Shown here: positions 1 to 64,000 of the stretch, in pieces
How positions within the stretch are numbered: the stretch's first letter is position 1
How the letters are laid out: the number at the start of each line of letters is the position of its first letter
Assembly (NCBI GenBank): GCA_016287075.1
Contig: JAEEVC010000006.1
Coordinates: 62,001 to 126,000, forward strand
Direction: 5' to 3'
Source: Bacteroidales bacterium
Lineage (GTDB): Bacteria > Bacteroidota > Bacteroidia > Bacteroidales > UBA932
Length of the DNA stretch: 64,000 nucleotides
Translations under genes and position numbers: made by a program
The notes under the pieces: model-generated
What the model saw: the letters and a program-made list of their open reading frames with translations, nothing else
Told to the model about the DNA's origin: nothing
The model's database searches: none

Positions 1-6
1 GGAAGC

Positions 7-348
7 ATGACGGGCGGCCAGTTCAAACAAGTCCTGCTGGAGGGCGTCAAAGCCCTGTTCAAGGGCGAGTTCCTCCTCCGGATCGGGGCGGACAAGTACT
101 TCATCCACATCATCTACGCCTTCTTCTTGGCGCTCGTGGTGATCTGGCTGAGCCTCCGCATCGACACGACCCTGATGGCCGTGGAGAAGAATAAGGCCGT
201 CCTGAACGACCTCTCCATCCAGTACGCCGCCAAGACCGGCGAACTGGTAAAAATGAACCGCATTTCGACCGTGCAGGAGCAGCTCCGGAAACTCGGCTCC
301 CCGCTGGAGATCCCGCAGCAGCCGCCCGTGACGGTGAAAAAGAAATAG
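7..348 (+). CDS. ftsL: FtsL-like cell division protein
   Basis: 113 aa, one TM segment followed by a coiled-coil-like region; position directly upstream of ftsI in the dcw order. Confidence 0.75.
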   Translation: MTGGQFKQVLLEGVKALFKGEFLLRIGADKYFIHIIYAFFLALVVIWLSLRIDTTLMAVEKNKAVLNDLSIQYAAKTGELVKMNRISTVQEQLRKLGSPLEIPQQPPVTVKKK

Positions 349-351
349 GCC

Positions 352-2478
352 ATGGCAAAGAAAGACAGAAGGATCAAGGAGAAAGCGCTCCTCGGAAAGG
401 ACAGGGTGGGATTCATCCTGGACCTTTTCTATGCGTTCATCTTCTGCCTGTCCATCGCCATCTTCGCCAAGATCATCTATATCCAGGTGACGTACCGGGT
501 GGACCCGAAGGTCGCCCACTTCTTCCGTCCGGCCAACACCAAGCGGGCGGAACAGCCCCGGCGCGGCGCCATCCTCTCCCACGACGGCCGCATCCTCGCC
601 ATCTCCACCCCGCTCTACCAGGTCTATATGGACTGCACGGTCCAGAAAGACCTCTTCCGCCAGGACAAGGAGCACGGGGAGGAACTGGAGAAAGAGTGGC
701 GAGCCGCGGCCAATGACCTCTCCAAAGGCCTCGCCCGCATCTACCAGGACAAGACCGCGAAGGAATATTACGACCTGATCCTCGCCAGCCGCCGCGACAA
801 CAAACGCTACGTCAGGATCGGCGACCGCATCTCCCACGCCACGCTGCAGGAGGTCAAGGCCCTCCCGCTCTTCTCGAAGGGCCCGAATGTCGGCGGCATC
901 ATCGTGGAGAAGTTCGATTCCCGCGAGTATCCCTACGGCAGCCTCGCCCGCCGCACCATCGGCTATGTCCGGAACAATGACCCGAAGCAGAATCCCGTCC
1001 GGGTCGGCATCGAAGGCAGATTCGACTATGTCCTGCACGGGAAGGACGGCTACGAGTGGCTGCGGAAGGCCGACAAGGGCGGGAAGGTCCATAATTTCGA
1101 CAGCACGGCCGTCAAGGCGGTGGACGGGGACGACATCCGCACCACCCTCGACATCGACTTCCAGGACATCGCCGACCGGGCGATCCGCCGGCAGATCACG
1201 GAAGAGGAGCGGCTCAGCGGCGCCTGCGCCGTGATCATGGAAGTGGGCACCGGCGCCATCCGCGCCATGGTCAACCTGACCCGGGACACGACCCTCGCCG
1301 GAAGCCCCCTGACGGAGAAGTTCAACCTCGCCATCAGCCAGGCCGGGGAGCCCGGTTCCGTCTTCAAGACCGTCACCCTGACAAGCCTCATCGAGGACGG
1401 CTATGTCCATTCCGTCGATGAATGCGTCCCGACCAACCGCGGCATCATCCCCCACGCCAAGACGGACGACGTCCACATCCGCGACTGGGAGGATTCGACC
1501 CACCGGAAGACCATTCCCATCAAGCGCGGCCTGGAGATTTCCTCGAACTATGTCTTCGCCCACCTGGCCTGGGAGCATTACCACACCCACCCCGCGGACT
1601 TCTACGACAAACTCTACCGCTACAAACTCGCGGAGCAGTTTGATTTCGATATCGACGGCCTGGCGACACCGGGCGTCGTGACGCCGGCCAACAACCCCTA
1701 CTGGACCGACGCCTCCCTGGAAACGGCCGCCTACGGCTATTCCGTTTCCGTCACGCCCCTGCACCTGCTGACCTTCTACAACGGCATCGCCAACAAGGGC
1801 AGGATGATGCGCCCCTACCTGGTGGAAGACGTTGAAAGGAACGGCCGCGTCCTGAAGAAATACGGCCCCGGCGTGCTCGGGAACATCTGCTCCCGCGCAA
1901 CGGCCGACACGGTGACGCGTGCCCTGCGGGGCGTCGTCACGCATGGCACGGCACGGAGCAAGCTCCGCGCGGCGGAACTGCCCGTCGCGGGTAAGACCGG
2001 CACCTCCCGGGTCGTCCTCTCCCCCGAAGAGAAACCCATCAAGGGCAACGCATACCAGGATGCCAGCGGACGGAAGAAGAACCAGGGCACCTTCATCGGC
2101 TTCTTCCCCTACAACCGTCCGAAATACTCCGTCATCGTGACGGTGTATTCCCGGCTGTCCCACGGCAGTTTCTACGGCGGAGACGCACCGGCGAAGGCCG
2201 TCCGGGAAATCGTCGACAACATCTTCGCGATCGATCCGGAATGGAATCCGGTCATCTCCCGCAAGGGAACGGTGGCCGAAACCGCCCTCGCGGCCATTCC
2301 GCAGACGGACGGGACGGCCCCGGACGTCAAGGGCCTCGGGCTCGCCGACGCCCTGTATGCCGTCGAGAGCAACGGATACCGCTGCCGCTATGAAGGCTGC
2401 GGGAAGGTCAAGGCCCAGACCCCGGCCGCCGGGACGAAACTCGGGAAAGGGGAAACGATAACACTGACTTTGCAATGA
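352..2478 (+). CDS. ftsI: Penicillin-binding protein (FtsI type) with C-terminal PASTA domain
   Basis: Transpeptidase motifs (GEPGSVFKTVT, SSNYVFA, AGKTGTSR) and PASTA-like C-terminus; dcw context. Confidence 0.93.
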   Translation: MAKKDRRIKEKALLGKDRVGFILDLFYAFIFCLSIAIFAKIIYIQVTYRVDPKVAHFFRPANTKRAEQPRRGAILSHDGRILAISTPLYQVYMDCTVQKDLFRQDKEHGEELEKEWRAAANDLSKGLARIYQDKTAKEYYDLILASRRDNKRYVRIGDRISHATLQEVKALPLFSKGPNVGGIIVEKFDSREYPYGSLARRTIGYVRNNDPKQNPVRVGIEGRFDYVLHGKDGYEWLRKADKGGKVHNFDSTAVKAVDGDDIRTTLDIDFQDIADRAIRRQITEEERLSGACAVIMEVGTGAIRAMVNLTRDTTLAGSPLTEKFNLAISQAGEPGSVFKTVTLTSLIEDGYVHSVDECVPTNRGIIPHAKTDDVHIRDWEDSTHRKTIPIKRGLEISSNYVFAHLAWEHYHTHPADFYDKLYRYKLAEQFDFDIDGLATPGVVTPANNPYWTDASLETAAYGYSVSVTPLHLLTFYNGIANKGRMMRPYLVEDVERNGRVLKKYGPGVLGNICSRATADTVTRALRGVVTHGTARSKLRAAELPVAGKTGTSRVVLSPEEKPIKGNAYQDASGRKKNQGTFIGFFPYNRPKYSVIVTVYSRLSHGSFYGGDAPAKAVREIVDNIFAIDPEWNPVISRKGTVAETALAAIPQTDGTAPDVKGLGLADALYAVESNGYRCRYEGCGKVKAQTPAAGTKLGKGETITLTLQ

Positions 2479-3923
2479 GACTGGACCAGATCATACACGG
2501 AATCAGCTGCCTGGAGACGCAGGGAGACCTTTCCTGCGAAATCTCCGCGGTGACCAGCGACTCCCGGACCGTCATCCCCGGCGCCCTTTTCATCGCCGTC
2601 AAGGGATACGGCCGCGACGGACACGCCTATATCCCTTCCGCCATCCAGAAGGGAGCGGCCGCCGTCCTCTACGAGGAAGGCGCTGCGCCGGAAGGCGTCG
2701 CCTCCGTCCGCGTGGCGGACAGCCGGGTCGCCATCGCCCTCGCGGCCGACAATTTCTACGGACATCCGTCCCGCGACCTCACCCTCGTCGGCATTACCGG
2801 CACGAACGGGAAGACCACGACCGTCACCCTGCTCTACCACCTGTTCACCGGCCTGGGATACAACTGCGGCCTCCTCTCCACCATTGCCAACTATGTCGGC
2901 GAAGAACGTTTTGAGACCGACAACACCACCTCGGACCCCGTCACCATCAACCGGCTTCTCCGCCGGATGGTCGATGCGGGCTGCGAATACTGCTTCATGG
3001 AAGTAAGTTCCATCGGCGTGGACCAGGACCGGGTCACGGGCCTGCGTTTCAAGGCCGGGATCTTCTCCAACCTGACCCATGACCACCTGGACTATCACAA
3101 GACCTTTGCCGAATATCTCCGCTGCAAGAAGCGCTTCTTTGACTGTCTGCCCAAGGATGCCTTCGCCATTGTCAATACGGACGACCGCAACGGCCTGGTG
3201 ATGGTCCAGAACACGGTGGCCAAGGTCGTCACCTACTCCTGCCGGAGCCTCGCGGACCACAGCGCCCGCATCCTCGAGCAGGGTTTCGAGGGCATGCTCC
3301 TGAAAATCGACGGCCAGGAGGCCTGGACCCGCCTCGTCGGGGAACACAACGCCTACAATGTGCTGGCCATCTACACGACGGCGGTCTGCCTGGGTGCAGA
3401 CCCGACCGAAACGCTCGTCGCCATCAGCCGTCTCGCCGCCGCGCCGGGTCGTCTCGAGACCCTGCGCGGTCCGCGGGACCTTGCCGTCGTCATCGACTAC
3501 GCCCATACGCCCGACGCCCTGGAGAATGTCCTGAAGACCCTCCGCGACGTCGCCCCCGAGCGGCCGCTCATCTGCCTCTTCGGCTGCGGCGGCGACCGCG
3601 ACCGGACCAAGCGGCCGGAGATGGCGGAAATCGCCGAAAAGCGGGCCGACCGGCTCGTCATCACCTCCGACAATCCCCGGACCGAAGACCCGGAGGCCAT
3701 CATCGCGGAAATCCGGAAGGGCCTGTCCTTCAGCGGATCGGCGAAAGCGCTGGTCATCACGGACCGCCGCGAGGCCATCCGCACCGCCATCCTGACCGCT
3801 CCGGAACATGCAACCATCCTCCTCGCCGGCAAGGGACACGAGACCTACCAGGTCATCGGGACCGCCAAACTGCCGTTCGACGAGAAAGAAATCGTGACTG
3901 AAACCTTCAAGCTGCTTTCCTAA
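2475..3923 (+). CDS. murE: UDP-MurNAc-tripeptide synthetase MurE
   Basis: GITGTNGKTTT P-loop, DYAHTPDALENVL, TSDNPRTEDP; ATGA overlap with ftsI. Confidence 0.95.
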   Translation: MRLDQIIHGISCLETQGDLSCEISAVTSDSRTVIPGALFIAVKGYGRDGHAYIPSAIQKGAAAVLYEEGAAPEGVASVRVADSRVAIALAADNFYGHPSRDLTLVGITGTNGKTTTVTLLYHLFTGLGYNCGLLSTIANYVGEERFETDNTTSDPVTINRLLRRMVDAGCEYCFMEVSSIGVDQDRVTGLRFKAGIFSNLTHDHLDYHKTFAEYLRCKKRFFDCLPKDAFAIVNTDDRNGLVMVQNTVAKVVTYSCRSLADHSARILEQGFEGMLLKIDGQEAWTRLVGEHNAYNVLAIYTTAVCLGADPTETLVAISRLAAAPGRLETLRGPRDLAVVIDYAHTPDALENVLKTLRDVAPERPLICLFGCGGDRDRTKRPEMAEIAEKRADRLVITSDNPRTEDPEAIIAEIRKGLSFSGSAKALVITDRREAIRTAILTAPEHATILLAGKGHETYQVIGTAKLPFDEKEIVTETFKLLS

Positions 3924-5234
3924 ATGATCTACCATCTTTTCCAATACCTCGAGCGGACCGGCCTGGACTTCCCCGGCCTCGGGCTGATGCACTACATCTC
4001 CTTCCGGGCGATCCTGGCGAGCGTCACCGCCGTGCTCATCGCGCTCATCGCCGGGAAGGGCATCATCCGCGTGCTGCAGCGGAAGCAGATCGGCGAAACC
4101 GTGCGCGACCTCGGCCTCCAGGGCCAGATCGAGAAGAAAGGGACCCCGACCATGGGCGGCGTCATCATCCTGCTGTCCATCCTGACCGGCGTGCTGCTGT
4201 TCTGCGACCTGACCAATATCTATGTCCAGCTGATGCTCCTGAGCGCCGTCTGGTGCGGGGCGCTGGGCTTCGCCGACGATTATATCAAGGTATTCCGGCA
4301 CAACAAGGAAGGGCTCAGCGAGAAGAAGAAGCTCATCGGCCAGATCGTCCTCGGCTTCATCATCGGCATCGCCGTCTGGCAGAGCAAGGACATCGTGGTC
4401 CGCGAGAAGGTCCGGGACGAATCCGTCCAGATCGTCGAACAGGGCGACACCCGGACCGTCAATACGGAAACCCTGGTCACGGACAGCGTTTACAAGGAAG
4501 AAAACGTCGTCAAGAGCACCAAGACGACCATTCCCTTCGTCAAGAACCACGAATTCGACTACCGCTGGCTCTCCCCGTTCAAGGGGACCTGGGGCTGGTA
4601 TGCCAAATGGGCCATCTATGTCCTGATGATCGTGCTTGTGATCACGGCCTGTTCCAACGGGACCAACCTCACCGACGGCCTGGACGGCCTGGCGGCCGGC
4701 ACCTCGGCCATCGTCGGGGTGGTCATCGGCATCCTGGCCTGGCTGTCGGGCAACCTCATCGATTCCAACTACCTGAATATCATGTACCTCCCGGGCACCG
4801 GAGAAATCGCGATCTTCTTCTCCGCCTTCGTCGGCGCGCTGATCGGCTTCCTCTGGTACAACTCCTACCCGGCCCAGGTCTTCATGGGCGACACCGGCAG
4901 CCTCGCCATCGGCGGGATCATCGGCGTCGGCGCCGTCCTCATCCGCAAGGAACTCCTCCTGCCCCTGCTCTGCGGGATCTTCTTCGTCGAGAGCCTGTCC
5001 GTGCTCCTGCAGCGGGGATATTTCAAATATACCAGGAAAAAATACGGCCAGGGACGGCGGATCTGGAGCATGACCCCGATCCACCACCACTACCAGGACA
5101 AGAAGGAACTGCCCGGACCCGTGATCTTCCACAAGCCGGTTCCGCCGCAGCATGAGGCGAAGATCGTGAGCCGCTTCTGGATCATCGGGATCATCCTGGC
5201 GGTCACTACCCTGGCCCTGCTGAAAGTGAGATAA
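3924..5234 (+). CDS. mraY: Phospho-MurNAc-pentapeptide transferase MraY
   Basis: Multi-TM; GTPTMGG, NGTNLTDGLDGLAAG, MGDTGSLAIGG, HHHYQ motifs. Confidence 0.95.
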   Translation: MIYHLFQYLERTGLDFPGLGLMHYISFRAILASVTAVLIALIAGKGIIRVLQRKQIGETVRDLGLQGQIEKKGTPTMGGVIILLSILTGVLLFCDLTNIYVQLMLLSAVWCGALGFADDYIKVFRHNKEGLSEKKKLIGQIVLGFIIGIAVWQSKDIVVREKVRDESVQIVEQGDTRTVNTETLVTDSVYKEENVVKSTKTTIPFVKNHEFDYRWLSPFKGTWGWYAKWAIYVLMIVLVITACSNGTNLTDGLDGLAAGTSAIVGVVIGILAWLSGNLIDSNYLNIMYLPGTGEIAIFFSAFVGALIGFLWYNSYPAQVFMGDTGSLAIGGIIGVGAVLIRKELLLPLLCGIFFVESLSVLLQRGYFKYTRKKYGQGRRIWSMTPIHHHYQDKKELPGPVIFHKPVPPQHEAKIVSRFWIIGIILAVTTLALLKVR

Positions 5235-5256
5235 TAAAAAAAGATAACAGATAACT

Positions 5257-6597
5257 ATGTCCAGACTGGTTGTACTGGGAGGCGCGGAAAGCGGCGTGGG
5301 AGCCGCGGTGCTTGCCAAGAAAAAAGGATTCGACGTTTTCCTTTCCGACAACGGAAAGATCAAGGAAGATTATGTGAAGGTCCTCAGGGAGTGGGATATC
5401 CCCTATGAGGAGGGCGGTCATACCGACGCGCTCATCCTGAACGCGGACGAGGTCGTCAAGAGCCCCGGCATCCCCTCGGCGGCGCCGATGGTCTGCCGGC
5501 TCCGCGACCAGGGAACGCACATCATCTCCGAGATTGAATTCGCCGGGCGCTACGACACGGCGAAGAAGATCTGCGTCACCGGCTCCAACGGCAAGACCAC
5601 GACCACATCGCTGATCTACTATCTCCTGAAGAACGCCGGCCTCAACGTCGGCCTCGGCGGCAACATCGGCAAATCCTACGCTTACCAGGTCGCCACGGAG
5701 CACTTTGATTATTATGTGCTGGAAATCAGCAGTTTCCAGCTGGATGACGTGTATGATTTCAAGCCGGATATCGCCATCATCACGAACATCACGCCCGACC
5801 ACCTCGACCGCTACGACCACAAGATGGAGAACTACGTCGCCGCGAAGTTCAACATCACCCGGAACCTCACCCCGGACGACTGCTTCATCTTCGACAGCGA
5901 CGACGACATCACCATCGGGCACCTGGACAGCATCGTGCTCCGCTGCAAGATGCTCCCCTTCTCCCAGCGGCATGAAGTCCCGCAGGGCGCCTTCCTCCGC
6001 CAGGACAAGATCGTCCTGCGCTACGAGGAAGAGGAGACCGACGTCTATCTGAAGGAACTCGCCCTCGGCGGCAGGCACAACATCTACAATTCGATGGCGG
6101 CCGCCCTCGCCGCGAAGGCGACGGGCATCGACAACGCCGTCATCCGGCAGTCCCTCGCGACCTTCCAGCCGGTCGAACACCGCCTGGAGCCGGTCCTGAG
6201 CATCAAGGACGTCCTCTATATCAACGACTCCAAGGCCACCAACGTGGACGCCGCCTGGTATGCGCTCGAATGCCAGCAGAAGCCGGTCGTGTGGATTGTC
6301 GGCGGAAAGGACAAGGGCAACGACTACAGCGTCCTCGACCCGCTCGTGCGGGAGAAGGTGAAGGCCGTCGTCTGCCTCGGCGTGGACAACGCCAAGATCC
6401 ACGCCGCGTTCGAGGGCATCGTCGGCAAGGAGAAGATGGTCGATACCGCATCCGCCGAAGAGGCGGTCCGTGCGGCCAGCCGTTTCGCCGAGCCGGGCGA
6501 CGTCGTGCTGCTCAGCCCCTGCTGCGCCAGCTTCGACCTTTTCAAGGATTATGAGGACAGGGGCCGGAAATTCAAGGAGGCCGTACGCGGACTGTAA
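5257..6597 (+). CDS. murD: UDP-MurNAc-L-alanine--D-glutamate ligase MurD
   Basis: VTGSNGKTTTTSLI, NDSKATN, LLSPCCASFD; dcw order. Confidence 0.95.
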   Translation: MSRLVVLGGAESGVGAAVLAKKKGFDVFLSDNGKIKEDYVKVLREWDIPYEEGGHTDALILNADEVVKSPGIPSAAPMVCRLRDQGTHIISEIEFAGRYDTAKKICVTGSNGKTTTTSLIYYLLKNAGLNVGLGGNIGKSYAYQVATEHFDYYVLEISSFQLDDVYDFKPDIAIITNITPDHLDRYDHKMENYVAAKFNITRNLTPDDCFIFDSDDDITIGHLDSIVLRCKMLPFSQRHEVPQGAFLRQDKIVLRYEEEETDVYLKELALGGRHNIYNSMAAALAAKATGIDNAVIRQSLATFQPVEHRLEPVLSIKDVLYINDSKATNVDAAWYALECQQKPVVWIVGGKDKGNDYSVLDPLVREKVKAVVCLGVDNAKIHAAFEGIVGKEKMVDTASAEEAVRAASRFAEPGDVVLLSPCCASFDLFKDYEDRGRKFKEAVRGL

Positions 6598-6600
6598 CCG

Positions 6601-7998
6601 ATGGGCAGGAAGGTGAAAGAAGAAGGATTCTGGAAATTCGTGGAGAATTTCAAGGGGGACAAGGTCATCTGGATGATCGTCCTCCTGCTGATGATGTTCT
6701 CCATCCTGTCCGTGTTCTCCTCGACCTCGCTCCTGGCCATCCAGCAGAAGACGACCCGGATCAGCATCGTCAAGGAGCAGTTCATCATCGTCGCCGCCGG
6801 CCTCGCCATCATCGGCATCTGCTATTTCATCCGCAACATCAAGGTCTTCGAGTGGCTGTCCCAGTGGGGATTCCTGCTCTCGCTCACCCTGCTGGTCATC
6901 CTGAACGCCCACCTGAACCTCGGGTTCATCAGCGCGCAGAAAATCAACGACGCCTGGCGCAACCTCTCCTTCCTCGGCCTGCAGATCCATGTCTATGAGG
7001 TCGTGAAAATCGCGATGATCCTCTATCTCGCCTGGGCGGTGAATGCCTTCAAGGACGACAGTTTCGCCCTGGCGAACTTCTTCTCCTCCCGTTTCCCGCG
7101 CCTCGCTTTCCTGGCCGAGCCGTTCTGGAAGAAACTCATTTACATCTACATGCCCGTCCTGGTCGTCACGGCGCTCATCCTCCGCGACGGCACCTCCTCC
7201 GCCCTGTTCATCGGCGGGATGATGATCCTCACGATCTTCATCGGCGGGGTCAACCTCAAGGAAATCGCCGGCCTGGCCGCCATCGGCATCGTCTATATCG
7301 CGCTGAGCTTCGTCCTCTACGAGAAGACGGAGGGACGCATCAACCTGTCCAACCGCACGTCCACGGCGATGCACCGGCTCCGCGAGCACAAGAAAAGCGG
7401 GGACAAGATGGACATCCTGCTGACCGCGCCCCGGAATTCCAAACAGTTCCAGGATGCGCTGGACGACCTCAAGCAGCCGGTCAGCGCCCTCGTCGCCATC
7501 CAGGAGGGAGGCGTCCTCGGGAAGGGACCGGGCCAGAGCACGCAGCGGTATGTCGTGCCCGTCCTGTTCGGCGACTACATGTTCAGCTTCATCGTGGAAG
7601 AGTACGGCCTCTGGGGCGCGCTCATCATCATCATCCTCTATGCGAGCCTGCTCTCCCGCGGGGCGCTGCTCGCGAAGAACTGTGACAATTACTACGCGAA
7701 GGTCGTCCTGGCGGGCCTCGTGCTGACCATTTCCTGCCAGGCATTCATGCACATGGCGATCAACGTCCACCTGGTCCCGCAGACGGGCCAGACCCTGCCG
7801 ATGATCAGCCACGGCGCGTCGTCGTTCCTCGCCTTCTCCGTCGGCTTCGGGGTCATCCTCTCCATCAGCCGGATGATCCACACCAAGGTCCAGAAGGCCA
7901 TCGACGCGGCGGAGCCGATCCGCGTACAAAACGAAGACGAGGTCCGGGACACCCTCTCCGACCTCGAAAACATGGAGACCGAAGATTATGACGTATAA
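6601..7998 (+). CDS. ftsW: FtsW/RodA/SpoVE family lipid II polymerase
   Basis: Multi-TM; VPQTGQTLPMISHGASSFLAFSVGFGVIL SEDS signature; between murD and murG. Confidence 0.92.
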   Translation: MGRKVKEEGFWKFVENFKGDKVIWMIVLLLMMFSILSVFSSTSLLAIQQKTTRISIVKEQFIIVAAGLAIIGICYFIRNIKVFEWLSQWGFLLSLTLLVILNAHLNLGFISAQKINDAWRNLSFLGLQIHVYEVVKIAMILYLAWAVNAFKDDSFALANFFSSRFPRLAFLAEPFWKKLIYIYMPVLVVTALILRDGTSSALFIGGMMILTIFIGGVNLKEIAGLAAIGIVYIALSFVLYEKTEGRINLSNRTSTAMHRLREHKKSGDKMDILLTAPRNSKQFQDALDDLKQPVSALVAIQEGGVLGKGPGQSTQRYVVPVLFGDYMFSFIVEEYGLWGALIIIILYASLLSRGALLAKNCDNYYAKVVLAGLVLTISCQAFMHMAINVHLVPQTGQTLPMISHGASSFLAFSVGFGVILSISRMIHTKVQKAIDAAEPIRVQNEDEVRDTLSDLENMETEDYDV

Positions 7999-9118
7999 AG
8001 CCATCCGGGTCATCATCAGCGGCGGCGGGACGGGAGGCCACATCTTCCCGGCCGTGTCCATCGCGAACAAGCTCAAGGAACTGAATCCCGAGACCGAAAT
8101 CCTCTTCGTCGGCGCCGAAGGGAAGATGGAAATGGAGAAAGTCCCCGCGGCGGGCTACCGCATCGTGGGGCTGCCGATCGTCGGCCTCCAGCGCCGGCTC
8201 AGCTGGAAGAACATCGTCAACGACCTCCAGGTGCCCGGCAAGATCCTCAGGAGCATCCGGCAGGCCAAAAGGATCATCCGGGAATTCAAGCCGGACATCG
8301 CCATCGGCGTCGGCGGCTATGCCAGCGCGCCGCTGCTCTGGGCGGCCACCCGGCTGGGAATCCCCTCCCTCATCCAGGAGCAGAACGGCTTCGCCGGACT
8401 GACGAACAAGCTGCTGGGCAAGCGCGTACAGTCCATCTGCGTCGCCTATGAAGGCATGGAGCGCTTCTTCCCCGCGGACAAGATCGTCCTCAGCGGCAAC
8501 CCCATCCGCAAGGAAGTCAGCCAGCCCGCAACGCCCGAAAAGCGGGCCGAGGCCCTCTCCTTCTACAACCTGGACCCGGAGAAGAAACACCTCCTCATCG
8601 TCGGCGGCAGCCTCGGGAGCGGGACCCTGAACAACGCCATGAAGGCCTGGATCGAGGCCGGCTGCCCGGGCGGCGGCAATGTCGAGGTCCTCTGGCAGTG
8701 CGGCAAGTATTATAAGAAAGGAGTGGACGCCTTCATGGAAGGACGCGAACTGCCCGCGGTCCGGTATTCCGATTTCATCGCGAACATGGACCTCGCCTAT
8801 GCCGCGGCGGACGTGGTCATCACCCGCAGCGGCGCCAGTACGGTCTCCGAACTCTGCGCGCTGGGCAAGGCCGCCGTTTTCGTGCCCTCCCCCAATGTGG
8901 CGGAAGACCACCAGACCCACAATGCGATGGCCCTGGTCCGGAAAGACGCGGCCCTGCTGGTGAAGGATGCGGAAGCCCGGGAGAAACTCCTCCCGACCGC
9001 GCTCCGGCTGCTGCAGGAGCCCGACCGGATCGCCACGCTCGAAGAGAACATCCTCAAACTCGCCCTCACCGATGCCGCCCAGGTCATCGCGGACGAGGCC
9101 TATAAACTGATTGTATGA
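7988..9118 (+). CDS. murG: UDP-GlcNAc:lipid I GlcNAc transferase MurG
   Basis: SGGGTGGHIFPA, GVGGYASAP, EQNGFAGLTNK, SRSGAST-type motifs. Confidence 0.95.
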   Translation: MTYKAIRVIISGGGTGGHIFPAVSIANKLKELNPETEILFVGAEGKMEMEKVPAAGYRIVGLPIVGLQRRLSWKNIVNDLQVPGKILRSIRQAKRIIREFKPDIAIGVGGYASAPLLWAATRLGIPSLIQEQNGFAGLTNKLLGKRVQSICVAYEGMERFFPADKIVLSGNPIRKEVSQPATPEKRAEALSFYNLDPEKKHLLIVGGSLGSGTLNNAMKAWIEAGCPGGGNVEVLWQCGKYYKKGVDAFMEGRELPAVRYSDFIANMDLAYAAADVVITRSGASTVSELCALGKAAVFVPSPNVAEDHQTHNAMALVRKDAALLVKDAEAREKLLPTALRLLQEPDRIATLEENILKLALTDAAQVIADEAYKLIV

Positions 9119-10467
9119 AGCACGTCTATTTCATCGGCATCGGGGGCATCGGCATGAGCGCCATCGCCCGGTACTACAAACGGAAGGGATACGACGTATC
9201 CGGCTATGACAGGACGCCCTCCGAGCTGACCGCGGCGCTGGAGGCGGAAGGCATCGCCGTCCATTATACCGACGACACGGCCTTCATCCCGGAGGATGCG
9301 GCGGAAACGCTCGTCGTCTATACGCCCGCCATCCCGAAGGAGATGGGCGAACTGGTCTATGTCCAGACCCACGGCTACCGCGTCGTCAAGCGCTCGCAGA
9401 TGCTCGGCGAAATCGCCCGCGGACAGGCCTGCCTGGCCGTTTCCGGCACCCACGGAAAGACCACAACCTCAACCCTGACGGCGCACATCTTCACGGAAAG
9501 CGGCACCGGCTGCTCCGCCTTCCTCGGCGGCATTTCCAAGAACTACGGCACCAACCTGCTGGTCAGCCCGACCCCGGTGGTGGTGGCGGAAGCGGACGAA
9601 TTCGACCGCTCCTTCCTCCAGCTTTTCCCGGAGATTGCGGTCATCACCGCCATCGACGCCGACCATCTCGATATCTACGGGGACTATGCCCACGTCCTCG
9701 AGGCCTTCAAGGCCTTCGCCGCGCAGGTGAGCGGGACGCTGATCCTCAAATACGGCCTGCCGGTCGCGGCGACGGACACGCCCGCCCGCATCGTGACCTA
9801 CGCCTACGATGATCCCAGGGCGGATTTCCACGCGGAAAACGCCCGGCCCGACGCCACCGGCCATTTCAGCTACGACCTCGTATTCCCCGGCGGACGGATC
9901 GAAGGCATCCGCGTCGGCACCCCGGGCTGGGTGAACGTCGAAAACAGCGTCGCGGCGGCGGCGATCGCCCTGACCTATGGCATCGCCCCGGACAAGGTCC
10001 GCGCCGCCATCGGCTCCTTCCAGGGCGTCAAACGCCGCCTCGAACTGCACGTCAGCAGTCCGGGACTCTCCTACATCGACGATTACGCCCACCATCCGAA
10101 GGAACTGTCCACCGCCATCTCCTCGATGCGGGACATCTTCCCGGGCCGGCGCATCACCGCCATCTTCCAGCCCCACCTCTACACCCGCACCCGGGACTTC
10201 GCGAAGGAATTCGCCGAGGCCCTCAGCGCGGTGGACAAACTCATCCTCCTCCCGATCTACCCGGCGCGGGAGCTCCCCATCCCTGGCGTGACTTCCGAGA
10301 TCATCCTCGCCGACGTCACAGCCCCGGAAAAGGTCCTGCTGCCGAAGGAGGAACTCCTCGATTACCTCGCCCGGGAGCCGCTCGACGTGCTTGTCACCTT
10401 CGGCGCCGGCGACGTGGACCGCTTCATCGGCCCGATCACGGAACTCCTTGAAAAACGCCTCGCATGA
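9115..10467 (+). CDS. murC: UDP-MurNAc--L-alanine ligase MurC
   Basis: GIGGIGMSAIA, SGTHGKTTTSTL, DDYAHHPKEL, FQPHLYTRT. Confidence 0.95.
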   Translation: MKHVYFIGIGGIGMSAIARYYKRKGYDVSGYDRTPSELTAALEAEGIAVHYTDDTAFIPEDAAETLVVYTPAIPKEMGELVYVQTHGYRVVKRSQMLGEIARGQACLAVSGTHGKTTTSTLTAHIFTESGTGCSAFLGGISKNYGTNLLVSPTPVVVAEADEFDRSFLQLFPEIAVITAIDADHLDIYGDYAHVLEAFKAFAAQVSGTLILKYGLPVAATDTPARIVTYAYDDPRADFHAENARPDATGHFSYDLVFPGGRIEGIRVGTPGWVNVENSVAAAAIALTYGIAPDKVRAAIGSFQGVKRRLELHVSSPGLSYIDDYAHHPKELSTAISSMRDIFPGRRITAIFQPHLYTRTRDFAKEFAEALSAVDKLILLPIYPARELPIPGVTSEIILADVTAPEKVLLPKEELLDYLAREPLDVLVTFGAGDVDRFIGPITELLEKRLA

Positions 10468-11243
10468 ACCGGATCGTCCGCCATTTCCTCGCTTTCATCC
10501 TGACCGCCGTCTGTCTCGGCGGCCTGCTGGTCGTCCTCCGCGCCGGTGCGAAGGACCGGCACCAGGTTCTGTGCAAGGAAGTGGACGTGACGGTTGCGGA
10601 CAGCCTCGAACGGCGTTTCGTCTCGGAGCAGGACGTGAAGGACTACCTCAAGGAATACGGCAACTATACCGGCCAGCGCATCGACAGCGTGGACCTCAAG
10701 CGCATCGAGAACCTGCTGGAAGGGCGGAGCGCCATCCGGGGCTGCGAAGCCTATGTGACCGGGGACGGCGTGCTGCATATCCGGGTCTCCCAGCGCGAGC
10801 CCATTGTCCGTTTCCAGACGGCGAATAACGGCTATTACGCCGACAGCCAGGGATTTATCTTCCCGCTGCAGAAGAATGACGCCGCCCGCGTCCCGGTCAT
10901 CGACGGAGCCGTCCCGCTGACGGTCGCCCGTGGATTCAAGGGCACGCCGGAGCAGGAAACGGAGCGCCGCTGGCTCGCGGAGGCGATCCGGCTGGTCGGC
11001 TTCATGGAGCAGGACAGGACCTGGAGGCATTTCTTCAGCCAGGTCACCGTCCTCCCCGGCGGCGACTTGGTCCTCATTCCGAATACGGGCCGCGAGCGCT
11101 TCCTCTTCGGCCCCGCCCGGGACATCGAGGCGAAATTCGGCCGGATCCGGACCTACTACGAGGCCGTCGTCCCGGCCGGGGAGCCGGACCGCTATGGGAG
11201 CGTGAACGTGAAATACGACAAACAGATCATCTGTAAAAAGTAA
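10464..11243 (+). CDS. ftsQ: FtsQ/DivIB-like cell division protein
   Basis: Single N-terminal TM, POTRA-like region; between murC and ftsA. Confidence 0.85.
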   Translation: MNRIVRHFLAFILTAVCLGGLLVVLRAGAKDRHQVLCKEVDVTVADSLERRFVSEQDVKDYLKEYGNYTGQRIDSVDLKRIENLLEGRSAIRGCEAYVTGDGVLHIRVSQREPIVRFQTANNGYYADSQGFIFPLQKNDAARVPVIDGAVPLTVARGFKGTPEQETERRWLAEAIRLVGFMEQDRTWRHFFSQVTVLPGGDLVLIPNTGRERFLFGPARDIEAKFGRIRTYYEAVVPAGEPDRYGSVNVKYDKQIICKK

Positions 11244-11250
11244 ACCCTAT

Positions 11251-12729
11251 ATGATTGACGAGAAATACATCGCCGCCATCGACCTGGGCACCGCCAAACT
11301 GGTGCTCAGCGTCGCCAAGGTGACGGGAGACGACGTCCAGGTCATCTACTACCGGGAGCATGCGTCCGAAGGCATCACCCGGAGCAACGTCATGAACCTG
11401 ATGAAGGCATCCGGACCGCTGCGCAGCGCCATCGGGGAGGCGGAAAGCGAACTGGGCATCCGCATCCGCCAGGTGGTCGTCGGACTCCCGCGCTACCGCG
11501 TCACCCAGGAGACCGCCAACGGACGTGTCGAACGGAGCACGCCGGACGACTACATCACCCGCGACGAGGTGGAGACCCTTAAATCCATCGCGGTGGAATC
11601 CTATCCCCTGGATGACATGAAAAACCAGATCATCTACGGGGCCATCGCCCAGTCCTTCTCCAACGACGACCAGATCCAGCTCCTGGACGAGGATGTCATC
11701 GGGACGGTCAGCGAGTCGCTCGAGGGCAATTTCAAGGTCTTCATCGGCGAGCGCCGCGCGACGACCGCCATCGACAAGATCTTCAACGACCTCGGCATCG
11801 CCATCGCCAAGAAATATTTCCTGCCCGACGTCGTCGCCCGGGCCGTCCTCAGCGAGGAGGAGAAGCAGAACGGCGTCGCGCTCATCGATTTCGGCGCCGG
11901 CGTCACGTCGGTCACCCTCTACCACGGCGGAATCATGCGCCACTACGAATCGATCCCCTTCGGCGCGGAGACCATCACGAACGACATCCGCCTGGAATGC
12001 TCGATTACGCCCCGTCTGGCCGAGAACATCAAGAAGGCCTACGGCGCCTGCATGCCGGAGAAACTGGCCTCCCTCAGCGAGAAGCGCATCCAGATCCGGT
12101 ATGAGGACCAGCCGTACAAGGAAGTGGCCGTCAAATTCATCTCCCGGATCATCGACGCCCGCGTCCGCGAGATCTTCGACGCCATCCTCTACTCCATCCA
12201 GGAGAGCGGGCTGGCCGGCATCCTCCGGAGCGGCATCGTCCTGACCGGCGGCGGGGCCAACCTCGCCAACGTCAAGCTCCTGCTGAAGGACATGAGCGGC
12301 TACAACGTCCGGATCGGCTATCCGAAGCACCTCTTCTCCGCCGCCGGCTGCACGGGCGTCTACGACCCGTCCGCCACGGCGGCCATCGGCATGCTCCTTG
12401 CGGCAAAGAACGACCGGCTGCCGGAATGCCTCGAAGCGCCGGTGCCGCAGTACGATGAACCGAAGGAGGAAGAGCCCCTGTATCAGGAGGTTCTCGAAGA
12501 GGAACCGGCCGAAGCACCCGCTGCCGAAGAGCCGGCCCAGATGAGCGAGGAAGAGTTCCGCCACGGCTCGACCGGCCAGCTCCTCGGGGACGACGCCTGG
12601 GAGACCGTGGAACCGCCGAAACGGAAAAAGAAGGTCCGCACGGAAAAGAACGGCTTCAAAATGCTGTGGAACAAGGTCGTCAAGGCGGCCGACGGACTGT
12701 ATGGACAGATAACGGACGACAATATTTAA
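11251..12729 (+). CDS. ftsA: Cell division protein FtsA
   Basis: IDLGTAKLV, IDFGAGVTSVTLY, GIVLTGGGANL actin-like motifs; C-terminal amphipathic-like tail; upstream of ftsZ. Confidence 0.95.
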   Translation: MIDEKYIAAIDLGTAKLVLSVAKVTGDDVQVIYYREHASEGITRSNVMNLMKASGPLRSAIGEAESELGIRIRQVVVGLPRYRVTQETANGRVERSTPDDYITRDEVETLKSIAVESYPLDDMKNQIIYGAIAQSFSNDDQIQLLDEDVIGTVSESLEGNFKVFIGERRATTAIDKIFNDLGIAIAKKYFLPDVVARAVLSEEEKQNGVALIDFGAGVTSVTLYHGGIMRHYESIPFGAETITNDIRLECSITPRLAENIKKAYGACMPEKLASLSEKRIQIRYEDQPYKEVAVKFISRIIDARVREIFDAILYSIQESGLAGILRSGIVLTGGGANLANVKLLLKDMSGYNVRIGYPKHLFSAAGCTGVYDPSATAAIGMLLAAKNDRLPECLEAPVPQYDEPKEEEPLYQEVLEEEPAEAPAAEEPAQMSEEEFRHGSTGQLLGDDAWETVEPPKRKKKVRTEKNGFKMLWNKVVKAADGLYGQITDDNI

Positions 12730-12733
12730 GAAT

Positions 12734-13963
12734 ATGGCCATCGAGAAAGATTTCGTCCTCCCGGACGACTGGAACCCGGAAAACGCGCTCATCAAGGTCA
12801 TCGGCGTGGGCGGAGGCGGCTGCAATGCCGTCACATACATGTACAACCAGCAGATCGAAGGCTGCAGCTTCATCGTCTGCAATACCGACTCGCAGGCCCT
12901 CCAGAAGAGCAATGTCCCCACGAAGATCCAGCTCGGGGAAGGGCTCGGCGCCGGCACGGACCCGATCGGCGGCCGGAACGCCGCGCTCGAGTCGCAGGAC
13001 GCCATCGCCCGGATCGCGCTGGACAGCGGGACGAAGATGCTCTTCATCACCGCCGGTCTGGGCGGCGGTACGGGGACAGGCGCCTCGCCGGTCATCGCCA
13101 AGATGGCGAAGGACCGCGGCATCCTGACCGTCGCCGTCGTGACGATCCCCTTCGCGAACGAGGGCAACGAGTCCCAGTCGAAGGCCGTCGACGGCATCCG
13201 CGAACTGGAGCAGACCGTGGACAGCCTGCTGATCATCAACAACGAGAAGCTGTATGAATTCTTCGGCGACGAACTCGTCCAGGACGCCTTCCCGAAGGCG
13301 GACGAGGTGCTCGCCACCGCCGTCCGCGGCATCATCGAGATCATCTCCAAGCCGGGCTTCATCAACGTGGACTTCAAGGATGTCACGAACATGATGCGCG
13401 GAAGCGGCATGGCCCTGATGGGCACCGGTGAAGGCCGGGGCGAGCACCGGCTCGAAGATGCCGTCAAGGGCGCCCTCGAATCCCCGCTCCTGAACGACTT
13501 CGACCTGAAGACGGCCAAGAACGTCCTGATCAACATCACCGTCGGAAGGAACGACAAGGGCGTGAAAATGAGCGACATGGAGAAGATCAACAAGCTCATC
13601 GGCGAATACACCGGCAACGCCAACAAGTTCAAGCGCGGCATCATTTACGAAGATGATCCCGAATTCGGGGACCGCGTCCGGATCACCGCCATCGCGACGG
13701 GCTTCGACATGGGCACGCTCGGGAACATCACGGACGTGAACCTCGGCAACATCATCGTCATCGACCCGGGCTTCACCTGGACCCGCTCCACGGCGGAGAA
13801 AGGCGAGGTGGAACTGCCGGAAATCCCCATCACCAAGATCGATTTCAACACGACCGCAAATACCTGCAAATTCAATTATGACACGGCGCCGTGCCTCTAC
13901 GTACGGAAGGGGGAAGACCTTTCCCTCCTGCGGAATGTGCCGGCCATCAGAAGACAATCCTAG
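12734..13963 (+). CDS. ftsZ: Cell division GTPase FtsZ
   Basis: GVGGGGCNAV, GLGGGTGTGASPV tubulin signature; terminal VPAIRRQS. Confidence 0.96.
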   Translation: MAIEKDFVLPDDWNPENALIKVIGVGGGGCNAVTYMYNQQIEGCSFIVCNTDSQALQKSNVPTKIQLGEGLGAGTDPIGGRNAALESQDAIARIALDSGTKMLFITAGLGGGTGTGASPVIAKMAKDRGILTVAVVTIPFANEGNESQSKAVDGIRELEQTVDSLLIINNEKLYEFFGDELVQDAFPKADEVLATAVRGIIEIISKPGFINVDFKDVTNMMRGSGMALMGTGEGRGEHRLEDAVKGALESPLLNDFDLKTAKNVLINITVGRNDKGVKMSDMEKINKLIGEYTGNANKFKRGIIYEDDPEFGDRVRITAIATGFDMGTLGNITDVNLGNIIVIDPGFTWTRSTAEKGEVELPEIPITKIDFNTTANTCKFNYDTAPCLYVRKGEDLSLLRNVPAIRRQS

Positions 13964-13966
13964 GAT

Positions 13967-15751
13967 ATGGAAAGAAAGACTCGCGTACGTTTCGCCCCGT
14001 CCCCGACCGGTCCCCTGCACATGGGCGGCGTCCGGACGGCATTGTACAACTACCTCTACGCCAAGCAGCGCGGCGGTGACTTCATCCTCCGCATCGAGGA
14101 CACCGACTCCCACCGCTTCGTGCCCGGCGCGGAGCAATATATCATCGAAGCGCTGAACTGGTGCGGCATCGTGCCCGACGAGGGAGTCGATGCCGACGGG
14201 AAGGTCGTGGAAACGCCTTCCGTGCGCCATCCCCATGCTCCGTACCGCCAGTCCCAGCGGCGTCCGATCTACCGGCAGTATGCCGAGCAGCTCGTCGCCG
14301 CCGGATGGGCCTACTACGCCTTCGACACCGCGGCTGAACTGGACGCGAAACGCGCCGAAGCCGAAGCGGCCGGCCAGACCTTCATCTACAACCAGACGAC
14401 GCGGAAATCGCTCCGCAACTCGCTGACCCTTCCGGCGGAAGAGGTGGAACGCCTCCTCGCGGAAACGACGGACTGGACCGTCCGCTTCAGGATGCCGGAG
14501 AATACCGTCGTCGCAATGGACGACCTCATCCGCGGACACATCGAAGTGAATACCGACACGCTCGACGACAAGGTGCTCTGGAAGCGGGCGGACGAACTGC
14601 CGACCTACCACCTGGCCAATATCGTCGATGACCACCTCATGGAAATCACCGAGGTCATCCGCGGCGAAGAATGGCTCCCGTCCCTGCCGCTGCACTACCT
14701 GCTTTACCGGGCGTTCGGCTGGACGGAGACCCAGCCCCGCTTCGCCCACCTGTCCCTGCTCCTCAAGCCGGACGGGAAGGGCAAGCTCTCCAAACGGGAC
14801 GGCGACCGGCTCGGATTTCCGGTCTTCCCGCTGCGCTGGGTGAACGCCGAGGGCGAAGTCTCCCGCGGCTACCGCGAGGACGGCTATTTCCCGGAGGCCT
14901 TCGTCAACATGCTCGCCTTCCTCGGCTGGAACCCGGGCGACGACCGCGAACTCTTCTCCCTCGACGAACTCGTGGAGGCCTTCTCGCTGGAGCGCGTCAT
15001 CCGCTCCGGGGCCCGCTTCAATGCGGACAAGGCGAAATGGTACAACAAGGAGTACCTGCGGATGAAACCGACGGAAGAGCTTGTGGACCTGTTCGTTCCG
15101 GTCCTGGAATCCCACGGGGTGAAGGTCGTGGAATGCCCCGCCTGCGCCCTCGTCGCCGGTGCGGAGCTCTCCCCTGCCGGCCATGATTTCCAGAACCATA
15201 TCTTCACGAAGGAATATGTCGGCCGGGTCGTCGAACTGATCCGGGAACGCGCCACCTTCGTCTCCGATTTCTGGACCATCGCCTCCTACCTGTTCATCGC
15301 CCCGTCCGAATTCGAGGCCTTCGGCGTGAAGGCCGGCGCGGCGGTCGCCGAGAAGCCGGCGGATCCCCGCCGGGCACCGGACCCGCGCGCCAAGGTCTAT
15401 GACGATGCGGCCACCGCGCCGTTCCTCGCCAAGGACGTGGACAAGTTCTGGAAAATGGAGAACTACACCTGCGCCTTCGAAGTGACCCAGTACATCAGCG
15501 GGGTCAACTTCGGCTTCGACGACCTCGATCCCTATTACGGGCCGCTGGCCAAACCGGCGCTCGAAACGGCCCTCGAGGAGTACATCAAGATGCGCGAATA
15601 TCCGATGGGCAAGACGATGAACTGCCTCCGGCTCGCCCTTGCGGGCGCCTCCAGCGGCCTCGGCATCGCCGACATCATCTCCCTCATCGGACGGCGCGAG
15701 TTTGCGGCCCGGATGGGTTACATCGCAGAAAAACTTGGAAGAACACTTTGA
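13967..15751 (+). CDS. gltX: Glutamate--tRNA ligase
   Basis: RFAPSPTGPLHMGGVRTALYNYL (HIGH-type motif), KLSKRDGD (KMSKS-type). Confidence 0.94.
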   Translation: MERKTRVRFAPSPTGPLHMGGVRTALYNYLYAKQRGGDFILRIEDTDSHRFVPGAEQYIIEALNWCGIVPDEGVDADGKVVETPSVRHPHAPYRQSQRRPIYRQYAEQLVAAGWAYYAFDTAAELDAKRAEAEAAGQTFIYNQTTRKSLRNSLTLPAEEVERLLAETTDWTVRFRMPENTVVAMDDLIRGHIEVNTDTLDDKVLWKRADELPTYHLANIVDDHLMEITEVIRGEEWLPSLPLHYLLYRAFGWTETQPRFAHLSLLLKPDGKGKLSKRDGDRLGFPVFPLRWVNAEGEVSRGYREDGYFPEAFVNMLAFLGWNPGDDRELFSLDELVEAFSLERVIRSGARFNADKAKWYNKEYLRMKPTEELVDLFVPVLESHGVKVVECPACALVAGAELSPAGHDFQNHIFTKEYVGRVVELIRERATFVSDFWTIASYLFIAPSEFEAFGVKAGAAVAEKPADPRRAPDPRAKVYDDAATAPFLAKDVDKFWKMENYTCAFEVTQYISGVNFGFDDLDPYYGPLAKPALETALEEYIKMREYPMGKTMNCLRLALAGASSGLGIADIISLIGRREFAARMGYIAEKLGRTL

Positions 15752-15753
15752 TT

Positions 15754-16323
15754 ATGAAAAAGATCCTGATCCTTCTCGCCCTTCTCGCCTTCACGGCGGG
15801 CACGGCGGCGGCCCAAAGCAACATATCCCGGCTCAAGGGGACCTATTTCCAGCTTTCAGCCGAAGGCGACCGCGGTTTCGGCGCCGGCCTGTCCGCCGGT
15901 GCGGGCCATGTATTCGGCAACGGTTTCAGCCTGTCCGCCGGCCTCGGCGGCGAATGGAACCAGCGCCCGAACGTCGGCAACAACTTCTTCGTCACCGGTT
16001 ATGGCGAAGCGAAATACTCCTTCCTCAAGACCACGGTCAGCCCCTTTCTCGCCGCCCGGATCAAGCTCCGCTACCTGATTCCGAGCCACATCCAGACGGG
16101 CATCGAGACCGGACAGTTCTACTGCAACGCGACGCAGTTCGACCTCTTCGGCCTCGGCATCGCCGGCGTCGACCTCGGCCGCTTCTCCATCTGGGGCGGC
16201 ATCGGCGGCGGCCCCTCCTTCTTCACGGAAGAGCGCAAGGACGCCGAGACCCTGAAAGTCACCAGCTCCAGCCAGATGTTCATGGACCTTCTCTACGAGA
16301 TCGGTCTTACCTACTGGTTCTAG
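15754..16323 (+). CDS. Small outer-membrane beta-barrel-like hypothetical protein
   Basis: Signal peptide MKKILILLALLAFTAGTAAAQ, alternating Gly/aromatic strands, terminal YWF; ATG at 15754 preferred over TTG at 15748. Confidence 0.65.
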   Translation: MKKILILLALLAFTAGTAAAQSNISRLKGTYFQLSAEGDRGFGAGLSAGAGHVFGNGFSLSAGLGGEWNQRPNVGNNFFVTGYGEAKYSFLKTTVSPFLAARIKLRYLIPSHIQTGIETGQFYCNATQFDLFGLGIAGVDLGRFSIWGGIGGGPSFFTEERKDAETLKVTSSSQMFMDLLYEIGLTYWF

Positions 16324-16513
16324 GCGCGCGATCGTCGCTCCGACGCTGCGGACAAACACGTTTACACGTCTGCATGCCCGTTTCCGTGTCGCACCTACCT
16401 TTCCTGAAGGCGGGTGCGGCACGTTTTGACACCTCAGCGCACGATTTCGTGTTTGGCTGAACAAATATCGGACAGCCCGGCAGCCGCACATCATCATCCG
16501 CGGCGTACCGGAC

Positions 16514-17629
16514 CTACTCGTTTACAATGTGCAACACCAAGTACTCCGAGCGCGTTCCGACGCGGATTTTCGGGCCCCAGATGCCCAGCCCGGAGCTCAC
16601 GTAGTACCGGGTCTTTCCACGCATGTGATGCCCCCATGCCTTCTCGTACAGGGCATCCGTAATCCATGAGAGGGGCCAGACCTGCCCGTGGTGGGTGTGG
16701 CCGCTGAACTGGAAGTCGATCCCCGCCTCTTCAGCCTCCTCCAGGTGGGAGGGCTGATGGTCGAGGAGGAGGGTAAACCGTTCCGTGGTATCGGTGATTT
16801 CCCACAGGGCGGGACGGCAGGGATAGCTCCTGTCGTTCCGGCCGATGACACGGATGCCGGCGAAGTCGGCCGATGCGTCTTTCAGCAGGCGGATTCCCGC
16901 GGCTTCGAAAAATGCCTCCGCCCCATCCACGTCGCCATAGTACTCATGATTGCCCAGGACGGCGAAGGCCGGCGCTGACAGGCGGTGGAATTCATCGGCA
17001 AAGCCTCCTTCCAGGACAGGGCGGAGATGAAGGTCGACCACGTCGCCGCAGAAGAGGACGAGGTCCGGATTTTCCGCATTGATCAGGTCCACCCAGCGGG
17101 ACAACTCCCCGCGCCGGTTGCCGTATCCCAGATGGAGGTCGCTGGCGAGTACGATGGTGAGCGGTCTTTCCAACGGCCTGTCCGTGAGGATCTTCAGTTC
17201 CTCGCGGTACTTGTGCCTGTAGTGGATTCCGCCGGCGGTCATCACGACGGCCACAATGCCGGCGATGCCTGCCAGGCCGGCCCTGCTTTCGGAGAGACAC
17301 CCCTTCGGAAGAACCCGGCACAGGGTAAGGACATCCGCAAGGATGAAGATGACGAGCAGATACAGGAAGGCAATCATCCAGGGATAACCGACCTCCGAGA
17401 GGACGGTCGCCGCCCGGACGGACAGCCTCTCGCTCAGGCCCATGCCTGCGAAAGCGAGGATCATCCACAGCAGGAACAGACCGACGGCGGCCAACCTGAA
17501 GGGCAGGCCGCCGGGCGTGATCCGCCACAGGTGCCAGGACACGTAGCAGACCGAGGCGAGGAACGCCAGTATGACAAGGATCAGTCCCGCTTTCAATGTC
17601 AGCGTCACAAGGGACTTACTTCTCCACAA
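16514..17629 (-). CDS. Membrane-anchored metallophosphoesterase
   Basis: N-terminal TM helices; LASDLHLGY, FCGDVVD, LGNHEYYGD, FSGHTHHGQ calcineurin-type motifs. Confidence 0.9.
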   Translation of the reverse strand: MWRSKSLVTLTLKAGLILVILAFLASVCYVSWHLWRITPGGLPFRLAAVGLFLLWMILAFAGMGLSERLSVRAATVLSEVGYPWMIAFLYLLVIFILADVLTLCRVLPKGCLSESRAGLAGIAGIVAVVMTAGGIHYRHKYREELKILTDRPLERPLTIVLASDLHLGYGNRRGELSRWVDLINAENPDLVLFCGDVVDLHLRPVLEGGFADEFHRLSAPAFAVLGNHEYYGDVDGAEAFFEAAGIRLLKDASADFAGIRVIGRNDRSYPCRPALWEITDTTERFTLLLDHQPSHLEEAEEAGIDFQFSGHTHHGQVWPLSWITDALYEKAWGHHMRGKTRYYVSSGLGIWGPKIRVGTRSEYLVLHIVNE

Positions 17630-18674
17630 TCACGAAGTGCGTGTCGCGCTTTCGCTCGCCTTCTTCATCGGTCGGGGCGTTCACCAGGTGCGTGTCCGCC
17701 TTGCCCAGGCCGCGGACACAGAGGGCGGTCGAGCCACCGCCGTCCATGTTCAGGGCATACTGGGGATTGAAGTGCTTCACGAGGAACTGGGTCACTTCCT
17801 TGGCCGTCATGCCCGCGCTGGAGGTGCGCCGGCCGTCGATGGCGATCATCAGGAAGTGGTTGTTCTCGGTCTTGGCGACGACCGTACGGGGATGCCGGAC
17901 GCCCTGGTGGCGCAGCGGATCCTCATAGTCGAGCTTGTTGATCTGGGAACTGGTCAGCCCAGCATCGGCGAAGGTCTCGCCCACCGGTTCGAAGTCGTCG
18001 ATGAGCATCGGGGCGCTCGTGATGATGTTCCTGTGCTTGCTCGAATTGTAGAAGGAACGCTGCTGGGCGATGGTCTTGCCCTTGCCGTCAAAGGCGATCG
18101 TGATATCCCGGTCGCCCTCGATGTACAGGGCCCCTTCGTCCTTCCACTGCGGGACGGTCGTCGTGCCGATGACATTGTTCGGCATCATGGACCATACCTT
18201 CCCGTCCACCTTGACGACGATGGAGGCGAGTTCATAGCCCGCGTTGATCGCCGCGACCGCGTTGTTGTGGTCCTTGAAGACCTGCGAGACGACGACGGAA
18301 GGATTGTAGTAGGTCAGCTTGACCGCATACTTCGGATTCGAAAGGTCCAGGTCCACGACATACACCTTCTGCTGCGAATTGGACAGCGCATCCTTGCCGG
18401 AAAAAGCGTAATAGACGACGCCGTCGGCGACCGTGGAGGTGGTCCATCCCGTCCCGGACGGGGTCACCACCTTGCCGCGGTTGGCATCCCAGGGATGCGT
18501 CTCGTCTGGCTTTTCATCGGGCTTCTCATCGCCGGGGGTATCAGGCGTGGTCGTGTCATCCGGCTTCTCAACCGGCTTCGGCGGCGGCACCTCGACGGTA
18601 ATCTTGTTCCCCCCGCAGTCGGAGAGCAACAGGGGGAACAAGATAACAATCAGAAAGATAAACCTTCTTTTCAT
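17616..18674 (-). CDS. Phosphodiester glycosidase (NAGPA/DUF2233) family lipoprotein
   Basis: Signal/lipobox-like N-terminus; NMDGGGSTAL signature; MIAIDGRR. Confidence 0.85.
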   Translation of the reverse strand: MKRRFIFLIVILFPLLLSDCGGNKITVEVPPPKPVEKPDDTTTPDTPGDEKPDEKPDETHPWDANRGKVVTPSGTGWTTSTVADGVVYYAFSGKDALSNSQQKVYVVDLDLSNPKYAVKLTYYNPSVVVSQVFKDHNNAVAAINAGYELASIVVKVDGKVWSMMPNNVIGTTTVPQWKDEGALYIEGDRDITIAFDGKGKTIAQQRSFYNSSKHRNIITSAPMLIDDFEPVGETFADAGLTSSQINKLDYEDPLRHQGVRHPRTVVAKTENNHFLMIAIDGRRTSSAGMTAKEVTQFLVKHFNPQYALNMDGGGSTALCVRGLGKADTHLVNAPTDEEGERKRDTHFVIVEK

Positions 18675-18681
18675 AGAATCA

Positions 18682-20637
18682 TTACTTCAGTTTCGGGAAT
18701 TCACCGCTCAAATCCCAGACCGTTTCGGACCAGCCGAGATCCTTCGCGACCTGCGAGACGGTCTTGCCGGCGGCAGCCGCCTTGCCATGATAGGCGAAGG
18801 CATAGGTGCCCGCACCTCCGACCATCGGATGATCCGGATCCGAATCCTCCTGGTCGAACGGAACATACGTACCGAGTTCGGCATTCTTGATGCAATCCTG
18901 GAAGTCCAGGTCCGGCTTGCGGATGCAGCCCGCCAGGTAGTTCTTGACGGCTGTGGCACCGACAACCGCACCGTTGCTGTAATGCTCGCTCGCATCCCCG
19001 CAATTGGACTTCAGGAGCGTATTCCAGGCGATGCACTTCTCCACATGGTTCTTGGGATCGTAGCTGTTGCAGTTGGATGCATTAGACTTCTGCCCGGCAA
19101 CGGCCCGGCCGACGATACCGCCGAAGAGGTACTGCGTGGTCACGGAAGCGGTGGAATAGCAGTTGTAGATGGAAGAACCCTCCACGACCAATTCACCGAC
19201 GATACCGCCGCAGATGGATGCCGTGGAAACGATGGAACCGGCGCTCCAGCTGTCGCGGATCGTGATCGCGCGTCCGACGTCGGTACCGACCAGGCCGCCG
19301 CACTTCTGTCCGTTGGGTCCGTTGATGACCACATCCGCGGAGCAGGCGGTGATGACGCACCCACGGCCGTTGCCGAACAGGCCGCCGATCTTGCCCTTGC
19401 CGTCGATGGAACCCTGCACATGTACACGGCTCACCTCGCAAGGGAGGTCGTTCACGCCGCCGTATCCGCCCAGGATACCGCTGCCGTCATTGCTGGTTTT
19501 GACGGTGGCATTGACGAACTTTACGTCATAGCACTTGCCATACAGCACGCCGAAGAAGCTGGCATAGGATCCGGTCCAGGTGGTGCAGTTGAAGTTGGAG
19601 ATCGTGTGGTCGTCGCCGTCGAAGTCGATGCCCTTGTCGTACGACGGGCCGGTCGTGTTGAGCGGCGTCCATTCCATGCCGGTCATGTCGATATCGGCGC
19701 CGAGACGGAAGTAGCGGCACTCGCCGGCGGCCATATCCTCGAAGATATGGGACATATGCTCGGGCGTGGTAATCACCCAGGGATCGCCGGCGACACCGGT
19801 ACCGGAGGCATAGCGCTTCTCGCCGGAAACCCAGCGGGAGGCATCGGAAAGGGTCAGCGTATTGACCGTACCGCCCTTGAGGACAGCATCCGCCGTGAAA
19901 TTCAGGGGCTGGTCGATGAACTTGCCGTCGGCCTTGACCTCCACCTTCACGGGCGTGCCCGCCGGGACGGTCAGGTCGTTCCAGGAAGTGGTCATCCACG
20001 CCGTGAGGAGATGGTCCGGGCCGATGGTGACGCCGGAAAGCGTGAGGTTCAGTTTGTCCGTTTTGGCCTCACCGTTGCCGCTGTAGAAGAGCGGGGTCTC
20101 GCTCACGAGGGCCACGCTGGATACCTCGGAGACCTCGTCCGGGAGGGCGATGACGAACTTCAGGACACCGCTCTGCTTGATCGAGCCGCCATGGGCAGCC
20201 GCCCAAGCGGAACTGAAGGTGAACGATTCATAGGCGTCCACGCCCTCCAGGGCGGAGGTATAGCGCAGGTGCGCGGTCCCGCCGTTCCCCTGCTGGGACT
20301 GGTTGCTCCAATCAGCCGTGTTGGCATCAACGCCGGGATAAAGGATGGTGAAGGATTCGCCGGAGACAGGCCTGCCGGTGAATTCCGCAAACTTGGCGGA
20401 GAACCCCTTCTTGATGTTGAATACTTGCGTTTCCTCACCGATAACGGTCAGACGGTCTGTTGCTTCCCAGCTCCAGGAAAAGCCGTACTGGGCGCCAACG
20501 CGGGTCGCGTCATCGGGAATGGAAGCACGGATGGTCACCTCCGGCTGCGGAGCCGGAAGATCCGTCCGGGAAACCTTGTTGCAGGAAAGGACGACACCCG
20601 CAACCAGCATTAAAGCAATGGATATTCTCGTTTTCAT
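18682..20637 (-). CDS. GLUG-repeat surface lipoprotein with fimbrillin-like N-terminus
   Basis: Lipobox VVLSCNK; GGLFGNG, GGLVGTD, GGIVGEL, GGIVGRA repeats; 651 aa. Confidence 0.75.
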   Translation of the reverse strand: MKTRISIALMLVAGVVLSCNKVSRTDLPAPQPEVTIRASIPDDATRVGAQYGFSWSWEATDRLTVIGEETQVFNIKKGFSAKFAEFTGRPVSGESFTILYPGVDANTADWSNQSQQGNGGTAHLRYTSALEGVDAYESFTFSSAWAAAHGGSIKQSGVLKFVIALPDEVSEVSSVALVSETPLFYSGNGEAKTDKLNLTLSGVTIGPDHLLTAWMTTSWNDLTVPAGTPVKVEVKADGKFIDQPLNFTADAVLKGGTVNTLTLSDASRWVSGEKRYASGTGVAGDPWVITTPEHMSHIFEDMAAGECRYFRLGADIDMTGMEWTPLNTTGPSYDKGIDFDGDDHTISNFNCTTWTGSYASFFGVLYGKCYDVKFVNATVKTSNDGSGILGGYGGVNDLPCEVSRVHVQGSIDGKGKIGGLFGNGRGCVITACSADVVINGPNGQKCGGLVGTDVGRAITIRDSWSAGSIVSTASICGGIVGELVVEGSSIYNCYSTASVTTQYLFGGIVGRAVAGQKSNASNCNSYDPKNHVEKCIAWNTLLKSNCGDASEHYSNGAVVGATAVKNYLAGCIRKPDLDFQDCIKNAELGTYVPFDQEDSDPDHPMVGGAGTYAFAYHGKAAAAGKTVSQVAKDLGWSETVWDLSGEFPKLK

Positions 20638-20652
20638 AAGGCAGTGCGGGTA

Positions 20653-22356
20653 TTATTTGTAAAACTCGTTTTCACCGAAGTCCGGGAGCTGGCCGCCGGG
20701 GGTCACCTCCGGAATCTCGGCCGGGGCGTTGCTGCCCTTGTGGGCCGGGTACGGGCCGCTGAAATCCCAGATCTCCGCGGACCAGCCAAGGGACTTGGCC
20801 ACCTCGGAGAGCGTGGAGCCGGACGGGGCGGCCTTGCCGTGGTACGGATACTGGTAGGGCTCGAAGACCCCCACGCCAAGCGGGCTCGTCGAAGTGGCGT
20901 TCGGCTGGTCAAGGATCGGGAAGAGGTCCGTGTAATCCTGGAAATCCAGGTCGGGGCGGCGCATGCAGTCGGTCAGGTTGTTCCGGCAGGAGGTGAAGCC
21001 GGCGATGGCGCCGACGCTGTAATGGTCGTTGGTGCCGGGCGCCATTGTCCGGGCGCGTACGAACTGGTTCCAGGCGATGCACTTATCGATGGTGTCGTTC
21101 GGTTTGGATTCGGTCGGAGTGCCCGCCTTCTGGTCCTGGTTGCAGTGACCGGCGATTCCGCCGATGGCGAACCCGGCCGTCACGGAAGAAAGGCTGTAGC
21201 AGTTATAGATGCCGTTATCGGTCTGGATCAGGCCGCCGCAGATACCGCCGACGCGCTGGGGGCCCTCGACGGAACCGGAGGTCCAGCAGTCATGGACCTC
21301 GGCGGGCGTTTTCTCATAGCCGAACAGGCCGCCGACATAGTTGGCGCTGCTGGAGACCTCGCAGTCGGCGGAGCAGATGCTCACGACCGCATCCTGGATG
21401 ACGCCGAACATGCCGCCGACGCCGGTCTTGGACGAGCCGGTCACCTTGCCCTGCACATGGACGTTCTTCGCCTCCGCATGGTGGTTCGACGTACCGCAGT
21501 AGCCGGCGACGATGCCGCAGCTCTGGCCGGTCGTCGCTGTAATAACGGCATTGGTGAAGTTCACGTCATGCACCGTACCGTACAGCACGCCGAAGAAACT
21601 CGGATAGGAAGAATAGTCGCAGTGGAAGTTGTCGATCGTGTGGCCGTCACCGTCGAAATCGACCAGGTAGTCATACGGGGAGCCGGCATTGAACGGGATC
21701 CAGTTGTCCACATCCTTCATGTCGATGTCAGCCCCCATCTTGAAATAGACGCATTCCTTCTCGATCACGAGTTCGGACATCTTCATCATGTCCTCGGGAG
21801 TGGAGAGGATATACGGCAGCGCGGCGGAACCGTCGCCCTTGTCCGGATCGACATCGGTCTGTTTCATGGTGACATACGCGACTGCGCCCTCGCTCAGCGC
21901 CCAGTTGTCCGTCCCCGTCACCTTGTCGATGGTGACCGGAAGGAGATACTCCTTGCCGGCCTCGAGTCCGGAGGCGGTCACTTTGAGCTTGGTCGTCGTC
22001 GAGGAAACGCCGTAACGCGGCATCATCACCAGGTTGGCGCCGAAATCATAGGCGGAACCCGGGAACATCTCATAGTGCGTCCCGTGGGCCGCATTGTAGG
22101 TCTCGACCGCTTCGGGGACGACCTTGAAGGTCATCGTCAGGTAGCAGTCGGAAACACTGCCGTTCTCCGTGTCGGCCATCGCACGCAGGTCCACGACCTT
22201 GCTCTTGCCGGGCGACAGTTCGATGATCCCGTTCGCCCCTTCTATCTTCGGATAGAACGTGCCCTTCATTTTGGAGACGGCGGGGCCGTCTTTCTCCTGC
22301 TGGCAGGAAAAGACCAGCGGCAGGGCGAGGAGCATGTAACATACTATCTTTTTCAT
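20653..22356 (-). CDS. DUF1735-like plus GLUG-repeat surface lipoprotein
   Basis: Lipobox VFSCQQ; DUF1735-like N-terminal segment (TFKVVPEAVETYNAAHGTHYEMFPGSAYDF); GLUG-type repeats. Confidence 0.75.
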   Translation of the reverse strand: MKKIVCYMLLALPLVFSCQQEKDGPAVSKMKGTFYPKIEGANGIIELSPGKSKVVDLRAMADTENGSVSDCYLTMTFKVVPEAVETYNAAHGTHYEMFPGSAYDFGANLVMMPRYGVSSTTTKLKVTASGLEAGKEYLLPVTIDKVTGTDNWALSEGAVAYVTMKQTDVDPDKGDGSAALPYILSTPEDMMKMSELVIEKECVYFKMGADIDMKDVDNWIPFNAGSPYDYLVDFDGDGHTIDNFHCDYSSYPSFFGVLYGTVHDVNFTNAVITATTGQSCGIVAGYCGTSNHHAEAKNVHVQGKVTGSSKTGVGGMFGVIQDAVVSICSADCEVSSSANYVGGLFGYEKTPAEVHDCWTSGSVEGPQRVGGICGGLIQTDNGIYNCYSLSSVTAGFAIGGIAGHCNQDQKAGTPTESKPNDTIDKCIAWNQFVRARTMAPGTNDHYSVGAIAGFTSCRNNLTDCMRRPDLDFQDYTDLFPILDQPNATSTSPLGVGVFEPYQYPYHGKAAPSGSTLSEVAKSLGWSAEIWDFSGPYPAHKGSNAPAEIPEVTPGGQLPDFGENEFYK

Positions 22357-22369
22357 AACTAACGTCCGC

Positions 22370-24184
22370 TTAGAAGGTTAAATTGTCTTCCCAACCGGGA
22401 TTCTGGGTCAGGGCGCCGCCCGTCAGGTTGCGGTCGTCCGTAGGGATGGGGAAGAGGTAGTCCCGGTTCTCATTCCAGGAACGGGAGATGTCGCCGTGCA
22501 GCAGCACCATGCCGGATGTGCCGTCCTTGAGGATGACATCCACGCCCAGTTCCTTGGCGACAGCCGCCTTGGAAGCGGCCTTGCCGGAAAAGATCTCAAA
22601 GTCGTCCGTTCCGTTGCCGTCCAGGTCATAGGCGCCGACGCCGGGGAAATACATCCCGTAGAAGGGGGCGTCGAACACCTTCCCTTCCTTCCAGCGCATC
22701 AGGTCATAGTAACGGTGGCCTTCCTGGCAGAGTTCGATGGCCCGCTCGCGGCGGATTTCCAGGATGACGCCCTTATGGGCATCGCCGGCGAGGACCGGAC
22801 TCAGGTAACCGCCGAAGGCGGGATTGGTCAGGAACGGGTCCGGATTGCGGTCGGCGTCGGCCAGGCTCATGTGCGGCATGCCCACGCGGTCGCGCAGCTT
22901 GTTGACGGACATGTCCAGGTCGGCCTGCTCCAGCGTACCGGCTTCGGCCTTGGCCTCCGCGTAGTTGAGCATGACCTCGGCGGCGCGGAAGATGATCAGG
23001 TCGATATCCGAGTTGTTGTAGGTATCCTGGTCCGTCGTGGTCACATACTTGTCCGGATGGTAGCCCGTAAAGGACACCTTCAGGTCGGGCGCGGTCGGCG
23101 TCTCTTCGCCCATGCGCTTGTAACCCGGGGTGCGGATGCTCTGGGCCAGACGGGGATCGCGGTCCTGCGTTTCCTGCTGGAACTGCATGGTCTCCCAGCC
23201 TTCCTTGTCCGTGAAGCGGCTGCCGTCCTTCATCAGGTAGCTGGCCACCAGTTTCCGGGTCATGGCGGGGCAGCCCATGGAGCCGACCGTCATCGTGTTG
23301 CCGGAGCTGTGGATGGCGCCATAGGCCTTGTTGTAGTCGCGGGCGAGGACCACCTCGTCCATCAGGTCGGTCGCGTTCATGGTGGTGAACAGCTCATGGT
23401 AGCTGGTGTTCACGTTGCCGCTGTGAAGGCCGTAGCCGCTCGTCTGGATGAACTCGGCGGAAACCTTGGCGCACTCGTCCAGGTACCACTTGTAGTTCTT
23501 GGCGTCGGCCGGCAGGGTGGCCAGGGTCGGATCCCCTGCATGGTACTTGCGGAACGTGCCTTCAAACAGCAGGATACGGGATTTCAGGGCCATGGCCGTC
23601 CACTTGGTCACCTCATAGGCGCTCTTGGTGGACGAGAGGTTCGCGATGGCGAAATCCAGGTCCTCGACCATCTTGTCCACGATGAGCTCGCGGCTGTCGC
23701 GGGGACGGTTGAGGGCATCCAGGTCCTTGGAGCCCACGGGCTTGTCATACCACGGGACGTCGCCGAAGCGTTTGACCTTGGCGAAATAGAAGTAAGCGCG
23801 GAAGAAGCGGGTCAGGGCCTCGTAGCGGACGCGCACCTGTGCATCCGGGCAGTGGTCCAGGTCTTCCAGGAGGGTGTTGATGTTCCGGAGGGCGGTCCAG
23901 CTCCAGCCGCTGCCGCTGGCGGGAATCGTGCGCTTGCCCATCCCCTCGTTGGACATGTTGTTCTGGGTGTAGTGGTCGTCGTTGGCAAGGTACAGGTCCG
24001 TGGAAGGGAACAACTCATAGAAGCCGATGGTATAGGCCTTCAGCTCACTCTCGCTCTTGAAGAACGTGTCGGCGGAAAGCCTGTCCCTGGGCACGGTGTC
24101 CAGCAGGTCGTCACAGCCGGAAAAAGCGAATCCGGCAAGCAAAAACAGAATGGGGTAAAGTATCTTTTTCATCGCGGGATTCAT
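22370..24184 (-). CDS. susD: SusD/RagB family outer-membrane lipoprotein
   Basis: Lipobox FSGCDDLLDTVPRDRLS; C-terminal RRERAIELCQEGHRYYDLMRW; overlaps the susC stop codon (TAATG). Confidence 0.92.
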   Translation of the reverse strand: MNPAMKKILYPILFLLAGFAFSGCDDLLDTVPRDRLSADTFFKSESELKAYTIGFYELFPSTDLYLANDDHYTQNNMSNEGMGKRTIPASGSGWSWTALRNINTLLEDLDHCPDAQVRVRYEALTRFFRAYFYFAKVKRFGDVPWYDKPVGSKDLDALNRPRDSRELIVDKMVEDLDFAIANLSSTKSAYEVTKWTAMALKSRILLFEGTFRKYHAGDPTLATLPADAKNYKWYLDECAKVSAEFIQTSGYGLHSGNVNTSYHELFTTMNATDLMDEVVLARDYNKAYGAIHSSGNTMTVGSMGCPAMTRKLVASYLMKDGSRFTDKEGWETMQFQQETQDRDPRLAQSIRTPGYKRMGEETPTAPDLKVSFTGYHPDKYVTTTDQDTYNNSDIDLIIFRAAEVMLNYAEAKAEAGTLEQADLDMSVNKLRDRVGMPHMSLADADRNPDPFLTNPAFGGYLSPVLAGDAHKGVILEIRRERAIELCQEGHRYYDLMRWKEGKVFDAPFYGMYFPGVGAYDLDGNGTDDFEIFSGKAASKAAVAKELGVDVILKDGTSGMVLLHGDISRSWNENRDYLFPIPTDDRNLTGGALTQNPGWEDNLTF

Positions 24185-27100
24185 TAGAGGGTTATGTCGA
24201 TACCGAAGACGAAGCTCTTCTGCCAGGGGTAGATACGCATATTCCCATTGGTCATGGCCATTTCGGGATCCACGTACTTGCCATGCAGGCCGGGTGCCCA
24301 GTAGAAGAGGTTCTCGCCCGTGAAATAGAGGCGGAGCTTGGAGATGGAGACCATCTTGGTGAAGCGGTCAGGCAGGGTGTAGCCGAAGGTGAGGTTCTTC
24401 AGGCGCAGGTAGCCGATGTTCTGGAGGTAACGGTCGTTCACGACACCCAGCGGACGGTTCGCGTTCATGGCGATGTAGCCGCGGGGACGCGGGAAGTACG
24501 CATTGGGATTCTCCTCGCTCCAGCAGTCGCTCAGGAAGTCGCGCGGGATGAAGGTCATGTAAGGACGGGCGTAAGGACCCCAGAAATTACGGGCGTCCGC
24601 CGCCGGGTACCAGTCCATGTGACCGATGCCCTGGAAGAAGACGGCGAGATCGAAGCCGAACCAGGAGGCATTCAGGTTGAGACCGTAGTTGTAGCGCGGC
24701 TTGCTGTTGCCGATGATCTGCCAGTCACCGCTCTCGCCCACCTTTTCGGCGCCCTTGTTGATGGCCTTGTCACCGTCCAGGTCGGCGAATTTCATGTCGC
24801 CGGCGAAGAGGCCCTGCGGGAAGATCTGCGCATCATTCACCTTGGTCTGGTCCACCTCATAGTTTTTCGCCTCCTCATCGGTGGCGAAGAGGCCGTCGAC
24901 GTGGTAGCCCCAGATGTCACCGTACTTCTGGCCCACCCAGTAGGACTTGGCGAAGAGCTTGTCGGGGTTGTTGAAGCGGGTGATGTGGGAGACATAGTCA
25001 CTGAAAACGACGTTCACCCCATAGTGGAAGGCATCGCCGCCCAGCCGGAAGGAATCCCGCCAGCCGATGGTGAACTCATAACCCTTGGTACGGAGGTCGG
25101 CCACGTTTTCCTGCGGCGTGGAAGCGCCGTAAACGGACGGCAGGGGCTCACCGGCGGTAAGCATGTCCTTGGTGTCGCGGATGTAGGCTTCCGCGCTGAA
25201 ATCCAGGCGGTTGTTCAGGAAGGAGAGGTCCAGGCCCAGGTTCGCCTGGACGGAACGCTCCCAGGTGAGGCCGGAGGAAACCGGTGCGGAAAGGGAGGCC
25301 TGCGGGAGGTTGGCGCCGCCCAGCAGGTAAGAAGACTTGCCGCTGGTGGAAACCGTCCGGATGGCCGGATAATAGGAACTCATCTGCTGGTTGCCCAGCT
25401 GGCCGTAGGAGAAGCGCAGCTTGGCGTTGTCCCACCAGGCCTTCATGGGCTTGAAGAACGGCTCTTCGGAGATTCTCCAACCCAGGGAAGCGGACGGGGA
25501 GAACACCCAGCGGCTGCCGCGGAGGAAGCGGGAAGAACCGTCATAACGGCCGTTGAGTTCCAGCAGGTAGCGGCCCTTGTAGTCATAGTTCAGACGGGCG
25601 AAGTAACCGGCCGTCTTGAGCTCGTTCTGGCCGCCGCTGGTCTCCATGCGCTTCTTGCCGTCGGGATCCGACGGATCGGCACCGATCAGGTTCTGGTCGT
25701 TGAGGGAGGTGGAGTACAGGTTGTAACCGACCGCACCCAGGTCCTTGATCCAGCGGGTTTCGTAGTTCACACCGGCCATCAACTTGAGGTTGTGGGCCTG
25801 GTTCCAGCTGTTCTCGTAGGTCGCATACAGGTTGTAGGCCTGGTAGATGTTGGTATTGGCGCTTTCCGTCAGCTTGTCGAGGAACGGATCCTTCTCACCG
25901 TAGTCGACGATTTCCATGGGGACCTGGGAATAGGTCCCGGGCACCGCGCGGTTCAGGTAGCGGTTGTACTTGAGGGTGTACGTATAGTCACCCTTGACGG
26001 TGAAACCCTTGAACGGCTTCAAGGTGAAGTCCACGGTCTCGCTCAGGTTGTCCACGTTGTCCTGGTTGAAGTGGTCCCCCGCCAGGAGCATGAGCAGGCC
26101 GTCCATGATTGTGTAGGTGTTGTACTTCGTCAGGTAGAGCGTGGACCCGTCCGGGTTGGTTGCCGGGTAGCTGGCCAGGGCATGGCCGGTACTCTTCGCG
26201 AAGTTGTTGTTGATGCCGCTCTGGCCCGGATAGAAGTAGGAACTGTTGAAATAGCTCGTATTGGAGCCGATGCGCAGCCAGTCCGTCACGTCGAAGGCGA
26301 TCTTGGCGCGCAGGTTGATCCGGCGGTAGTTGTCGGGCTTCTCCTTGAACATGCCCTGCTCATAGGTGTAGCCGCCGGAAACCAGGTAGCTCACATGGTC
26401 GGTGGAGCCGCTGGCCGAGACCGTGTGGCTGGTGGTGGGCTTGATGTCGTTGTACAGGACGTGGTACCAGTCCGTATTGGCATAGTAGTTATACACGTCC
26501 TTGCCGTTCTGCTGCGTGATGACCACCCACGGGCGTTCCGGATTCTCCACCACGTCGTTCCGGCGGTTCCAGAGTTCGACCATGTCCTCGTCGGAATAGT
26601 TGGCGTACTTGGTACCGGGGCTGTAAGTCGCCCAGAAGAGGTTGTTCAGGTACACCGAGTCGTAACCGCGGGTTTCATAATCCGTGGAAGTGGTGGGTGC
26701 CGTGATGCCGAAGCGGCCGCTGTAGGTCACCTTGGCGCGCCCGTCCTTTTCCTTCGACCCGCTCTTGGTGGTGACCAGGATGACACCTGCGGAGCCCTTC
26801 GCACCGTAGATGGCCGCCGCGGCGGCATCCTTGATGACGGAGATGTTCTCCACATCGACGGGATTGATGTACTGGAGGTCACCCTCGACACCGTCGATCA
26901 GCACCAGCGGGCTGCCGCCGTTGATGGAGTTCCAACCGCGGATGTTCAGCGACGCGGCCTGGCCGGGACGGCCGGAACCGGAGGTAATGTTCAGGCCCGG
27001 GACGGCACCCTGGAGCATATGGGCGACATCCAGGGCAGGACGGTCCTTCAGGGCCTCCGCCTTGATGACGGACACGGCGCCCGTGAGGTTGGCCTTCTTC

Positions 27101-27453
27101 TGGGTACCGTAACCGACGACCACCAGTTCATTGAGCTGCGTGGCCTCCGTCTCAAGCACGATGTCGATGACAGCGCGTCCGTTCACGGGAACGGACTGTT
27201 TCGCATAGCCGAGACATTCAACCTGGAGCACGGCATCCGGGAGGACGCGGACCGAATAGCGGCCATCGAGGTCCGTGATGGTGGCGTCACCTCCCGGAAC
27301 CATGACCGCGGCACCGGGAACGGGAAGGCCTTCCGTGTCGGTAATGACACCGCGAAGGGCATACGCCGATCCGGCTTTCTGCTGGCCGGAAAGGGTCACC
27401 GCCGCTGCGAACAGGAGGACGGTTGCCAGCAGGAGTCTGATTCTTTGGTTCAT
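24184..27453 (-). CDS. susC: SusC/RagA family TonB-dependent receptor
   Basis: CarboxypepD-like N-domain, ELVVVGYGTQKKANLTGAVSVI plug, beta-barrel; ATG at 27453 gives a proper signal peptide (ORF track starts at 27543). Confidence 0.95.
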   Translation of the reverse strand: MNQRIRLLLATVLLFAAAVTLSGQQKAGSAYALRGVITDTEGLPVPGAAVMVPGGDATITDLDGRYSVRVLPDAVLQVECLGYAKQSVPVNGRAVIDIVLETEATQLNELVVVGYGTQKKANLTGAVSVIKAEALKDRPALDVAHMLQGAVPGLNITSGSGRPGQAASLNIRGWNSINGGSPLVLIDGVEGDLQYINPVDVENISVIKDAAAAAIYGAKGSAGVILVTTKSGSKEKDGRAKVTYSGRFGITAPTTSTDYETRGYDSVYLNNLFWATYSPGTKYANYSDEDMVELWNRRNDVVENPERPWVVITQQNGKDVYNYYANTDWYHVLYNDIKPTTSHTVSASGSTDHVSYLVSGGYTYEQGMFKEKPDNYRRINLRAKIAFDVTDWLRIGSNTSYFNSSYFYPGQSGINNNFAKSTGHALASYPATNPDGSTLYLTKYNTYTIMDGLLMLLAGDHFNQDNVDNLSETVDFTLKPFKGFTVKGDYTYTLKYNRYLNRAVPGTYSQVPMEIVDYGEKDPFLDKLTESANTNIYQAYNLYATYENSWNQAHNLKLMAGVNYETRWIKDLGAVGYNLYSTSLNDQNLIGADPSDPDGKKRMETSGGQNELKTAGYFARLNYDYKGRYLLELNGRYDGSSRFLRGSRWVFSPSASLGWRISEEPFFKPMKAWWDNAKLRFSYGQLGNQQMSSYYPAIRTVSTSGKSSYLLGGANLPQASLSAPVSSGLTWERSVQANLGLDLSFLNNRLDFSAEAYIRDTKDMLTAGEPLPSVYGASTPQENVADLRTKGYEFTIGWRDSFRLGGDAFHYGVNVVFSDYVSHITRFNNPDKLFAKSYWVGQKYGDIWGYHVDGLFATDEEAKNYEVDQTKVNDAQIFPQGLFAGDMKFADLDGDKAINKGAEKVGESGDWQIIGNSKPRYNYGLNLNASWFGFDLAVFFQGIGHMDWYPAADARNFWGPYARPYMTFIPRDFLSDCWSEENPNAYFPRPRGYIAMNANRPLGVVNDRYLQNIGYLRLKNLTFGYTLPDRFTKMVSISKLRLYFTGENLFYWAPGLHGKYVDPEMAMTNGNMRIYPWQKSFVFGIDITL

Positions 27454-27670
27454 GCTGTGAATTTTATTGGTTAGTATTTGATGAATGATCCTAATAACGC
27501 ATTCAAACACAAAAATATAAAAAAAAATCAATGATAGAATCATTGATGCGAAAAACTGATGCTGCTACCGCGGTCCGGGACGCAGTCCCCTACACCGCCC
27601 GGATGCAACACGTCAGACTCAACGAGCTATTAATGAATAACTTATATAATGGATACCTTGCCCCAAAGGG

Positions 27671-28615
27671 CTAAAGGAGGGAAAGGGCGGCGGAGAGGGA
27701 GAGGGCGTTTTCGATGCGGAAGGCGCCGCTGCGGGTGCGGCGGAGCGCGTCGAGGTGGGCACCCGTACCGAGGGCTTCGCCGAGGTCACGGGCGAAAGCG
27801 CGGATGTAAGTCCCTTTGGAACAGGCTATCCGTATTTCCGCGCGGGGCAGGCCGAGGGCACTGTTGTCCGTCACGTGGATGCGGGAGGATGCACCGCCGG
27901 ACGATAGGGACCCGCCTGCAGGGTCGGCGCCGACAGCCCCTCCTTCGGCCGCAGCAGCCGGGGCGGCGATTCCGGAAGGGTGCGGACCGGCGGCCGGGGT
28001 AAAGCCCAGCAGTTCGATTTCCGAAATCCGGATGCGGGCCGTGCGCAGCGTTTCGAGCGCCGCGGCGTCGAAATCGGCGGCGGGTTCGCCGCGCAGGGCG
28101 GCGCGGTACATCTTCCGGGCGAGTTCATACGCCCGGACACCGTCGACGGACTTGGCGCTGAACAGCGGAGCGACCTGCTCCTGTTCCCCGAGGAAGGAAG
28201 GAAGCGCCTGGCGGACAGCCTCTTCCGTCACACCGTCATAGGAAAACAGGCGGTCGATTTCCTTCTCGAGGTCATACGAAGGCGTCGTCGCACCGAAGGC
28301 GACACCGGCCACGTATTCCTTGTCGTGGGACTGGAATTCCTCCGCCCGCCGGGTCGCCGGGCCGATGCACACGAGGAGGATCCCCGTCGCGAGGGGATCG
28401 AGCGTGCCGGCATGGCCGACCTTGAGGTTTTTCTTGGAGAAATGCCGGATGGCCGCGTACTTGAGCTTGCGGATCACATCGGCCGACGTCCAGCGGTATG
28501 GCTTGTCCACGACCAGGACGATGCCGCCCGGATAATCGGCGATGTCCCGGGAGAAGACATCGCCCGGCCCGGGAACGAAAGGTTCGGGGACGGACTGTAC
28601 GGCACTACCGTCCAT
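27671..28615 (-). CDS. truB: tRNA pseudouridine(55) synthase TruB
   Basis: LVVDKPYRWTSADVIRKLK, VGHAGTLDPLATGIL; ATG at 28615 overlaps the 3' end of the rpiB-like gene. Confidence 0.92.
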   Translation of the reverse strand: MDGSAVQSVPEPFVPGPGDVFSRDIADYPGGIVLVVDKPYRWTSADVIRKLKYAAIRHFSKKNLKVGHAGTLDPLATGILLVCIGPATRRAEEFQSHDKEYVAGVAFGATTPSYDLEKEIDRLFSYDGVTEEAVRQALPSFLGEQEQVAPLFSAKSVDGVRAYELARKMYRAALRGEPAADFDAAALETLRTARIRISEIELLGFTPAAGPHPSGIAAPAAAAEGGAVGADPAGGSLSSGGASSRIHVTDNSALGLPRAEIRIACSKGTYIRAFARDLGEALGTGAHLDALRRTRSGAFRIENALSLSAALSLL

Positions 28616-29042
28616 CGCAGGGGATCTTGGCGATGCGGCGCTCGTGCCGGCCGCCCTCGAAAGGCGTCTCGAGCCAAATCCGGACAATGCGCGTCGCCAT
28701 CGCATAGGAGATGAAACGAGCGGGCAGGACCAGAACGTTGGCCTTGTTGTGGGCCTTGACCAGCCGGCCGATCTCGCTGTTCCACGCGAGGCCGGCGCGG
28801 ATGCCCTGGTGCTTGTTCAGGCTGATGGCCATGCCGTTGCCGGTGCCGCAGAGGGCGATGCCGGCATCGACGGCGCCGCTTTCGACGGCCGCCGCCAGCT
28901 TGTGGGCATAGTCCGGATAATCGACACTGACCTCGGAATCCGTACCGAAGTCCACCATCTCATGCCCCTTCTTCCCGAGGAGTTTCACCAGCGCGCATTT
29001 GTAAGCGTATCCCGCGTGGTCGTTGCAAATCCCTATCCGCAT
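28605..29042 (-). CDS. rpiB: Ribose-5-phosphate isomerase B (RpiB/LacAB family)
   Basis: CNDHAGY, DFGTDS, DAGIALCGTGNGMAISLNKHQGIRAGL. Confidence 0.92.
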   Translation of the reverse strand: MRIGICNDHAGYAYKCALVKLLGKKGHEMVDFGTDSEVSVDYPDYAHKLAAAVESGAVDAGIALCGTGNGMAISLNKHQGIRAGLAWNSEIGRLVKAHNKANVLVLPARFISYAMATRIVRIWLETPFEGGRHERRIAKIPCDGR

Positions 29043-29071
29043 CGCAGTATTCTTAAATGATTGTCTGACAA

Positions 29072-30172
29072 TTATTGAAGGACGTCACTCCCGATTCCGG
29101 CACGGCAGGTCTCCACCGCTTCCGCATCGGGCCGGCAACCGAGCCGGAAACAGGGCACGTTCATCGCGATGCGCTCGACGGTCGGGATGAGCCGGTCCAT
29201 GACGGACGGGTTCCAGCGGATCGTCGAGGCCGCCGCGATGACGCTGGCATAGGCATCGAGGGCGAGCAGCCGCTCGATCCGGTTCTCCGGCGCCTGCTCC
29301 AGCCGGACCAGGGCGCGGACCGGCGCGACGACATTGCGGTAGCACAGCGTCTTGCCGCTCCACGGGCTGCCGTACACCATGAGCTTCCCGTCCTCGAAAC
29401 GGATGACGGGATTGTCGTCGTTCATCAAGTCGCAACCGGGCACATGCGAGAGCCAGAGTCGGCTGTGGGTGCTCTTTCCCGTCCCGCTGACCCCGAAGAA
29501 AAGATTGGCCCGCCCGGCCTCCCGGATGACGGAAGCATGGAGCAGGAGGGTGTCGAGGGCCGCCGTCGCGAAGGTGAACTGGATCATCAGCGACGTGTTC
29601 ACCTGCATCAGCGTCGTCTTGGCGCCGATGCGCGGACGGGGGTAATAGGTCCCTTCGGAGAAATCGCCGTTCAGGACGAACAGACCGGCGCTGATCCCCT
29701 CGGCGGGGAAATACTCATAGACCGTCCATTCCCCGTAACGGTATCCATAATAGTATGGCAGCATCTCGTCGACAGCCACCACGCGCGTCCATTCCGCCCG
29801 GTCCTTTTCAATCCATTCCGGGCTTTCCGCGGACACCCGCAGCGTGAAGAGGACGGGACCTTCCTCCGCATCCTTGAACGGTGCATACTGCTGGAAATCA
29901 ATGGCATGGCGGAAGACATCCCGTTCCTCGGCGGAAAGCGTCTCCCAGCGCTCGCGGGTCATGGCCGCCTCCTTTCCCATCCGCTGCTCGTTGACGGAGA
30001 GGTCCTGCTGCTTGTCGGCGGGAACCGGAATCACCCCGATGTCCTCGCCGTGCGCGAGCCGGGCGACCAGCGCCGCCTGGTCCGGCGTCAGCGGCTTGAA
30101 CATCCACGGCGCATCCATGACCACCCGCACGCGGTGGCCGCCGATCCGGTATATTCTTGCGGTATTTTCCAT
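29072..30172 (-). CDS. HprK/PEPCK-superfamily P-loop kinase-like protein
   Basis: GVSGTGKSTHSRLWL P-loop, DLMNDDNPVIRF acidic motif, GSPWSGK; ATG at 30172 (MENTARIYRI) chosen over the longer ORF. Confidence 0.7.
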   Translation of the reverse strand: MENTARIYRIGGHRVRVVMDAPWMFKPLTPDQAALVARLAHGEDIGVIPVPADKQQDLSVNEQRMGKEAAMTRERWETLSAEERDVFRHAIDFQQYAPFKDAEEGPVLFTLRVSAESPEWIEKDRAEWTRVVAVDEMLPYYYGYRYGEWTVYEYFPAEGISAGLFVLNGDFSEGTYYPRPRIGAKTTLMQVNTSLMIQFTFATAALDTLLLHASVIREAGRANLFFGVSGTGKSTHSRLWLSHVPGCDLMNDDNPVIRFEDGKLMVYGSPWSGKTLCYRNVVAPVRALVRLEQAPENRIERLLALDAYASVIAAASTIRWNPSVMDRLIPTVERIAMNVPCFRLGCRPDAEAVETCRAGIGSDVLQ

Positions 30173-30242
30173 ATCTGGGACAAATTTCGGAATTTTTCGC
30201 AGAATAATCCTTACATTTGTCCGATAAAATGCATCGACCACA

Positions 30243-30386
30243 ATGATACAGGCACTGAAAGCGTACACCGCCCCATTCGTCCGCACGGCAGACCTGCGTC
30301 TGGAACTGGCCCTTCTCCAGCTTTCGACGACGGACACGGCGGACAACAAGTATGACCCCGAAAATGATCTGGGAGGGATCGAGTAG
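30243..30386 (+). CDS. Short 47-aa ORF P1 directly upstream of a lipoprotein nuclease
   Basis: Hand translation: MIQALKAYTAPFVRTADLRLELALLQLSTTDTADNKYDPENDLGGIE*; stop 2 nt before the next ATG; shares Y-x-x-P-x-x-R-x-x-x-[LV]-R-x-E with the ORF at 39892. Confidence 0.6.
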   Translation: MIQALKAYTAPFVRTADLRLELALLQLSTTDTADNKYDPENDLGGIE

Positions 30387-30388
30387 CC

Positions 30389-32896
30389 ATGAAAAAGTCT
30401 TTCCTCTGCATCCTCGCGGCCCTCGCGGCCCTCACCGGCTGCCGGAAGGCGCCCGCAACCGACGCCCCCGCCGTATTCGTCTTTTCCTCAGAGGCTCCCG
30501 GGACCCGCACGGAGTGGGATGGCAGTACCATCCAGTGGTCCGAAGGCGATGCCATCAGCATGGCCTACACCATCAGCGGGGTCTGGCAGGGACCTTCCCT
30601 GCTGCCCTCCGCCCCCCTCGAGAAAAGCGTCCATGAGGCCCATTTCACCGTGCCGGTCGGCTTTGATTCCCCTGATGTGGGCGCCCATACCTTCTACACC
30701 GTCTATCCGGCCGCCGCATCGACGGATTTCGCGGATGCGCCGGAATACATGACCGCCATCCCGACCCGGCAGACCCCCGCGGCCGATTCCTACGACCCGG
30801 CAGCGGACCTGATGGTCGGCATCTCCGACACCTACCGCAGCCGGCCGGCCGGGACCATTCCCCTCCGCTGGACCCGCCTCGTGGCCCACGGCGACCTAAC
30901 CCTCAGCAACCTCGGCCTCTCCGCCGGAGAGAAAATCGCCTCCGTCACCCTGACCGCCCAGGACCGCGCGGAACTGACCGGCGACATCCTCGTGGACATC
31001 TCCACCGGGGAATGTGCGACCGCCGGTGTCAATACCGTCTTTCTCGACGGAAGCAACCTCTCCCCCGAGGCCGACGGCAGCCTCCACTGCTGGGTCAGCA
31101 TCTTCCCGGTGACCCTGACGGCGCTCGAGGTCCGGGTCGAGACCGATCTCGCGACCTACACCAAATCCTTCTCCGGCTTTTCCAAGACTTTCGTTGAAAA
31201 TGCCAGGAACATCCTCAGCATCAACATGAAAGACGCCACCGTCGTCCAGAAGGAGCAGCCCGGGACGGAGTATGTCCGCACCAGTTCCGACGCGGCCGAC
31301 TGGACCGGCGACTACCTCATTGTCTATACGGAAGGCAGCGTCGCGCTGAAGGCCGGGACCACCTCCGCCTCCAGCGGTACGGGTGAATCCGTGACCATCT
31401 CCAAGGGCGTCATCCCGGCGGCGGGCAACGAAGCCCTCAACATCCGGATCGAGAAGAGCGGAAACGCCTACACGATGAAGCAGGGCGACGTCTATCTCGG
31501 GCTCAACTCCTCTTCCAATGCGCTGCATTTCAGCGAGTCCGCCTCGGACGGCTACCTGTGGACCTTCGCGGTTTCCAACGGGGACATCCTGGTCAGAAAC
31601 ACGCAATATTCCACCCGCTTCCTCCAATGGAACAAGTCCGCCCGGATTTTCCGCTGCTATACCGGCAGCCAGGAGAATGTGCAGTTCTACAAACTTGACG
31701 GCAGCGCGGGCGGCCAGGGCGGCGATACGCCCGCCACGCCGACCGTGACGACCGGCTCCGCCTCGTCCGTCTCCCGCTCCGAGGCCACGCTCCATGCAAC
31801 CTACACGGGCGACGCCACTTACGGCGGCTTTGAATACGGTCTCTCGCCGGGCGCCCTCACCAGCACGGTCGAGTCCCAGTACGTCACCGGCAGCGCTTTC
31901 TCCGCCCTCCTCGACAATCTGGTATCCGGGACCACCTATTATTATCGCGCGTACATCGCCATACTGGAAGGTTCCCAGTATCAGTACTATTACGGCAGTG
32001 TCCAGCAGTTCACGACCCCTTCCGACGAGCAGGTCGGCCCTTCGGACAACCAGCCCGGCTGGGCGGAGGTTCCGCTGATGGAAATCGGGAAAGACGGGAA
32101 TTACATGGTCAACACCAGCGACCCGAGCCAGTACTTCGCCATCCACCTGTGCACCGGCGGCGAAAAGGGTCCCGGCGGCAAGACGGCCCGCAACTACACG
32201 GTCTGCTACAGCGCCGAGCATCACTGCCCGGTCTGGGTCGCCGCCCCGCGCCATGCCATGTATGTCGGCAGCGCGGGACGGAATGATTCCTACCGCCAGG
32301 ATCCGAACATCCCCTCCGGCATCCAGTACACTTCCAAGTCCACGGGCGGCGGCTGCAACAAGGGCCATATGCTCGGTTCCGCGGAACGAACCTCCTCCAA
32401 GAGCACCAACCGCGACGTGTTCTACTACCCGAACATCGCCCCGCAGCTCTCCTCCGGATTCAACACGGGCGGCGGCGGATGGAACATCCTGGAAGACTGG
32501 GTGGACACGCAGGTCTGCGCCGACACCCTCTACGAGGTCATCGGCTGCTATTTCGAGGCCTTCTCGCAGCGGATCGGCAGCACGACCTATTCCACCAGCC
32601 CGTCAACCATCAGCTTCGGCGGGCGCAACGACGTCTCCATGCCGACCATGTTCTATTACGTCCTCCTCCGGACCAAATCGGGCAATAGCCACAAGTCCGT
32701 CAAGGACTGCTCGTCCAGCGAACTGAAGTGCGCCGCCTTCGTCCGCGCCCACACCAACAGCATGAAGGGCGTCCAGGTCTCCAGCGCGGAAATGATGTCC
32801 GTCTCCGACCTCGAACAGCTCGTCGGCGTCACCTTCTTCCCCAACGTCCCGAACGCTCCGAAGTCCAGCTTCAACGCCTCCGACTGGGGACTTTGA
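30389..32896 (+). CDS. Secreted lipoprotein: fimbrillin-like N-terminus, FN3-like domain, C-terminal DNA/RNA non-specific endonuclease
   Basis: Lipobox ALTGCRK; NKGHMLGSAER...FYYPNIAPQ...N.GGGGWNILE resembles the NUC motif. Confidence 0.82.
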   Translation: MKKSFLCILAALAALTGCRKAPATDAPAVFVFSSEAPGTRTEWDGSTIQWSEGDAISMAYTISGVWQGPSLLPSAPLEKSVHEAHFTVPVGFDSPDVGAHTFYTVYPAAASTDFADAPEYMTAIPTRQTPAADSYDPAADLMVGISDTYRSRPAGTIPLRWTRLVAHGDLTLSNLGLSAGEKIASVTLTAQDRAELTGDILVDISTGECATAGVNTVFLDGSNLSPEADGSLHCWVSIFPVTLTALEVRVETDLATYTKSFSGFSKTFVENARNILSINMKDATVVQKEQPGTEYVRTSSDAADWTGDYLIVYTEGSVALKAGTTSASSGTGESVTISKGVIPAAGNEALNIRIEKSGNAYTMKQGDVYLGLNSSSNALHFSESASDGYLWTFAVSNGDILVRNTQYSTRFLQWNKSARIFRCYTGSQENVQFYKLDGSAGGQGGDTPATPTVTTGSASSVSRSEATLHATYTGDATYGGFEYGLSPGALTSTVESQYVTGSAFSALLDNLVSGTTYYYRAYIAILEGSQYQYYYGSVQQFTTPSDEQVGPSDNQPGWAEVPLMEIGKDGNYMVNTSDPSQYFAIHLCTGGEKGPGGKTARNYTVCYSAEHHCPVWVAAPRHAMYVGSAGRNDSYRQDPNIPSGIQYTSKSTGGGCNKGHMLGSAERTSSKSTNRDVFYYPNIAPQLSSGFNTGGGGWNILEDWVDTQVCADTLYEVIGCYFEAFSQRIGSTTYSTSPSTISFGGRNDVSMPTMFYYVLLRTKSGNSHKSVKDCSSSELKCAAFVRAHTNSMKGVQVSSAEMMSVSDLEQLVGVTFFPNVPNAPKSSFNASDWGL

Positions 32897-32908
32897 CCAC
32901 CGCCCGGC

Positions 32909-33064
32909 GGCACGTTGCGCGCCGGCATGTCGTGCGCCGACACGTTGCACGCCGGCATGTCGCCTGCCAGCATGTCGTTTAGTGGCACGTTGCTTAGTGG
33001 CACGTGGCACGTTGCACGCCGGCATGTCGCCTGCCAGCATGTCGCTTAGTGGCACGTGGCACGC
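32909..33064. repeat. Tandem 15-bp repeat array (consensus RGCAYGTYGC + variable 5 nt), ~9 full and 2-3 truncated units
   Basis: Manual alignment: GGCACGTTGCGCGCC/GGCATGTCGTGCGCC/GACACGTTGCACGCC/GGCATGTCGCCTGCC/AGCATGTCGTTTAGT/GGCACGTTGCTTAGT... Confidence 0.85.
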
Positions 33065-33066
33065 CC

Positions 33067-33370
33067 CGTAAGCAAAAAAGGCCAGTTCTGCTTACCAAAC
33101 GGCCATAAGAAGCGACCCGTATAAGCAAAAAAGGCCAGCCATGCTTACCAAACGGCCATAAGAAGCGACCCGTAAGCAAAAAAAGGCCAGTTTTGCTCAC
33201 CAAACGGCCATAGGAGGCGACCCGTAAGCAAAATGGGCGGTTTTGCTTACCAAGCGGCCACAGGATGCGCCCCGTAAGCAAAAAAGGGCAGTTTTGCTCA
33301 CCAAACGGCCATAGGAGGCGCCCCGTAAGCAAAAACACGGGAATGTGCTCACCGATTCAGCAAAAGGGCG
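33067..33370. repeat. Tandem ~51-bp palindrome-containing repeat array (REP-like), ~5.5 units
   Basis: CGTAAGC recurs at 33067, 33118 (variant), 33171, 33223, 33273, 33324 (spacing 51/53/52/50/51); unit 4 has the perfect 10-bp inverted repeat GTAAGCAAAA-N7-TTTTGCTTAC. Confidence 0.9.
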
Positions 33371-33460
33371 TTTATCCATCATATAAAACGTAAATTATAT
33401 GGCTGAAACCATTTATCTCTACCGATAAAACCATCGTTTTGTAACGTTTCAGCATTAGCT

Positions 33461-34429
33461 TTGCCACAAATAAACAATGCGGAAAAAGTGGAAACGGTAT
33501 TCATAAACGAACGGCAGAAGGAATGGATGCAGGAGCAGCTGTTCCGGCAAGAGGGCCCTTTCTATCACCTCCATACCGAACCGGTACAAGACCGGAACAT
33601 ACTCGATTGGGACACGGAGCGGATCGCGGTCATGAACTTCCTCGCTCTGACCGTACAGCGCTCACCTGTGGATCTTCTTGCTTATGCACTGATGAACAAT
33701 CATTTCCATCTCATTCTCAAGGGGTCGGAAGAAGATTGCATTTCCACTTTCGAGGCCTGGAAGGTCCGGATGGAGCGATACTTTTCCCGGCACGGGAAAA
33801 AGGGAATCCTCGCCCCGGTCAAGGCGGGACTGACACCCATACTCAACCTCAAGCAATTCCGCGATGAAATCGCATATGTTATCCGGAATGCTTACGTGGT
33901 CCGGCCCGATGTCAATCCGCTCGGCGATCCGTGGTGCAGCGGGTATCTGTATTTCAACAAAATGCTCCCGCTCGGCGTCTTTCCGCCCGCAGACCAGCTT
34001 AGTTTCAGGGAACGGAGAGCGCTGACCTGTTCCCGTGATGTGCAGGTTCCCGCGGGACTGACGGTCCATCAGGGGATGTTGCGGCCGGAAAGTTTTGTCA
34101 ACTACGCCTTGGTAGAGGCGCTGTTCCCCAACGCCAGGAAGTTTACGGTCTGGGTATTCAAAAACATCGAGGCCCAGATTGAAACGGCCCAACGCCTCGG
34201 CGAGCGTCCGGTTCTGACCGACGAGGACATCCTCAAGATTTCCCTGAAAATCTGCCGGGAGCGTTATCAAACCTCCTCTGTCGACCGCTTGACGGAAGAC
34301 CGAAAGAAAGAGCTTGCCGTCATCCTGAAAAACGAGTATTATGCCTCCAACGGCCAACTTGCCCGTTTCGCCCACCTGCCGCCTGCCGTCATTTCCCGCT
34401 TATTCCCATTGGCCGACAAAAATCGATGA
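33461..34429 (+). mobile_element. RAYT/IS200-like (Y1 HUH) transposase gene
   Basis: MNNHFHLIL HUH motif, candidate catalytic Tyr in YVIRNAYV; flanked both sides by the same 51-bp repeat. Start uncertain (TTG 33461 or ATG 33527). Confidence 0.8.
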
Positions 34430-34465
34430 AATGCCAATGCCCACGCGCCTGATGACAATCAGGTC

Positions 34466-34602
34466 CGTAAGCAAAAAAGGCCAGCCATGCTCACCAAACG
34501 GCCATAAGAAGCGCCCCGTAAGCAAAAAAGGCCAGTTCCGCTCACGAACTGACCTTTTTCTTATCTTGTGTGCAAAAAAGGAGGTTTTCGCTTACAGGGC
34601 GG
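34466..34602. repeat. 3' segment of the 51-bp REP-like array
   Basis: CGTAAGCAAAAAAGGCCAG at 34466 and 34517 (51 nt apart), then degenerate GTGCAAAA...TTTTCGCTTAC. Confidence 0.85.
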
Positions 34603-35763
34603 CTACCAGAAGGAGGTGTTCGTCGCTTCGGCCGCTGACTGCTTGTCGGCGGGGACATTGGCGAAGAGGTCAAAGCCGGTGATGGCCTCGATGTCGTCGA
34701 TGGTGGCCGACTGCTCGTACTCCTCACCCGACCTGGGCTCATGCAGGAAGAGGAAGGCCGCGCCCTTGGCTGCAGTCATCTCTCCCGAGGCATTGAACGT
34801 ACACTTCATCAGGCACTTATAGTACCGCGTCGGGATCGGGACGCCGCTGACGGTATTGTAACCGCTGTCGAAGATCGGGCCCGTGACGACATAGAGGGTA
34901 TCCCGGCCGGTGGTTCTGTCCGCCAGGTTCTGCACCTTGCTTTCCAAGGAATTCCACTTGCCGCTGTTGAGCGCGCTCGCCTGTGGCGTCATGTTGGAAT
35001 AGTAGAAGGTCTGCTGGTTCTGGGGATCCGTTGTCTGGCGGTCGTTCGACGCCACCTGATGGCCCCGGGTATAGCCGCTGACCGAACCGGGCTGATAGTT
35101 TGACGGGACTGCGGGATCGTTGGTGAACGCGTTGTTGTGCCGGCCGACGTGATTGTTCACCCAGCAGTCGTTGTTCGCCGCATAGGCGACCCAGAGGGCG
35201 CACTGTTTGTCGTAGTCGAACAGCAGCGAATAATTCCGCAGGGTGCGCGAGTCATAGGAGAAGGTATGGGTGACAATCCGTCTGCGGCTGCTCGAAGGAT
35301 TGTAAATGAAAGCACGTGTAGCACCGTACGTTTCATTCACAGTCGAGTGGAACGCCTTCTGGACGTTCGTCAGGCTGACATCCGTCGCCGGAATCTCATA
35401 ATTGATGAGCCAGGAGGCGGCATAGGCTTCCGGATTGCCGCCCGAGCCTCCGGACGCCGATGCGGTCGTAAACTGACGCACAGTCCCTTCCACAGTGACA
35501 TATTTGCCGGCATCGGCATCCCATACGTCCAGCAAGGCCTTATAATAATAGGTCGTATTCTCCGACAGGCCGGACAGCGCAGCGGAGAAACTGCCGGACG
35601 ACGACGTGATGAGCGTCGTATTGTCACTGGCAGTCTGCGTCAGCGCGCTGACGGACGTCCCGTAGACGAATCGCGGACTGTGCGGCGCATACGGCGCCGT
35701 CGGAACGCGGACGAAGGCGGCGTTCAGGGTTGCCCCTGCAACGCCGACCCCCGTCGCCGCCAA
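34603..35763 (-). CDS. DNA/RNA non-specific endonuclease domain ORF, in frame with the upstream lipoprotein through one TGA
   Basis: YTRGHQVASNDR...FYYSNMTPQASALNSGKWNSLE NUC motif; no signal peptide of its own; TTG start. Confidence 0.8.
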   Translation of the reverse strand: MAATGVGVAGATLNAAFVRVPTAPYAPHSPRFVYGTSVSALTQTASDNTTLITSSSGSFSAALSGLSENTTYYYKALLDVWDADAGKYVTVEGTVRQFTTASASGGSGGNPEAYAASWLINYEIPATDVSLTNVQKAFHSTVNETYGATRAFIYNPSSSRRRIVTHTFSYDSRTLRNYSLLFDYDKQCALWVAYAANNDCWVNNHVGRHNNAFTNDPAVPSNYQPGSVSGYTRGHQVASNDRQTTDPQNQQTFYYSNMTPQASALNSGKWNSLESKVQNLADRTTGRDTLYVVTGPIFDSGYNTVSGVPIPTRYYKCLMKCTFNASGEMTAAKGAAFLFLHEPRSGEEYEQSATIDDIEAITGFDLFANVPADKQSAAEATNTSFW

Positions 35764-35811
35764 TGTCGTGACTGTGGGCTCTTCACCCCCGGCGCCTCCG
35801 CCGGACGGCAG

Positions 35812-38800
35812 TCAATCCCAGGTGATTTCGACCGAATCCAGATACGCGGCGCCGTCCTTGGAGCGGATGCCGACGTACTGATAGGAACCGGAAACCGTAA
35901 CCGTACCGGTCGTTCCGTCAGACATCTTCACCGAACCGAGCAGGGTCCCGGCGTTCTCGCCAAAGAGGTCCGCGGCACTGGTGTAAGCAGAATTGCTCCC
36001 ATACACCTGGATCTCACGTGCCGAATTCGTATTTTCGTTCAAGACAATCTTGACGGACTTGACATAGCCGCCGGACTTCGTAGAGACGATTCCGGAGTCA
36101 TTGTTCTTGGAACGAATCTGAATTGCTTCATAGTTCTTCGCCGTATTGCCGGCATAAACCGCACCGGACAGTTTGGAAATGCCCGTCGTCGCAACATAAG
36201 TGGTGCTCCCGGTCGCATCAAAATCCGCCGCCGTCAGCAGGTCGATGACTTCATTGCCAGTAGGGGCAGCGGTAACCGTGATGTTGCAGGTGGCCTGAGC
36301 AGCCGTAAATGCACCCTCGACCGCGGCTACGGAAGCCGTGATGACTGCCGTGCCGGCAGCAACTGCCGTAATAAGACCGGCAGCGTTAACGGTAGCAACA
36401 CCCGTATCGCTAGAGGTATATGTCACCGTAGCAGTAGAGTTCGTCGTGGCAGGATTGCTGAAAGTGTCGCCAACTGTCAGCGATTTAGACGTGCCATTCG
36501 TAAAGGTAACAGTTGACGGAACGGTCGGATCGACCTCTCCACCAAATTCATACAGGTCGATATCGAAATACTCGGTACCATTGATGTTGCTGTCCTTGTA
36601 TCCGCCGAAAGTACTCGCATATGATCCACTCCCCAGCCTGAAGGCCAAGAGACGGTCCGAAACTGCCTTGGAAGCAAAACGGAAGGTACCCGTAGATGCT
36701 CCGGACACAGGTGTAACGACCCATGCGTCCGAAGCGGCAGAAACTGTCGAAAGTCCTGTACCTGAAGCACCGTTATACTCAAGATAAGTATTATTGTAGC
36801 TGATCAGGTAATTGCCATCGCTGACAGAAATCGTAACAGCCAGGGCATTTGTCGTCGTAGTAGAAGCGATTACACCAGAAGAAATATTCACGGCCTGCGT
36901 ACTCAAACGATTGTTCGTGACAGCGGCAGGAACCATAGCCTCAGCCTTCGTACCGCCGACAATGATGTACTTCTTGCCGCTGGTGATGGAACTCACCTTG
37001 ACATAGTTGTCGCCGCTCGGGGGCTCCGGGATGGTGTAAGCCGCCTCGGCGACCGCACTGTCGTTCATCCCCTCCTTCACGGCGATGGCCTTGATGGTCA
37101 TCGCGGCATTGACGGTCACGGAAGTACCTGTCGCAGAGGATGCTGTCGGGGTAGAGCCATCCGTCGTGTAGTGGATGGTCGCACCGGCAGTCGCACAGGA
37201 AATCGTCACGGTCGTACCGACAGCCACCTCGCCCGCAGCCGGGCTGAAGGTCGGGGTCGCGACCGTCTCGACGACGGGCGTGTCGCCGCCGCCGTTGCCG
37301 GACTTCACGAAGAAGGCGAAGGTCTGGTCCTTGATGTTGGCGTTGATGCTAGTATAGCTGCGCCAATCCTTGGCGGTACCCTGCTCACTGTAAATACCCA
37401 CATACCGGGCCTGCCCATCGTTGTACAGGTAGTTGGAATTCAAACTGAATGTCTTTTTATCACCGGTACCTACACGGAGGCCGTTGTTGTTGTTCGTGCA
37501 GTAGAGCCACTTGCTGCTATCCCCATTCGGATAGAAGGTGTACGAGCCGCTGGCGGCCGTCAGTTTCCACTGCAGGTTCGCGGCAGGTGCAGCCGTCAGG
37601 GACTTGCCGTCGGAGGCCACGGAGACGGAGACGGCGGCCGGAGCGCCGGAAGTGCCGTTGTCATTGGCCATCGCAAAGTCGTTGCCGTTGTTGCCGACGA
37701 TGACGAAGACATCGGAGGACGTGATGGCGGTAATGTCCTTCTTGAACCAGCCGTTTTCTCCCACGGGCGGCTCGGGCGGGGTGTCACCGCCGTCGATGTA
37801 CTCGTACAGCGCAGGGTAGATATTGGAGTCATTGACAGTCTCATACACGGCGAAGTAGGAACGGTTCACATTATACACGACGTGCTTGCCCTTGCCGGCA
37901 TTGACAACATCCACCGTACCGTCATCTTTGGCCGTAACCGTCCATACGTAGGACTCCTGTGCCGAGTCATACACATTGATGGAGTTGTACGTACCCGTCA
38001 TGGCCCAGTAACGGGCGTCAGGCTGGGCGATCGAGTAGCCGCCGGTAACGGCCGTGAAGGTCAGTTCCAGATCCGCGTGGCGCGTATCGATCACACCGTC
38101 CGTCTCAGAGACCTTCGTCGCTGCCGGGTAACCGTATGTACTGCCGGAGGCAATCGGGGTCATGGCCTGCACTTTCCCGTCCACCAGAGCGGCGAGGATG
38201 TATTTCTTGCCCGCGGTGACGGAAGTCACCTTGCGATAGACGGATTCGCCGGCGGGGACGAACGCTTCCTGGGTGATGACGAACTCGTACTCGCCGAGGT
38301 CGCTTTCGATGTTGATGGTGTAGGTGACGGGCTCTTCCGTCTCATTGGCCGGGAAGGTCACTTCGACGGATGCGGAGGAATTGCCCTCCTCCTCGCTGAA
38401 TTCGACATCATCGTCGCTGTAGATCACCCAGTCCACATTGGAGATTACGTTGATCACCGCGGACGTCGCCGAGGCGGGGACGGTCAGGAGACCGCTCTCG
38501 TTCGCACCTTCCAGCGTTGCCTGGAAGATGGGTTCATCCGTACCGCTGCCGACGAGCTTGTACAGGGCGATGCCCGTACCGGTCGTGGAACCCGAAGTAT
38601 AGCAGTTGAAGATCGGGTTGCCGTTGTTCGGGTTGAAACGCATCTGGCCGCGGCTGACGCCCGCCGCATTGACGTTCGCTTCCCCGTCGGAGATGGAAAC
38701 CGTAAAGTTTGTGTTGGCGCCGGTCTCAGCCACTGTCGTCAGCTGGTAGCTGTTGGAGCCCGTCGCAGCCAGGTAACCGGCCGTGCCCGCCTTGAAGGCG

Positions 38801-39885
38801 ACCGTACCGCCGGTCTCGGCTTCGATGGTCAGGATCTGGACGGATTCGGAAGGATCGGTGATCGCATCGTCCACGACCGCCACGGCCGCCGCGGCGCGGT
38901 TATTGGAATTCTGGGTCGTGCCGATGGCATAATCACCGGCCGCATTGGCGATGATGACCTGAGAGTCGGGCGTCAGTTCGGCCGGATCGGTCACCAATTC
39001 ATAGACCTGGGATTCCTTGTGGACCGCACCGGTCATGTCCACCGTGAACTTCGCAATCCGGCCCGCCTGGAACTTGCGGTTGGCAGGCAGGGTGATCGTC
39101 TTCTCGTAAGGACCGTCGGCCGTGTACACCGTGACCTTGAGTTCGGTGCCGGAGAGGTCGGCCGGTGCGCAGGCGAACCAGATATCCTCAAGGGAAGCGG
39201 TCTCGAGGTTGAGCGTGTTGGATGCGGACAGGGCCACCAGTTCACCGGCCTCATGCTCTTCCGTATCCGCGACATAATAGTAGAAGCGGCCGGAAATCGG
39301 CTGGGCCGCCGTCAGGCTGACGCCCGTCACGGCGGCGCCGGCGAGGTCGAGGCCCGTGAGGGTCATGCGGCCGTATGCGGTCACGTGGGAGAAATTGACG
39401 GTGATAACCTCATCCAGGGACGTGCAGGCCGCGGAAACACCGGCAAGGACCTGGGCGGCCTCGTCGGGCGTGCCGGCGGAAGGGACCTGGTCGGAGGGAA
39501 TCTGGAGCCCCCAGTCCATGTATTTGCTGCTGATGGAGAAATAGGCCGTCGAAGGGCTCAGCGCATAGAAGGTATACGGGGCCTCGGCATTCTCCGTGTT
39601 GACGCTGGCTTCGAACTCGGCCGTCGCGCCGTTCGGGGTGACGGTCGCATCCACGCCGGAGGCCATGTTCAGGGAGACCTTCACTTTCGTATCGTTCTCC
39701 GTCCAGAGGACAGGATACTTCCCCGTCGCATCCGGGGTCGAGAAAGCGGTACGGGTCTCGACGGGACCCGCGAGGAAACGGACAGTGCGGCCTTCGGTGC
39801 CGTTGACGTCACCTTCCCGCTGGCAGGAAGCGAACGCGAGCGCCGCGGCGACGGTCACAAGGATGGATTTGAAAACCTTTTTCAT
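35812..39885 (-). CDS. Large lipoprotein: fimbrillin-like N-terminus, BACON, CHB_HEX_C-like and Ig-like domains
   Basis: Lipobox AFASCQR; VETRTAF...VLWTENDTKVKV; BACON-like SNVDWVIYSDDD...FVITQEAF; ATPTFSPAAGEVAVGTTVTISC; Ig2-like VTYTSSDTGVATVNAAG. Confidence 0.8.
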   Translation of the reverse strand: MKKVFKSILVTVAAALAFASCQREGDVNGTEGRTVRFLAGPVETRTAFSTPDATGKYPVLWTENDTKVKVSLNMASGVDATVTPNGATAEFEASVNTENAEAPYTFYALSPSTAYFSISSKYMDWGLQIPSDQVPSAGTPDEAAQVLAGVSAACTSLDEVITVNFSHVTAYGRMTLTGLDLAGAAVTGVSLTAAQPISGRFYYYVADTEEHEAGELVALSASNTLNLETASLEDIWFACAPADLSGTELKVTVYTADGPYEKTITLPANRKFQAGRIAKFTVDMTGAVHKESQVYELVTDPAELTPDSQVIIANAAGDYAIGTTQNSNNRAAAAVAVVDDAITDPSESVQILTIEAETGGTVAFKAGTAGYLAATGSNSYQLTTVAETGANTNFTVSISDGEANVNAAGVSRGQMRFNPNNGNPIFNCYTSGSTTGTGIALYKLVGSGTDEPIFQATLEGANESGLLTVPASATSAVINVISNVDWVIYSDDDVEFSEEEGNSSASVEVTFPANETEEPVTYTINIESDLGEYEFVITQEAFVPAGESVYRKVTSVTAGKKYILAALVDGKVQAMTPIASGSTYGYPAATKVSETDGVIDTRHADLELTFTAVTGGYSIAQPDARYWAMTGTYNSINVYDSAQESYVWTVTAKDDGTVDVVNAGKGKHVVYNVNRSYFAVYETVNDSNIYPALYEYIDGGDTPPEPPVGENGWFKKDITAITSSDVFVIVGNNGNDFAMANDNGTSGAPAAVSVSVASDGKSLTAAPAANLQWKLTAASGSYTFYPNGDSSKWLYCTNNNNGLRVGTGDKKTFSLNSNYLYNDGQARYVGIYSEQGTAKDWRSYTSINANIKDQTFAFFVKSGNGGGDTPVVETVATPTFSPAAGEVAVGTTVTISCATAGATIHYTTDGSTPTASSATGTSVTVNAAMTIKAIAVKEGMNDSAVAEAAYTIPEPPSGDNYVKVSSITSGKKYIIVGGTKAEAMVPAAVTNNRLSTQAVNISSGVIASTTTTNALAVTISVSDGNYLISYNNTYLEYNGASGTGLSTVSAASDAWVVTPVSGASTGTFRFASKAVSDRLLAFRLGSGSYASTFGGYKDSNINGTEYFDIDLYEFGGEVDPTVPSTVTFTNGTSKSLTVGDTFSNPATTNSTATVTYTSSDTGVATVNAAGLITAVAAGTAVITASVAAVEGAFTAAQATCNITVTAAPTGNEVIDLLTAADFDATGSTTYVATTGISKLSGAVYAGNTAKNYEAIQIRSKNNDSGIVSTKSGGYVKSVKIVLNENTNSAREIQVYGSNSAYTSAADLFGENAGTLLGSVKMSDGTTGTVTVSGSYQYVGIRSKDGAAYLDSVEITWD

Positions 39886-39891
39886 GGCCGC

Positions 39892-40035
39892 TTAGTCGTT
39901 AAGGGTTCCCCAATCGTCTTCCTGGCCCGGGTCGATGGTGCCGGTGCCCATGTTGATGGAGGTCAGGAAATCGACCTCCGCCCGTACATACACGATGCGC
40001 GTGTTCGGGTTGACATACAATGCTTTTTTCTCCAT
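39892..40035 (-). CDS. Short 47-aa ORF P2 directly upstream of the large lipoprotein
   Basis: Hand translation: MEKKALYVNPNTRIVYVRAEVDFLTSINMGTGTIDPGQEDDWGTLND*; 6 nt from the next ATG; aligns with P1. Confidence 0.6.
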   Translation of the reverse strand: MEKKALYVNPNTRIVYVRAEVDFLTSINMGTGTIDPGQEDDWGTLND

Positions 40036-40128
40036 TTTATGATAATGATTTGTTATTCAGTTGTTTCCTTTTCCATGCCCCAAGGGGCAGGGCATTATGG
40101 GCGCGAATTTACGAAGTTTCTCGCAAAG

Positions 40129-40158
40129 AAACAACAAAATTCCCCTAAAGGGGAAACT
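40129..40158 (-). terminator. Rho-independent terminator-like hairpin of the folC-ygjP unit
   Basis: Minus strand TTCCCC-TTTA-GGGGAA followed by TTTTGTTGTTT. Confidence 0.6.
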
Positions 40159-40732
40159 ACAGGATCCGCCGGGATTTGACCTCCTTTTCCAGCTCCGCCG
40201 CGCTCCGGCCGATGCCGTCCCGGCAGAGCCGGTCCAGCAGGGCATGGAACTGCGTGCCATGGTCGAGGTGGCGCAGGTGGCAGAGCTCGTGGAGCAGGAC
40301 ATAGTCCCGCAACGGTTCCTCGAGACGCATCAGGTTGAGATTGAGGTTGATATTGCCCTTGGCGGAACAGCTGCCCCAGTTGGAGACATTGTGCTTGATG
40401 AAGACCTTCCCGAAGGTGAAGCCATACCGCTCCGCCCAGTACTTCAGGCGGCCGGGCAGGAAGGCCTTCGCCTCCTTCCGGAGCGCTTCCGCATCGAAGC
40501 TTTCCCGTTCCGCCGCGAGCGCCTGGGCCGCGGCGGCCTGCCGGGCCAGCACCTTGGCGACCCAGTCCCGCTTCTGCCGGAAAAAGCCGATTCCGAACGC
40601 ATACGGGGTCCAATAGGGCACGGTCACGACGATCCCGCGCACGGGATGGACACGGAGGGAGACACGGCGCGCCCGCCGGGACTTGACCACCCGCACGGTG
40701 CCGAGTTCGGGATCCTCGTACAGTTTTTCCAT
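40157..40732 (-). CDS. YgjP-like (DUF45/M48) metallopeptidase
   Basis: LLHELCHLRHLDHGTQFHALL; NWGSCSAKGNINLNL. Confidence 0.87.
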   Translation of the reverse strand: MEKLYEDPELGTVRVVKSRRARRVSLRVHPVRGIVVTVPYWTPYAFGIGFFRQKRDWVAKVLARQAAAAQALAAERESFDAEALRKEAKAFLPGRLKYWAERYGFTFGKVFIKHNVSNWGSCSAKGNINLNLNLMRLEEPLRDYVLLHELCHLRHLDHGTQFHALLDRLCRDGIGRSAAELEKEVKSRRIL

Positions 40733-40734
40733 CG

Positions 40735-42093
40735 TCAGAACAGCGGAATCGCCTCGGCGACGACGAAATTGCTGCCGCCGATGTAGATCAGCGGCGGGGC
40801 CGGTTTCGTGGCCGAAGCGGAGCGGTTGACCTGCTCGGAGAGGTTCTGCGCCAGCATGATGGCCATGCGGACGCCTTCACGGACGCTTTCGGCGCTGTAG
40901 GCGCGGGAAGAGGGACGGTCCACCTCCTTGCAGTAGGCCTTGTAGCGGGAAAGGAGCTTTTCCGCCGGCAGGGCCCGGGCCGTATCCGGCGCGACAAAGA
41001 TATAGGTGGCGTCGGCAGGCATCAGCGGCAGGATCCCGTCGAGGTCCTTGTCGGCCATGATGCCGAAAACCAGGATCAGGGAACTGCAGCGCCCGTCCGC
41101 GAGCAGCTTCTCGAGGTGGGCGAAATTCCCGCGGAGGGCGGGTGGATTGTGGCCGATGTCGCAGATGACCCAGGGCAGGTCCGACACCTTTTCCCAGCGG
41201 CCGCGGAAGTCCGTCCGGCGGGCGGCATGGATAAGGGCGTCGACGACCGCATCGGCATCGGCGAGCCCGCGGAATCCGTCCTTTTCCCGGAGGATATCGA
41301 CCGCTGCGAGCACCGTCCGGAGGTTTTTCTCCTGGCAGGCCCCCTGGAGGTCCATCTGGCGCAGGATCTCCTGGCGGCGGTTCCACAGGGACGGCCGGAC
41401 TTTGTCTGCGGCGGTGAGCGGACAGCGCATCCAGGCGGCGTCCGCGAAGACCGGATCGGTCTCGGGGTCGCTCTCCCCCACCAGCGCCGGGACGCCCGGC
41501 TTGAAGATGCCGGCCTTTTCGGCGGCAATCTTCGCGAGCGTGTCGCCCAGCAGGGCGCAATGGTCAAGCCCGACCGAGGTCACGACGGAGAGGTCCGGAG
41601 TCAGGACATTGGTGCTGTCGAGCCGGCCGCCGAGGCCGGCTTCCACCACGGCCACGTCGACCCCCTCATCCGCGAACCACTTGAAAGCCAAGCCAGTAGT
41701 AATTTCGAAGAAAGAGAGCCCCTGCGCTTCGAAGTAAGGTTTCCAAGCCGTCAGGAAGTCATAGACATATTCTTTCGGGACCATCCGGACCGGGGCGGCG
41801 ATCTTCGCCCGCTCGCGGAAATCCACCAGGTGCGGCGAGGTATAGATGCCGGTCTTCAGGCCGGTGGCGGAGAGGGCGGCGGCGAGCATCGAGGCGACGG
41901 AGCCCTTGCCGTTGGTGCCGGCGACATGGACGGCGCGGAAAGCCCGCTCGGGATGGCCGAGCGCCGCACAGAACGCCTCCATACGCTCCAGTCCCGGCTT
42001 GTAGGCCGCGGCGAATCCCACCTTCTGCACCGACGGGAAACGCCGGTAAATATCTTCCACCAGGGTTTTGTACCCTCCCTCCGAAAAAGCCAT
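40735..42093 (-). CDS. folC: Bifunctional folylpolyglutamate/dihydrofolate synthase
   Basis: VHVAGTNGKGSVASML, EAGLGGRLDSTNVL, CDIGHNPPAL; ATG at 42093 preferred because a TAAATTTG box overlaps the longer start. Confidence 0.92.
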   Translation of the reverse strand: MAFSEGGYKTLVEDIYRRFPSVQKVGFAAAYKPGLERMEAFCAALGHPERAFRAVHVAGTNGKGSVASMLAAALSATGLKTGIYTSPHLVDFRERAKIAAPVRMVPKEYVYDFLTAWKPYFEAQGLSFFEITTGLAFKWFADEGVDVAVVEAGLGGRLDSTNVLTPDLSVVTSVGLDHCALLGDTLAKIAAEKAGIFKPGVPALVGESDPETDPVFADAAWMRCPLTAADKVRPSLWNRRQEILRQMDLQGACQEKNLRTVLAAVDILREKDGFRGLADADAVVDALIHAARRTDFRGRWEKVSDLPWVICDIGHNPPALRGNFAHLEKLLADGRCSSLILVFGIMADKDLDGILPLMPADATYIFVAPDTARALPAEKLLSRYKAYCKEVDRPSSRAYSAESVREGVRMAIMLAQNLSEQVNRSASATKPAPPLIYIGGSNFVVAEAIPLF

Positions 42094-42117
42094 CTCCGTT
42101 TTATTTTGAACTTGTTG

Positions 42118-42125
42118 CAAATTTA
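42118..42125 (-). promoter_or_regulatory. Bacteroidetes-type -7 box TAAATTTG for folC
   Basis: TAnnTTTG match upstream of ATG 42093. Confidence 0.45.
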
Positions 42126-42155
42126 CGTACTTTCGCAGAGAAATAAAACCGAGAA

Positions 42156-43301
42156 ATGACCGAAAAGCCTTCCGTCCTCTACAGCGAGTACATCATCGAC
42201 GGGATGCCGCGCGCGCTCACCCCGGCACGGATGCTGGAGGAATGCTCCTCCGGCCCTGCCGGCCATGCGCCCGCCCGGAAGCCGGAACCGATTATCGATG
42301 AGACACTTGACCTGGCTCCCAGCACCTATATATTCGATCCCGCGCGGATGGATGCGTACCTCGGGGAGACGTGCGCCCGCGCCGGTGAGGAACGCTGCTG
42401 CCCCGTGCATTTCGCCGGCTCCCACACCTGCGGACGGATCGCCCGCGCCCTCATCGACGCCCTCTGGATGACCGGCCATTTCCGGCTCGGCGACCTGACC
42501 CTCCGGGCGGAATGGCGCTGGGACGCGGCGCCCATCGGCAACATGGCCGCCTTCTATGATTCCGTCGAGGCGGCGGCCGCCTATATCGACGCCCTCGGCC
42601 TCCGGCTGAAGGGGTATGCAGTCACGAAAGGCCCCTGCCAGATCGCCTTCAAGGCCAGTACGACGGCGGAAGAAGAAGTACCTGACGACGAGGAAGAAGG
42701 CTTCTTCCGTGAACTTCCTTTCCGGACGGAGCATCCGCGCATCGGACGGAAGCGCAAGTGCCCCGCCGTCCTCCAGCCGGAGGCCTCCGACTGGCTCATC
42801 TACATTCCCTTCGACTCCTGCGAGTTCCGGCTGGGCGGCTCCGTTCTCTCCGAGGCGGAGGATGCCCGGTCCGCCCTCGCCCCCGACATCGCCGACGCGG
42901 ATTATTTCATCGACTGCTACGAGGTCGTCCGCGAACTGGTGGAGGACGGGGTCGTCAAGGCCGGAGCGACCGTCTGCGACGGCGGCATGCTCACGGCCCT
43001 GAAACTGATGGCTGCAGGCGGGACCGGGGCGGACATTTCGGTCAGCGACATCGTCAAGGCCTACAACGAGAAGCCCGTCCGGGTCCTCTTCGCGGAGGTT
43101 CCCGGGGTCATCCTTCAGATCGCCGACATCGACTATGACTACGTCGATGCGGAACTGCTGCTGCAGGACGTCGTTTACTTCCCGCTGGGCCACCCCGTCC
43201 CGGGGAATGCGGACCTCCGGGTCGCCCATGAAGAGAAAACCGGCCTTTCCAGCATCCTGGAATCGCTTTTATACACCCAGACCTCCGAAGGAGAAGACTG
43301 A
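42156..43301 (+). CDS. Conserved hypothetical protein with PurM/PurL C-domain-like segment
   Basis: VCDGGMLTALKLMAAGGTGADISVSDI...VLFAEVPGVILQI resembles the SDGGL...E..GAVIQV pattern of AIR/FGAM synthases. Confidence 0.5.
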   Translation: MTEKPSVLYSEYIIDGMPRALTPARMLEECSSGPAGHAPARKPEPIIDETLDLAPSTYIFDPARMDAYLGETCARAGEERCCPVHFAGSHTCGRIARALIDALWMTGHFRLGDLTLRAEWRWDAAPIGNMAAFYDSVEAAAAYIDALGLRLKGYAVTKGPCQIAFKASTTAEEEVPDDEEEGFFRELPFRTEHPRIGRKRKCPAVLQPEASDWLIYIPFDSCEFRLGGSVLSEAEDARSALAPDIADADYFIDCYEVVRELVEDGVVKAGATVCDGGMLTALKLMAAGGTGADISVSDIVKAYNEKPVRVLFAEVPGVILQIADIDYDYVDAELLLQDVVYFPLGHPVPGNADLRVAHEEKTGLSSILESLLYTQTSEGED

Positions 43302-43304
43302 TCC

Positions 43305-44654
43305 ATGGAAAAAAGGACTGAGAAACAACCGAAGATCTTCGTGCTGGACACGAACATCATCCTCCATGACTACAAGGCCATCCGGAAGTTCCAGGACAAC
43401 GACCTGGTGATTCCCATCGCCGTCGTCGAGGAACTCGACAAATTCAAGAAAGGCAACGACGCACTGAGTTTCAACGCGCGCGGGTTCATGCGCGAAATCA
43501 ATAAACTGACGGACGACAAGACCTTCGGTCCGCGGGGCGTCCCGCTCGGGGGTCGCTGCGGCTACATCAAGATCGAGCCCAACCACCCCTTCCAGCCGGA
43601 GTTCAGGGACCTGTTCATGGACGACATCCAGGACCACCGCATCCTCTCCACGGCGATGTGGGTCCGGGACAACAACCCGGGGCGCTTCGTCGCCCTTGTC
43701 ACGAAGGATATCAACCTGAGACTCAAGGCGAAAGCCGCCGGCATGATCGCCCAGGACTACCTGACCGACCGGGTCGAGGACGACCGGCTGGAGAACACCC
43801 GGCGGGAGGTTCTCGTCATCGAGGATGCGGCCTCCGAAGCCATCCAGCGCCTGTCCTATGGCCAGGACAACTGCATCGACTGGAAAGAGGTCGCCGACAA
43901 GGAGCCGAAACCGAACCAGCTCTTCAAGTTCGAATGGGGCGGGCAGACCGTCTGCGCCCGCTATGACGCCGACCGGAAGGTCATCGCACTCGTCCGTTCG
44001 CGGGAGGCCTATGGCATCCGGCCGCGGAACGACGAGCAGAAATTCGCCCTGGACGCCTGCCTGAACCCGAAAATCCAGCTGGTTTCCCTGACCGGCGGAG
44101 CGGGCACCGGCAAGACCCTCATCGCCCTTGCCTCCGCCCTCGAGCAGGAGAAGGACTTCGACCAGATCATCCTCACCCGCCCGACCGTCGTCCTCGGCGG
44201 CCAGGACATCGGCTTTCTCCCCGGCGACCAGAAATCGAAGATGGCCCCCTACCTCCTGCCCCTCATGGACAACCTGGAGGTCATCCGCGGCTGCTTCCGC
44301 CCCGGCAGCAAGCAGGCCCTGAAGATCGAGGGGCTCCTGAAGGACGAAAAACTGCTCATCTCCCCCCTCGCCTACATCCGCGGCCGCTCCCTCGGCAAGG
44401 TCTTCATGATCGTCGATGAGGCCCAGAACCTCACCCCGCACGAGATCAAGACCATCATCACCCGCGCCGGGGAAGGCACCAAGATGGTCTTCACGGGCGA
44501 CATCTTCCAGATCGACCAGCCCTACCTGGACCAGTGGTCCAACGGCCTTACCCACCTCGGTGAGAAACTCGACGGCCAGAAACTTTTCCAGCACGTCTTC
44601 CTCCGCAAGGGCGAGCGCTCCGAACTCTCCGAAATCGCCGCCAAGCTCCTGTAA
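43305..44654 (+). CDS. PIN domain plus PhoH-like ATPase (YlaK type)
   Basis: FVLDTNIILHDYKAI PIN start; GGAGTGKTLIAL Walker A; FMIVDEAQNLTPHEIKTIITRAGEGTKMVFTGD. Confidence 0.92.
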   Translation: MEKRTEKQPKIFVLDTNIILHDYKAIRKFQDNDLVIPIAVVEELDKFKKGNDALSFNARGFMREINKLTDDKTFGPRGVPLGGRCGYIKIEPNHPFQPEFRDLFMDDIQDHRILSTAMWVRDNNPGRFVALVTKDINLRLKAKAAGMIAQDYLTDRVEDDRLENTRREVLVIEDAASEAIQRLSYGQDNCIDWKEVADKEPKPNQLFKFEWGGQTVCARYDADRKVIALVRSREAYGIRPRNDEQKFALDACLNPKIQLVSLTGGAGTGKTLIALASALEQEKDFDQIILTRPTVVLGGQDIGFLPGDQKSKMAPYLLPLMDNLEVIRGCFRPGSKQALKIEGLLKDEKLLISPLAYIRGRSLGKVFMIVDEAQNLTPHEIKTIITRAGEGTKMVFTGDIFQIDQPYLDQWSNGLTHLGEKLDGQKLFQHVFLRKGERSELSEIAAKLL

Positions 44655-44678
44655 AGTCGGACAGACGGATTATATTGG

Positions 44679-44743
44679 CGATGCCGCCAGGGCGGCATCG
44701 ACCGGCCTCGCCGTCAGGTCATAGCAGAGGCGGCGAGGGCCGG
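44679..44743. terminator. Two tandem GC-rich hairpins between convergent genes (putative bidirectional terminator)
   Basis: CGATGCCGCC-AG-GGCGGCATCG and CCGGCCTCGCCG...CGGCGAGGGCCGG; no clear T-tract. Confidence 0.45.
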
Positions 44744-44750
44744 ACACACA

Positions 44751-46613
44751 TTACCACTCCTCGTCGCCGAATCCCGGGATGTCAATCTCCCCGTTAAGGA
44801 CAGCCGCCTGCCACTGGAGCAGCGGGCACTGGGCGTCGATCCCCTTCCAGACCTGCGTGGAATAAGCCTCCTCCCCGTTGATCACGGACAGTTTGGACAG
44901 GAAGGTCTTTCCGGGGCCGCAATTGCAGTTTTCGGCATACGTCGCAGTTTTCCCCATTGCGGAAGCGGATGTCAGATTTTTCCCGGTATAGGAGGAGGAA
45001 AGGTTATAGGCGATACCGTAACCGCTGGAGGTCGTTCCGTATGAATAGCAACCCGTTGAAGCATTGCTCCATGAACTGTTATTTCCGGAGATTCCGCCGC
45101 ACTGCCCTTTTTCATCTGTCGTATCACCGATATGATAGCAGTTGCGGCAGTCCCCCCTTCCGGATACGCCACCGACGTAATCGCCCGTCCCCGTCACGTT
45201 CCCATAAACATAGCATTGTTCGGGACCGCCGCTGCCAACGATACCTCCGACATAGTATGCGCCGGACACATTCCCCTCAAAACCGCATTGCTGGATGTCT
45301 CCCGTATTACCAACACCCGCGATGCCGCCGACGTAATGGTCACCCCACACAGAAACCGTACCTTTGACCACACACTGACTGATATTCGCCGACTGTCCGG
45401 TGATTCCGCCGGTCCAAGTCTGGCCGCTGATATCGACGACGCCCTTGACGACGCACTGGCTTACGGTATGGTTATAACTCATCTGCGCAACCAGTCCGCC
45501 CACATACTCATTTCCGGTCACTGTAATATTCTCTACCGTGAGGTCCTGCACGCTGCCGGAAGATACAAGACCTACCCGGGAACAATCCTTTAGGTTTATG
45601 GTGATATTGGACAGCGTATGCTTGTTGCCGAAGAGCGTCGTGGCAGAAATGGGGAAACAAGCCTCCCCCGTGAAATCGACATCGGACTCGACGGAATACG
45701 CGTGGGAATCCCAATAGGATGCGGCACGGAAGTGTGCGGGGGTCGTAAGGACGTATGCCCCGCTATGGATACTGCTTTGCTCCAAAGTGCAGACAGAGGC
45801 CGCCTGGGCGAAATCGAACGTCAGGTTGTTGTTGACCCCGGCGCAAAGATTCTTGCCGCTCTTGACGAACTCGTAGGTAATATGCTGCCCGTTGGCATCA
45901 CCATAGACATAGAAATACACGGTTTTCCCCGAGAAATCCTGGGGTATGACCAGCGATTTCCCTTCTTTCCCCTGATTCCAGCCGAAACGGATGTTTTGCG
46001 AAAAGACATATCCATCCGTCGAAACGCCTGTCTGCGAGATCTTACCGTCGCTGAAACTGGGCATTCCGTCTTCCGTGACGGCCATGCCCACCTTCATGTT
46101 GGTCAGGGTCGGGACATTCTTGAACTTGAAGGTCAACATGGAAAAAAGATGCGACAGGGAGATACTGGCCGCGGTCTGCCCGTCTTCGACCGTCAATGTC
46201 CCATAGAGCCGTATCTGCTCATTGAGGGCAGAGCCGGACTTCATATATACAGACTTGCTGACATATAAATTACTCTGGCCATACAACACGATATACTCCC
46301 CGCTGAGCACGCTGGAGGTGGACCGGAAAGAGGCTTTCTTCGAGGGCGCCGTGATGTCGGTCTTCATCGTGACGGTGGAATTTTTTCCGGACACATCCAC
46401 CAGATACAGGCAATCGCCCGGCTGCCACGACAGATTAAGCCCGTCCTCGTCAAAAGCGACCTTCGTGTCAGGCGAGCCATACGTGGCCGTCAGGGTGAAT
46501 CCTTCTTCCTGCCTGTCCGCGGCTTGCGGAGTTCCGATGGACAGTTTCTCGCCGCAGGAGCCCAGACAAAGCAGCACCGCCAGGCATGCAGGCACACAGA
46601 ATCGCATGTTCAT
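44751..46613 (-). CDS. GLUG-repeat lipoprotein with fimbrillin-like N-terminus
   Basis: Lipobox CLGSCGEK; GGLVAQMS, GGITGQSA, GGIAGVGN, GGIVGSGG repeats. Confidence 0.75.
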   Translation of the reverse strand: MNMRFCVPACLAVLLCLGSCGEKLSIGTPQAADRQEEGFTLTATYGSPDTKVAFDEDGLNLSWQPGDCLYLVDVSGKNSTVTMKTDITAPSKKASFRSTSSVLSGEYIVLYGQSNLYVSKSVYMKSGSALNEQIRLYGTLTVEDGQTAASISLSHLFSMLTFKFKNVPTLTNMKVGMAVTEDGMPSFSDGKISQTGVSTDGYVFSQNIRFGWNQGKEGKSLVIPQDFSGKTVYFYVYGDANGQHITYEFVKSGKNLCAGVNNNLTFDFAQAASVCTLEQSSIHSGAYVLTTPAHFRAASYWDSHAYSVESDVDFTGEACFPISATTLFGNKHTLSNITINLKDCSRVGLVSSGSVQDLTVENITVTGNEYVGGLVAQMSYNHTVSQCVVKGVVDISGQTWTGGITGQSANISQCVVKGTVSVWGDHYVGGIAGVGNTGDIQQCGFEGNVSGAYYVGGIVGSGGPEQCYVYGNVTGTGDYVGGVSGRGDCRNCYHIGDTTDEKGQCGGISGNNSSWSNASTGCYSYGTTSSGYGIAYNLSSSYTGKNLTSASAMGKTATYAENCNCGPGKTFLSKLSVINGEEAYSTQVWKGIDAQCPLLQWQAAVLNGEIDIPGFGDEEW

Positions 46614-46632
46614 ATTCTTGTCTTTTTATTAA

Positions 46633-46791
46633 TTACCAATCATTGTCTTCAAATCCCGGGAGATCGAACTCCCACATGTTCGGATCCTCACTGCCTCCGC
46701 CGCTCTTACAGAACGATCCGGACTGTATTTCCCGAATACAGACTTCGGGGAATACATACGCATGCGCGATTCTGTCGTCCGTACGGTTCAT
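46633..46791 (-). CDS. Short 52-aa ORF P3 between two lipoprotein genes
   Basis: Hand translation: MNRTDDRIAHAYVFPEVCIREIQSGSFCKSGGGSEDPNMWEFDLPGFEDNDW*; contains AYVFP as in P1/P2. Confidence 0.5.
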   Translation of the reverse strand: MNRTDDRIAHAYVFPEVCIREIQSGSFCKSGGGSEDPNMWEFDLPGFEDNDW

Positions 46792-46815
46792 GACCGAGGC
46801 AATGAGGTCCTTCTC

Positions 46816-49800
46816 CTAATTGTTGTAGTAGTCGTAGTTGTCCGGTTTGGGATAGTGGTAGCAGCGGGGACTCGGCTCGCCTGAATAATAGAAGCCGTAG
46901 CCTCTGTCGAAGTCCATCCGCCACTTGCCGCGCTTGCCGTTCTCTCCGAGTGTCCGGTCGAAGGTGTACATGTAGCGGACCGGATAACCGGCAGATCCGC
47001 CCTTGTTCCGGACCCGGTCGATGATCTCGGGAACCAGGCCGATCAGGGCACACGTGTATTTGCCGTCGGCCTCCTTGAGGTCAGGGTCGATGGTGAAACG
47101 CGTGAGACTCGGCAGGCCGGGGAAGGAGCCCAGGCCGGAAAGTGCGAAGTCGGGCGAGACCCTGATTTCCAGTTCCTGGAGGTTCGGACAGGCCCCCACC
47201 TCGATGGACCGGGTGGCGTAAAGCTTTAGTTTTTTGGATGGCAAACCGCTGATATTTATCTGTTCCGCACGGATTTCCGGATCGTTCTCCAAGCTTGTCA
47301 GGTTGCTGAGGTTCACGCTTTTAAAACAGGTGCTCTCGTACTCGTTCCACACGCTGGAATCATAGCTGATCCCAAGCGTCTTGATATCCGGATTGCCGCC
47401 GGCGATGGCCAGCGAGACGTATTGGCCGATGATGGTCACATTATCAGAGCCGGAAGGCAGGTTGATCAGGCCGTCGCAATGGGTAAAGTTGATGTAGTCC
47501 AGGTGGGCGGTTCCGAGGCCTGTGACGGGCGGGTCGCCCTGGAAAGCGCAGCGGGTATACTCCAGTTTCTTGAGGGCGGCGCATCCGTTGATGGACAAAG
47601 ACGGGACATCGTGCCGGTAAGGATAGTCGATGCTGATGGACTCCAGTTTCGTGCAGTTGTCGAATTTGATGCTCGTCAGTTTGTCCGGGACATGATCGTC
47701 ATAGTCGTCGTCACCGATGATGATGCTCGTGATTCCGGTACCGCTCATATCCAATTCCCGGAGTTTCGGGTAGCCGTAGCCGATGCCAATGGATCCTTTG
47801 TACAGGGGGGAGTGGATTTCCAGGTGCTCCAGATTACTGCCGCCGGCGGAGAAGCCGGAACAGGTCGGATCCTTGATAATGATGGACCTGACATTGTCAT
47901 TCTGGTCCATGGTACCGAACAGTTGCCACCACTGACCGTCTTCGAGCGCCGAACCGACGTTTGAACCGATGACGATGTTGCTCTTGAGCGGCCAGGAACG
48001 GTCCGGGGTCAGGGTCACCCATTTCAGGTAGGCGCCGTCGTCGGAGGTCGTCACGTTGATGCCCTTGTCCTGCATATAGAGCACGTCATACTGGGACACA
48101 TCGTACCAGGGGGTATCCTGCCAGCCCATCGCATCTGCCACGTTCGACACCAGCGAGGCGACCATTTTGGCCTGTTTCTCATTGAAGGTGCGGAAGAAGA
48201 GCGTGGAATCGCCGCGGACGGGGACATGCTTGCTGCCCATCACGCTCATAAACAGGTTGACCTGGTAGGTCCTCCCGGCTTCGAACCCTTCGAAACTGAC
48301 CTCGAACTCGGTGGAATCCTTGGCGGACCGGGGCTCCTTCCAGTTGATCGGGATGACCCGCTCCCGGGGATAGACGATACCTCCTCCCGGGGCGTATTCA
48401 TAATCAGTTGGATCGAATACATGGGCATAGAGGTTCCCCTTCGTAAAGACCCTCCGCTTGAGCATGCCGGAAACGGTTGCGCCGCGGGGAGACGGCTCGA
48501 TCTTCATCGTGGAGGTGCAGATCTCCGGCATCAGCCAGGACTCGTACAGGGGAAAACTCTTTTCCGGCGTGGCCTTGGAGAATGCATCGTAGAGCACCTT
48601 CCCGCCGACCTTGGCGTTCATCTCCACGAACCCCTTGACATTGAGGGCGGTGGACATGCTGAAGTCCGCGAGGGCAGAGGAATTGACGTCGGGATTCGAC
48701 ATGTCCATCTTGTGCGTCACGGCCGTACGGAGGCCGGTATCCACGCCGATGGCGGCACCGATGATGTCGTAGAGCCGGAACTCCAGCGCCGGCTTGAGGC
48801 CGAACGTGACGCCGCCTTCCACCTTGGTGCCGAAAGAGGACGGGTTCTGGTCGGATTCCGGCGTGTCGATCCCCCGGTTGATGAATCTCCAGTCACCGGT
48901 TTCATACCCGGCGCCGATCGAGAAGGCCTTGTCGTAATTCACGTTGACCTCCAGGCCGATCTGTCCGTCGATTTTGACATAGCCCTCCAGCGTGATCTTG
49001 GGGATAAACACGAGCGGGCCGAGCGCGACCGGATTGAAATAGAAGGTATAGAGCGGGAAACTCTTGGTGGCGGCCACCTCGCCGAAGGCGTTGATCGTGG
49101 CACCGAGGTGGATGGTGGGATCCAGCAGGAAGTTCATCGCCAGGACCTCACCGTCGGCGATGACCGCCTGGAACCGCAATCCCAGGTAGATGTTCATCGA
49201 CGGAGTCAGGGTCAGCTTCACGTTGGCTTCCAGCCCTTCGTGGTTGACGCCGGTGGAATACAGTTCCCAGGTGACATTCGAGGGGATGGCGATGCCGATC
49301 CCGGAGGTGGCGGTGGCCCGGGTCTTCGTGAAGTTCACCGTTTTCCCCTCCCCGTCGACGACATAGGCGATATGGTCGGCGAGATTCACCGACGTCGTGT
49401 CGATCTGCAGATGATGGAATGCCTCTTCCAGCGCCGCCGGCTCATAATAGACATAGCCGTCTTCCACCCGGGTTACCTTGCAGAGGAGACCTTCGGGGAA
49501 CTGTTCCGTGGGCTTGTTGTACACCAGGACATCCCCCGGTTTCGGAAGGGCTTTGGAGGTGGTCGCGAAGAAACCGAAATCCTTGTTGTTTTCCGTGACG
49601 GTGGCCACGAATTCATCCGGCAGGTAAATGGTGCCCTCCGTCAGGGTGAAATCGCCTTCCGGCAGGGTTCCGGAGACGAGTTCCTCCGGCGCCCCGGGCC
49701 CGTCCGGATTGTCCGGATTGTCGGGATTATCGGGGTTATCGGGGTTGTCTGGCTTGTCCGGCTTGTCTGGATCCGTCGGGTTCTCGGGCGTGTCGGGTTT

Positions 49801-49887
49801 TACGGGCTCCGGCTCCGGCTCGGTACAGGCGGCTGCCATCAGCAGGCAGGCAAAGAGGGTCAGGATGCTGTACTTGATTTTCATCAT
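46816..49887 (-). CDS. Large lipoprotein with (PDN)n linker and LRR-like C-terminal region
   Basis: Lipobox MAAACTE; PDKPDKPDNPDNPDNPDN linker; repeated LxxLxxxxCxxL-type segments. Confidence 0.65.
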   Translation of the reverse strand: MMKIKYSILTLFACLLMAAACTEPEPEPVKPDTPENPTDPDKPDKPDNPDNPDNPDNPDNPDGPGAPEELVSGTLPEGDFTLTEGTIYLPDEFVATVTENNKDFGFFATTSKALPKPGDVLVYNKPTEQFPEGLLCKVTRVEDGYVYYEPAALEEAFHHLQIDTTSVNLADHIAYVVDGEGKTVNFTKTRATATSGIGIAIPSNVTWELYSTGVNHEGLEANVKLTLTPSMNIYLGLRFQAVIADGEVLAMNFLLDPTIHLGATINAFGEVAATKSFPLYTFYFNPVALGPLVFIPKITLEGYVKIDGQIGLEVNVNYDKAFSIGAGYETGDWRFINRGIDTPESDQNPSSFGTKVEGGVTFGLKPALEFRLYDIIGAAIGVDTGLRTAVTHKMDMSNPDVNSSALADFSMSTALNVKGFVEMNAKVGGKVLYDAFSKATPEKSFPLYESWLMPEICTSTMKIEPSPRGATVSGMLKRRVFTKGNLYAHVFDPTDYEYAPGGGIVYPRERVIPINWKEPRSAKDSTEFEVSFEGFEAGRTYQVNLFMSVMGSKHVPVRGDSTLFFRTFNEKQAKMVASLVSNVADAMGWQDTPWYDVSQYDVLYMQDKGINVTTSDDGAYLKWVTLTPDRSWPLKSNIVIGSNVGSALEDGQWWQLFGTMDQNDNVRSIIIKDPTCSGFSAGGSNLEHLEIHSPLYKGSIGIGYGYPKLRELDMSGTGITSIIIGDDDYDDHVPDKLTSIKFDNCTKLESISIDYPYRHDVPSLSINGCAALKKLEYTRCAFQGDPPVTGLGTAHLDYINFTHCDGLINLPSGSDNVTIIGQYVSLAIAGGNPDIKTLGISYDSSVWNEYESTCFKSVNLSNLTSLENDPEIRAEQINISGLPSKKLKLYATRSIEVGACPNLQELEIRVSPDFALSGLGSFPGLPSLTRFTIDPDLKEADGKYTCALIGLVPEIIDRVRNKGGSAGYPVRYMYTFDRTLGENGKRGKWRMDFDRGYGFYYSGEPSPRCYHYPKPDNYDYYNN
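49700..49790. repeat. 9-nt tandem codon repeat encoding Pro-Asp-Asn/Lys
   Basis: gtccggatt gtccggatt gtcgggatt atcggggtt atcggggtt... Confidence 0.75.
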
Positions 49888-49933
49888 ACTTCTCGGGGCG
49901 GGCCATGTGGTCTCTCGGCACCGCCTCCGACTG

Positions 49934-49941
49934 CAAAGATA
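49934..49941 (-). promoter_or_regulatory. TATCTTTG -7 box for the lipoprotein operon starting at 49887
   Basis: Forward CAAAGATA; TAnnTTTG match. Confidence 0.45.
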
Positions 49942-49980
49942 GTATTTTCCGCCAATTATATATAGACTGTATCCGGTCCG

Positions 49981-52401
49981 TTACTTATAAATATCTGTGG
50001 AGAAAGCCTTCGGCCGGGTCATCGTTTCGGTATAGACCCGGCCGAAACGGTCTGTGGCCCGGATCTGGAGCGTGGAGGTCGCCGAGGAGGCCGCAACACG
50101 GAACATATGGTTGGTTTTCTTCGTCGGGAAGGTGAGGGTCTTGTTCTTGTTGAGCCGCTGGGCCGTGTAGGCGACCAGGTGGAGCGGGTCGTAGCTGTTG
50201 ACGCGGGTGACGCTCAGCGCGCGGCCGTTCTCCGTCACCTCGACCGTCCAGGAAGGGTCGTAATTCCAGACATTGATATACACGTAGTTGCTGCTGCTGG
50301 CGGCGGACCATTCGGTGGTCAGGGAGGTGAATTTCGATACGCCGGAGGCATTCGCACTCGGGATATACGCTTCCGGTGTCATGACGATCGTATTGCGGTC
50401 GTAGGTCCGGAACTGGTGGCTGAGGGCGCGTCCCGTCCCCTTGAACTGCCATTGGAAGGTTTTCCCGTTGACGTCCACGATGCTGTAGCCGCCCGGAGCG
50501 CCGTCCTGCGCAACATGGATGCCCGGAACCTCATGGGCGCTCCACCACCAGGTGGCGCACACCGCGCCGGCATTGTGCTCGAACACGTGGGTCGTGCCGC
50601 TGTTGTCGACATTGTACATCACATGGGTATGGCCCGTGAAAACCTGGACATTGTCGTAACGCTTCAGGATGTCCACGAGCGTGGTGACATTGTTCAGGGA
50701 CGCTCCCCCGGAGGCGGTGTACAGCGGAGCATGCGTTGTCAGGCAGAGCGGCGTCGAGGCGGGCACGAAGGCAAGGTCCTTCCGCAGCCAGTTCAGCTGC
50801 TCCTGGACGACATTGTCCGTGTAGGTGCGGTTGTATGCCCCGTCGGTACGGTCCGGATTGAGGACCGAATTCGTGCACTCGATATCGTCGAGGACGATGT
50901 AATGGACATCGCCGATGTTGAAGGAATAGTAGGTCGGCGCCATGGTCCGCTTGTATTCGACGACGGTGTCGAAATCCCCGGTGAAGTACATGCTGTGGTC
51001 ATGGTTGCCGATCGTATGGAAGACCTGGAGGTTCTGTAGGCCGTTCGCATCGGCCAGATACTGGGGGAAACTGTACCGGTTGTCCAGCCAGTAGAGGTCC
51101 CAGGTCATGTCGCCGAGGGTCATGGCATAGATCCTTTCGCCCGTATGCGCCGCCGTCCAGGCGTTGACATCCCGGACGAAGGAAGCGAACTGGGAGCGGT
51201 CGCCCGTCCGGTTCGCAAGGTGGATATCGCCGAATATCAGCATGGTATGGTGCTGCTGGCCAGCCACTTCCGTCAGGGTGAAATCCACCCGTTCCGCCTC
51301 GCCGGCAGGCAGGGACAACTGGTGGTGGATCTGCGGAAGGATGCCCTCGGAGGGCACCTCGTACCCGGAAGGGACGGAAATGAAGACATAGCCGTGCCGC
51401 TTCTGCGACGCCATCTGGTACACGCCGTCCGCATCGGTACGGACCACCTCGTAGCCGTCGGAAACGACCACATCGGGGACCCCCGCACCTTCGCACACGA
51501 CCTTGCCATAGACCGTCATCCCCGCTTCGGGGACGGGTTCGCCGCCGCTTGTCTCCACAAGGAGGGCCTCCATCCGGGATAGCGTGTTCCGCTTGATTTC
51601 CAGCCGCTTCGACGTCGTCTTTTCAAAAACGCCACCCTGGTCGTCGGTCACCGTCAGGGTGAAGCCCGCCTCGAAAAGGGTCGGAGGGACGACCAGCCAG
51701 AAAGCCGTCGCCGCGTCGGCGGTCGTCCCGAGGGCGACCGGACTGTCAAAGGCAAGGGTAATCTCCCGGGCGGCGGAAGCGTCGAAGGTCAGGGCGGGCG
51801 CTTCCCCGACCGCCGCATGCACGAAGGCCTTGCCGGCGAGAGGCTCGTCGCGATTGCCCCGGAGGGAAAGGGAAGCCACGGAGACTTCGCCATGGAGCCG
51901 GACGCAAAGATAGCCGCACAGATTCTTGAACATCAGCTCGTTGTCATCCGAACAGGAGACCATGGTATTGGCCGTGCGGCCGAAGGAATCCCTCCGGTAG
52001 GACTGCTCCTGCGGCAGGGTCAGGGAAAGGATTCCGTCGCCGGCAAGCGTCGATTCCCGGTAGGGATAGACGGAATAGATATGCTCCAGCGGATTGCCGG
52101 CGCCCGTGTCCCCCTCCTGGACCGGAGCGAATGAGCCGGCATTGTCCCCGTCCGCGCCCGTGAACCGGTATTCCCGGTTAAACGTCGAACGGTTGAAAAT
52201 GGACACGCGGTCGTCCGCATTCCAGAGGACACGGAGCTCCGCATCCGCATACACGCGGGAAGAGGCGCCCTCGATGGTCGCGAAAAAAACCTCCTCCCCT
52301 GCCGGTGCGGGCGGAATGACCTCTTCGGCGGTACAGGCGAGCAGCAGGCCCGCGAGCCCCGCCGAAAGGAAACGGCGCATTATCATCATCCTGCGTTCCA
52401 T
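49981..52401 (-). CDS. Lipoprotein: fimbrillin-like N-terminus plus calcineurin-like phosphoesterase with C-terminal domain
   Basis: Lipobox LLACTAEE; LIFGDIHLANR, TLGDMTWD, TIGNHDHSM, FTGHTHVMYN. Confidence 0.82.
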   Translation of the reverse strand: MERRMMIMRRFLSAGLAGLLLACTAEEVIPPAPAGEEVFFATIEGASSRVYADAELRVLWNADDRVSIFNRSTFNREYRFTGADGDNAGSFAPVQEGDTGAGNPLEHIYSVYPYRESTLAGDGILSLTLPQEQSYRRDSFGRTANTMVSCSDDNELMFKNLCGYLCVRLHGEVSVASLSLRGNRDEPLAGKAFVHAAVGEAPALTFDASAAREITLAFDSPVALGTTADAATAFWLVVPPTLFEAGFTLTVTDDQGGVFEKTTSKRLEIKRNTLSRMEALLVETSGGEPVPEAGMTVYGKVVCEGAGVPDVVVSDGYEVVRTDADGVYQMASQKRHGYVFISVPSGYEVPSEGILPQIHHQLSLPAGEAERVDFTLTEVAGQQHHTMLIFGDIHLANRTGDRSQFASFVRDVNAWTAAHTGERIYAMTLGDMTWDLYWLDNRYSFPQYLADANGLQNLQVFHTIGNHDHSMYFTGDFDTVVEYKRTMAPTYYSFNIGDVHYIVLDDIECTNSVLNPDRTDGAYNRTYTDNVVQEQLNWLRKDLAFVPASTPLCLTTHAPLYTASGGASLNNVTTLVDILKRYDNVQVFTGHTHVMYNVDNSGTTHVFEHNAGAVCATWWWSAHEVPGIHVAQDGAPGGYSIVDVNGKTFQWQFKGTGRALSHQFRTYDRNTIVMTPEAYIPSANASGVSKFTSLTTEWSAASSSNYVYINVWNYDPSWTVEVTENGRALSVTRVNSYDPLHLVAYTAQRLNKNKTLTFPTKKTNHMFRVAASSATSTLQIRATDRFGRVYTETMTRPKAFSTDIYK

Positions 52402-52405
52402 GATC

Positions 52406-55195
52406 CTATTCTGTGAAGTATTTGATATTCGTGGCGTTCCAATCCTTGCAGGTGGCTCCGTTGTAGAGGGTCACGCCGAGGGACAGGCAGTTGTCCGGCG
52501 TAGCCGCGACGGCGTCGCTTCCGTCCACCTTCGCCCCGATGGAGCCCTTCAGGAAGCAGGAGGACAGGGTGCACTCGACATTGTTCTTGTTGATCATGCC
52601 GATCAGCAGGCCGCGCTGCCCCTCAGGACAGACCACGTCGCCCGTATTGATGCAGTTCTTCAGGTCATAGCACTTGATCGCCCCGACGACGCCGCCCGCG
52701 GCGCTGGAGGCTTCTGTGGTGACGATCCGCCCGTTGTTGCGGCAGCCGTCCAGGTGGGATCCGGACACCGTGGTCGTGGTGCAGTAGGCCAGGATGCCGC
52801 CGAGACGGACGCCCTTCGCCGAGCCGGACGCCTTCTTCGCCGACTGGTTCACGGTGATGCCGCCGTTGTTGACGCAGCCCTCGATGAGGGAGCAGAAGCC
52901 GTCGCAGACGATGCCGGCGGCCCGGTGGACGCCCGCGGCGATCTCCGCCCGGTTCTCGCAGTCCTTGATCAGGCAGAGGCTGCTGGCGGAAGAGACGCCC
53001 GCGACGATGCCCGCGCATTTGCCGGTATTGGAGGTCGAGTACTTGACGCCGATATCGCCCTTGATGGAGCCGCTGAACGTGCAGTTCCTGATGGCCCCGG
53101 CATTCGCGGCATCCGCGTACATCATGCCCACGACGCCGCCGACGGACACATTGATGGAAGAAGCCGAGAGGGCCTCGCCGCTGAAGGCGGCCTCGACGTT
53201 GATGTTCTCGAACACGGTATTGTGGGCATAGGCGGCGACCGTGGCGACGGCGACGTGCGAGGCGTTCAGTTCCTTCGAGGAGAAGTCCACGGTGCAGCCG
53301 GTGAAATCGACGTTGCGGACGGTGGCGTTCGAGGTGGCCCCGAAAAAGCCCGTCACCTGCTTGTTGTCGGTTTCATGGACCAGGGCTAAACCCTTGATCG
53401 TATGGCCCTTCCCGTCGAATACGCCGGTAAAGGCTACCGTGGGGACGATCTTGGTGCCGTTCGCAAGGGCGCCGCCGGGGAGTCCGACGACGGGCCATGT
53501 CACGCCGGTAAGGTCGATATCCTGCAGGAGGACCACGGCGCCGGAAGCATCCTTGTAGCTGGACACGTCGCCGCCGGTGTTGGTCCGTACGGCCCAGGAA
53601 ACCAGCTGGGCGGCATTCTCGATCCCATGGTTGCCGTCCACGGTCTCCGATGGATCCGGCTGGGAACCGCTCCCGCCGGGAACCAGGCCCGTGGCATCCG
53701 GATTCCGGTAGGTATCCAGGGCGCCGAGGACGACCTCCTCCGCGATGGAGCGGAGCCGGGCGGCAGTCTTGGCGTCCAGGGTGCAGTCGCTCACGTTGAC
53801 ATCGAACCGCTCCCCGTAGAGCAGCAGGTAGTTCACGCAGGACTTGAGGTAGGCCCCGTTCCGGTTGGGATGGTGGTTGTCCGTATGATACAGGTCCGTG
53901 AAGCCGCTTTCACGGGCTTTCTTGAAGGCAAGTCCGATGGGAGAGAGCCAGGCGTCCAGTTTGTCGCACAGATAGGTGGTTCCCTTGATGTTGGCATCGT
54001 CAAAGGCCTCGAAACTGCCGAATCCCTTGTAATCCTGGTAGCTGTACGCCCATGTGCTTTCAAGGACCAGCCGGACGCCGGGAGAATACTGCCGGACCTC
54101 GTTGAAAAGTTCCTCGGTCTCGGTATAAACCGGCGCGTTGGAGCGGGCGTCGTTGAAATAATAGGCATGCTGCATGGACGCATCCTGGAGCAGGGCATAC
54201 GCGTACCTTCCTTCCCTGATGACATTCTGGGCCAGTTCAAGATGCTGGAAATCACGGAAATACTGGCTGCCCTTCACGAAAGCACGCAGCTGGATGTCGT
54301 GTCCCTGGCTGCGGGCGAGTTCCTTCAGCATGTAAACGGGGCCGTAGTAGTAGGTGAACGAGTTGCCCAGGATCAGCATCCGCCGGGTATCCTTGACGGG
54401 AATGGCCTGGTACGTCCCGATGTTGGCGGAGACCCAGGTGGCATTCACCAGCCCTACGTACGCCGAGGCGTTGGGCGAGAGCGTACTGCCATCCCCGGCG
54501 ACGGGCGCCGCGACCCGGCAGCGCATCACGAGATCCCCGCCCTGGATAGCATGCTCCAGGGTGAAGGACTGGACGAAGGTGGTGTATTCGGACGCGCTGA
54601 AATACTTCACTGGGAACGAATACTTCTTGTCCGTTCCGGGCACCGCATAGAGATCCTTCTCCACTGATTTCCAGTCGTTTCCATCCTTGTACTCGAAAAT
54701 CCAGTACAGCGGTGCATCCGCCGACGTGGCATAGAAGGAGCCGGAAAAGTCCACCGAGGAGCCGGCGGCCAGGCTGACGGAAGGGACGGTGAAGACGAAG
54801 GCGTCATCCTCGTTGAAATTGGAGGCGACGATGCGGTTGCTGCGCACTTCCCGCCGGGGGTCGCTTCCGTGCCCGCCGGATTCCGTGCTGAGGAAAGCTG
54901 TCCCGGCATAGGTCCCGCGGCGGCAAGGCAGTTTGTTGTCCGTCTGCCACGCCGTGGCGGACGCGGTCGCCTCGGACTCGTCGATGTACCACTGGGCATT
55001 GCCGAGGGCGGGATCCACCGGAATCTCCGGGGTCGGGGGCGTATCGGGCGTATCGGGTCCGGGCGTGACATCGCCGGGCGTTTCCTTGTCCGTCTGCGGC
55101 TCGACGGCAGGCGGGTTGCAGCCCGCGAGGGACGGGACGCCCAGGGCCGCAGCAATCAGCAGGGAAAGCAGTTCTTTGTACATTTTTGTGGTCAT
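52406..55195 (-). CDS. Lipoprotein with DUF4886/SGNH-like domain and C-terminal GLUG-like repeats
   Basis: Lipobox SLAGCN; MLILGNSFTYYYGPVYMLKEL; later GFFGATSNATVRNVDFTGCTV, GGVVGMM, GGILAYC segments. Confidence 0.7.
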   Translation of the reverse strand: MTTKMYKELLSLLIAAALGVPSLAGCNPPAVEPQTDKETPGDVTPGPDTPDTPPTPEIPVDPALGNAQWYIDESEATASATAWQTDNKLPCRRGTYAGTAFLSTESGGHGSDPRREVRSNRIVASNFNEDDAFVFTVPSVSLAAGSSVDFSGSFYATSADAPLYWIFEYKDGNDWKSVEKDLYAVPGTDKKYSFPVKYFSASEYTTFVQSFTLEHAIQGGDLVMRCRVAAPVAGDGSTLSPNASAYVGLVNATWVSANIGTYQAIPVKDTRRMLILGNSFTYYYGPVYMLKELARSQGHDIQLRAFVKGSQYFRDFQHLELAQNVIREGRYAYALLQDASMQHAYYFNDARSNAPVYTETEELFNEVRQYSPGVRLVLESTWAYSYQDYKGFGSFEAFDDANIKGTTYLCDKLDAWLSPIGLAFKKARESGFTDLYHTDNHHPNRNGAYLKSCVNYLLLYGERFDVNVSDCTLDAKTAARLRSIAEEVVLGALDTYRNPDATGLVPGGSGSQPDPSETVDGNHGIENAAQLVSWAVRTNTGGDVSSYKDASGAVVLLQDIDLTGVTWPVVGLPGGALANGTKIVPTVAFTGVFDGKGHTIKGLALVHETDNKQVTGFFGATSNATVRNVDFTGCTVDFSSKELNASHVAVATVAAYAHNTVFENINVEAAFSGEALSASSINVSVGGVVGMMYADAANAGAIRNCTFSGSIKGDIGVKYSTSNTGKCAGIVAGVSSASSLCLIKDCENRAEIAAGVHRAAGIVCDGFCSLIEGCVNNGGITVNQSAKKASGSAKGVRLGGILAYCTTTTVSGSHLDGCRNNGRIVTTEASSAAGGVVGAIKCYDLKNCINTGDVVCPEGQRGLLIGMINKNNVECTLSSCFLKGSIGAKVDGSDAVAATPDNCLSLGVTLYNGATCKDWNATNIKYFTE

Positions 55196-55202
55196 TTCCC
55201 CG

Positions 55203-55210
55203 CAAAGATA
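55203..55210 (-). promoter_or_regulatory. TATCTTTG box for the gene starting at 55195
   Basis: Forward CAAAGATA. Confidence 0.4.
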
Positions 55211-55233
55211 AGAAGCTTTCCCCGGAAAACGAT

Positions 55234-55241
55234 TATCTTTG
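55234..55241 (+). promoter_or_regulatory. TATCTTTG box reading toward the TSCPD gene
   Basis: TAnnTTTG match; divergent from the 55203 box. Confidence 0.4.
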
Positions 55242-55270
55242 TATGAAAACAGAGCATTCAAGGAATGGTG

Positions 55271-55351
55271 GAATAACAAGCTGCATCACCGGTGGCATTT
55301 ACCCGGACAGGGCTGCGAAGCAGCAGCCACCGGTGATGCAGCTTATTATTC
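55271..55351. promoter_or_regulatory. Long near-perfect inverted repeat (26-bp arms, 1 mismatch; 29-nt loop)
   Basis: GAATAACAAGCTGCATCACCGGTGGC / GCCACCGGTGATGCAGCTTATTATTC, with inner GCTGC-GAA-GCAGC hairpin. Confidence 0.85.
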
Positions 55352-55381
55352 CTGTTTCATGAAACACATTGGAAAAAAGCC

Positions 55382-55669
55382 ATGTTTGACGTAGGAAAGA
55401 TCACCGACAGCACCCGGGACGGCATCCGCAGCGCATCGTTCCGGACCTGCGATGCGGTCTGCTCCGCGCAGATCGACATCGAACTGGAAGGGGACGTCAT
55501 CCGGCAGGTCCGGTTCACCGGCGGCTGCCATGGGAACACCCAGGGACTGTCCGCCCTTTGTGCCGGCATGCGGAAGGACGAGGTCATCGCCCGCCTGGAA
55601 GGAATCAACTGCAAGAACCGCGGGACGAGTTGCCCGGACCAGCTGGCGAGCGCCTTGAAGAAACTATAA
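55382..55669 (+). CDS. TSCPD domain-containing protein (TIGR03905-like)
   Basis: 95 aa; FTGGCHGNTQGLSALCAGM...CKNRGTSCPDQLASAL. Confidence 0.88.
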   Translation: MFDVGKITDSTRDGIRSASFRTCDAVCSAQIDIELEGDVIRQVRFTGGCHGNTQGLSALCAGMRKDEVIARLEGINCKNRGTSCPDQLASALKKL

Positions 55670-55696
55670 GGCGTTGACTTTCAAGCATATCACACC

Positions 55697-56317
55697 ATGA
55701 AGGTACTCATTCTCAATGGAAGCCCGCGCGCGAAGGGCAACACGGCCCTCGCCCTCGCGGAGTTCGCCCGGCAGCTGGAAAAGCACGGCATCGACAGCGA
55801 AACCGTGTGGATCGGCACGAAGCCCGTCCGGGGCTGCATCGCCTGCAACAAGTGCGGGGAGCATCCCGGCGCATGCACCTTCGACGACGACGTGTGCAAT
55901 GCCATTTCGCACAAAATGGCGGAGGCGGACGCCTTCGTCGCCGGCACTCCCGTCTATTGGGGCCAGCCGAACGGGGCGCTCCTCGCCGTCATCCAGCGGA
56001 TGTTCTACTCCAACGGGGCCGCCTTCGCCGGGAAGCCTGCCGCGGCTGTCGCCGTTTGCCGCAGGGGCGGGGCTACCGCCGCCTTCCAGGCGATGAACAT
56101 GCCCTTCCAGATGATGAACATGCCGGTCGTGACGTCCCAATACTGGAACATCGTTTACGGGCGCGATCCCGGTGAGGCCGCCCTCGACGGCGAAGGGCTC
56201 CAGACCATGCGCACGCTCGCGAACAACATGGCGGCGCTCCTGAAGGCGACCGGCGGGCAGCCGCTGCCCGGCCGCGACGAGCCGCGGCAGGCGACCAATT
56301 TCATCCGGCAGGCATGA
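55697..56317 (+). CDS. Flavodoxin-fold NAD(P)H-dependent FMN reductase-like protein
   Basis: ILNGSPRAKGNTALALAEF; CNKCGEHPGACTFDDD; GTPVYWGQPNGAL. Confidence 0.88.
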   Translation: MKVLILNGSPRAKGNTALALAEFARQLEKHGIDSETVWIGTKPVRGCIACNKCGEHPGACTFDDDVCNAISHKMAEADAFVAGTPVYWGQPNGALLAVIQRMFYSNGAAFAGKPAAAVAVCRRGGATAAFQAMNMPFQMMNMPVVTSQYWNIVYGRDPGEAALDGEGLQTMRTLANNMAALLKATGGQPLPGRDEPRQATNFIRQA

Positions 56318-56964
56318 TCCGGCTGATCGTCTTCGATTTCGACGGGACCCTCGGCGACACGCGGGCGAACATCGTCGCGACGATGCGGGAGACCCTCCGC
56401 ACCGCAGGCTACGCGCCCGTCACGGAGGAGGCCATCGCCGCGACGATCGGCTTGATCCTCGAGGAGGGCTTCCAGCAGCTCTACCCGGGGCTGTCCGGAG
56501 AAGAGACGCTCCGCCTTGCCGCCCTGTACCGCGACATCTTTGAAAAAACCCGGAAGACGCTCATTCCCACTTTGTTCCCGCATGTCAAAGAGACGCTGAC
56601 CACCTTGAAAGAGCGGGGCTACATCCTCACCATCGCCTCCTCCCGCCGCTCCGCATCCCTGAACGGATTCCTGCGGGACATGTCCATCGCGGACACCATC
56701 TCCTATGTCCTCGGCGCAGACAGCGTCGAAAAGGCCAAACCGGACCCGGAACCCGTCCTGAAGACGCTGCGCGCCCTGTCCGTCCCGCCGTCCGAATGCC
56801 TCGTCGTAGGCGACATGCCCGTGGACATCCTCATGGGCCGCGCGGCCGGTGCCGCAACCTGCGCCGTCACATACGGCAACGCCGGCCGCGACGCCCTCGC
56901 CGCCGCCGGCGCCGATTATCTCATCGACGACATCGCGGAACTCCCCCGCCTCCCGCTCCTTTGA
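56314..56964 (+). CDS. HAD-superfamily hydrolase (phosphoglycolate phosphatase-like)
   Basis: VFDFDGTLGDTRANI; TIASSRRS; KAKPDPEPVLKTL; VGDMPVDILMGRAAG. Confidence 0.9.
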   Translation: MIRLIVFDFDGTLGDTRANIVATMRETLRTAGYAPVTEEAIAATIGLILEEGFQQLYPGLSGEETLRLAALYRDIFEKTRKTLIPTLFPHVKETLTTLKERGYILTIASSRRSASLNGFLRDMSIADTISYVLGADSVEKAKPDPEPVLKTLRALSVPPSECLVVGDMPVDILMGRAAGAATCAVTYGNAGRDALAAAGADYLIDDIAELPRLPLL

Positions 56965-56972
56965 GCGGAACC

Positions 56973-57167
56973 TGCATCCCGGCGGCCGGTTTTCGGCGCG
57001 AGGCAGATTTAAGGTATGCCGGAGGCAATGGCTATTACTGGTCTTCTACCGTGGGTTCAGACTTTTCTTCTAGTGCATGTTCTATAGCTTTCTATAAAGG
57101 TATCGAGAAAAGAGGCAATGGCACCCGCGCCTTCGGATACTCCGTCCGACCCGTGAAAGACCGTTGA
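56973..57167 (+). pseudogene. C-terminal remnant of a FISUMP-type protein
   Basis: IPAAGFRREADLRYAGGNGYYWSSTVGSDFSSSACSIAFYKGIEKRGNGTRAFGYSVRPVKDR*; no N-terminus or start. Confidence 0.75.
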
Positions 57168-57246
57168 ACCGTCTTTGCAACTGACTTATAGTCAACTGTC
57201 TCCAGAGCGATTGTCTTTTCGTTACGCGGGGATGGTCCGGTCAAGG

Positions 57247-57278
57247 TTTGTATTTGCGGAAAAAGTTGCGTATCTTTG
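57247..57278 (+). promoter_or_regulatory. Bacteroidetes promoter TTTG-N20-TATCTTTG
   Basis: TTTG at 57247-57250, TATCTTTG at 57271-57278, ATG at 57302. Confidence 0.6.
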
Positions 57279-57301
57279 TGTGACCGCGATAATTGTCCAG
57301 T

Positions 57302-57736
57302 ATGAAAAGATTCATTCTCCTGTTTCTGACGGCCGCCGCCTTGCTTGCCGGTTGTGCAAAAAACACAGGGATACCCTACTCTTTCGTCGATGAATTCGGA
57401 ATCATTGATTATTCTTATTCCACTTTCAAGGGACAGGATGTCTTCGTGACTTGTATTATCACAATTAAAGAATACAAGGGAGACCAATGCATAAAAGTGA
57501 ATAAGATCAACAATCCTCAGAAGGGGGAACGGTTCTCCTTTTATGCCATGGATGAAGCAGAATACCTGACCGTGAGAGAATACACGGCGGTCTCACCCAA
57601 ATCAGACGTCTCCGCTACAATTGGTCAGCCGAACATCCTTTGGATAAAAGCCGCATTTCCACTTGTTCCAGGAAAAGAAACGGCTATCAAGCTTACCTAT
57701 TCCACAGACATGAGTGTCATCGAGCCCATCAGATAA
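57302..57736 (+). CDS. Hypothetical small lipoprotein
   Basis: MKRFILLFLTAAALLAGCAKN lipobox; promoter immediately upstream. Confidence 0.75.
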   Translation: MKRFILLFLTAAALLAGCAKNTGIPYSFVDEFGIIDYSYSTFKGQDVFVTCIITIKEYKGDQCIKVNKINNPQKGERFSFYAMDEAEYLTVREYTAVSPKSDVSATIGQPNILWIKAAFPLVPGKETAIKLTYSTDMSVIEPIR

Positions 57737-57754
57737 GATAGCGTAGAAAGCGGA

Positions 57755-57800
57755 GGAACAGGGTTCAGACCGAATTTTTCTGAGGTCTGAGCCCTGTTCC
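57755..57800. terminator. Bidirectional terminator-like hairpin between convergent genes
   Basis: 17-bp arms GGAACAGGGTTCAGACC / GGTCTGAGCCCTGTTCC (1 mismatch). Confidence 0.65.
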
Positions 57801-57823
57801 GGAGCGTCGGAGCGGTCGGAAAA

Positions 57824-59092
57824 CTATTTCCGGTAAACGGCCCGCAATTCGCATCCATGTTGCCGCGGGCGCTGCCGGATCTCGACTGTTTGCTCGTCGA
57901 AGTACAGGACATAAGCCTGTGTCTCATCACTGGCGAGCCGTTCGGAGGACCAGTAATACCCCCAGGAGAACTGTCCCGCGCAGATATTTTCCGATGTGAT
58001 GCCCCCGGCAGGGAGGAAGATGCTGTTCCCGTTTTTCAGATACGTGATTTTCCAGCCCCTGTATAACCCCTCCATGATCGACCATTCCCATTTGTAACCG
58101 GAATTCGACCGGGTGGCGAGCAGGTTTTCGAAGTCGGTTTTCGTGGGAATCCTCCATCCCTCGCCGAAATCGTTGAAAGCGGCGTCGTCTTCCTGGTCCA
58201 CCAGGACCTTCCCGTCTTTTTTGTTGTATTTGCTGAAGGCGCCATCGGACCACCACATGTAGTCATCCAACGAGTAACGTTTATTCTTGTAAACGGGTTG
58301 GCCCCAGGAGTAGTGGAAGGTGAAAGACCAGGGTTTCGTTACCGACATGTTGAAACTGCCCCACTTGACATTCAGGCCCAGGTCGACGGCCGTCGGTGGC
58401 AGGGCTTTGACCGTAATCTGGCAGGATGCCACACGGCTCTGATCCTCCGTAAGGGCCATTACCTTGGCTTCTCCCTTCTCCAGTGCCGTGACCAGGCCAT
58501 CCTCTGACACGCTGACGACGTTGTATTGATAACACATCCAGCGATAATTCTTGTTGGCCGCATTCTCCGGCTCGACGACGGCGGTCAGCTGCAGGGTCTC
58601 CCCGGGGAGCATGACGGCAGATTCGGGGGAAACCTTCACGCCGGTCACGTGCACGGGGTCCGGGGGGCGCACCCCCTGGGTCACCTTGATAACCTGGGTC
58701 TTATCACCGGCCGTGATGGTCACGTTCCCGGAACGGGGTTCCGCGCCGGAATTGCCGACGCTGCCGACATTCACGGATGCCGGCTGCTCCGAAGCCGTAC
58801 CGCCGGTCGGGGAAAGATGGATCCATTTGGCATCGGCCGTTACCGTCCAGTCATGGTTGACAGTGAAACGGATCGTCTTGTATCCGCCATCCGCGGGAAG
58901 CTCGATGGAGTCGGAGCCCTCCAGGACGATTTTCACCTGCGACTCCGGCTCAGGCCCGGGGCCGGGTTCGGGTTTCTCCTGGCAGCCCGTCATGGCCGGC
59001 AGGGCGACGGCCAGCAGGACAAGGATGGAAGAAAACGCGCGGAGCCGGCAGCAAGGCGCGGCGCCCGTCAAGTCTTTGAATGAACGGAACAT
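57824..59092 (-). CDS. BACON/Ig-like lipoprotein with FISUMP-like C-terminus
   Basis: Lipobox AMTGCQE; VNHDWTVTADAKWIHLSPTGG; VKVSPESAVMLPGETLQLTAVVEPENA; WGYYWSSERL...CELRAVYRK. Confidence 0.75.
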   Translation of the reverse strand: MFRSFKDLTGAAPCCRLRAFSSILVLLAVALPAMTGCQEKPEPGPGPEPESQVKIVLEGSDSIELPADGGYKTIRFTVNHDWTVTADAKWIHLSPTGGTASEQPASVNVGSVGNSGAEPRSGNVTITAGDKTQVIKVTQGVRPPDPVHVTGVKVSPESAVMLPGETLQLTAVVEPENAANKNYRWMCYQYNVVSVSEDGLVTALEKGEAKVMALTEDQSRVASCQITVKALPPTAVDLGLNVKWGSFNMSVTKPWSFTFHYSWGQPVYKNKRYSLDDYMWWSDGAFSKYNKKDGKVLVDQEDDAAFNDFGEGWRIPTKTDFENLLATRSNSGYKWEWSIMEGLYRGWKITYLKNGNSIFLPAGGITSENICAGQFSWGYYWSSERLASDETQAYVLYFDEQTVEIRQRPRQHGCELRAVYRK

Positions 59093-59166
59093 AGTGGCGA
59101 TCTTTTGATTGTATCCGCAAAAATACGAAATAGTCCCGGTATTGTCAATCCCCCGTCACCCCATAC

Positions 59167-59400
59167 CTACGGCAGGATGACCTTGTAAAGGGCATCACTG
59201 TTGTAGGTGAGGTATATGTCGTCGCCGATAAAGTCGATGCCCTCCGGTTCGAGTTCGTAAAAGTCGAGGCGGAATTCGCGTTCAAGCCGGAAGGTCTCGA
59301 GGTTGAAGACGCCGATGGTTCGGAGCCAACTGGACTGGAATTCGCGGGGGTCCTTGCGGGTCTTGATGCCGGCGAGGATGTAGAGTTTCCCGGCAGCGGC
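59167..59400 (-). pseudogene. C-terminal remnant of an unidentified beta-strand-rich protein
   Basis: GKLYILAGIKTRKDPREFQSSWLRTIGVFNLETFRLEREFRLDFYELEPEGIDFIGDDIYLTYNSDALYKVILP* with no start; different frame from the listed ORF. Confidence 0.65.
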
Positions 59401-59734
59401 CTGTCCCGGTTGGTACGATGGTTATGGGAGGCGGTGATTTCGTGGTGCAGGCCGGTCATCATGGCCGAGCGCGTCGGGGAACTGAGCGGTGCGACGCAGC
59501 GTGCATTGGTGTACACGACGCCCTCCGCAGCCAGGCGGTCGATGTTCGGGGTCCGCACATCCGTCCGGCCGGAGCAGCCAAGGTCCAAGGTCATTTCCTC
59601 GGCAGGATGAAAAGGATGTCGGGCCGGCGGGCGCCTTCGGGCGAGGCGGCCTCCCGGGCCCCGGCCGGCAGGCCCGCCGCCGCTGCCAGCAGCAGGAGCA
59701 GGGTCCGGTCCGTGTTCGGAAAACACTGTGTCAT
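59401..59734 (-). pseudogene. Truncated, frameshifted sulfatase N-terminus
   Basis: MTQCFPNTDRTLLLLLAAAAGLPAGA...RRPDILFIL | frameshift | EMTLDLGCSGRTDVRTPNIDRLAAEG...APLSSPTRSAMMTGLHHEITASHNHR; S-x-P-x-R signature. Confidence 0.8.
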
Positions 59735-59825
59735 GATGAGGAAAGTGTCAAGTATCCGTTTTTGTCGCTATAATAATAGATAAACAGATGCTCTTTGGAC
59801 CCGGTTTACGTAAAACAGCTGCCGG

Positions 59826-59983
59826 TTATTCGAAAACCAGCGTATAAACGGCATTGTTGAGGCCCGTCCGGCTCCCGAAGACGGCGATGGGGATATGCAC
59901 CGTGTCATCGGGGATTGTTTTGTACTGCTCCAGGGTAAAGGGCTTCTGATTATCATTCTCGTACAGGAGGATATAGTCCGGTC
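59826..59983 (-). pseudogene. C-terminal coding remnant
   Basis: DYILLYENDNQKPFTLEQYKTIPDDTVHIPIAVFGSRTGLNNAVYTLVFE* in a frame with no start. Confidence 0.5.
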
Positions 59984-60149
59984 GAAATCATCGCTCGGAC
60001 TATTTGCATAAAAAGATGCCGGATCTTCCGATGGCAGCGGGCGAAAACATGCTCGACAGTCAACACTTGGAAGAATCCGGCAACTCTCCTTTGACACTCG
60101 CAAAGTTTGAAAATACAATCCTGAAACACAAGGATGTCTCCATCGCTCC

Positions 60150-60243
60150 AAGTGACGGAGACGTCCCACGAAACGACCGGTCTCCGTCAAAAACAGCCTT
60201 TTTTGACGGAGACGTCCCATTTTTCTGCAGGCCTCCGTCACTT
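60150..60243. repeat. Nested inverted repeats with 16-nt direct repeats 51 nt apart
   Basis: GTCTCCGTCAAAAA-N6-TTTTTGACGGAGAC (60180-60213); outer AAGTGACGGAG/CTCCGTCACTT; TGACGGAGACGTCCCA at 60153 and 60204. Confidence 0.85.
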
Positions 60244-60591
60244 CGTTTGCGGAAACCTTCGCCCTCCCCCGTGAAAGGGATATTCCCGCTGTTATTTCGC
60301 GCTCAGAGCACAAAAACGGCCCGATGACCAGCAAATTACTCTGCGAGAGGGAAATATACGCCAATATTTGCCGTTCGCGGCACATCGCACTGCGACGAAG
60401 TAAAACAGTAGGCAGATATAGCACAGCAAAGAAGCAGAGCAGTGGGTAACACATTGCATCGAGACGGAGCGGAGCGGCAGACAGGCGGCATTGTACAACG
60501 GCGGTCGCAATAATACACAAAACTGCGACTTGAAATGTCCTGGGGGACACCCGGGGCAGCAAATAGCGGCCAGAATGACACCGCGGATGTC

Positions 60592-60695
60592 CCCGCTGCT
60601 ATACTGCCTTGCTGCATTGCTGACATACTGCATTGCTCCCTTGCTGCCTTGCTGCTATGCTCCCTTGTTGCCCTGCTGCCTTGTTGCCATGCTGC
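60592..60695. repeat. 13-unit tandem octamer array (consensus CTTGCTGC)
   Basis: Unbroken 8-nt register: CCCGCTGC TATACTGC CTTGCTGC ATTGCTGA CATACTGC ATTGCTCC CTTGCTGC CTTGCTGC TATGCTCC CTTGTTGC CCTGCTGC CTTGTTGC CATGCTGC. Confidence 0.85.
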
Positions 60696-61023
60696 CATAC
60701 GCTCCAAACGGGACACGCGACACCCCCGCCGGCCGTGGCGGATAAGTGTCTTGTTATCAGTTGTTTCCCCCAAAGAGCCCCCTGAAAAAGGGGTGGAGCG
60801 CTCATGCTTTATCATTTGATTTGCAGGTGTTTACCTGCCACGGGTACTGTGTGTCCCGTGCGGGAGGTGGAGAGGGCCAGACGGAGGGTGGCGGCGGATA
60901 TTAAGGGGAACGGTTACAAGGGAGCCGGGGAAAGGGGTTATCCGCCAGGACGGCCGGCGTGTGCTTGAGCGCGACCTGACGGCCTCCATATCCCTGAACA
61001 CCACTGCGAAGCGGAGAATGCGG

Positions 61024-61071
61024 AAGGAGAGGATTCCGGGGGGATCTTTCTGACCCCGGAACCCTCTCCTT
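61024..61071 (-). terminator. Putative ppdK terminator hairpin
   Basis: AAGGAGAGGATTCCGGGG / CCCCGGAACCCTCTCCTT stem downstream of the ppdK stop; no strong T-tract. Confidence 0.5.
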
Positions 61072-61089
61072 CAGTTGAAAAACAGCGCC

Positions 61090-63816
61090 TTACGCGTTCT
61101 GCTTGATCTGCGCCTGGGCCGCGGCGAGGCGGGCGATCGGGACGCGGAACGGGGAGCAGGAGACGTAGTCGATGCCGATGGTGTTGAAGAACTCGATGGA
61201 GCGCGGGTCGCCGCCGTGCTCACCGCAGATGCCGCACATCAGGTTGCCGCGGCAGGAGCGGCCCTTGTCCACACCGATCTTGACGAGCTGGCCGACGGCC
61301 TTGACATCGATGGTCTGGAACGGGTCGGAATCGAGGATCTTGTTGCCGAGGTAATCGCCCATGAAGGTACCGATGTCGTCACGGGAGAAACCGAAAGTCA
61401 TCTGGGTAAGGTCGTTGGTGCCGAAGCTGAAGAACTCGGCGGCGCGGGCCATGCGGTCGGCGGTCAGCGCGGCGCGCGGGATCTCGATCATCGTACCGAA
61501 CTGGTAATCGATCTGCTGGGCATAGTGGACCTCGACCTCGGCCTTGATGCGGTCGCAGATCGCACGCTGGAAGCTGAGCTCGCGGGCGGAGATCGTGACC
61601 GGGATCATGATTTCCGGGTGCGGGTGCAGGCCTTCCTTCTGGAGTTCGGCGGTCGCGGAGAAGATGGCGCGGTACTGGGTCTCGGCGATGAGCGGGAAGC
61701 TCACGTGGAGACGGACGCCGCGGTGGCCCATCATCGGGTTGACCTCGTGGAGGGATTCGCCGCGCTTCTCGATCTCAGCGACGGAAACGCCGAGTTCACG
61801 GGCGAGTTCTTCCTTCTTGTCCTCACCCTTCGGCACGAACTCGTGGAGCGGCGGGTCGAGGAGGCGGAAGACGACGGGCTTGCCGTCCATCACGCGCAGG
61901 GTCTCCTTGACGGCGGTCTTCATGAAGGGCTCGAGTTCGGCGAGGGCGGACTTGCGCTCGGCGTCGGTGTCGCAGAGGATCATCTTGCGGAGCTTGCCCA
62001 GCGGAATCTCGCTGTTCTGGCCATAGAACATGTGCTCGATGCGGAAGAGGCCGATGCCCTGGGCGCCGAACTTGAGGGCGCGGGCGGCATCCTCCGGGGT
62101 GTCGGCGTTCGTGCGGACGCCGAGCTTGCGGAACTTGTCGCAGAGGGCCATGAACTTGCCGAAGAGCGGGTTCTCGGAAGCGTCCATCGTGTCGATGGCG
62201 GCGCCATAGACGAGACCCTTGGAGCCATTGAGGCTCAGCCAGTCACCTTCCTTGCAGACCTTGTCGCTGCCGGCGAAGGAGACGGTCCTGTCCTTGAAGT
62301 TGATCTTCATCGCGTCGCAGCCGACGATGCAGCACTTGCCCCAGCCGCGGGCCACGAGGGCCGCGTGGGAGGTCATGCCGCCGCGCTCGGTCAGGATACC
62401 GACGGAAGCGTGCATGCCGTCGATGTCCTCCGGGGAGGTCTCCTCGCGGAGCAGGATGCACTTCTTGCCGGCCTTGGCATACTCGATGGCGTCCTCGGAA
62501 GTGAAGACGATCTGGCCGACGGCGCCGCCCGGGGAGGCCGGGAGACCCTGGGCCAGGACCTCGGCCTTTTTCTCGGAAGCCGGGTCGAGGATCGGGTGGA
62601 GGACTTCGTCAAGCTGGGCGGGAGAGACGCGCATCACGGCGGTCTTCTCGTCGATCAGCCCTTCTTCGACCATATCGACGGCCATCTGCAGGGCGGCGAG
62701 GCCGGTGCGCTTGCCGATACGGCACTGGAGCATCCACAGCTTGCCTTCCTGGATGGTGAATTCGATGTCCTGCATGTCCTGGAAGTGCTTTTCCAGGTGG
62801 AGACGGATGTCGTCCAGCTCCTTGTAGACCTCCGGCATGGCGGTCTCGAGGGAGGCGAGGTGCTTGTTCTTCTCGCTCTTGGTGGCCTCGTTCAGCGGGT
62901 TCGGGGTGCGGATGCCGGCGACGACGTCCTCGCCCTGGGCGTTGATGAGCCACTCGCCGTAGAACTTGTTGTCACCGTTGGCCGGGTTGCGGGAGAAGGC
63001 GACGCCCGTGGCGGACGTTTCACCCATGTTGCCGAAGACCATGGACTGGACATTGACGGCCGTGCCCCAGTCATCCGGAATATGCTCGATCTGGCGGTAG
63101 CGGATGGCGCGCTTGCCGTTCCAGGACTTGAAGACGCCGCCGATGGAGCCCCAGAGCTGGGCCTGCGCATCGTCCGGGAATTCCACGCCGAGGACTTCCT
63201 TGATGCGGACCTTGAAGGCCTCCGCGAGGTCCTTCAGCTCGTCCGCGGTCAGCTCGGTGTCGCTCTTGTAGCCCTTCGCGTCCTTGACGTCCTGCATCAT
63301 GCGGTCCAGCTGCTGGCGGATGCCCTGGCCGTCGGCCGGCTCGATGCCCTCGGCCTTCTCCATGACGACGTCGGAGTACATCATGATCAGGCGGCGGTAG
63401 GCGTCATAGACGAAACGCGGGTTCTGCGTCTTGGCGATGAGGCCCGGGATGGTCTTGGAGCAGAGGCCGATGTTCAGGATCGTGTCCATCATGCCCGGCA
63501 TGGAACTGCGGGCGCCGGAGCGGCAGCTCACCAGAAGCGGGTCGTTCGGGTCGCCGAACTTCTTGCCCATGATCTGCTCCGTGGCCTTGAGGGCTTCCGC
63601 CACATCCTTGCGGAGTTCCGGGGTATAGCCGCCGCCGAGCAGGTAGTACTCGGTGCAGCATTCCGTCGTGATCGTAAAGCCGGCCGGGACAGGCATCCCG
63701 AGCAAATTCATCTCGGCGAGGTTGGCACCCTTGCCGCCGAGGAGTTCGCGCATCTTACCGTCGCCTTCGGCATGCTTTCCGCCAAAGCGATAGACTCTCT
63801 TTTTGATTTCTTTCAT
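61090..63816 (-). CDS. ppdK: Pyruvate, phosphate dikinase
   Basis: GGKGANLAEM; GGMTSHAALVARGWGKCCIVG; FSFGTNDLTQMTFGFSRDD; GICGEHGG. Confidence 0.96.
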   Translation of the reverse strand: MKEIKKRVYRFGGKHAEGDGKMRELLGGKGANLAEMNLLGMPVPAGFTITTECCTEYYLLGGGYTPELRKDVAEALKATEQIMGKKFGDPNDPLLVSCRSGARSSMPGMMDTILNIGLCSKTIPGLIAKTQNPRFVYDAYRRLIMMYSDVVMEKAEGIEPADGQGIRQQLDRMMQDVKDAKGYKSDTELTADELKDLAEAFKVRIKEVLGVEFPDDAQAQLWGSIGGVFKSWNGKRAIRYRQIEHIPDDWGTAVNVQSMVFGNMGETSATGVAFSRNPANGDNKFYGEWLINAQGEDVVAGIRTPNPLNEATKSEKNKHLASLETAMPEVYKELDDIRLHLEKHFQDMQDIEFTIQEGKLWMLQCRIGKRTGLAALQMAVDMVEEGLIDEKTAVMRVSPAQLDEVLHPILDPASEKKAEVLAQGLPASPGGAVGQIVFTSEDAIEYAKAGKKCILLREETSPEDIDGMHASVGILTERGGMTSHAALVARGWGKCCIVGCDAMKINFKDRTVSFAGSDKVCKEGDWLSLNGSKGLVYGAAIDTMDASENPLFGKFMALCDKFRKLGVRTNADTPEDAARALKFGAQGIGLFRIEHMFYGQNSEIPLGKLRKMILCDTDAERKSALAELEPFMKTAVKETLRVMDGKPVVFRLLDPPLHEFVPKGEDKKEELARELGVSVAEIEKRGESLHEVNPMMGHRGVRLHVSFPLIAETQYRAIFSATAELQKEGLHPHPEIMIPVTISARELSFQRAICDRIKAEVEVHYAQQIDYQFGTMIEIPRAALTADRMARAAEFFSFGTNDLTQMTFGFSRDDIGTFMGDYLGNKILDSDPFQTIDVKAVGQLVKIGVDKGRSCRGNLMCGICGEHGGDPRSIEFFNTIGIDYVSCSPFRVPIARLAAAQAQIKQNA

Positions 63817-63862
63817 TTGGAAAATGTATTATTTGATTGTTAGTTTCGGATTAAAATCTCGC

Positions 63863-63870
63863 AAATGTAC
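63863..63870 (-). promoter_or_regulatory. TACATTTG -7 box for ppdK
   Basis: Forward CAAATGTA, ~50 nt upstream of the ppdK start. Confidence 0.5.
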
Positions 63871-63926
63871 TCATTTCTGCCCAATAATCCAACCGTATTC
63901 CGGGAATATCCCCTATATTTGTTCCC

Positions 63927-64000
63927 ATGAGAAGACTCTTCTATTTCCTCCTTTCCCTTACCCTGGTCCTCGGCTGCCGGGACCGCGGATTCGTTTTCCT
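63927..64000 (+). CDS. Lipoprotein N-terminus (truncated by window end)
   Basis: MRRLFYFLLSLTLVLGCRDRGFVF; TATATTTG box at 63914-63921. Confidence 0.55.
   Translation, partial: MRRLFYFLLSLTLVLGCRDRGFVF

Follow-up and report, generated by a model that had tools for sequence, protein, structure and literature searches.

RAYTs are the textbook "domesticated transposases"; both the benefit that they bring to the host and the way in which they recognize their repeats are open. In the TnpA-REP/RAYT REPtrons of E. coli and Stenotrophomonas, one gene goes with each repeat type and the REPs typically number more than 100 dispersed copies (PMC2817692, PMC8266576), and in the Marinomonas REPtrons Ma and Mb the REPs cluster around the gene (Corneloup et al. 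2021, PMC8266576). In the classification of TnpA-Y1 proteins by Quentin et al. (2018, PMC6006769), subclass 2.6 from Bacteroidetes has a median length of 179 aa and atypical flanking structures with copies elsewhere; subclass 2.1 combines a long protein and an HTH-like C-terminus, and no REPs were found for it. TIRtrons carry inverted repeats (Di Nocera et al. 2013, PMC3733652). Here, we describe a Bacteroidales gene that is best read, from comparison with its relatives, as a member of a large family of RAYT-like (Y1/HUH) single-strand nickases/ligases restricted to one genus. Dozens of sister genes with different repeats at the same 51-bp spacing suggest a fast-evolving enzyme-and-address system.

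A RAYT-like gene between two arrays of a 51-bp unit

The gene lies in a window of 64,000 nucleotides (positions 62001–126000 of its contig) from a 2.87 Mb, 97.7% complete MAG (Table 1). A sequence-only reading of this window had proposed that same-orientation units of ~51 bp bracket the gene, about 5.5 upstream and 2–3 downstream. The repeat finder counts six upstream and three downstream, the last degenerate, and the downstream copies resume the upstream consensus in the same orientation, as had also been proposed. TRF called a 51-bp unit in 5.3 copies at 33065–33335; the nine hairpin-bearing copies are in register, at spacings of 53, 52, 50, 51, and 51 bp upstream and then 51 and 50 bp downstream; and the upstream array has a tandem score of 45.5, where 500 shuffles reach at most 13. 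These results indicate that the bracketing array in the window is real.

Table 1 Features of the locus (positions in the window)
Feature	Position	Strand	Basis and remarks
Upstream array	33065..33352	+	six hairpin-bearing units; repeat finder, TRF
Upstream units	33068–33095, 33120–33148, 33172–33200, 33224–33250, 33274–33301, 33325–33352	+	
Bacteroidales-type −7 promoter element TAGCTTTG	33456..33463	+	pattern match; putative function
Gene for RAYT-like Y1/HUH protein	33461..34429	+	intact ORF, 322 aa as listed; NHFH motif
Catalytic residues			HUH = H81/H83 (NHFH); catalytic Tyr = Y139 (YVIRNA)
Helical C-terminal domain (residues 196–322)	coding 34046..34426	+	AF2 secondary structure
Downstream array	34467..34595	+	three units, orientation as upstream; repeat finder
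Downstream units	34467–34494, 34518–34545, 34568–34595	+	third degenerate
Intrinsic-terminator-like stem-loop, then ACCTTTTTCT	34533..34551	+	consensus match only

The −7 element TAGCTTTG lies between the upstream array and the gene and overlaps the TTG start at 33461; with the box at 33456–33463, translation more probably starts at the GTG at 33488. About 100 bp separate the upstream array from this promoter-like element, and the second downstream unit supplies the terminator-like stem-loop.

Another tandem array, unrelated to the first, occupies 32896–33060 and separates the 51-bp array from the upstream nuclease gene; its 15-bp unit is CGGCATGTCGCGCGC-like, with CACGTTGCACGCCGGCATGTCGCC motifs (TRF: 32908–32977). 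Convergent Endonuclease_NS genes, 30389–32896 (+) and 34603–35763 (−), flank the gene and its arrays by their 3′ ends, and both encode secreted DNA/RNA non-specific endonucleases. ORFs 35812–39885 and 34603–35763 (−) share one frame with a single TGA between them; joined across it, 34603–39885 gives one secreted protein of ~1760 aa with a C-terminal Endonuclease_NS domain. The TGA may reflect a pseudogene, readthrough, or a sequencing error.

Fold and catalytic residues of the protein

That the gene encodes a RAYT-like Y1/HUH protein had been read from its motifs and was borne out by structure prediction. For an AlphaFold2 model built from 83 homologues (mean pLDDT 95.8), Foldseek ranked first 4er8, a complex of the E. 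coli REP-associated tyrosine transposase (TnpA-REP) with a REP hairpin (E 1.4e-4, TM 0.62 by target length), followed by IS608/ISDra2 TnpA. H81, H83, Y139, and N143 are invariant in 103 of 103 homologues, and the catalytic Tyr motif (Y---N[P]) reads YVIRNA in the window protein and YVIRNP in most relatives. Pfam Y1_Tnp stayed sub-threshold for the window protein, at 12.1 bits against a cut-off of 23. NCBIfam REP_Tyr_transpos matched it with E 7e-6 and 25.9 bits, below the curated cut-off of 80, and matched 33 of 83 relatives at E ≤ 0.01 (best E 5e-7). On the strength of the fold match to TnpA-REP and the invariant catalytic residues, we assign the window protein to the TnpA-Y1 class 2/RAYT superfamily as a divergent member.

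The C-terminal ~125 residues are helical in the AlphaFold2 model, with a probable helix-turn-helix at residues 297–314; this domain gave no significant fold or sequence match, its helix-turn-helix matches being weak and non-significant. The window protein had no match at E 0.1 to PADLOC defence models and no informative match in PHROGs, and an Rfam search gave no match.

Each gene has its own repeat on both sides

Homologues occur in 124 of the 151 genomes of the same genus, commonly several in each; among 295 genomes of the order, none was found outside the genus at E ≤ 1e-15. The named relatives are all recorded as Bacteroidales/Bacteroidia MAGs, one of them labelled Fibrobacter, and many isolate names suggest ruminant gut; the genus may be Cryptobacteroides, a large genus in GTDB. 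Five members are encoded in the source genome itself (the window gene, L004, L005, L006, and L250), and the paralogues are only 24–35% identical. In 400 congeners, no close copy of the window gene or of its repeat was found, and the best gene reaches ~50% protein identity.

For each of 103 loci, the 500-bp upstream flank was aligned with the downstream flank, likewise 500 bp, of its own gene and with those of all other genes. A score of at least 40 was obtained for 60 of 103 matched flank pairs and for 74 of 10506 mismatched pairs (0.7%), percentages that come from related loci and are thus not independent trials. The flank repeats are therefore specific to a locus; they are mostly direct (60 loci direct against 18 inverted at ≥40), and ~40% of the 103 loci have no clear bracketing repeat at this threshold. 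Repeats resemble one another across loci only among close homologues, whose proteins are >65% identical: the share of locus pairs with similar repeats rises from 0.4% at 25–35% protein identity to 36% at 65–80% and 83% at 80–90%. Likewise, in a set of 75 named loci with longer flanks that overlaps the 103, of 72 arrays with a period of 49–53, 64 fall in the 59 kb that are no more than 400 bp from the gene and 8 in the other 280 kb. Downstream arrays begin a median of 12 nt past the stop codon, and upstream arrays end a median of 145 nt before the start of homology.

The sequence-only reading had left open whether the gene was inserted into the array or co-evolves with it. Co-evolution with a cognate repeat is what the 60 bracketed loci and the rise of repeat similarity with protein identity support; insertion is unlikely because genes across the whole genus are bracketed by arrays, and gene and arrays change jointly. 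The same reading had suggested searching the genome and its relatives for the unit. Searches of the source genome found the window unit at its own locus only; the relatives' genes carry 51-bp arrays of their own.

Repeats also accompany further Y1 genes in the source genome. A 62–63-bp array with GTACCAGATG/CATCTAGTAC arms brackets the more distant member L250 (L250:1266–1433 and 3300–3549). The rule suggested by this array, that the period is a whole number of turns in all paralogues, was dropped, as the 30 relatives of L250 (L251–L280) mostly lack regular arrays and share no common period. Paralogue L006 has a 36-bp tandem array (GGCCCTTCCGGCCGCTCTCCGGT...) on its 3′ side (L006:1155–1393) and two GTTAGGGGTG palindromes on its 5′ side. 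The assembly breaks inside the 52-bp array of paralogue L004, leaving six units at the end of one contig (C43, L137) and three at the start of another (C22, L139), so the full array must exceed the part visible on either contig. A different Y1 gene lies between near-perfect palindromes of ~109 nt (L002:1172–1280 and 2322–2430), which read GTCGAATGGAA...TTCCATTCGAC with an inner hairpin CATGATTAGCCCTGTCGAA; this arrangement is TIRtron-like.

The unit spans five helical turns and carries covarying arms

An unrestricted period scan from 30 to 129 (threshold 18, shuffled maximum 11.5) returned a period of 50–52 bp in 80 of 97 periodic flanks and twice that, 101–103, in nine more. The period is fixed although the unit sequences are mostly unrelated between loci. 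Units extracted at periods 49–53 were then used for analyses of word enrichment, skeleton, and phasing. The 47 non-redundant units share a skeleton around the shorter-loop dyad, G-C-n-C-AAAA-nn-GGCC-nn-TTTT-G-n-G, and a second dyad half a period away is centred on AAA or TTT in 25 of 32. Pairing of the arms is limited to offsets 8–14 from the dyad, where 80–97% of positions are complementary against ~30–47% expected, with all four pair types; picking dyads by their best stem inflates this complementarity but is not the cause of the equal fixed offsets in all families. A unit thus consists of two covarying 7-bp inverted arms, half-sites standing 23 bp apart, around a fixed 16-bp AAAA..GGCC..TTTT core.

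This anatomy only partly matches the hairpin first drawn for the window. Hairpin-bearing units are indeed present, but in the relatives the covarying arms are these 7-bp segments 8–14 nt from the dyad. The A-tract and T-tract described as a stem extension exist too, as a core feature of all families rather than a stem, since the central 16 nt are no more complementary than base composition gives. The absence of an obvious GTAG/GTGG foot was confirmed: there is none in the window unit, and neither word is among the enriched words of the 47 units, which are A-tracts and CGGCC.

AA/TT steps recur with a spacing of 10.2 bp, which corresponds to the unit's fifth harmonic (z = 15.4 relative to run-preserving shuffles). 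Raw arrays show autocorrelation peaks at 10, 20–21, 30–31, 40–41, and 51, where control sequence from the same loci is flat; in the window array itself, the phasing is visible but weak. From this phasing and autocorrelation, the unit is five helical turns long and its A/T tracts lie on the same side of the helix, which is a feature of duplex DNA. As single strands, the window units show no folding advantage over shuffles (z −0.9, −1.3, −1.9, −0.8, and +0.5), which argues against a classical REP-hairpin substrate; some other unit families fold better (z about −2.3 to −3.5). A test for a single-strand substrate by strand-asymmetric mismatches gave 21 G.T against 39 A.C, or 13 against 22 by loci (p = 0.18).

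These properties bear on two explanations in which the enzyme has little part. Tandem arrays can expand enzyme-free, and another tandem repeat, the 15-bp array at 32908–32977, lies close by, so the 51-bp arrays might be passive satellite DNA that grew by slippage or recombination beside an HUH gene without a role. Slippage would not be expected to give a sequence-independent period, covarying arms, or helical phasing, and arrays of 49–53 bp are strongly enriched beside the gene and bracket it privately on both sides; we consider this reading largely refuted and leave it the slightest of chances. Enterobacterial BIMEs have been reported as sites for a host architectural protein or gyrase, and the arrays could likewise serve such a host factor, the RAYT merely spreading them. 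Phased A-tracts and an AAAA..GGCC..TTTT core common to all families while the arms differ would suit that idea. It is nevertheless very improbable: a single host factor would have no need of arms that are private to a locus and follow the protein, and the repeats are little dispersed.

Arrays change in copy number and genes are lost or replaced

We searched 26 unit families in their 22 genomes. Matches were to the cognate family and mostly at the cognate locus; families other than that of the window had 3–34 matches per genome in total and few orphan arrays. All copy numbers are lower bounds because MAG assemblies collapse tandem arrays. Two orphan arrays, L133 (4.9 copies) and L134 (5.3 copies), lie in the genome of L075, with no RAYT in the sequence examined there; at the L133 site of a related species, whose flanks are 88% identical, the array is about two units shorter (5 vs 3).

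Close pairs mostly keep one common chromosomal site. The L059 family is found at differing sites, between mnmA and cdd in G218 and adjoining an ABC gene in G141, and the latter site is empty in G140, where the region is rearranged. In G148, a gene of this family has been lost, leaving one degenerate relic unit; G148 had been a candidate for a virgin empty site and was rejected as such. L026 and L068 have flanks that are ~94% identical around HUH genes of 75% nucleotide identity, and the units on both sides have coherently changed arms, AAGTG..CACTT in one and (A/C)TGTG..CACA(T/G) in the other. This is a concerted replacement of enzyme and address, and it looks like cassette exchange or a very rapid joint switch. 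L048 and L050 (87% protein identity) have upstream flanks that are homologous but inverted relative to the gene.

The different sites occupied by one family in different species (G218 and G141, with G140 empty), like the HUH fold, would fit an autonomous IS200/IS605-type insertion sequence whose ends are the arrays. We regard this as improbable, given that the source genome holds no identical copies but paralogues of 24–35% identity, that close relatives mostly share a chromosomal site, that no tnpB is found among the neighbours of the window gene, and that long arrays stand on both sides instead of one hairpin per end.

A proposed nickase–array module

In our view, the locus is probably a fast-evolving HUH nickase–array module, in which the enzyme acts on its own array and probably maintains it. 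Each family member would sit between two arrays of its private binding or processing unit. The protein may recognize the 7-bp inverted arms of the cognate unit. It would probably do so as a dimer, and the target is probably curved duplex, given the five-turn spacing of the units and their in-phase A-tracts; the C-terminal domain perhaps mediates this likely duplex recognition. When units are exposed or extruded, for example at replication, the HUH/Tyr site would nick and rejoin one strand. Strand exchange at equivalent positions of adjacent units could then add or remove DNA in whole steps of ~51 bp, homogenize the two arrays that flank the gene, and now and then seed a small array elsewhere, so that enzyme and address would change together. 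The invariance of the catalytic residues, the private bracketing, the co-divergence of gene and repeat, and array change in steps of a unit agree with this account. Unit-wise change of the arrays could also come from enzyme-free recombination.

The main rival is that the arrays form a duplex binding platform, that is, an operator, a DNA-organizing site, or a partition-like site, for a domesticated, non-mobilizing RAYT in which cleavage is incidental. Phasing and half-site geometry would serve dimer binding and DNA bending, and several observations point this way: A-tracts phased over a period of five turns, a constant 16-bp core flanked by 7-bp half-sites, weak single-strand folding of the window units, the probable C-terminal helix-turn-helix, and repeat copies that are few and mostly local. 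Against it speaks above all the catalytic Tyr, which with the HUH motif is invariant in all 103 homologues, and therefore nicking appears to be under selection. Moreover, the orphan arrays and the difference of 5 vs 3 copies point to DNA rearrangement, and the upstream array is no ordinary operator because it stops ~100 bp ahead of the promoter-like element. We therefore judge pure binding to be rather unlikely, though it deserves to be weighed.

A bolder version of the nickase–array module, which we offer tentatively as possible rather than likely, is that these proteins form a new class of HUH enzyme that reads a double-stranded, intrinsically curved tandem array instead of a single-strand hairpin, the paralogues being mutually orthogonal modules. 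Each would have a private address, a 7-bp half-site repeated every five helical turns, and a switch of specificity would be a concerted change of gene and array.

The family offers dozens of natural enzyme/address pairs of one architecture and differing sequences, a data set for decoding HUH recognition that is also suited to testing whether arrays are kept by their own HUH enzymes. From phasing at 51 bp and five turns follows a clear physical prediction, a curved duplex bound on the same face, by which duplex and single-strand models can be told apart. Orthogonal pairs of HUH nickase and site could be useful as tools, too.

Comparison with known systems

The sequence-only reading had drawn a parallel to REP/RAYT systems. 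This stands insofar as a RAYT-like HUH protein is paired with a cognate repeat, but membership of the standard REP/RAYT systems is not supported: in its genome, the unit occurs at one locus only, related genes carry mostly unrelated repeats, orphans are few, and the window's hairpins are weak as single strands. A fixed 51-bp, helically phased array is not described in the open-licence literature that was searched for RAYT in Bacteroidetes, with tandem arrays, or in Cryptobacteroides.

With the REPtrons, the locus shares the HUH/Y1 fold and catalytic residues, a cognate palindromic repeat on the flanks of the gene, a single gene for each repeat type, and paralogues of low identity. It differs in having no GTAG foot, a tandem direct 51-bp array, a large 16-nt core, few and mostly local units, and a protein of ~310 aa with a helical C-terminal domain, present as ~5 paralogues per genome, each with its own repeat. 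In BIME/REPIN arrays, inverted elements likewise alternate in orientation with one shorter and one longer spacer; here, the 7-bp arms have no internal hairpin, the period is fixed at 51 bp, and the arrays are confined to the surroundings of the gene. IS200/IS605 elements share the HUH/Y1 catalytic core and differ by tnpB, identical copies, and one subterminal hairpin per end where this locus has arrays.

Subclass 2.6/RAYT group 5 (PMC6006769) comes from the same phylum and has atypical flanking secondary structures without GT[AG]G, but its HUH–Tyr distance is ~82 and its proteins are far shorter than the ~310 aa here, where that distance is 56; no 51-bp arrays are described for it in PMC6006769. 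Subclass 2.1/RAYT group 1 and TIRYT (PMC6006769, PMC3733652) are alike in length, HTH-like C-terminal extension, NH[YF]H motif, and an HUH–Tyr distance of ~58–67, and differ in having no REP-like repeats, or single long terminal inverted repeats, in place of direct tandem arrays. By sequence, the window family therefore appears nearer to 2.1 in length and HUH–Tyr distance and nearer to 2.6 in repeat association. Because the GTAG foot and genome-wide dispersal are missing, we do not file it as a REP/RAYT system by definition; it is REPtron-like and would work like one, and its nearest precedent for the locality of the repeats is, by analogy, the Marinomonas REPtrons.
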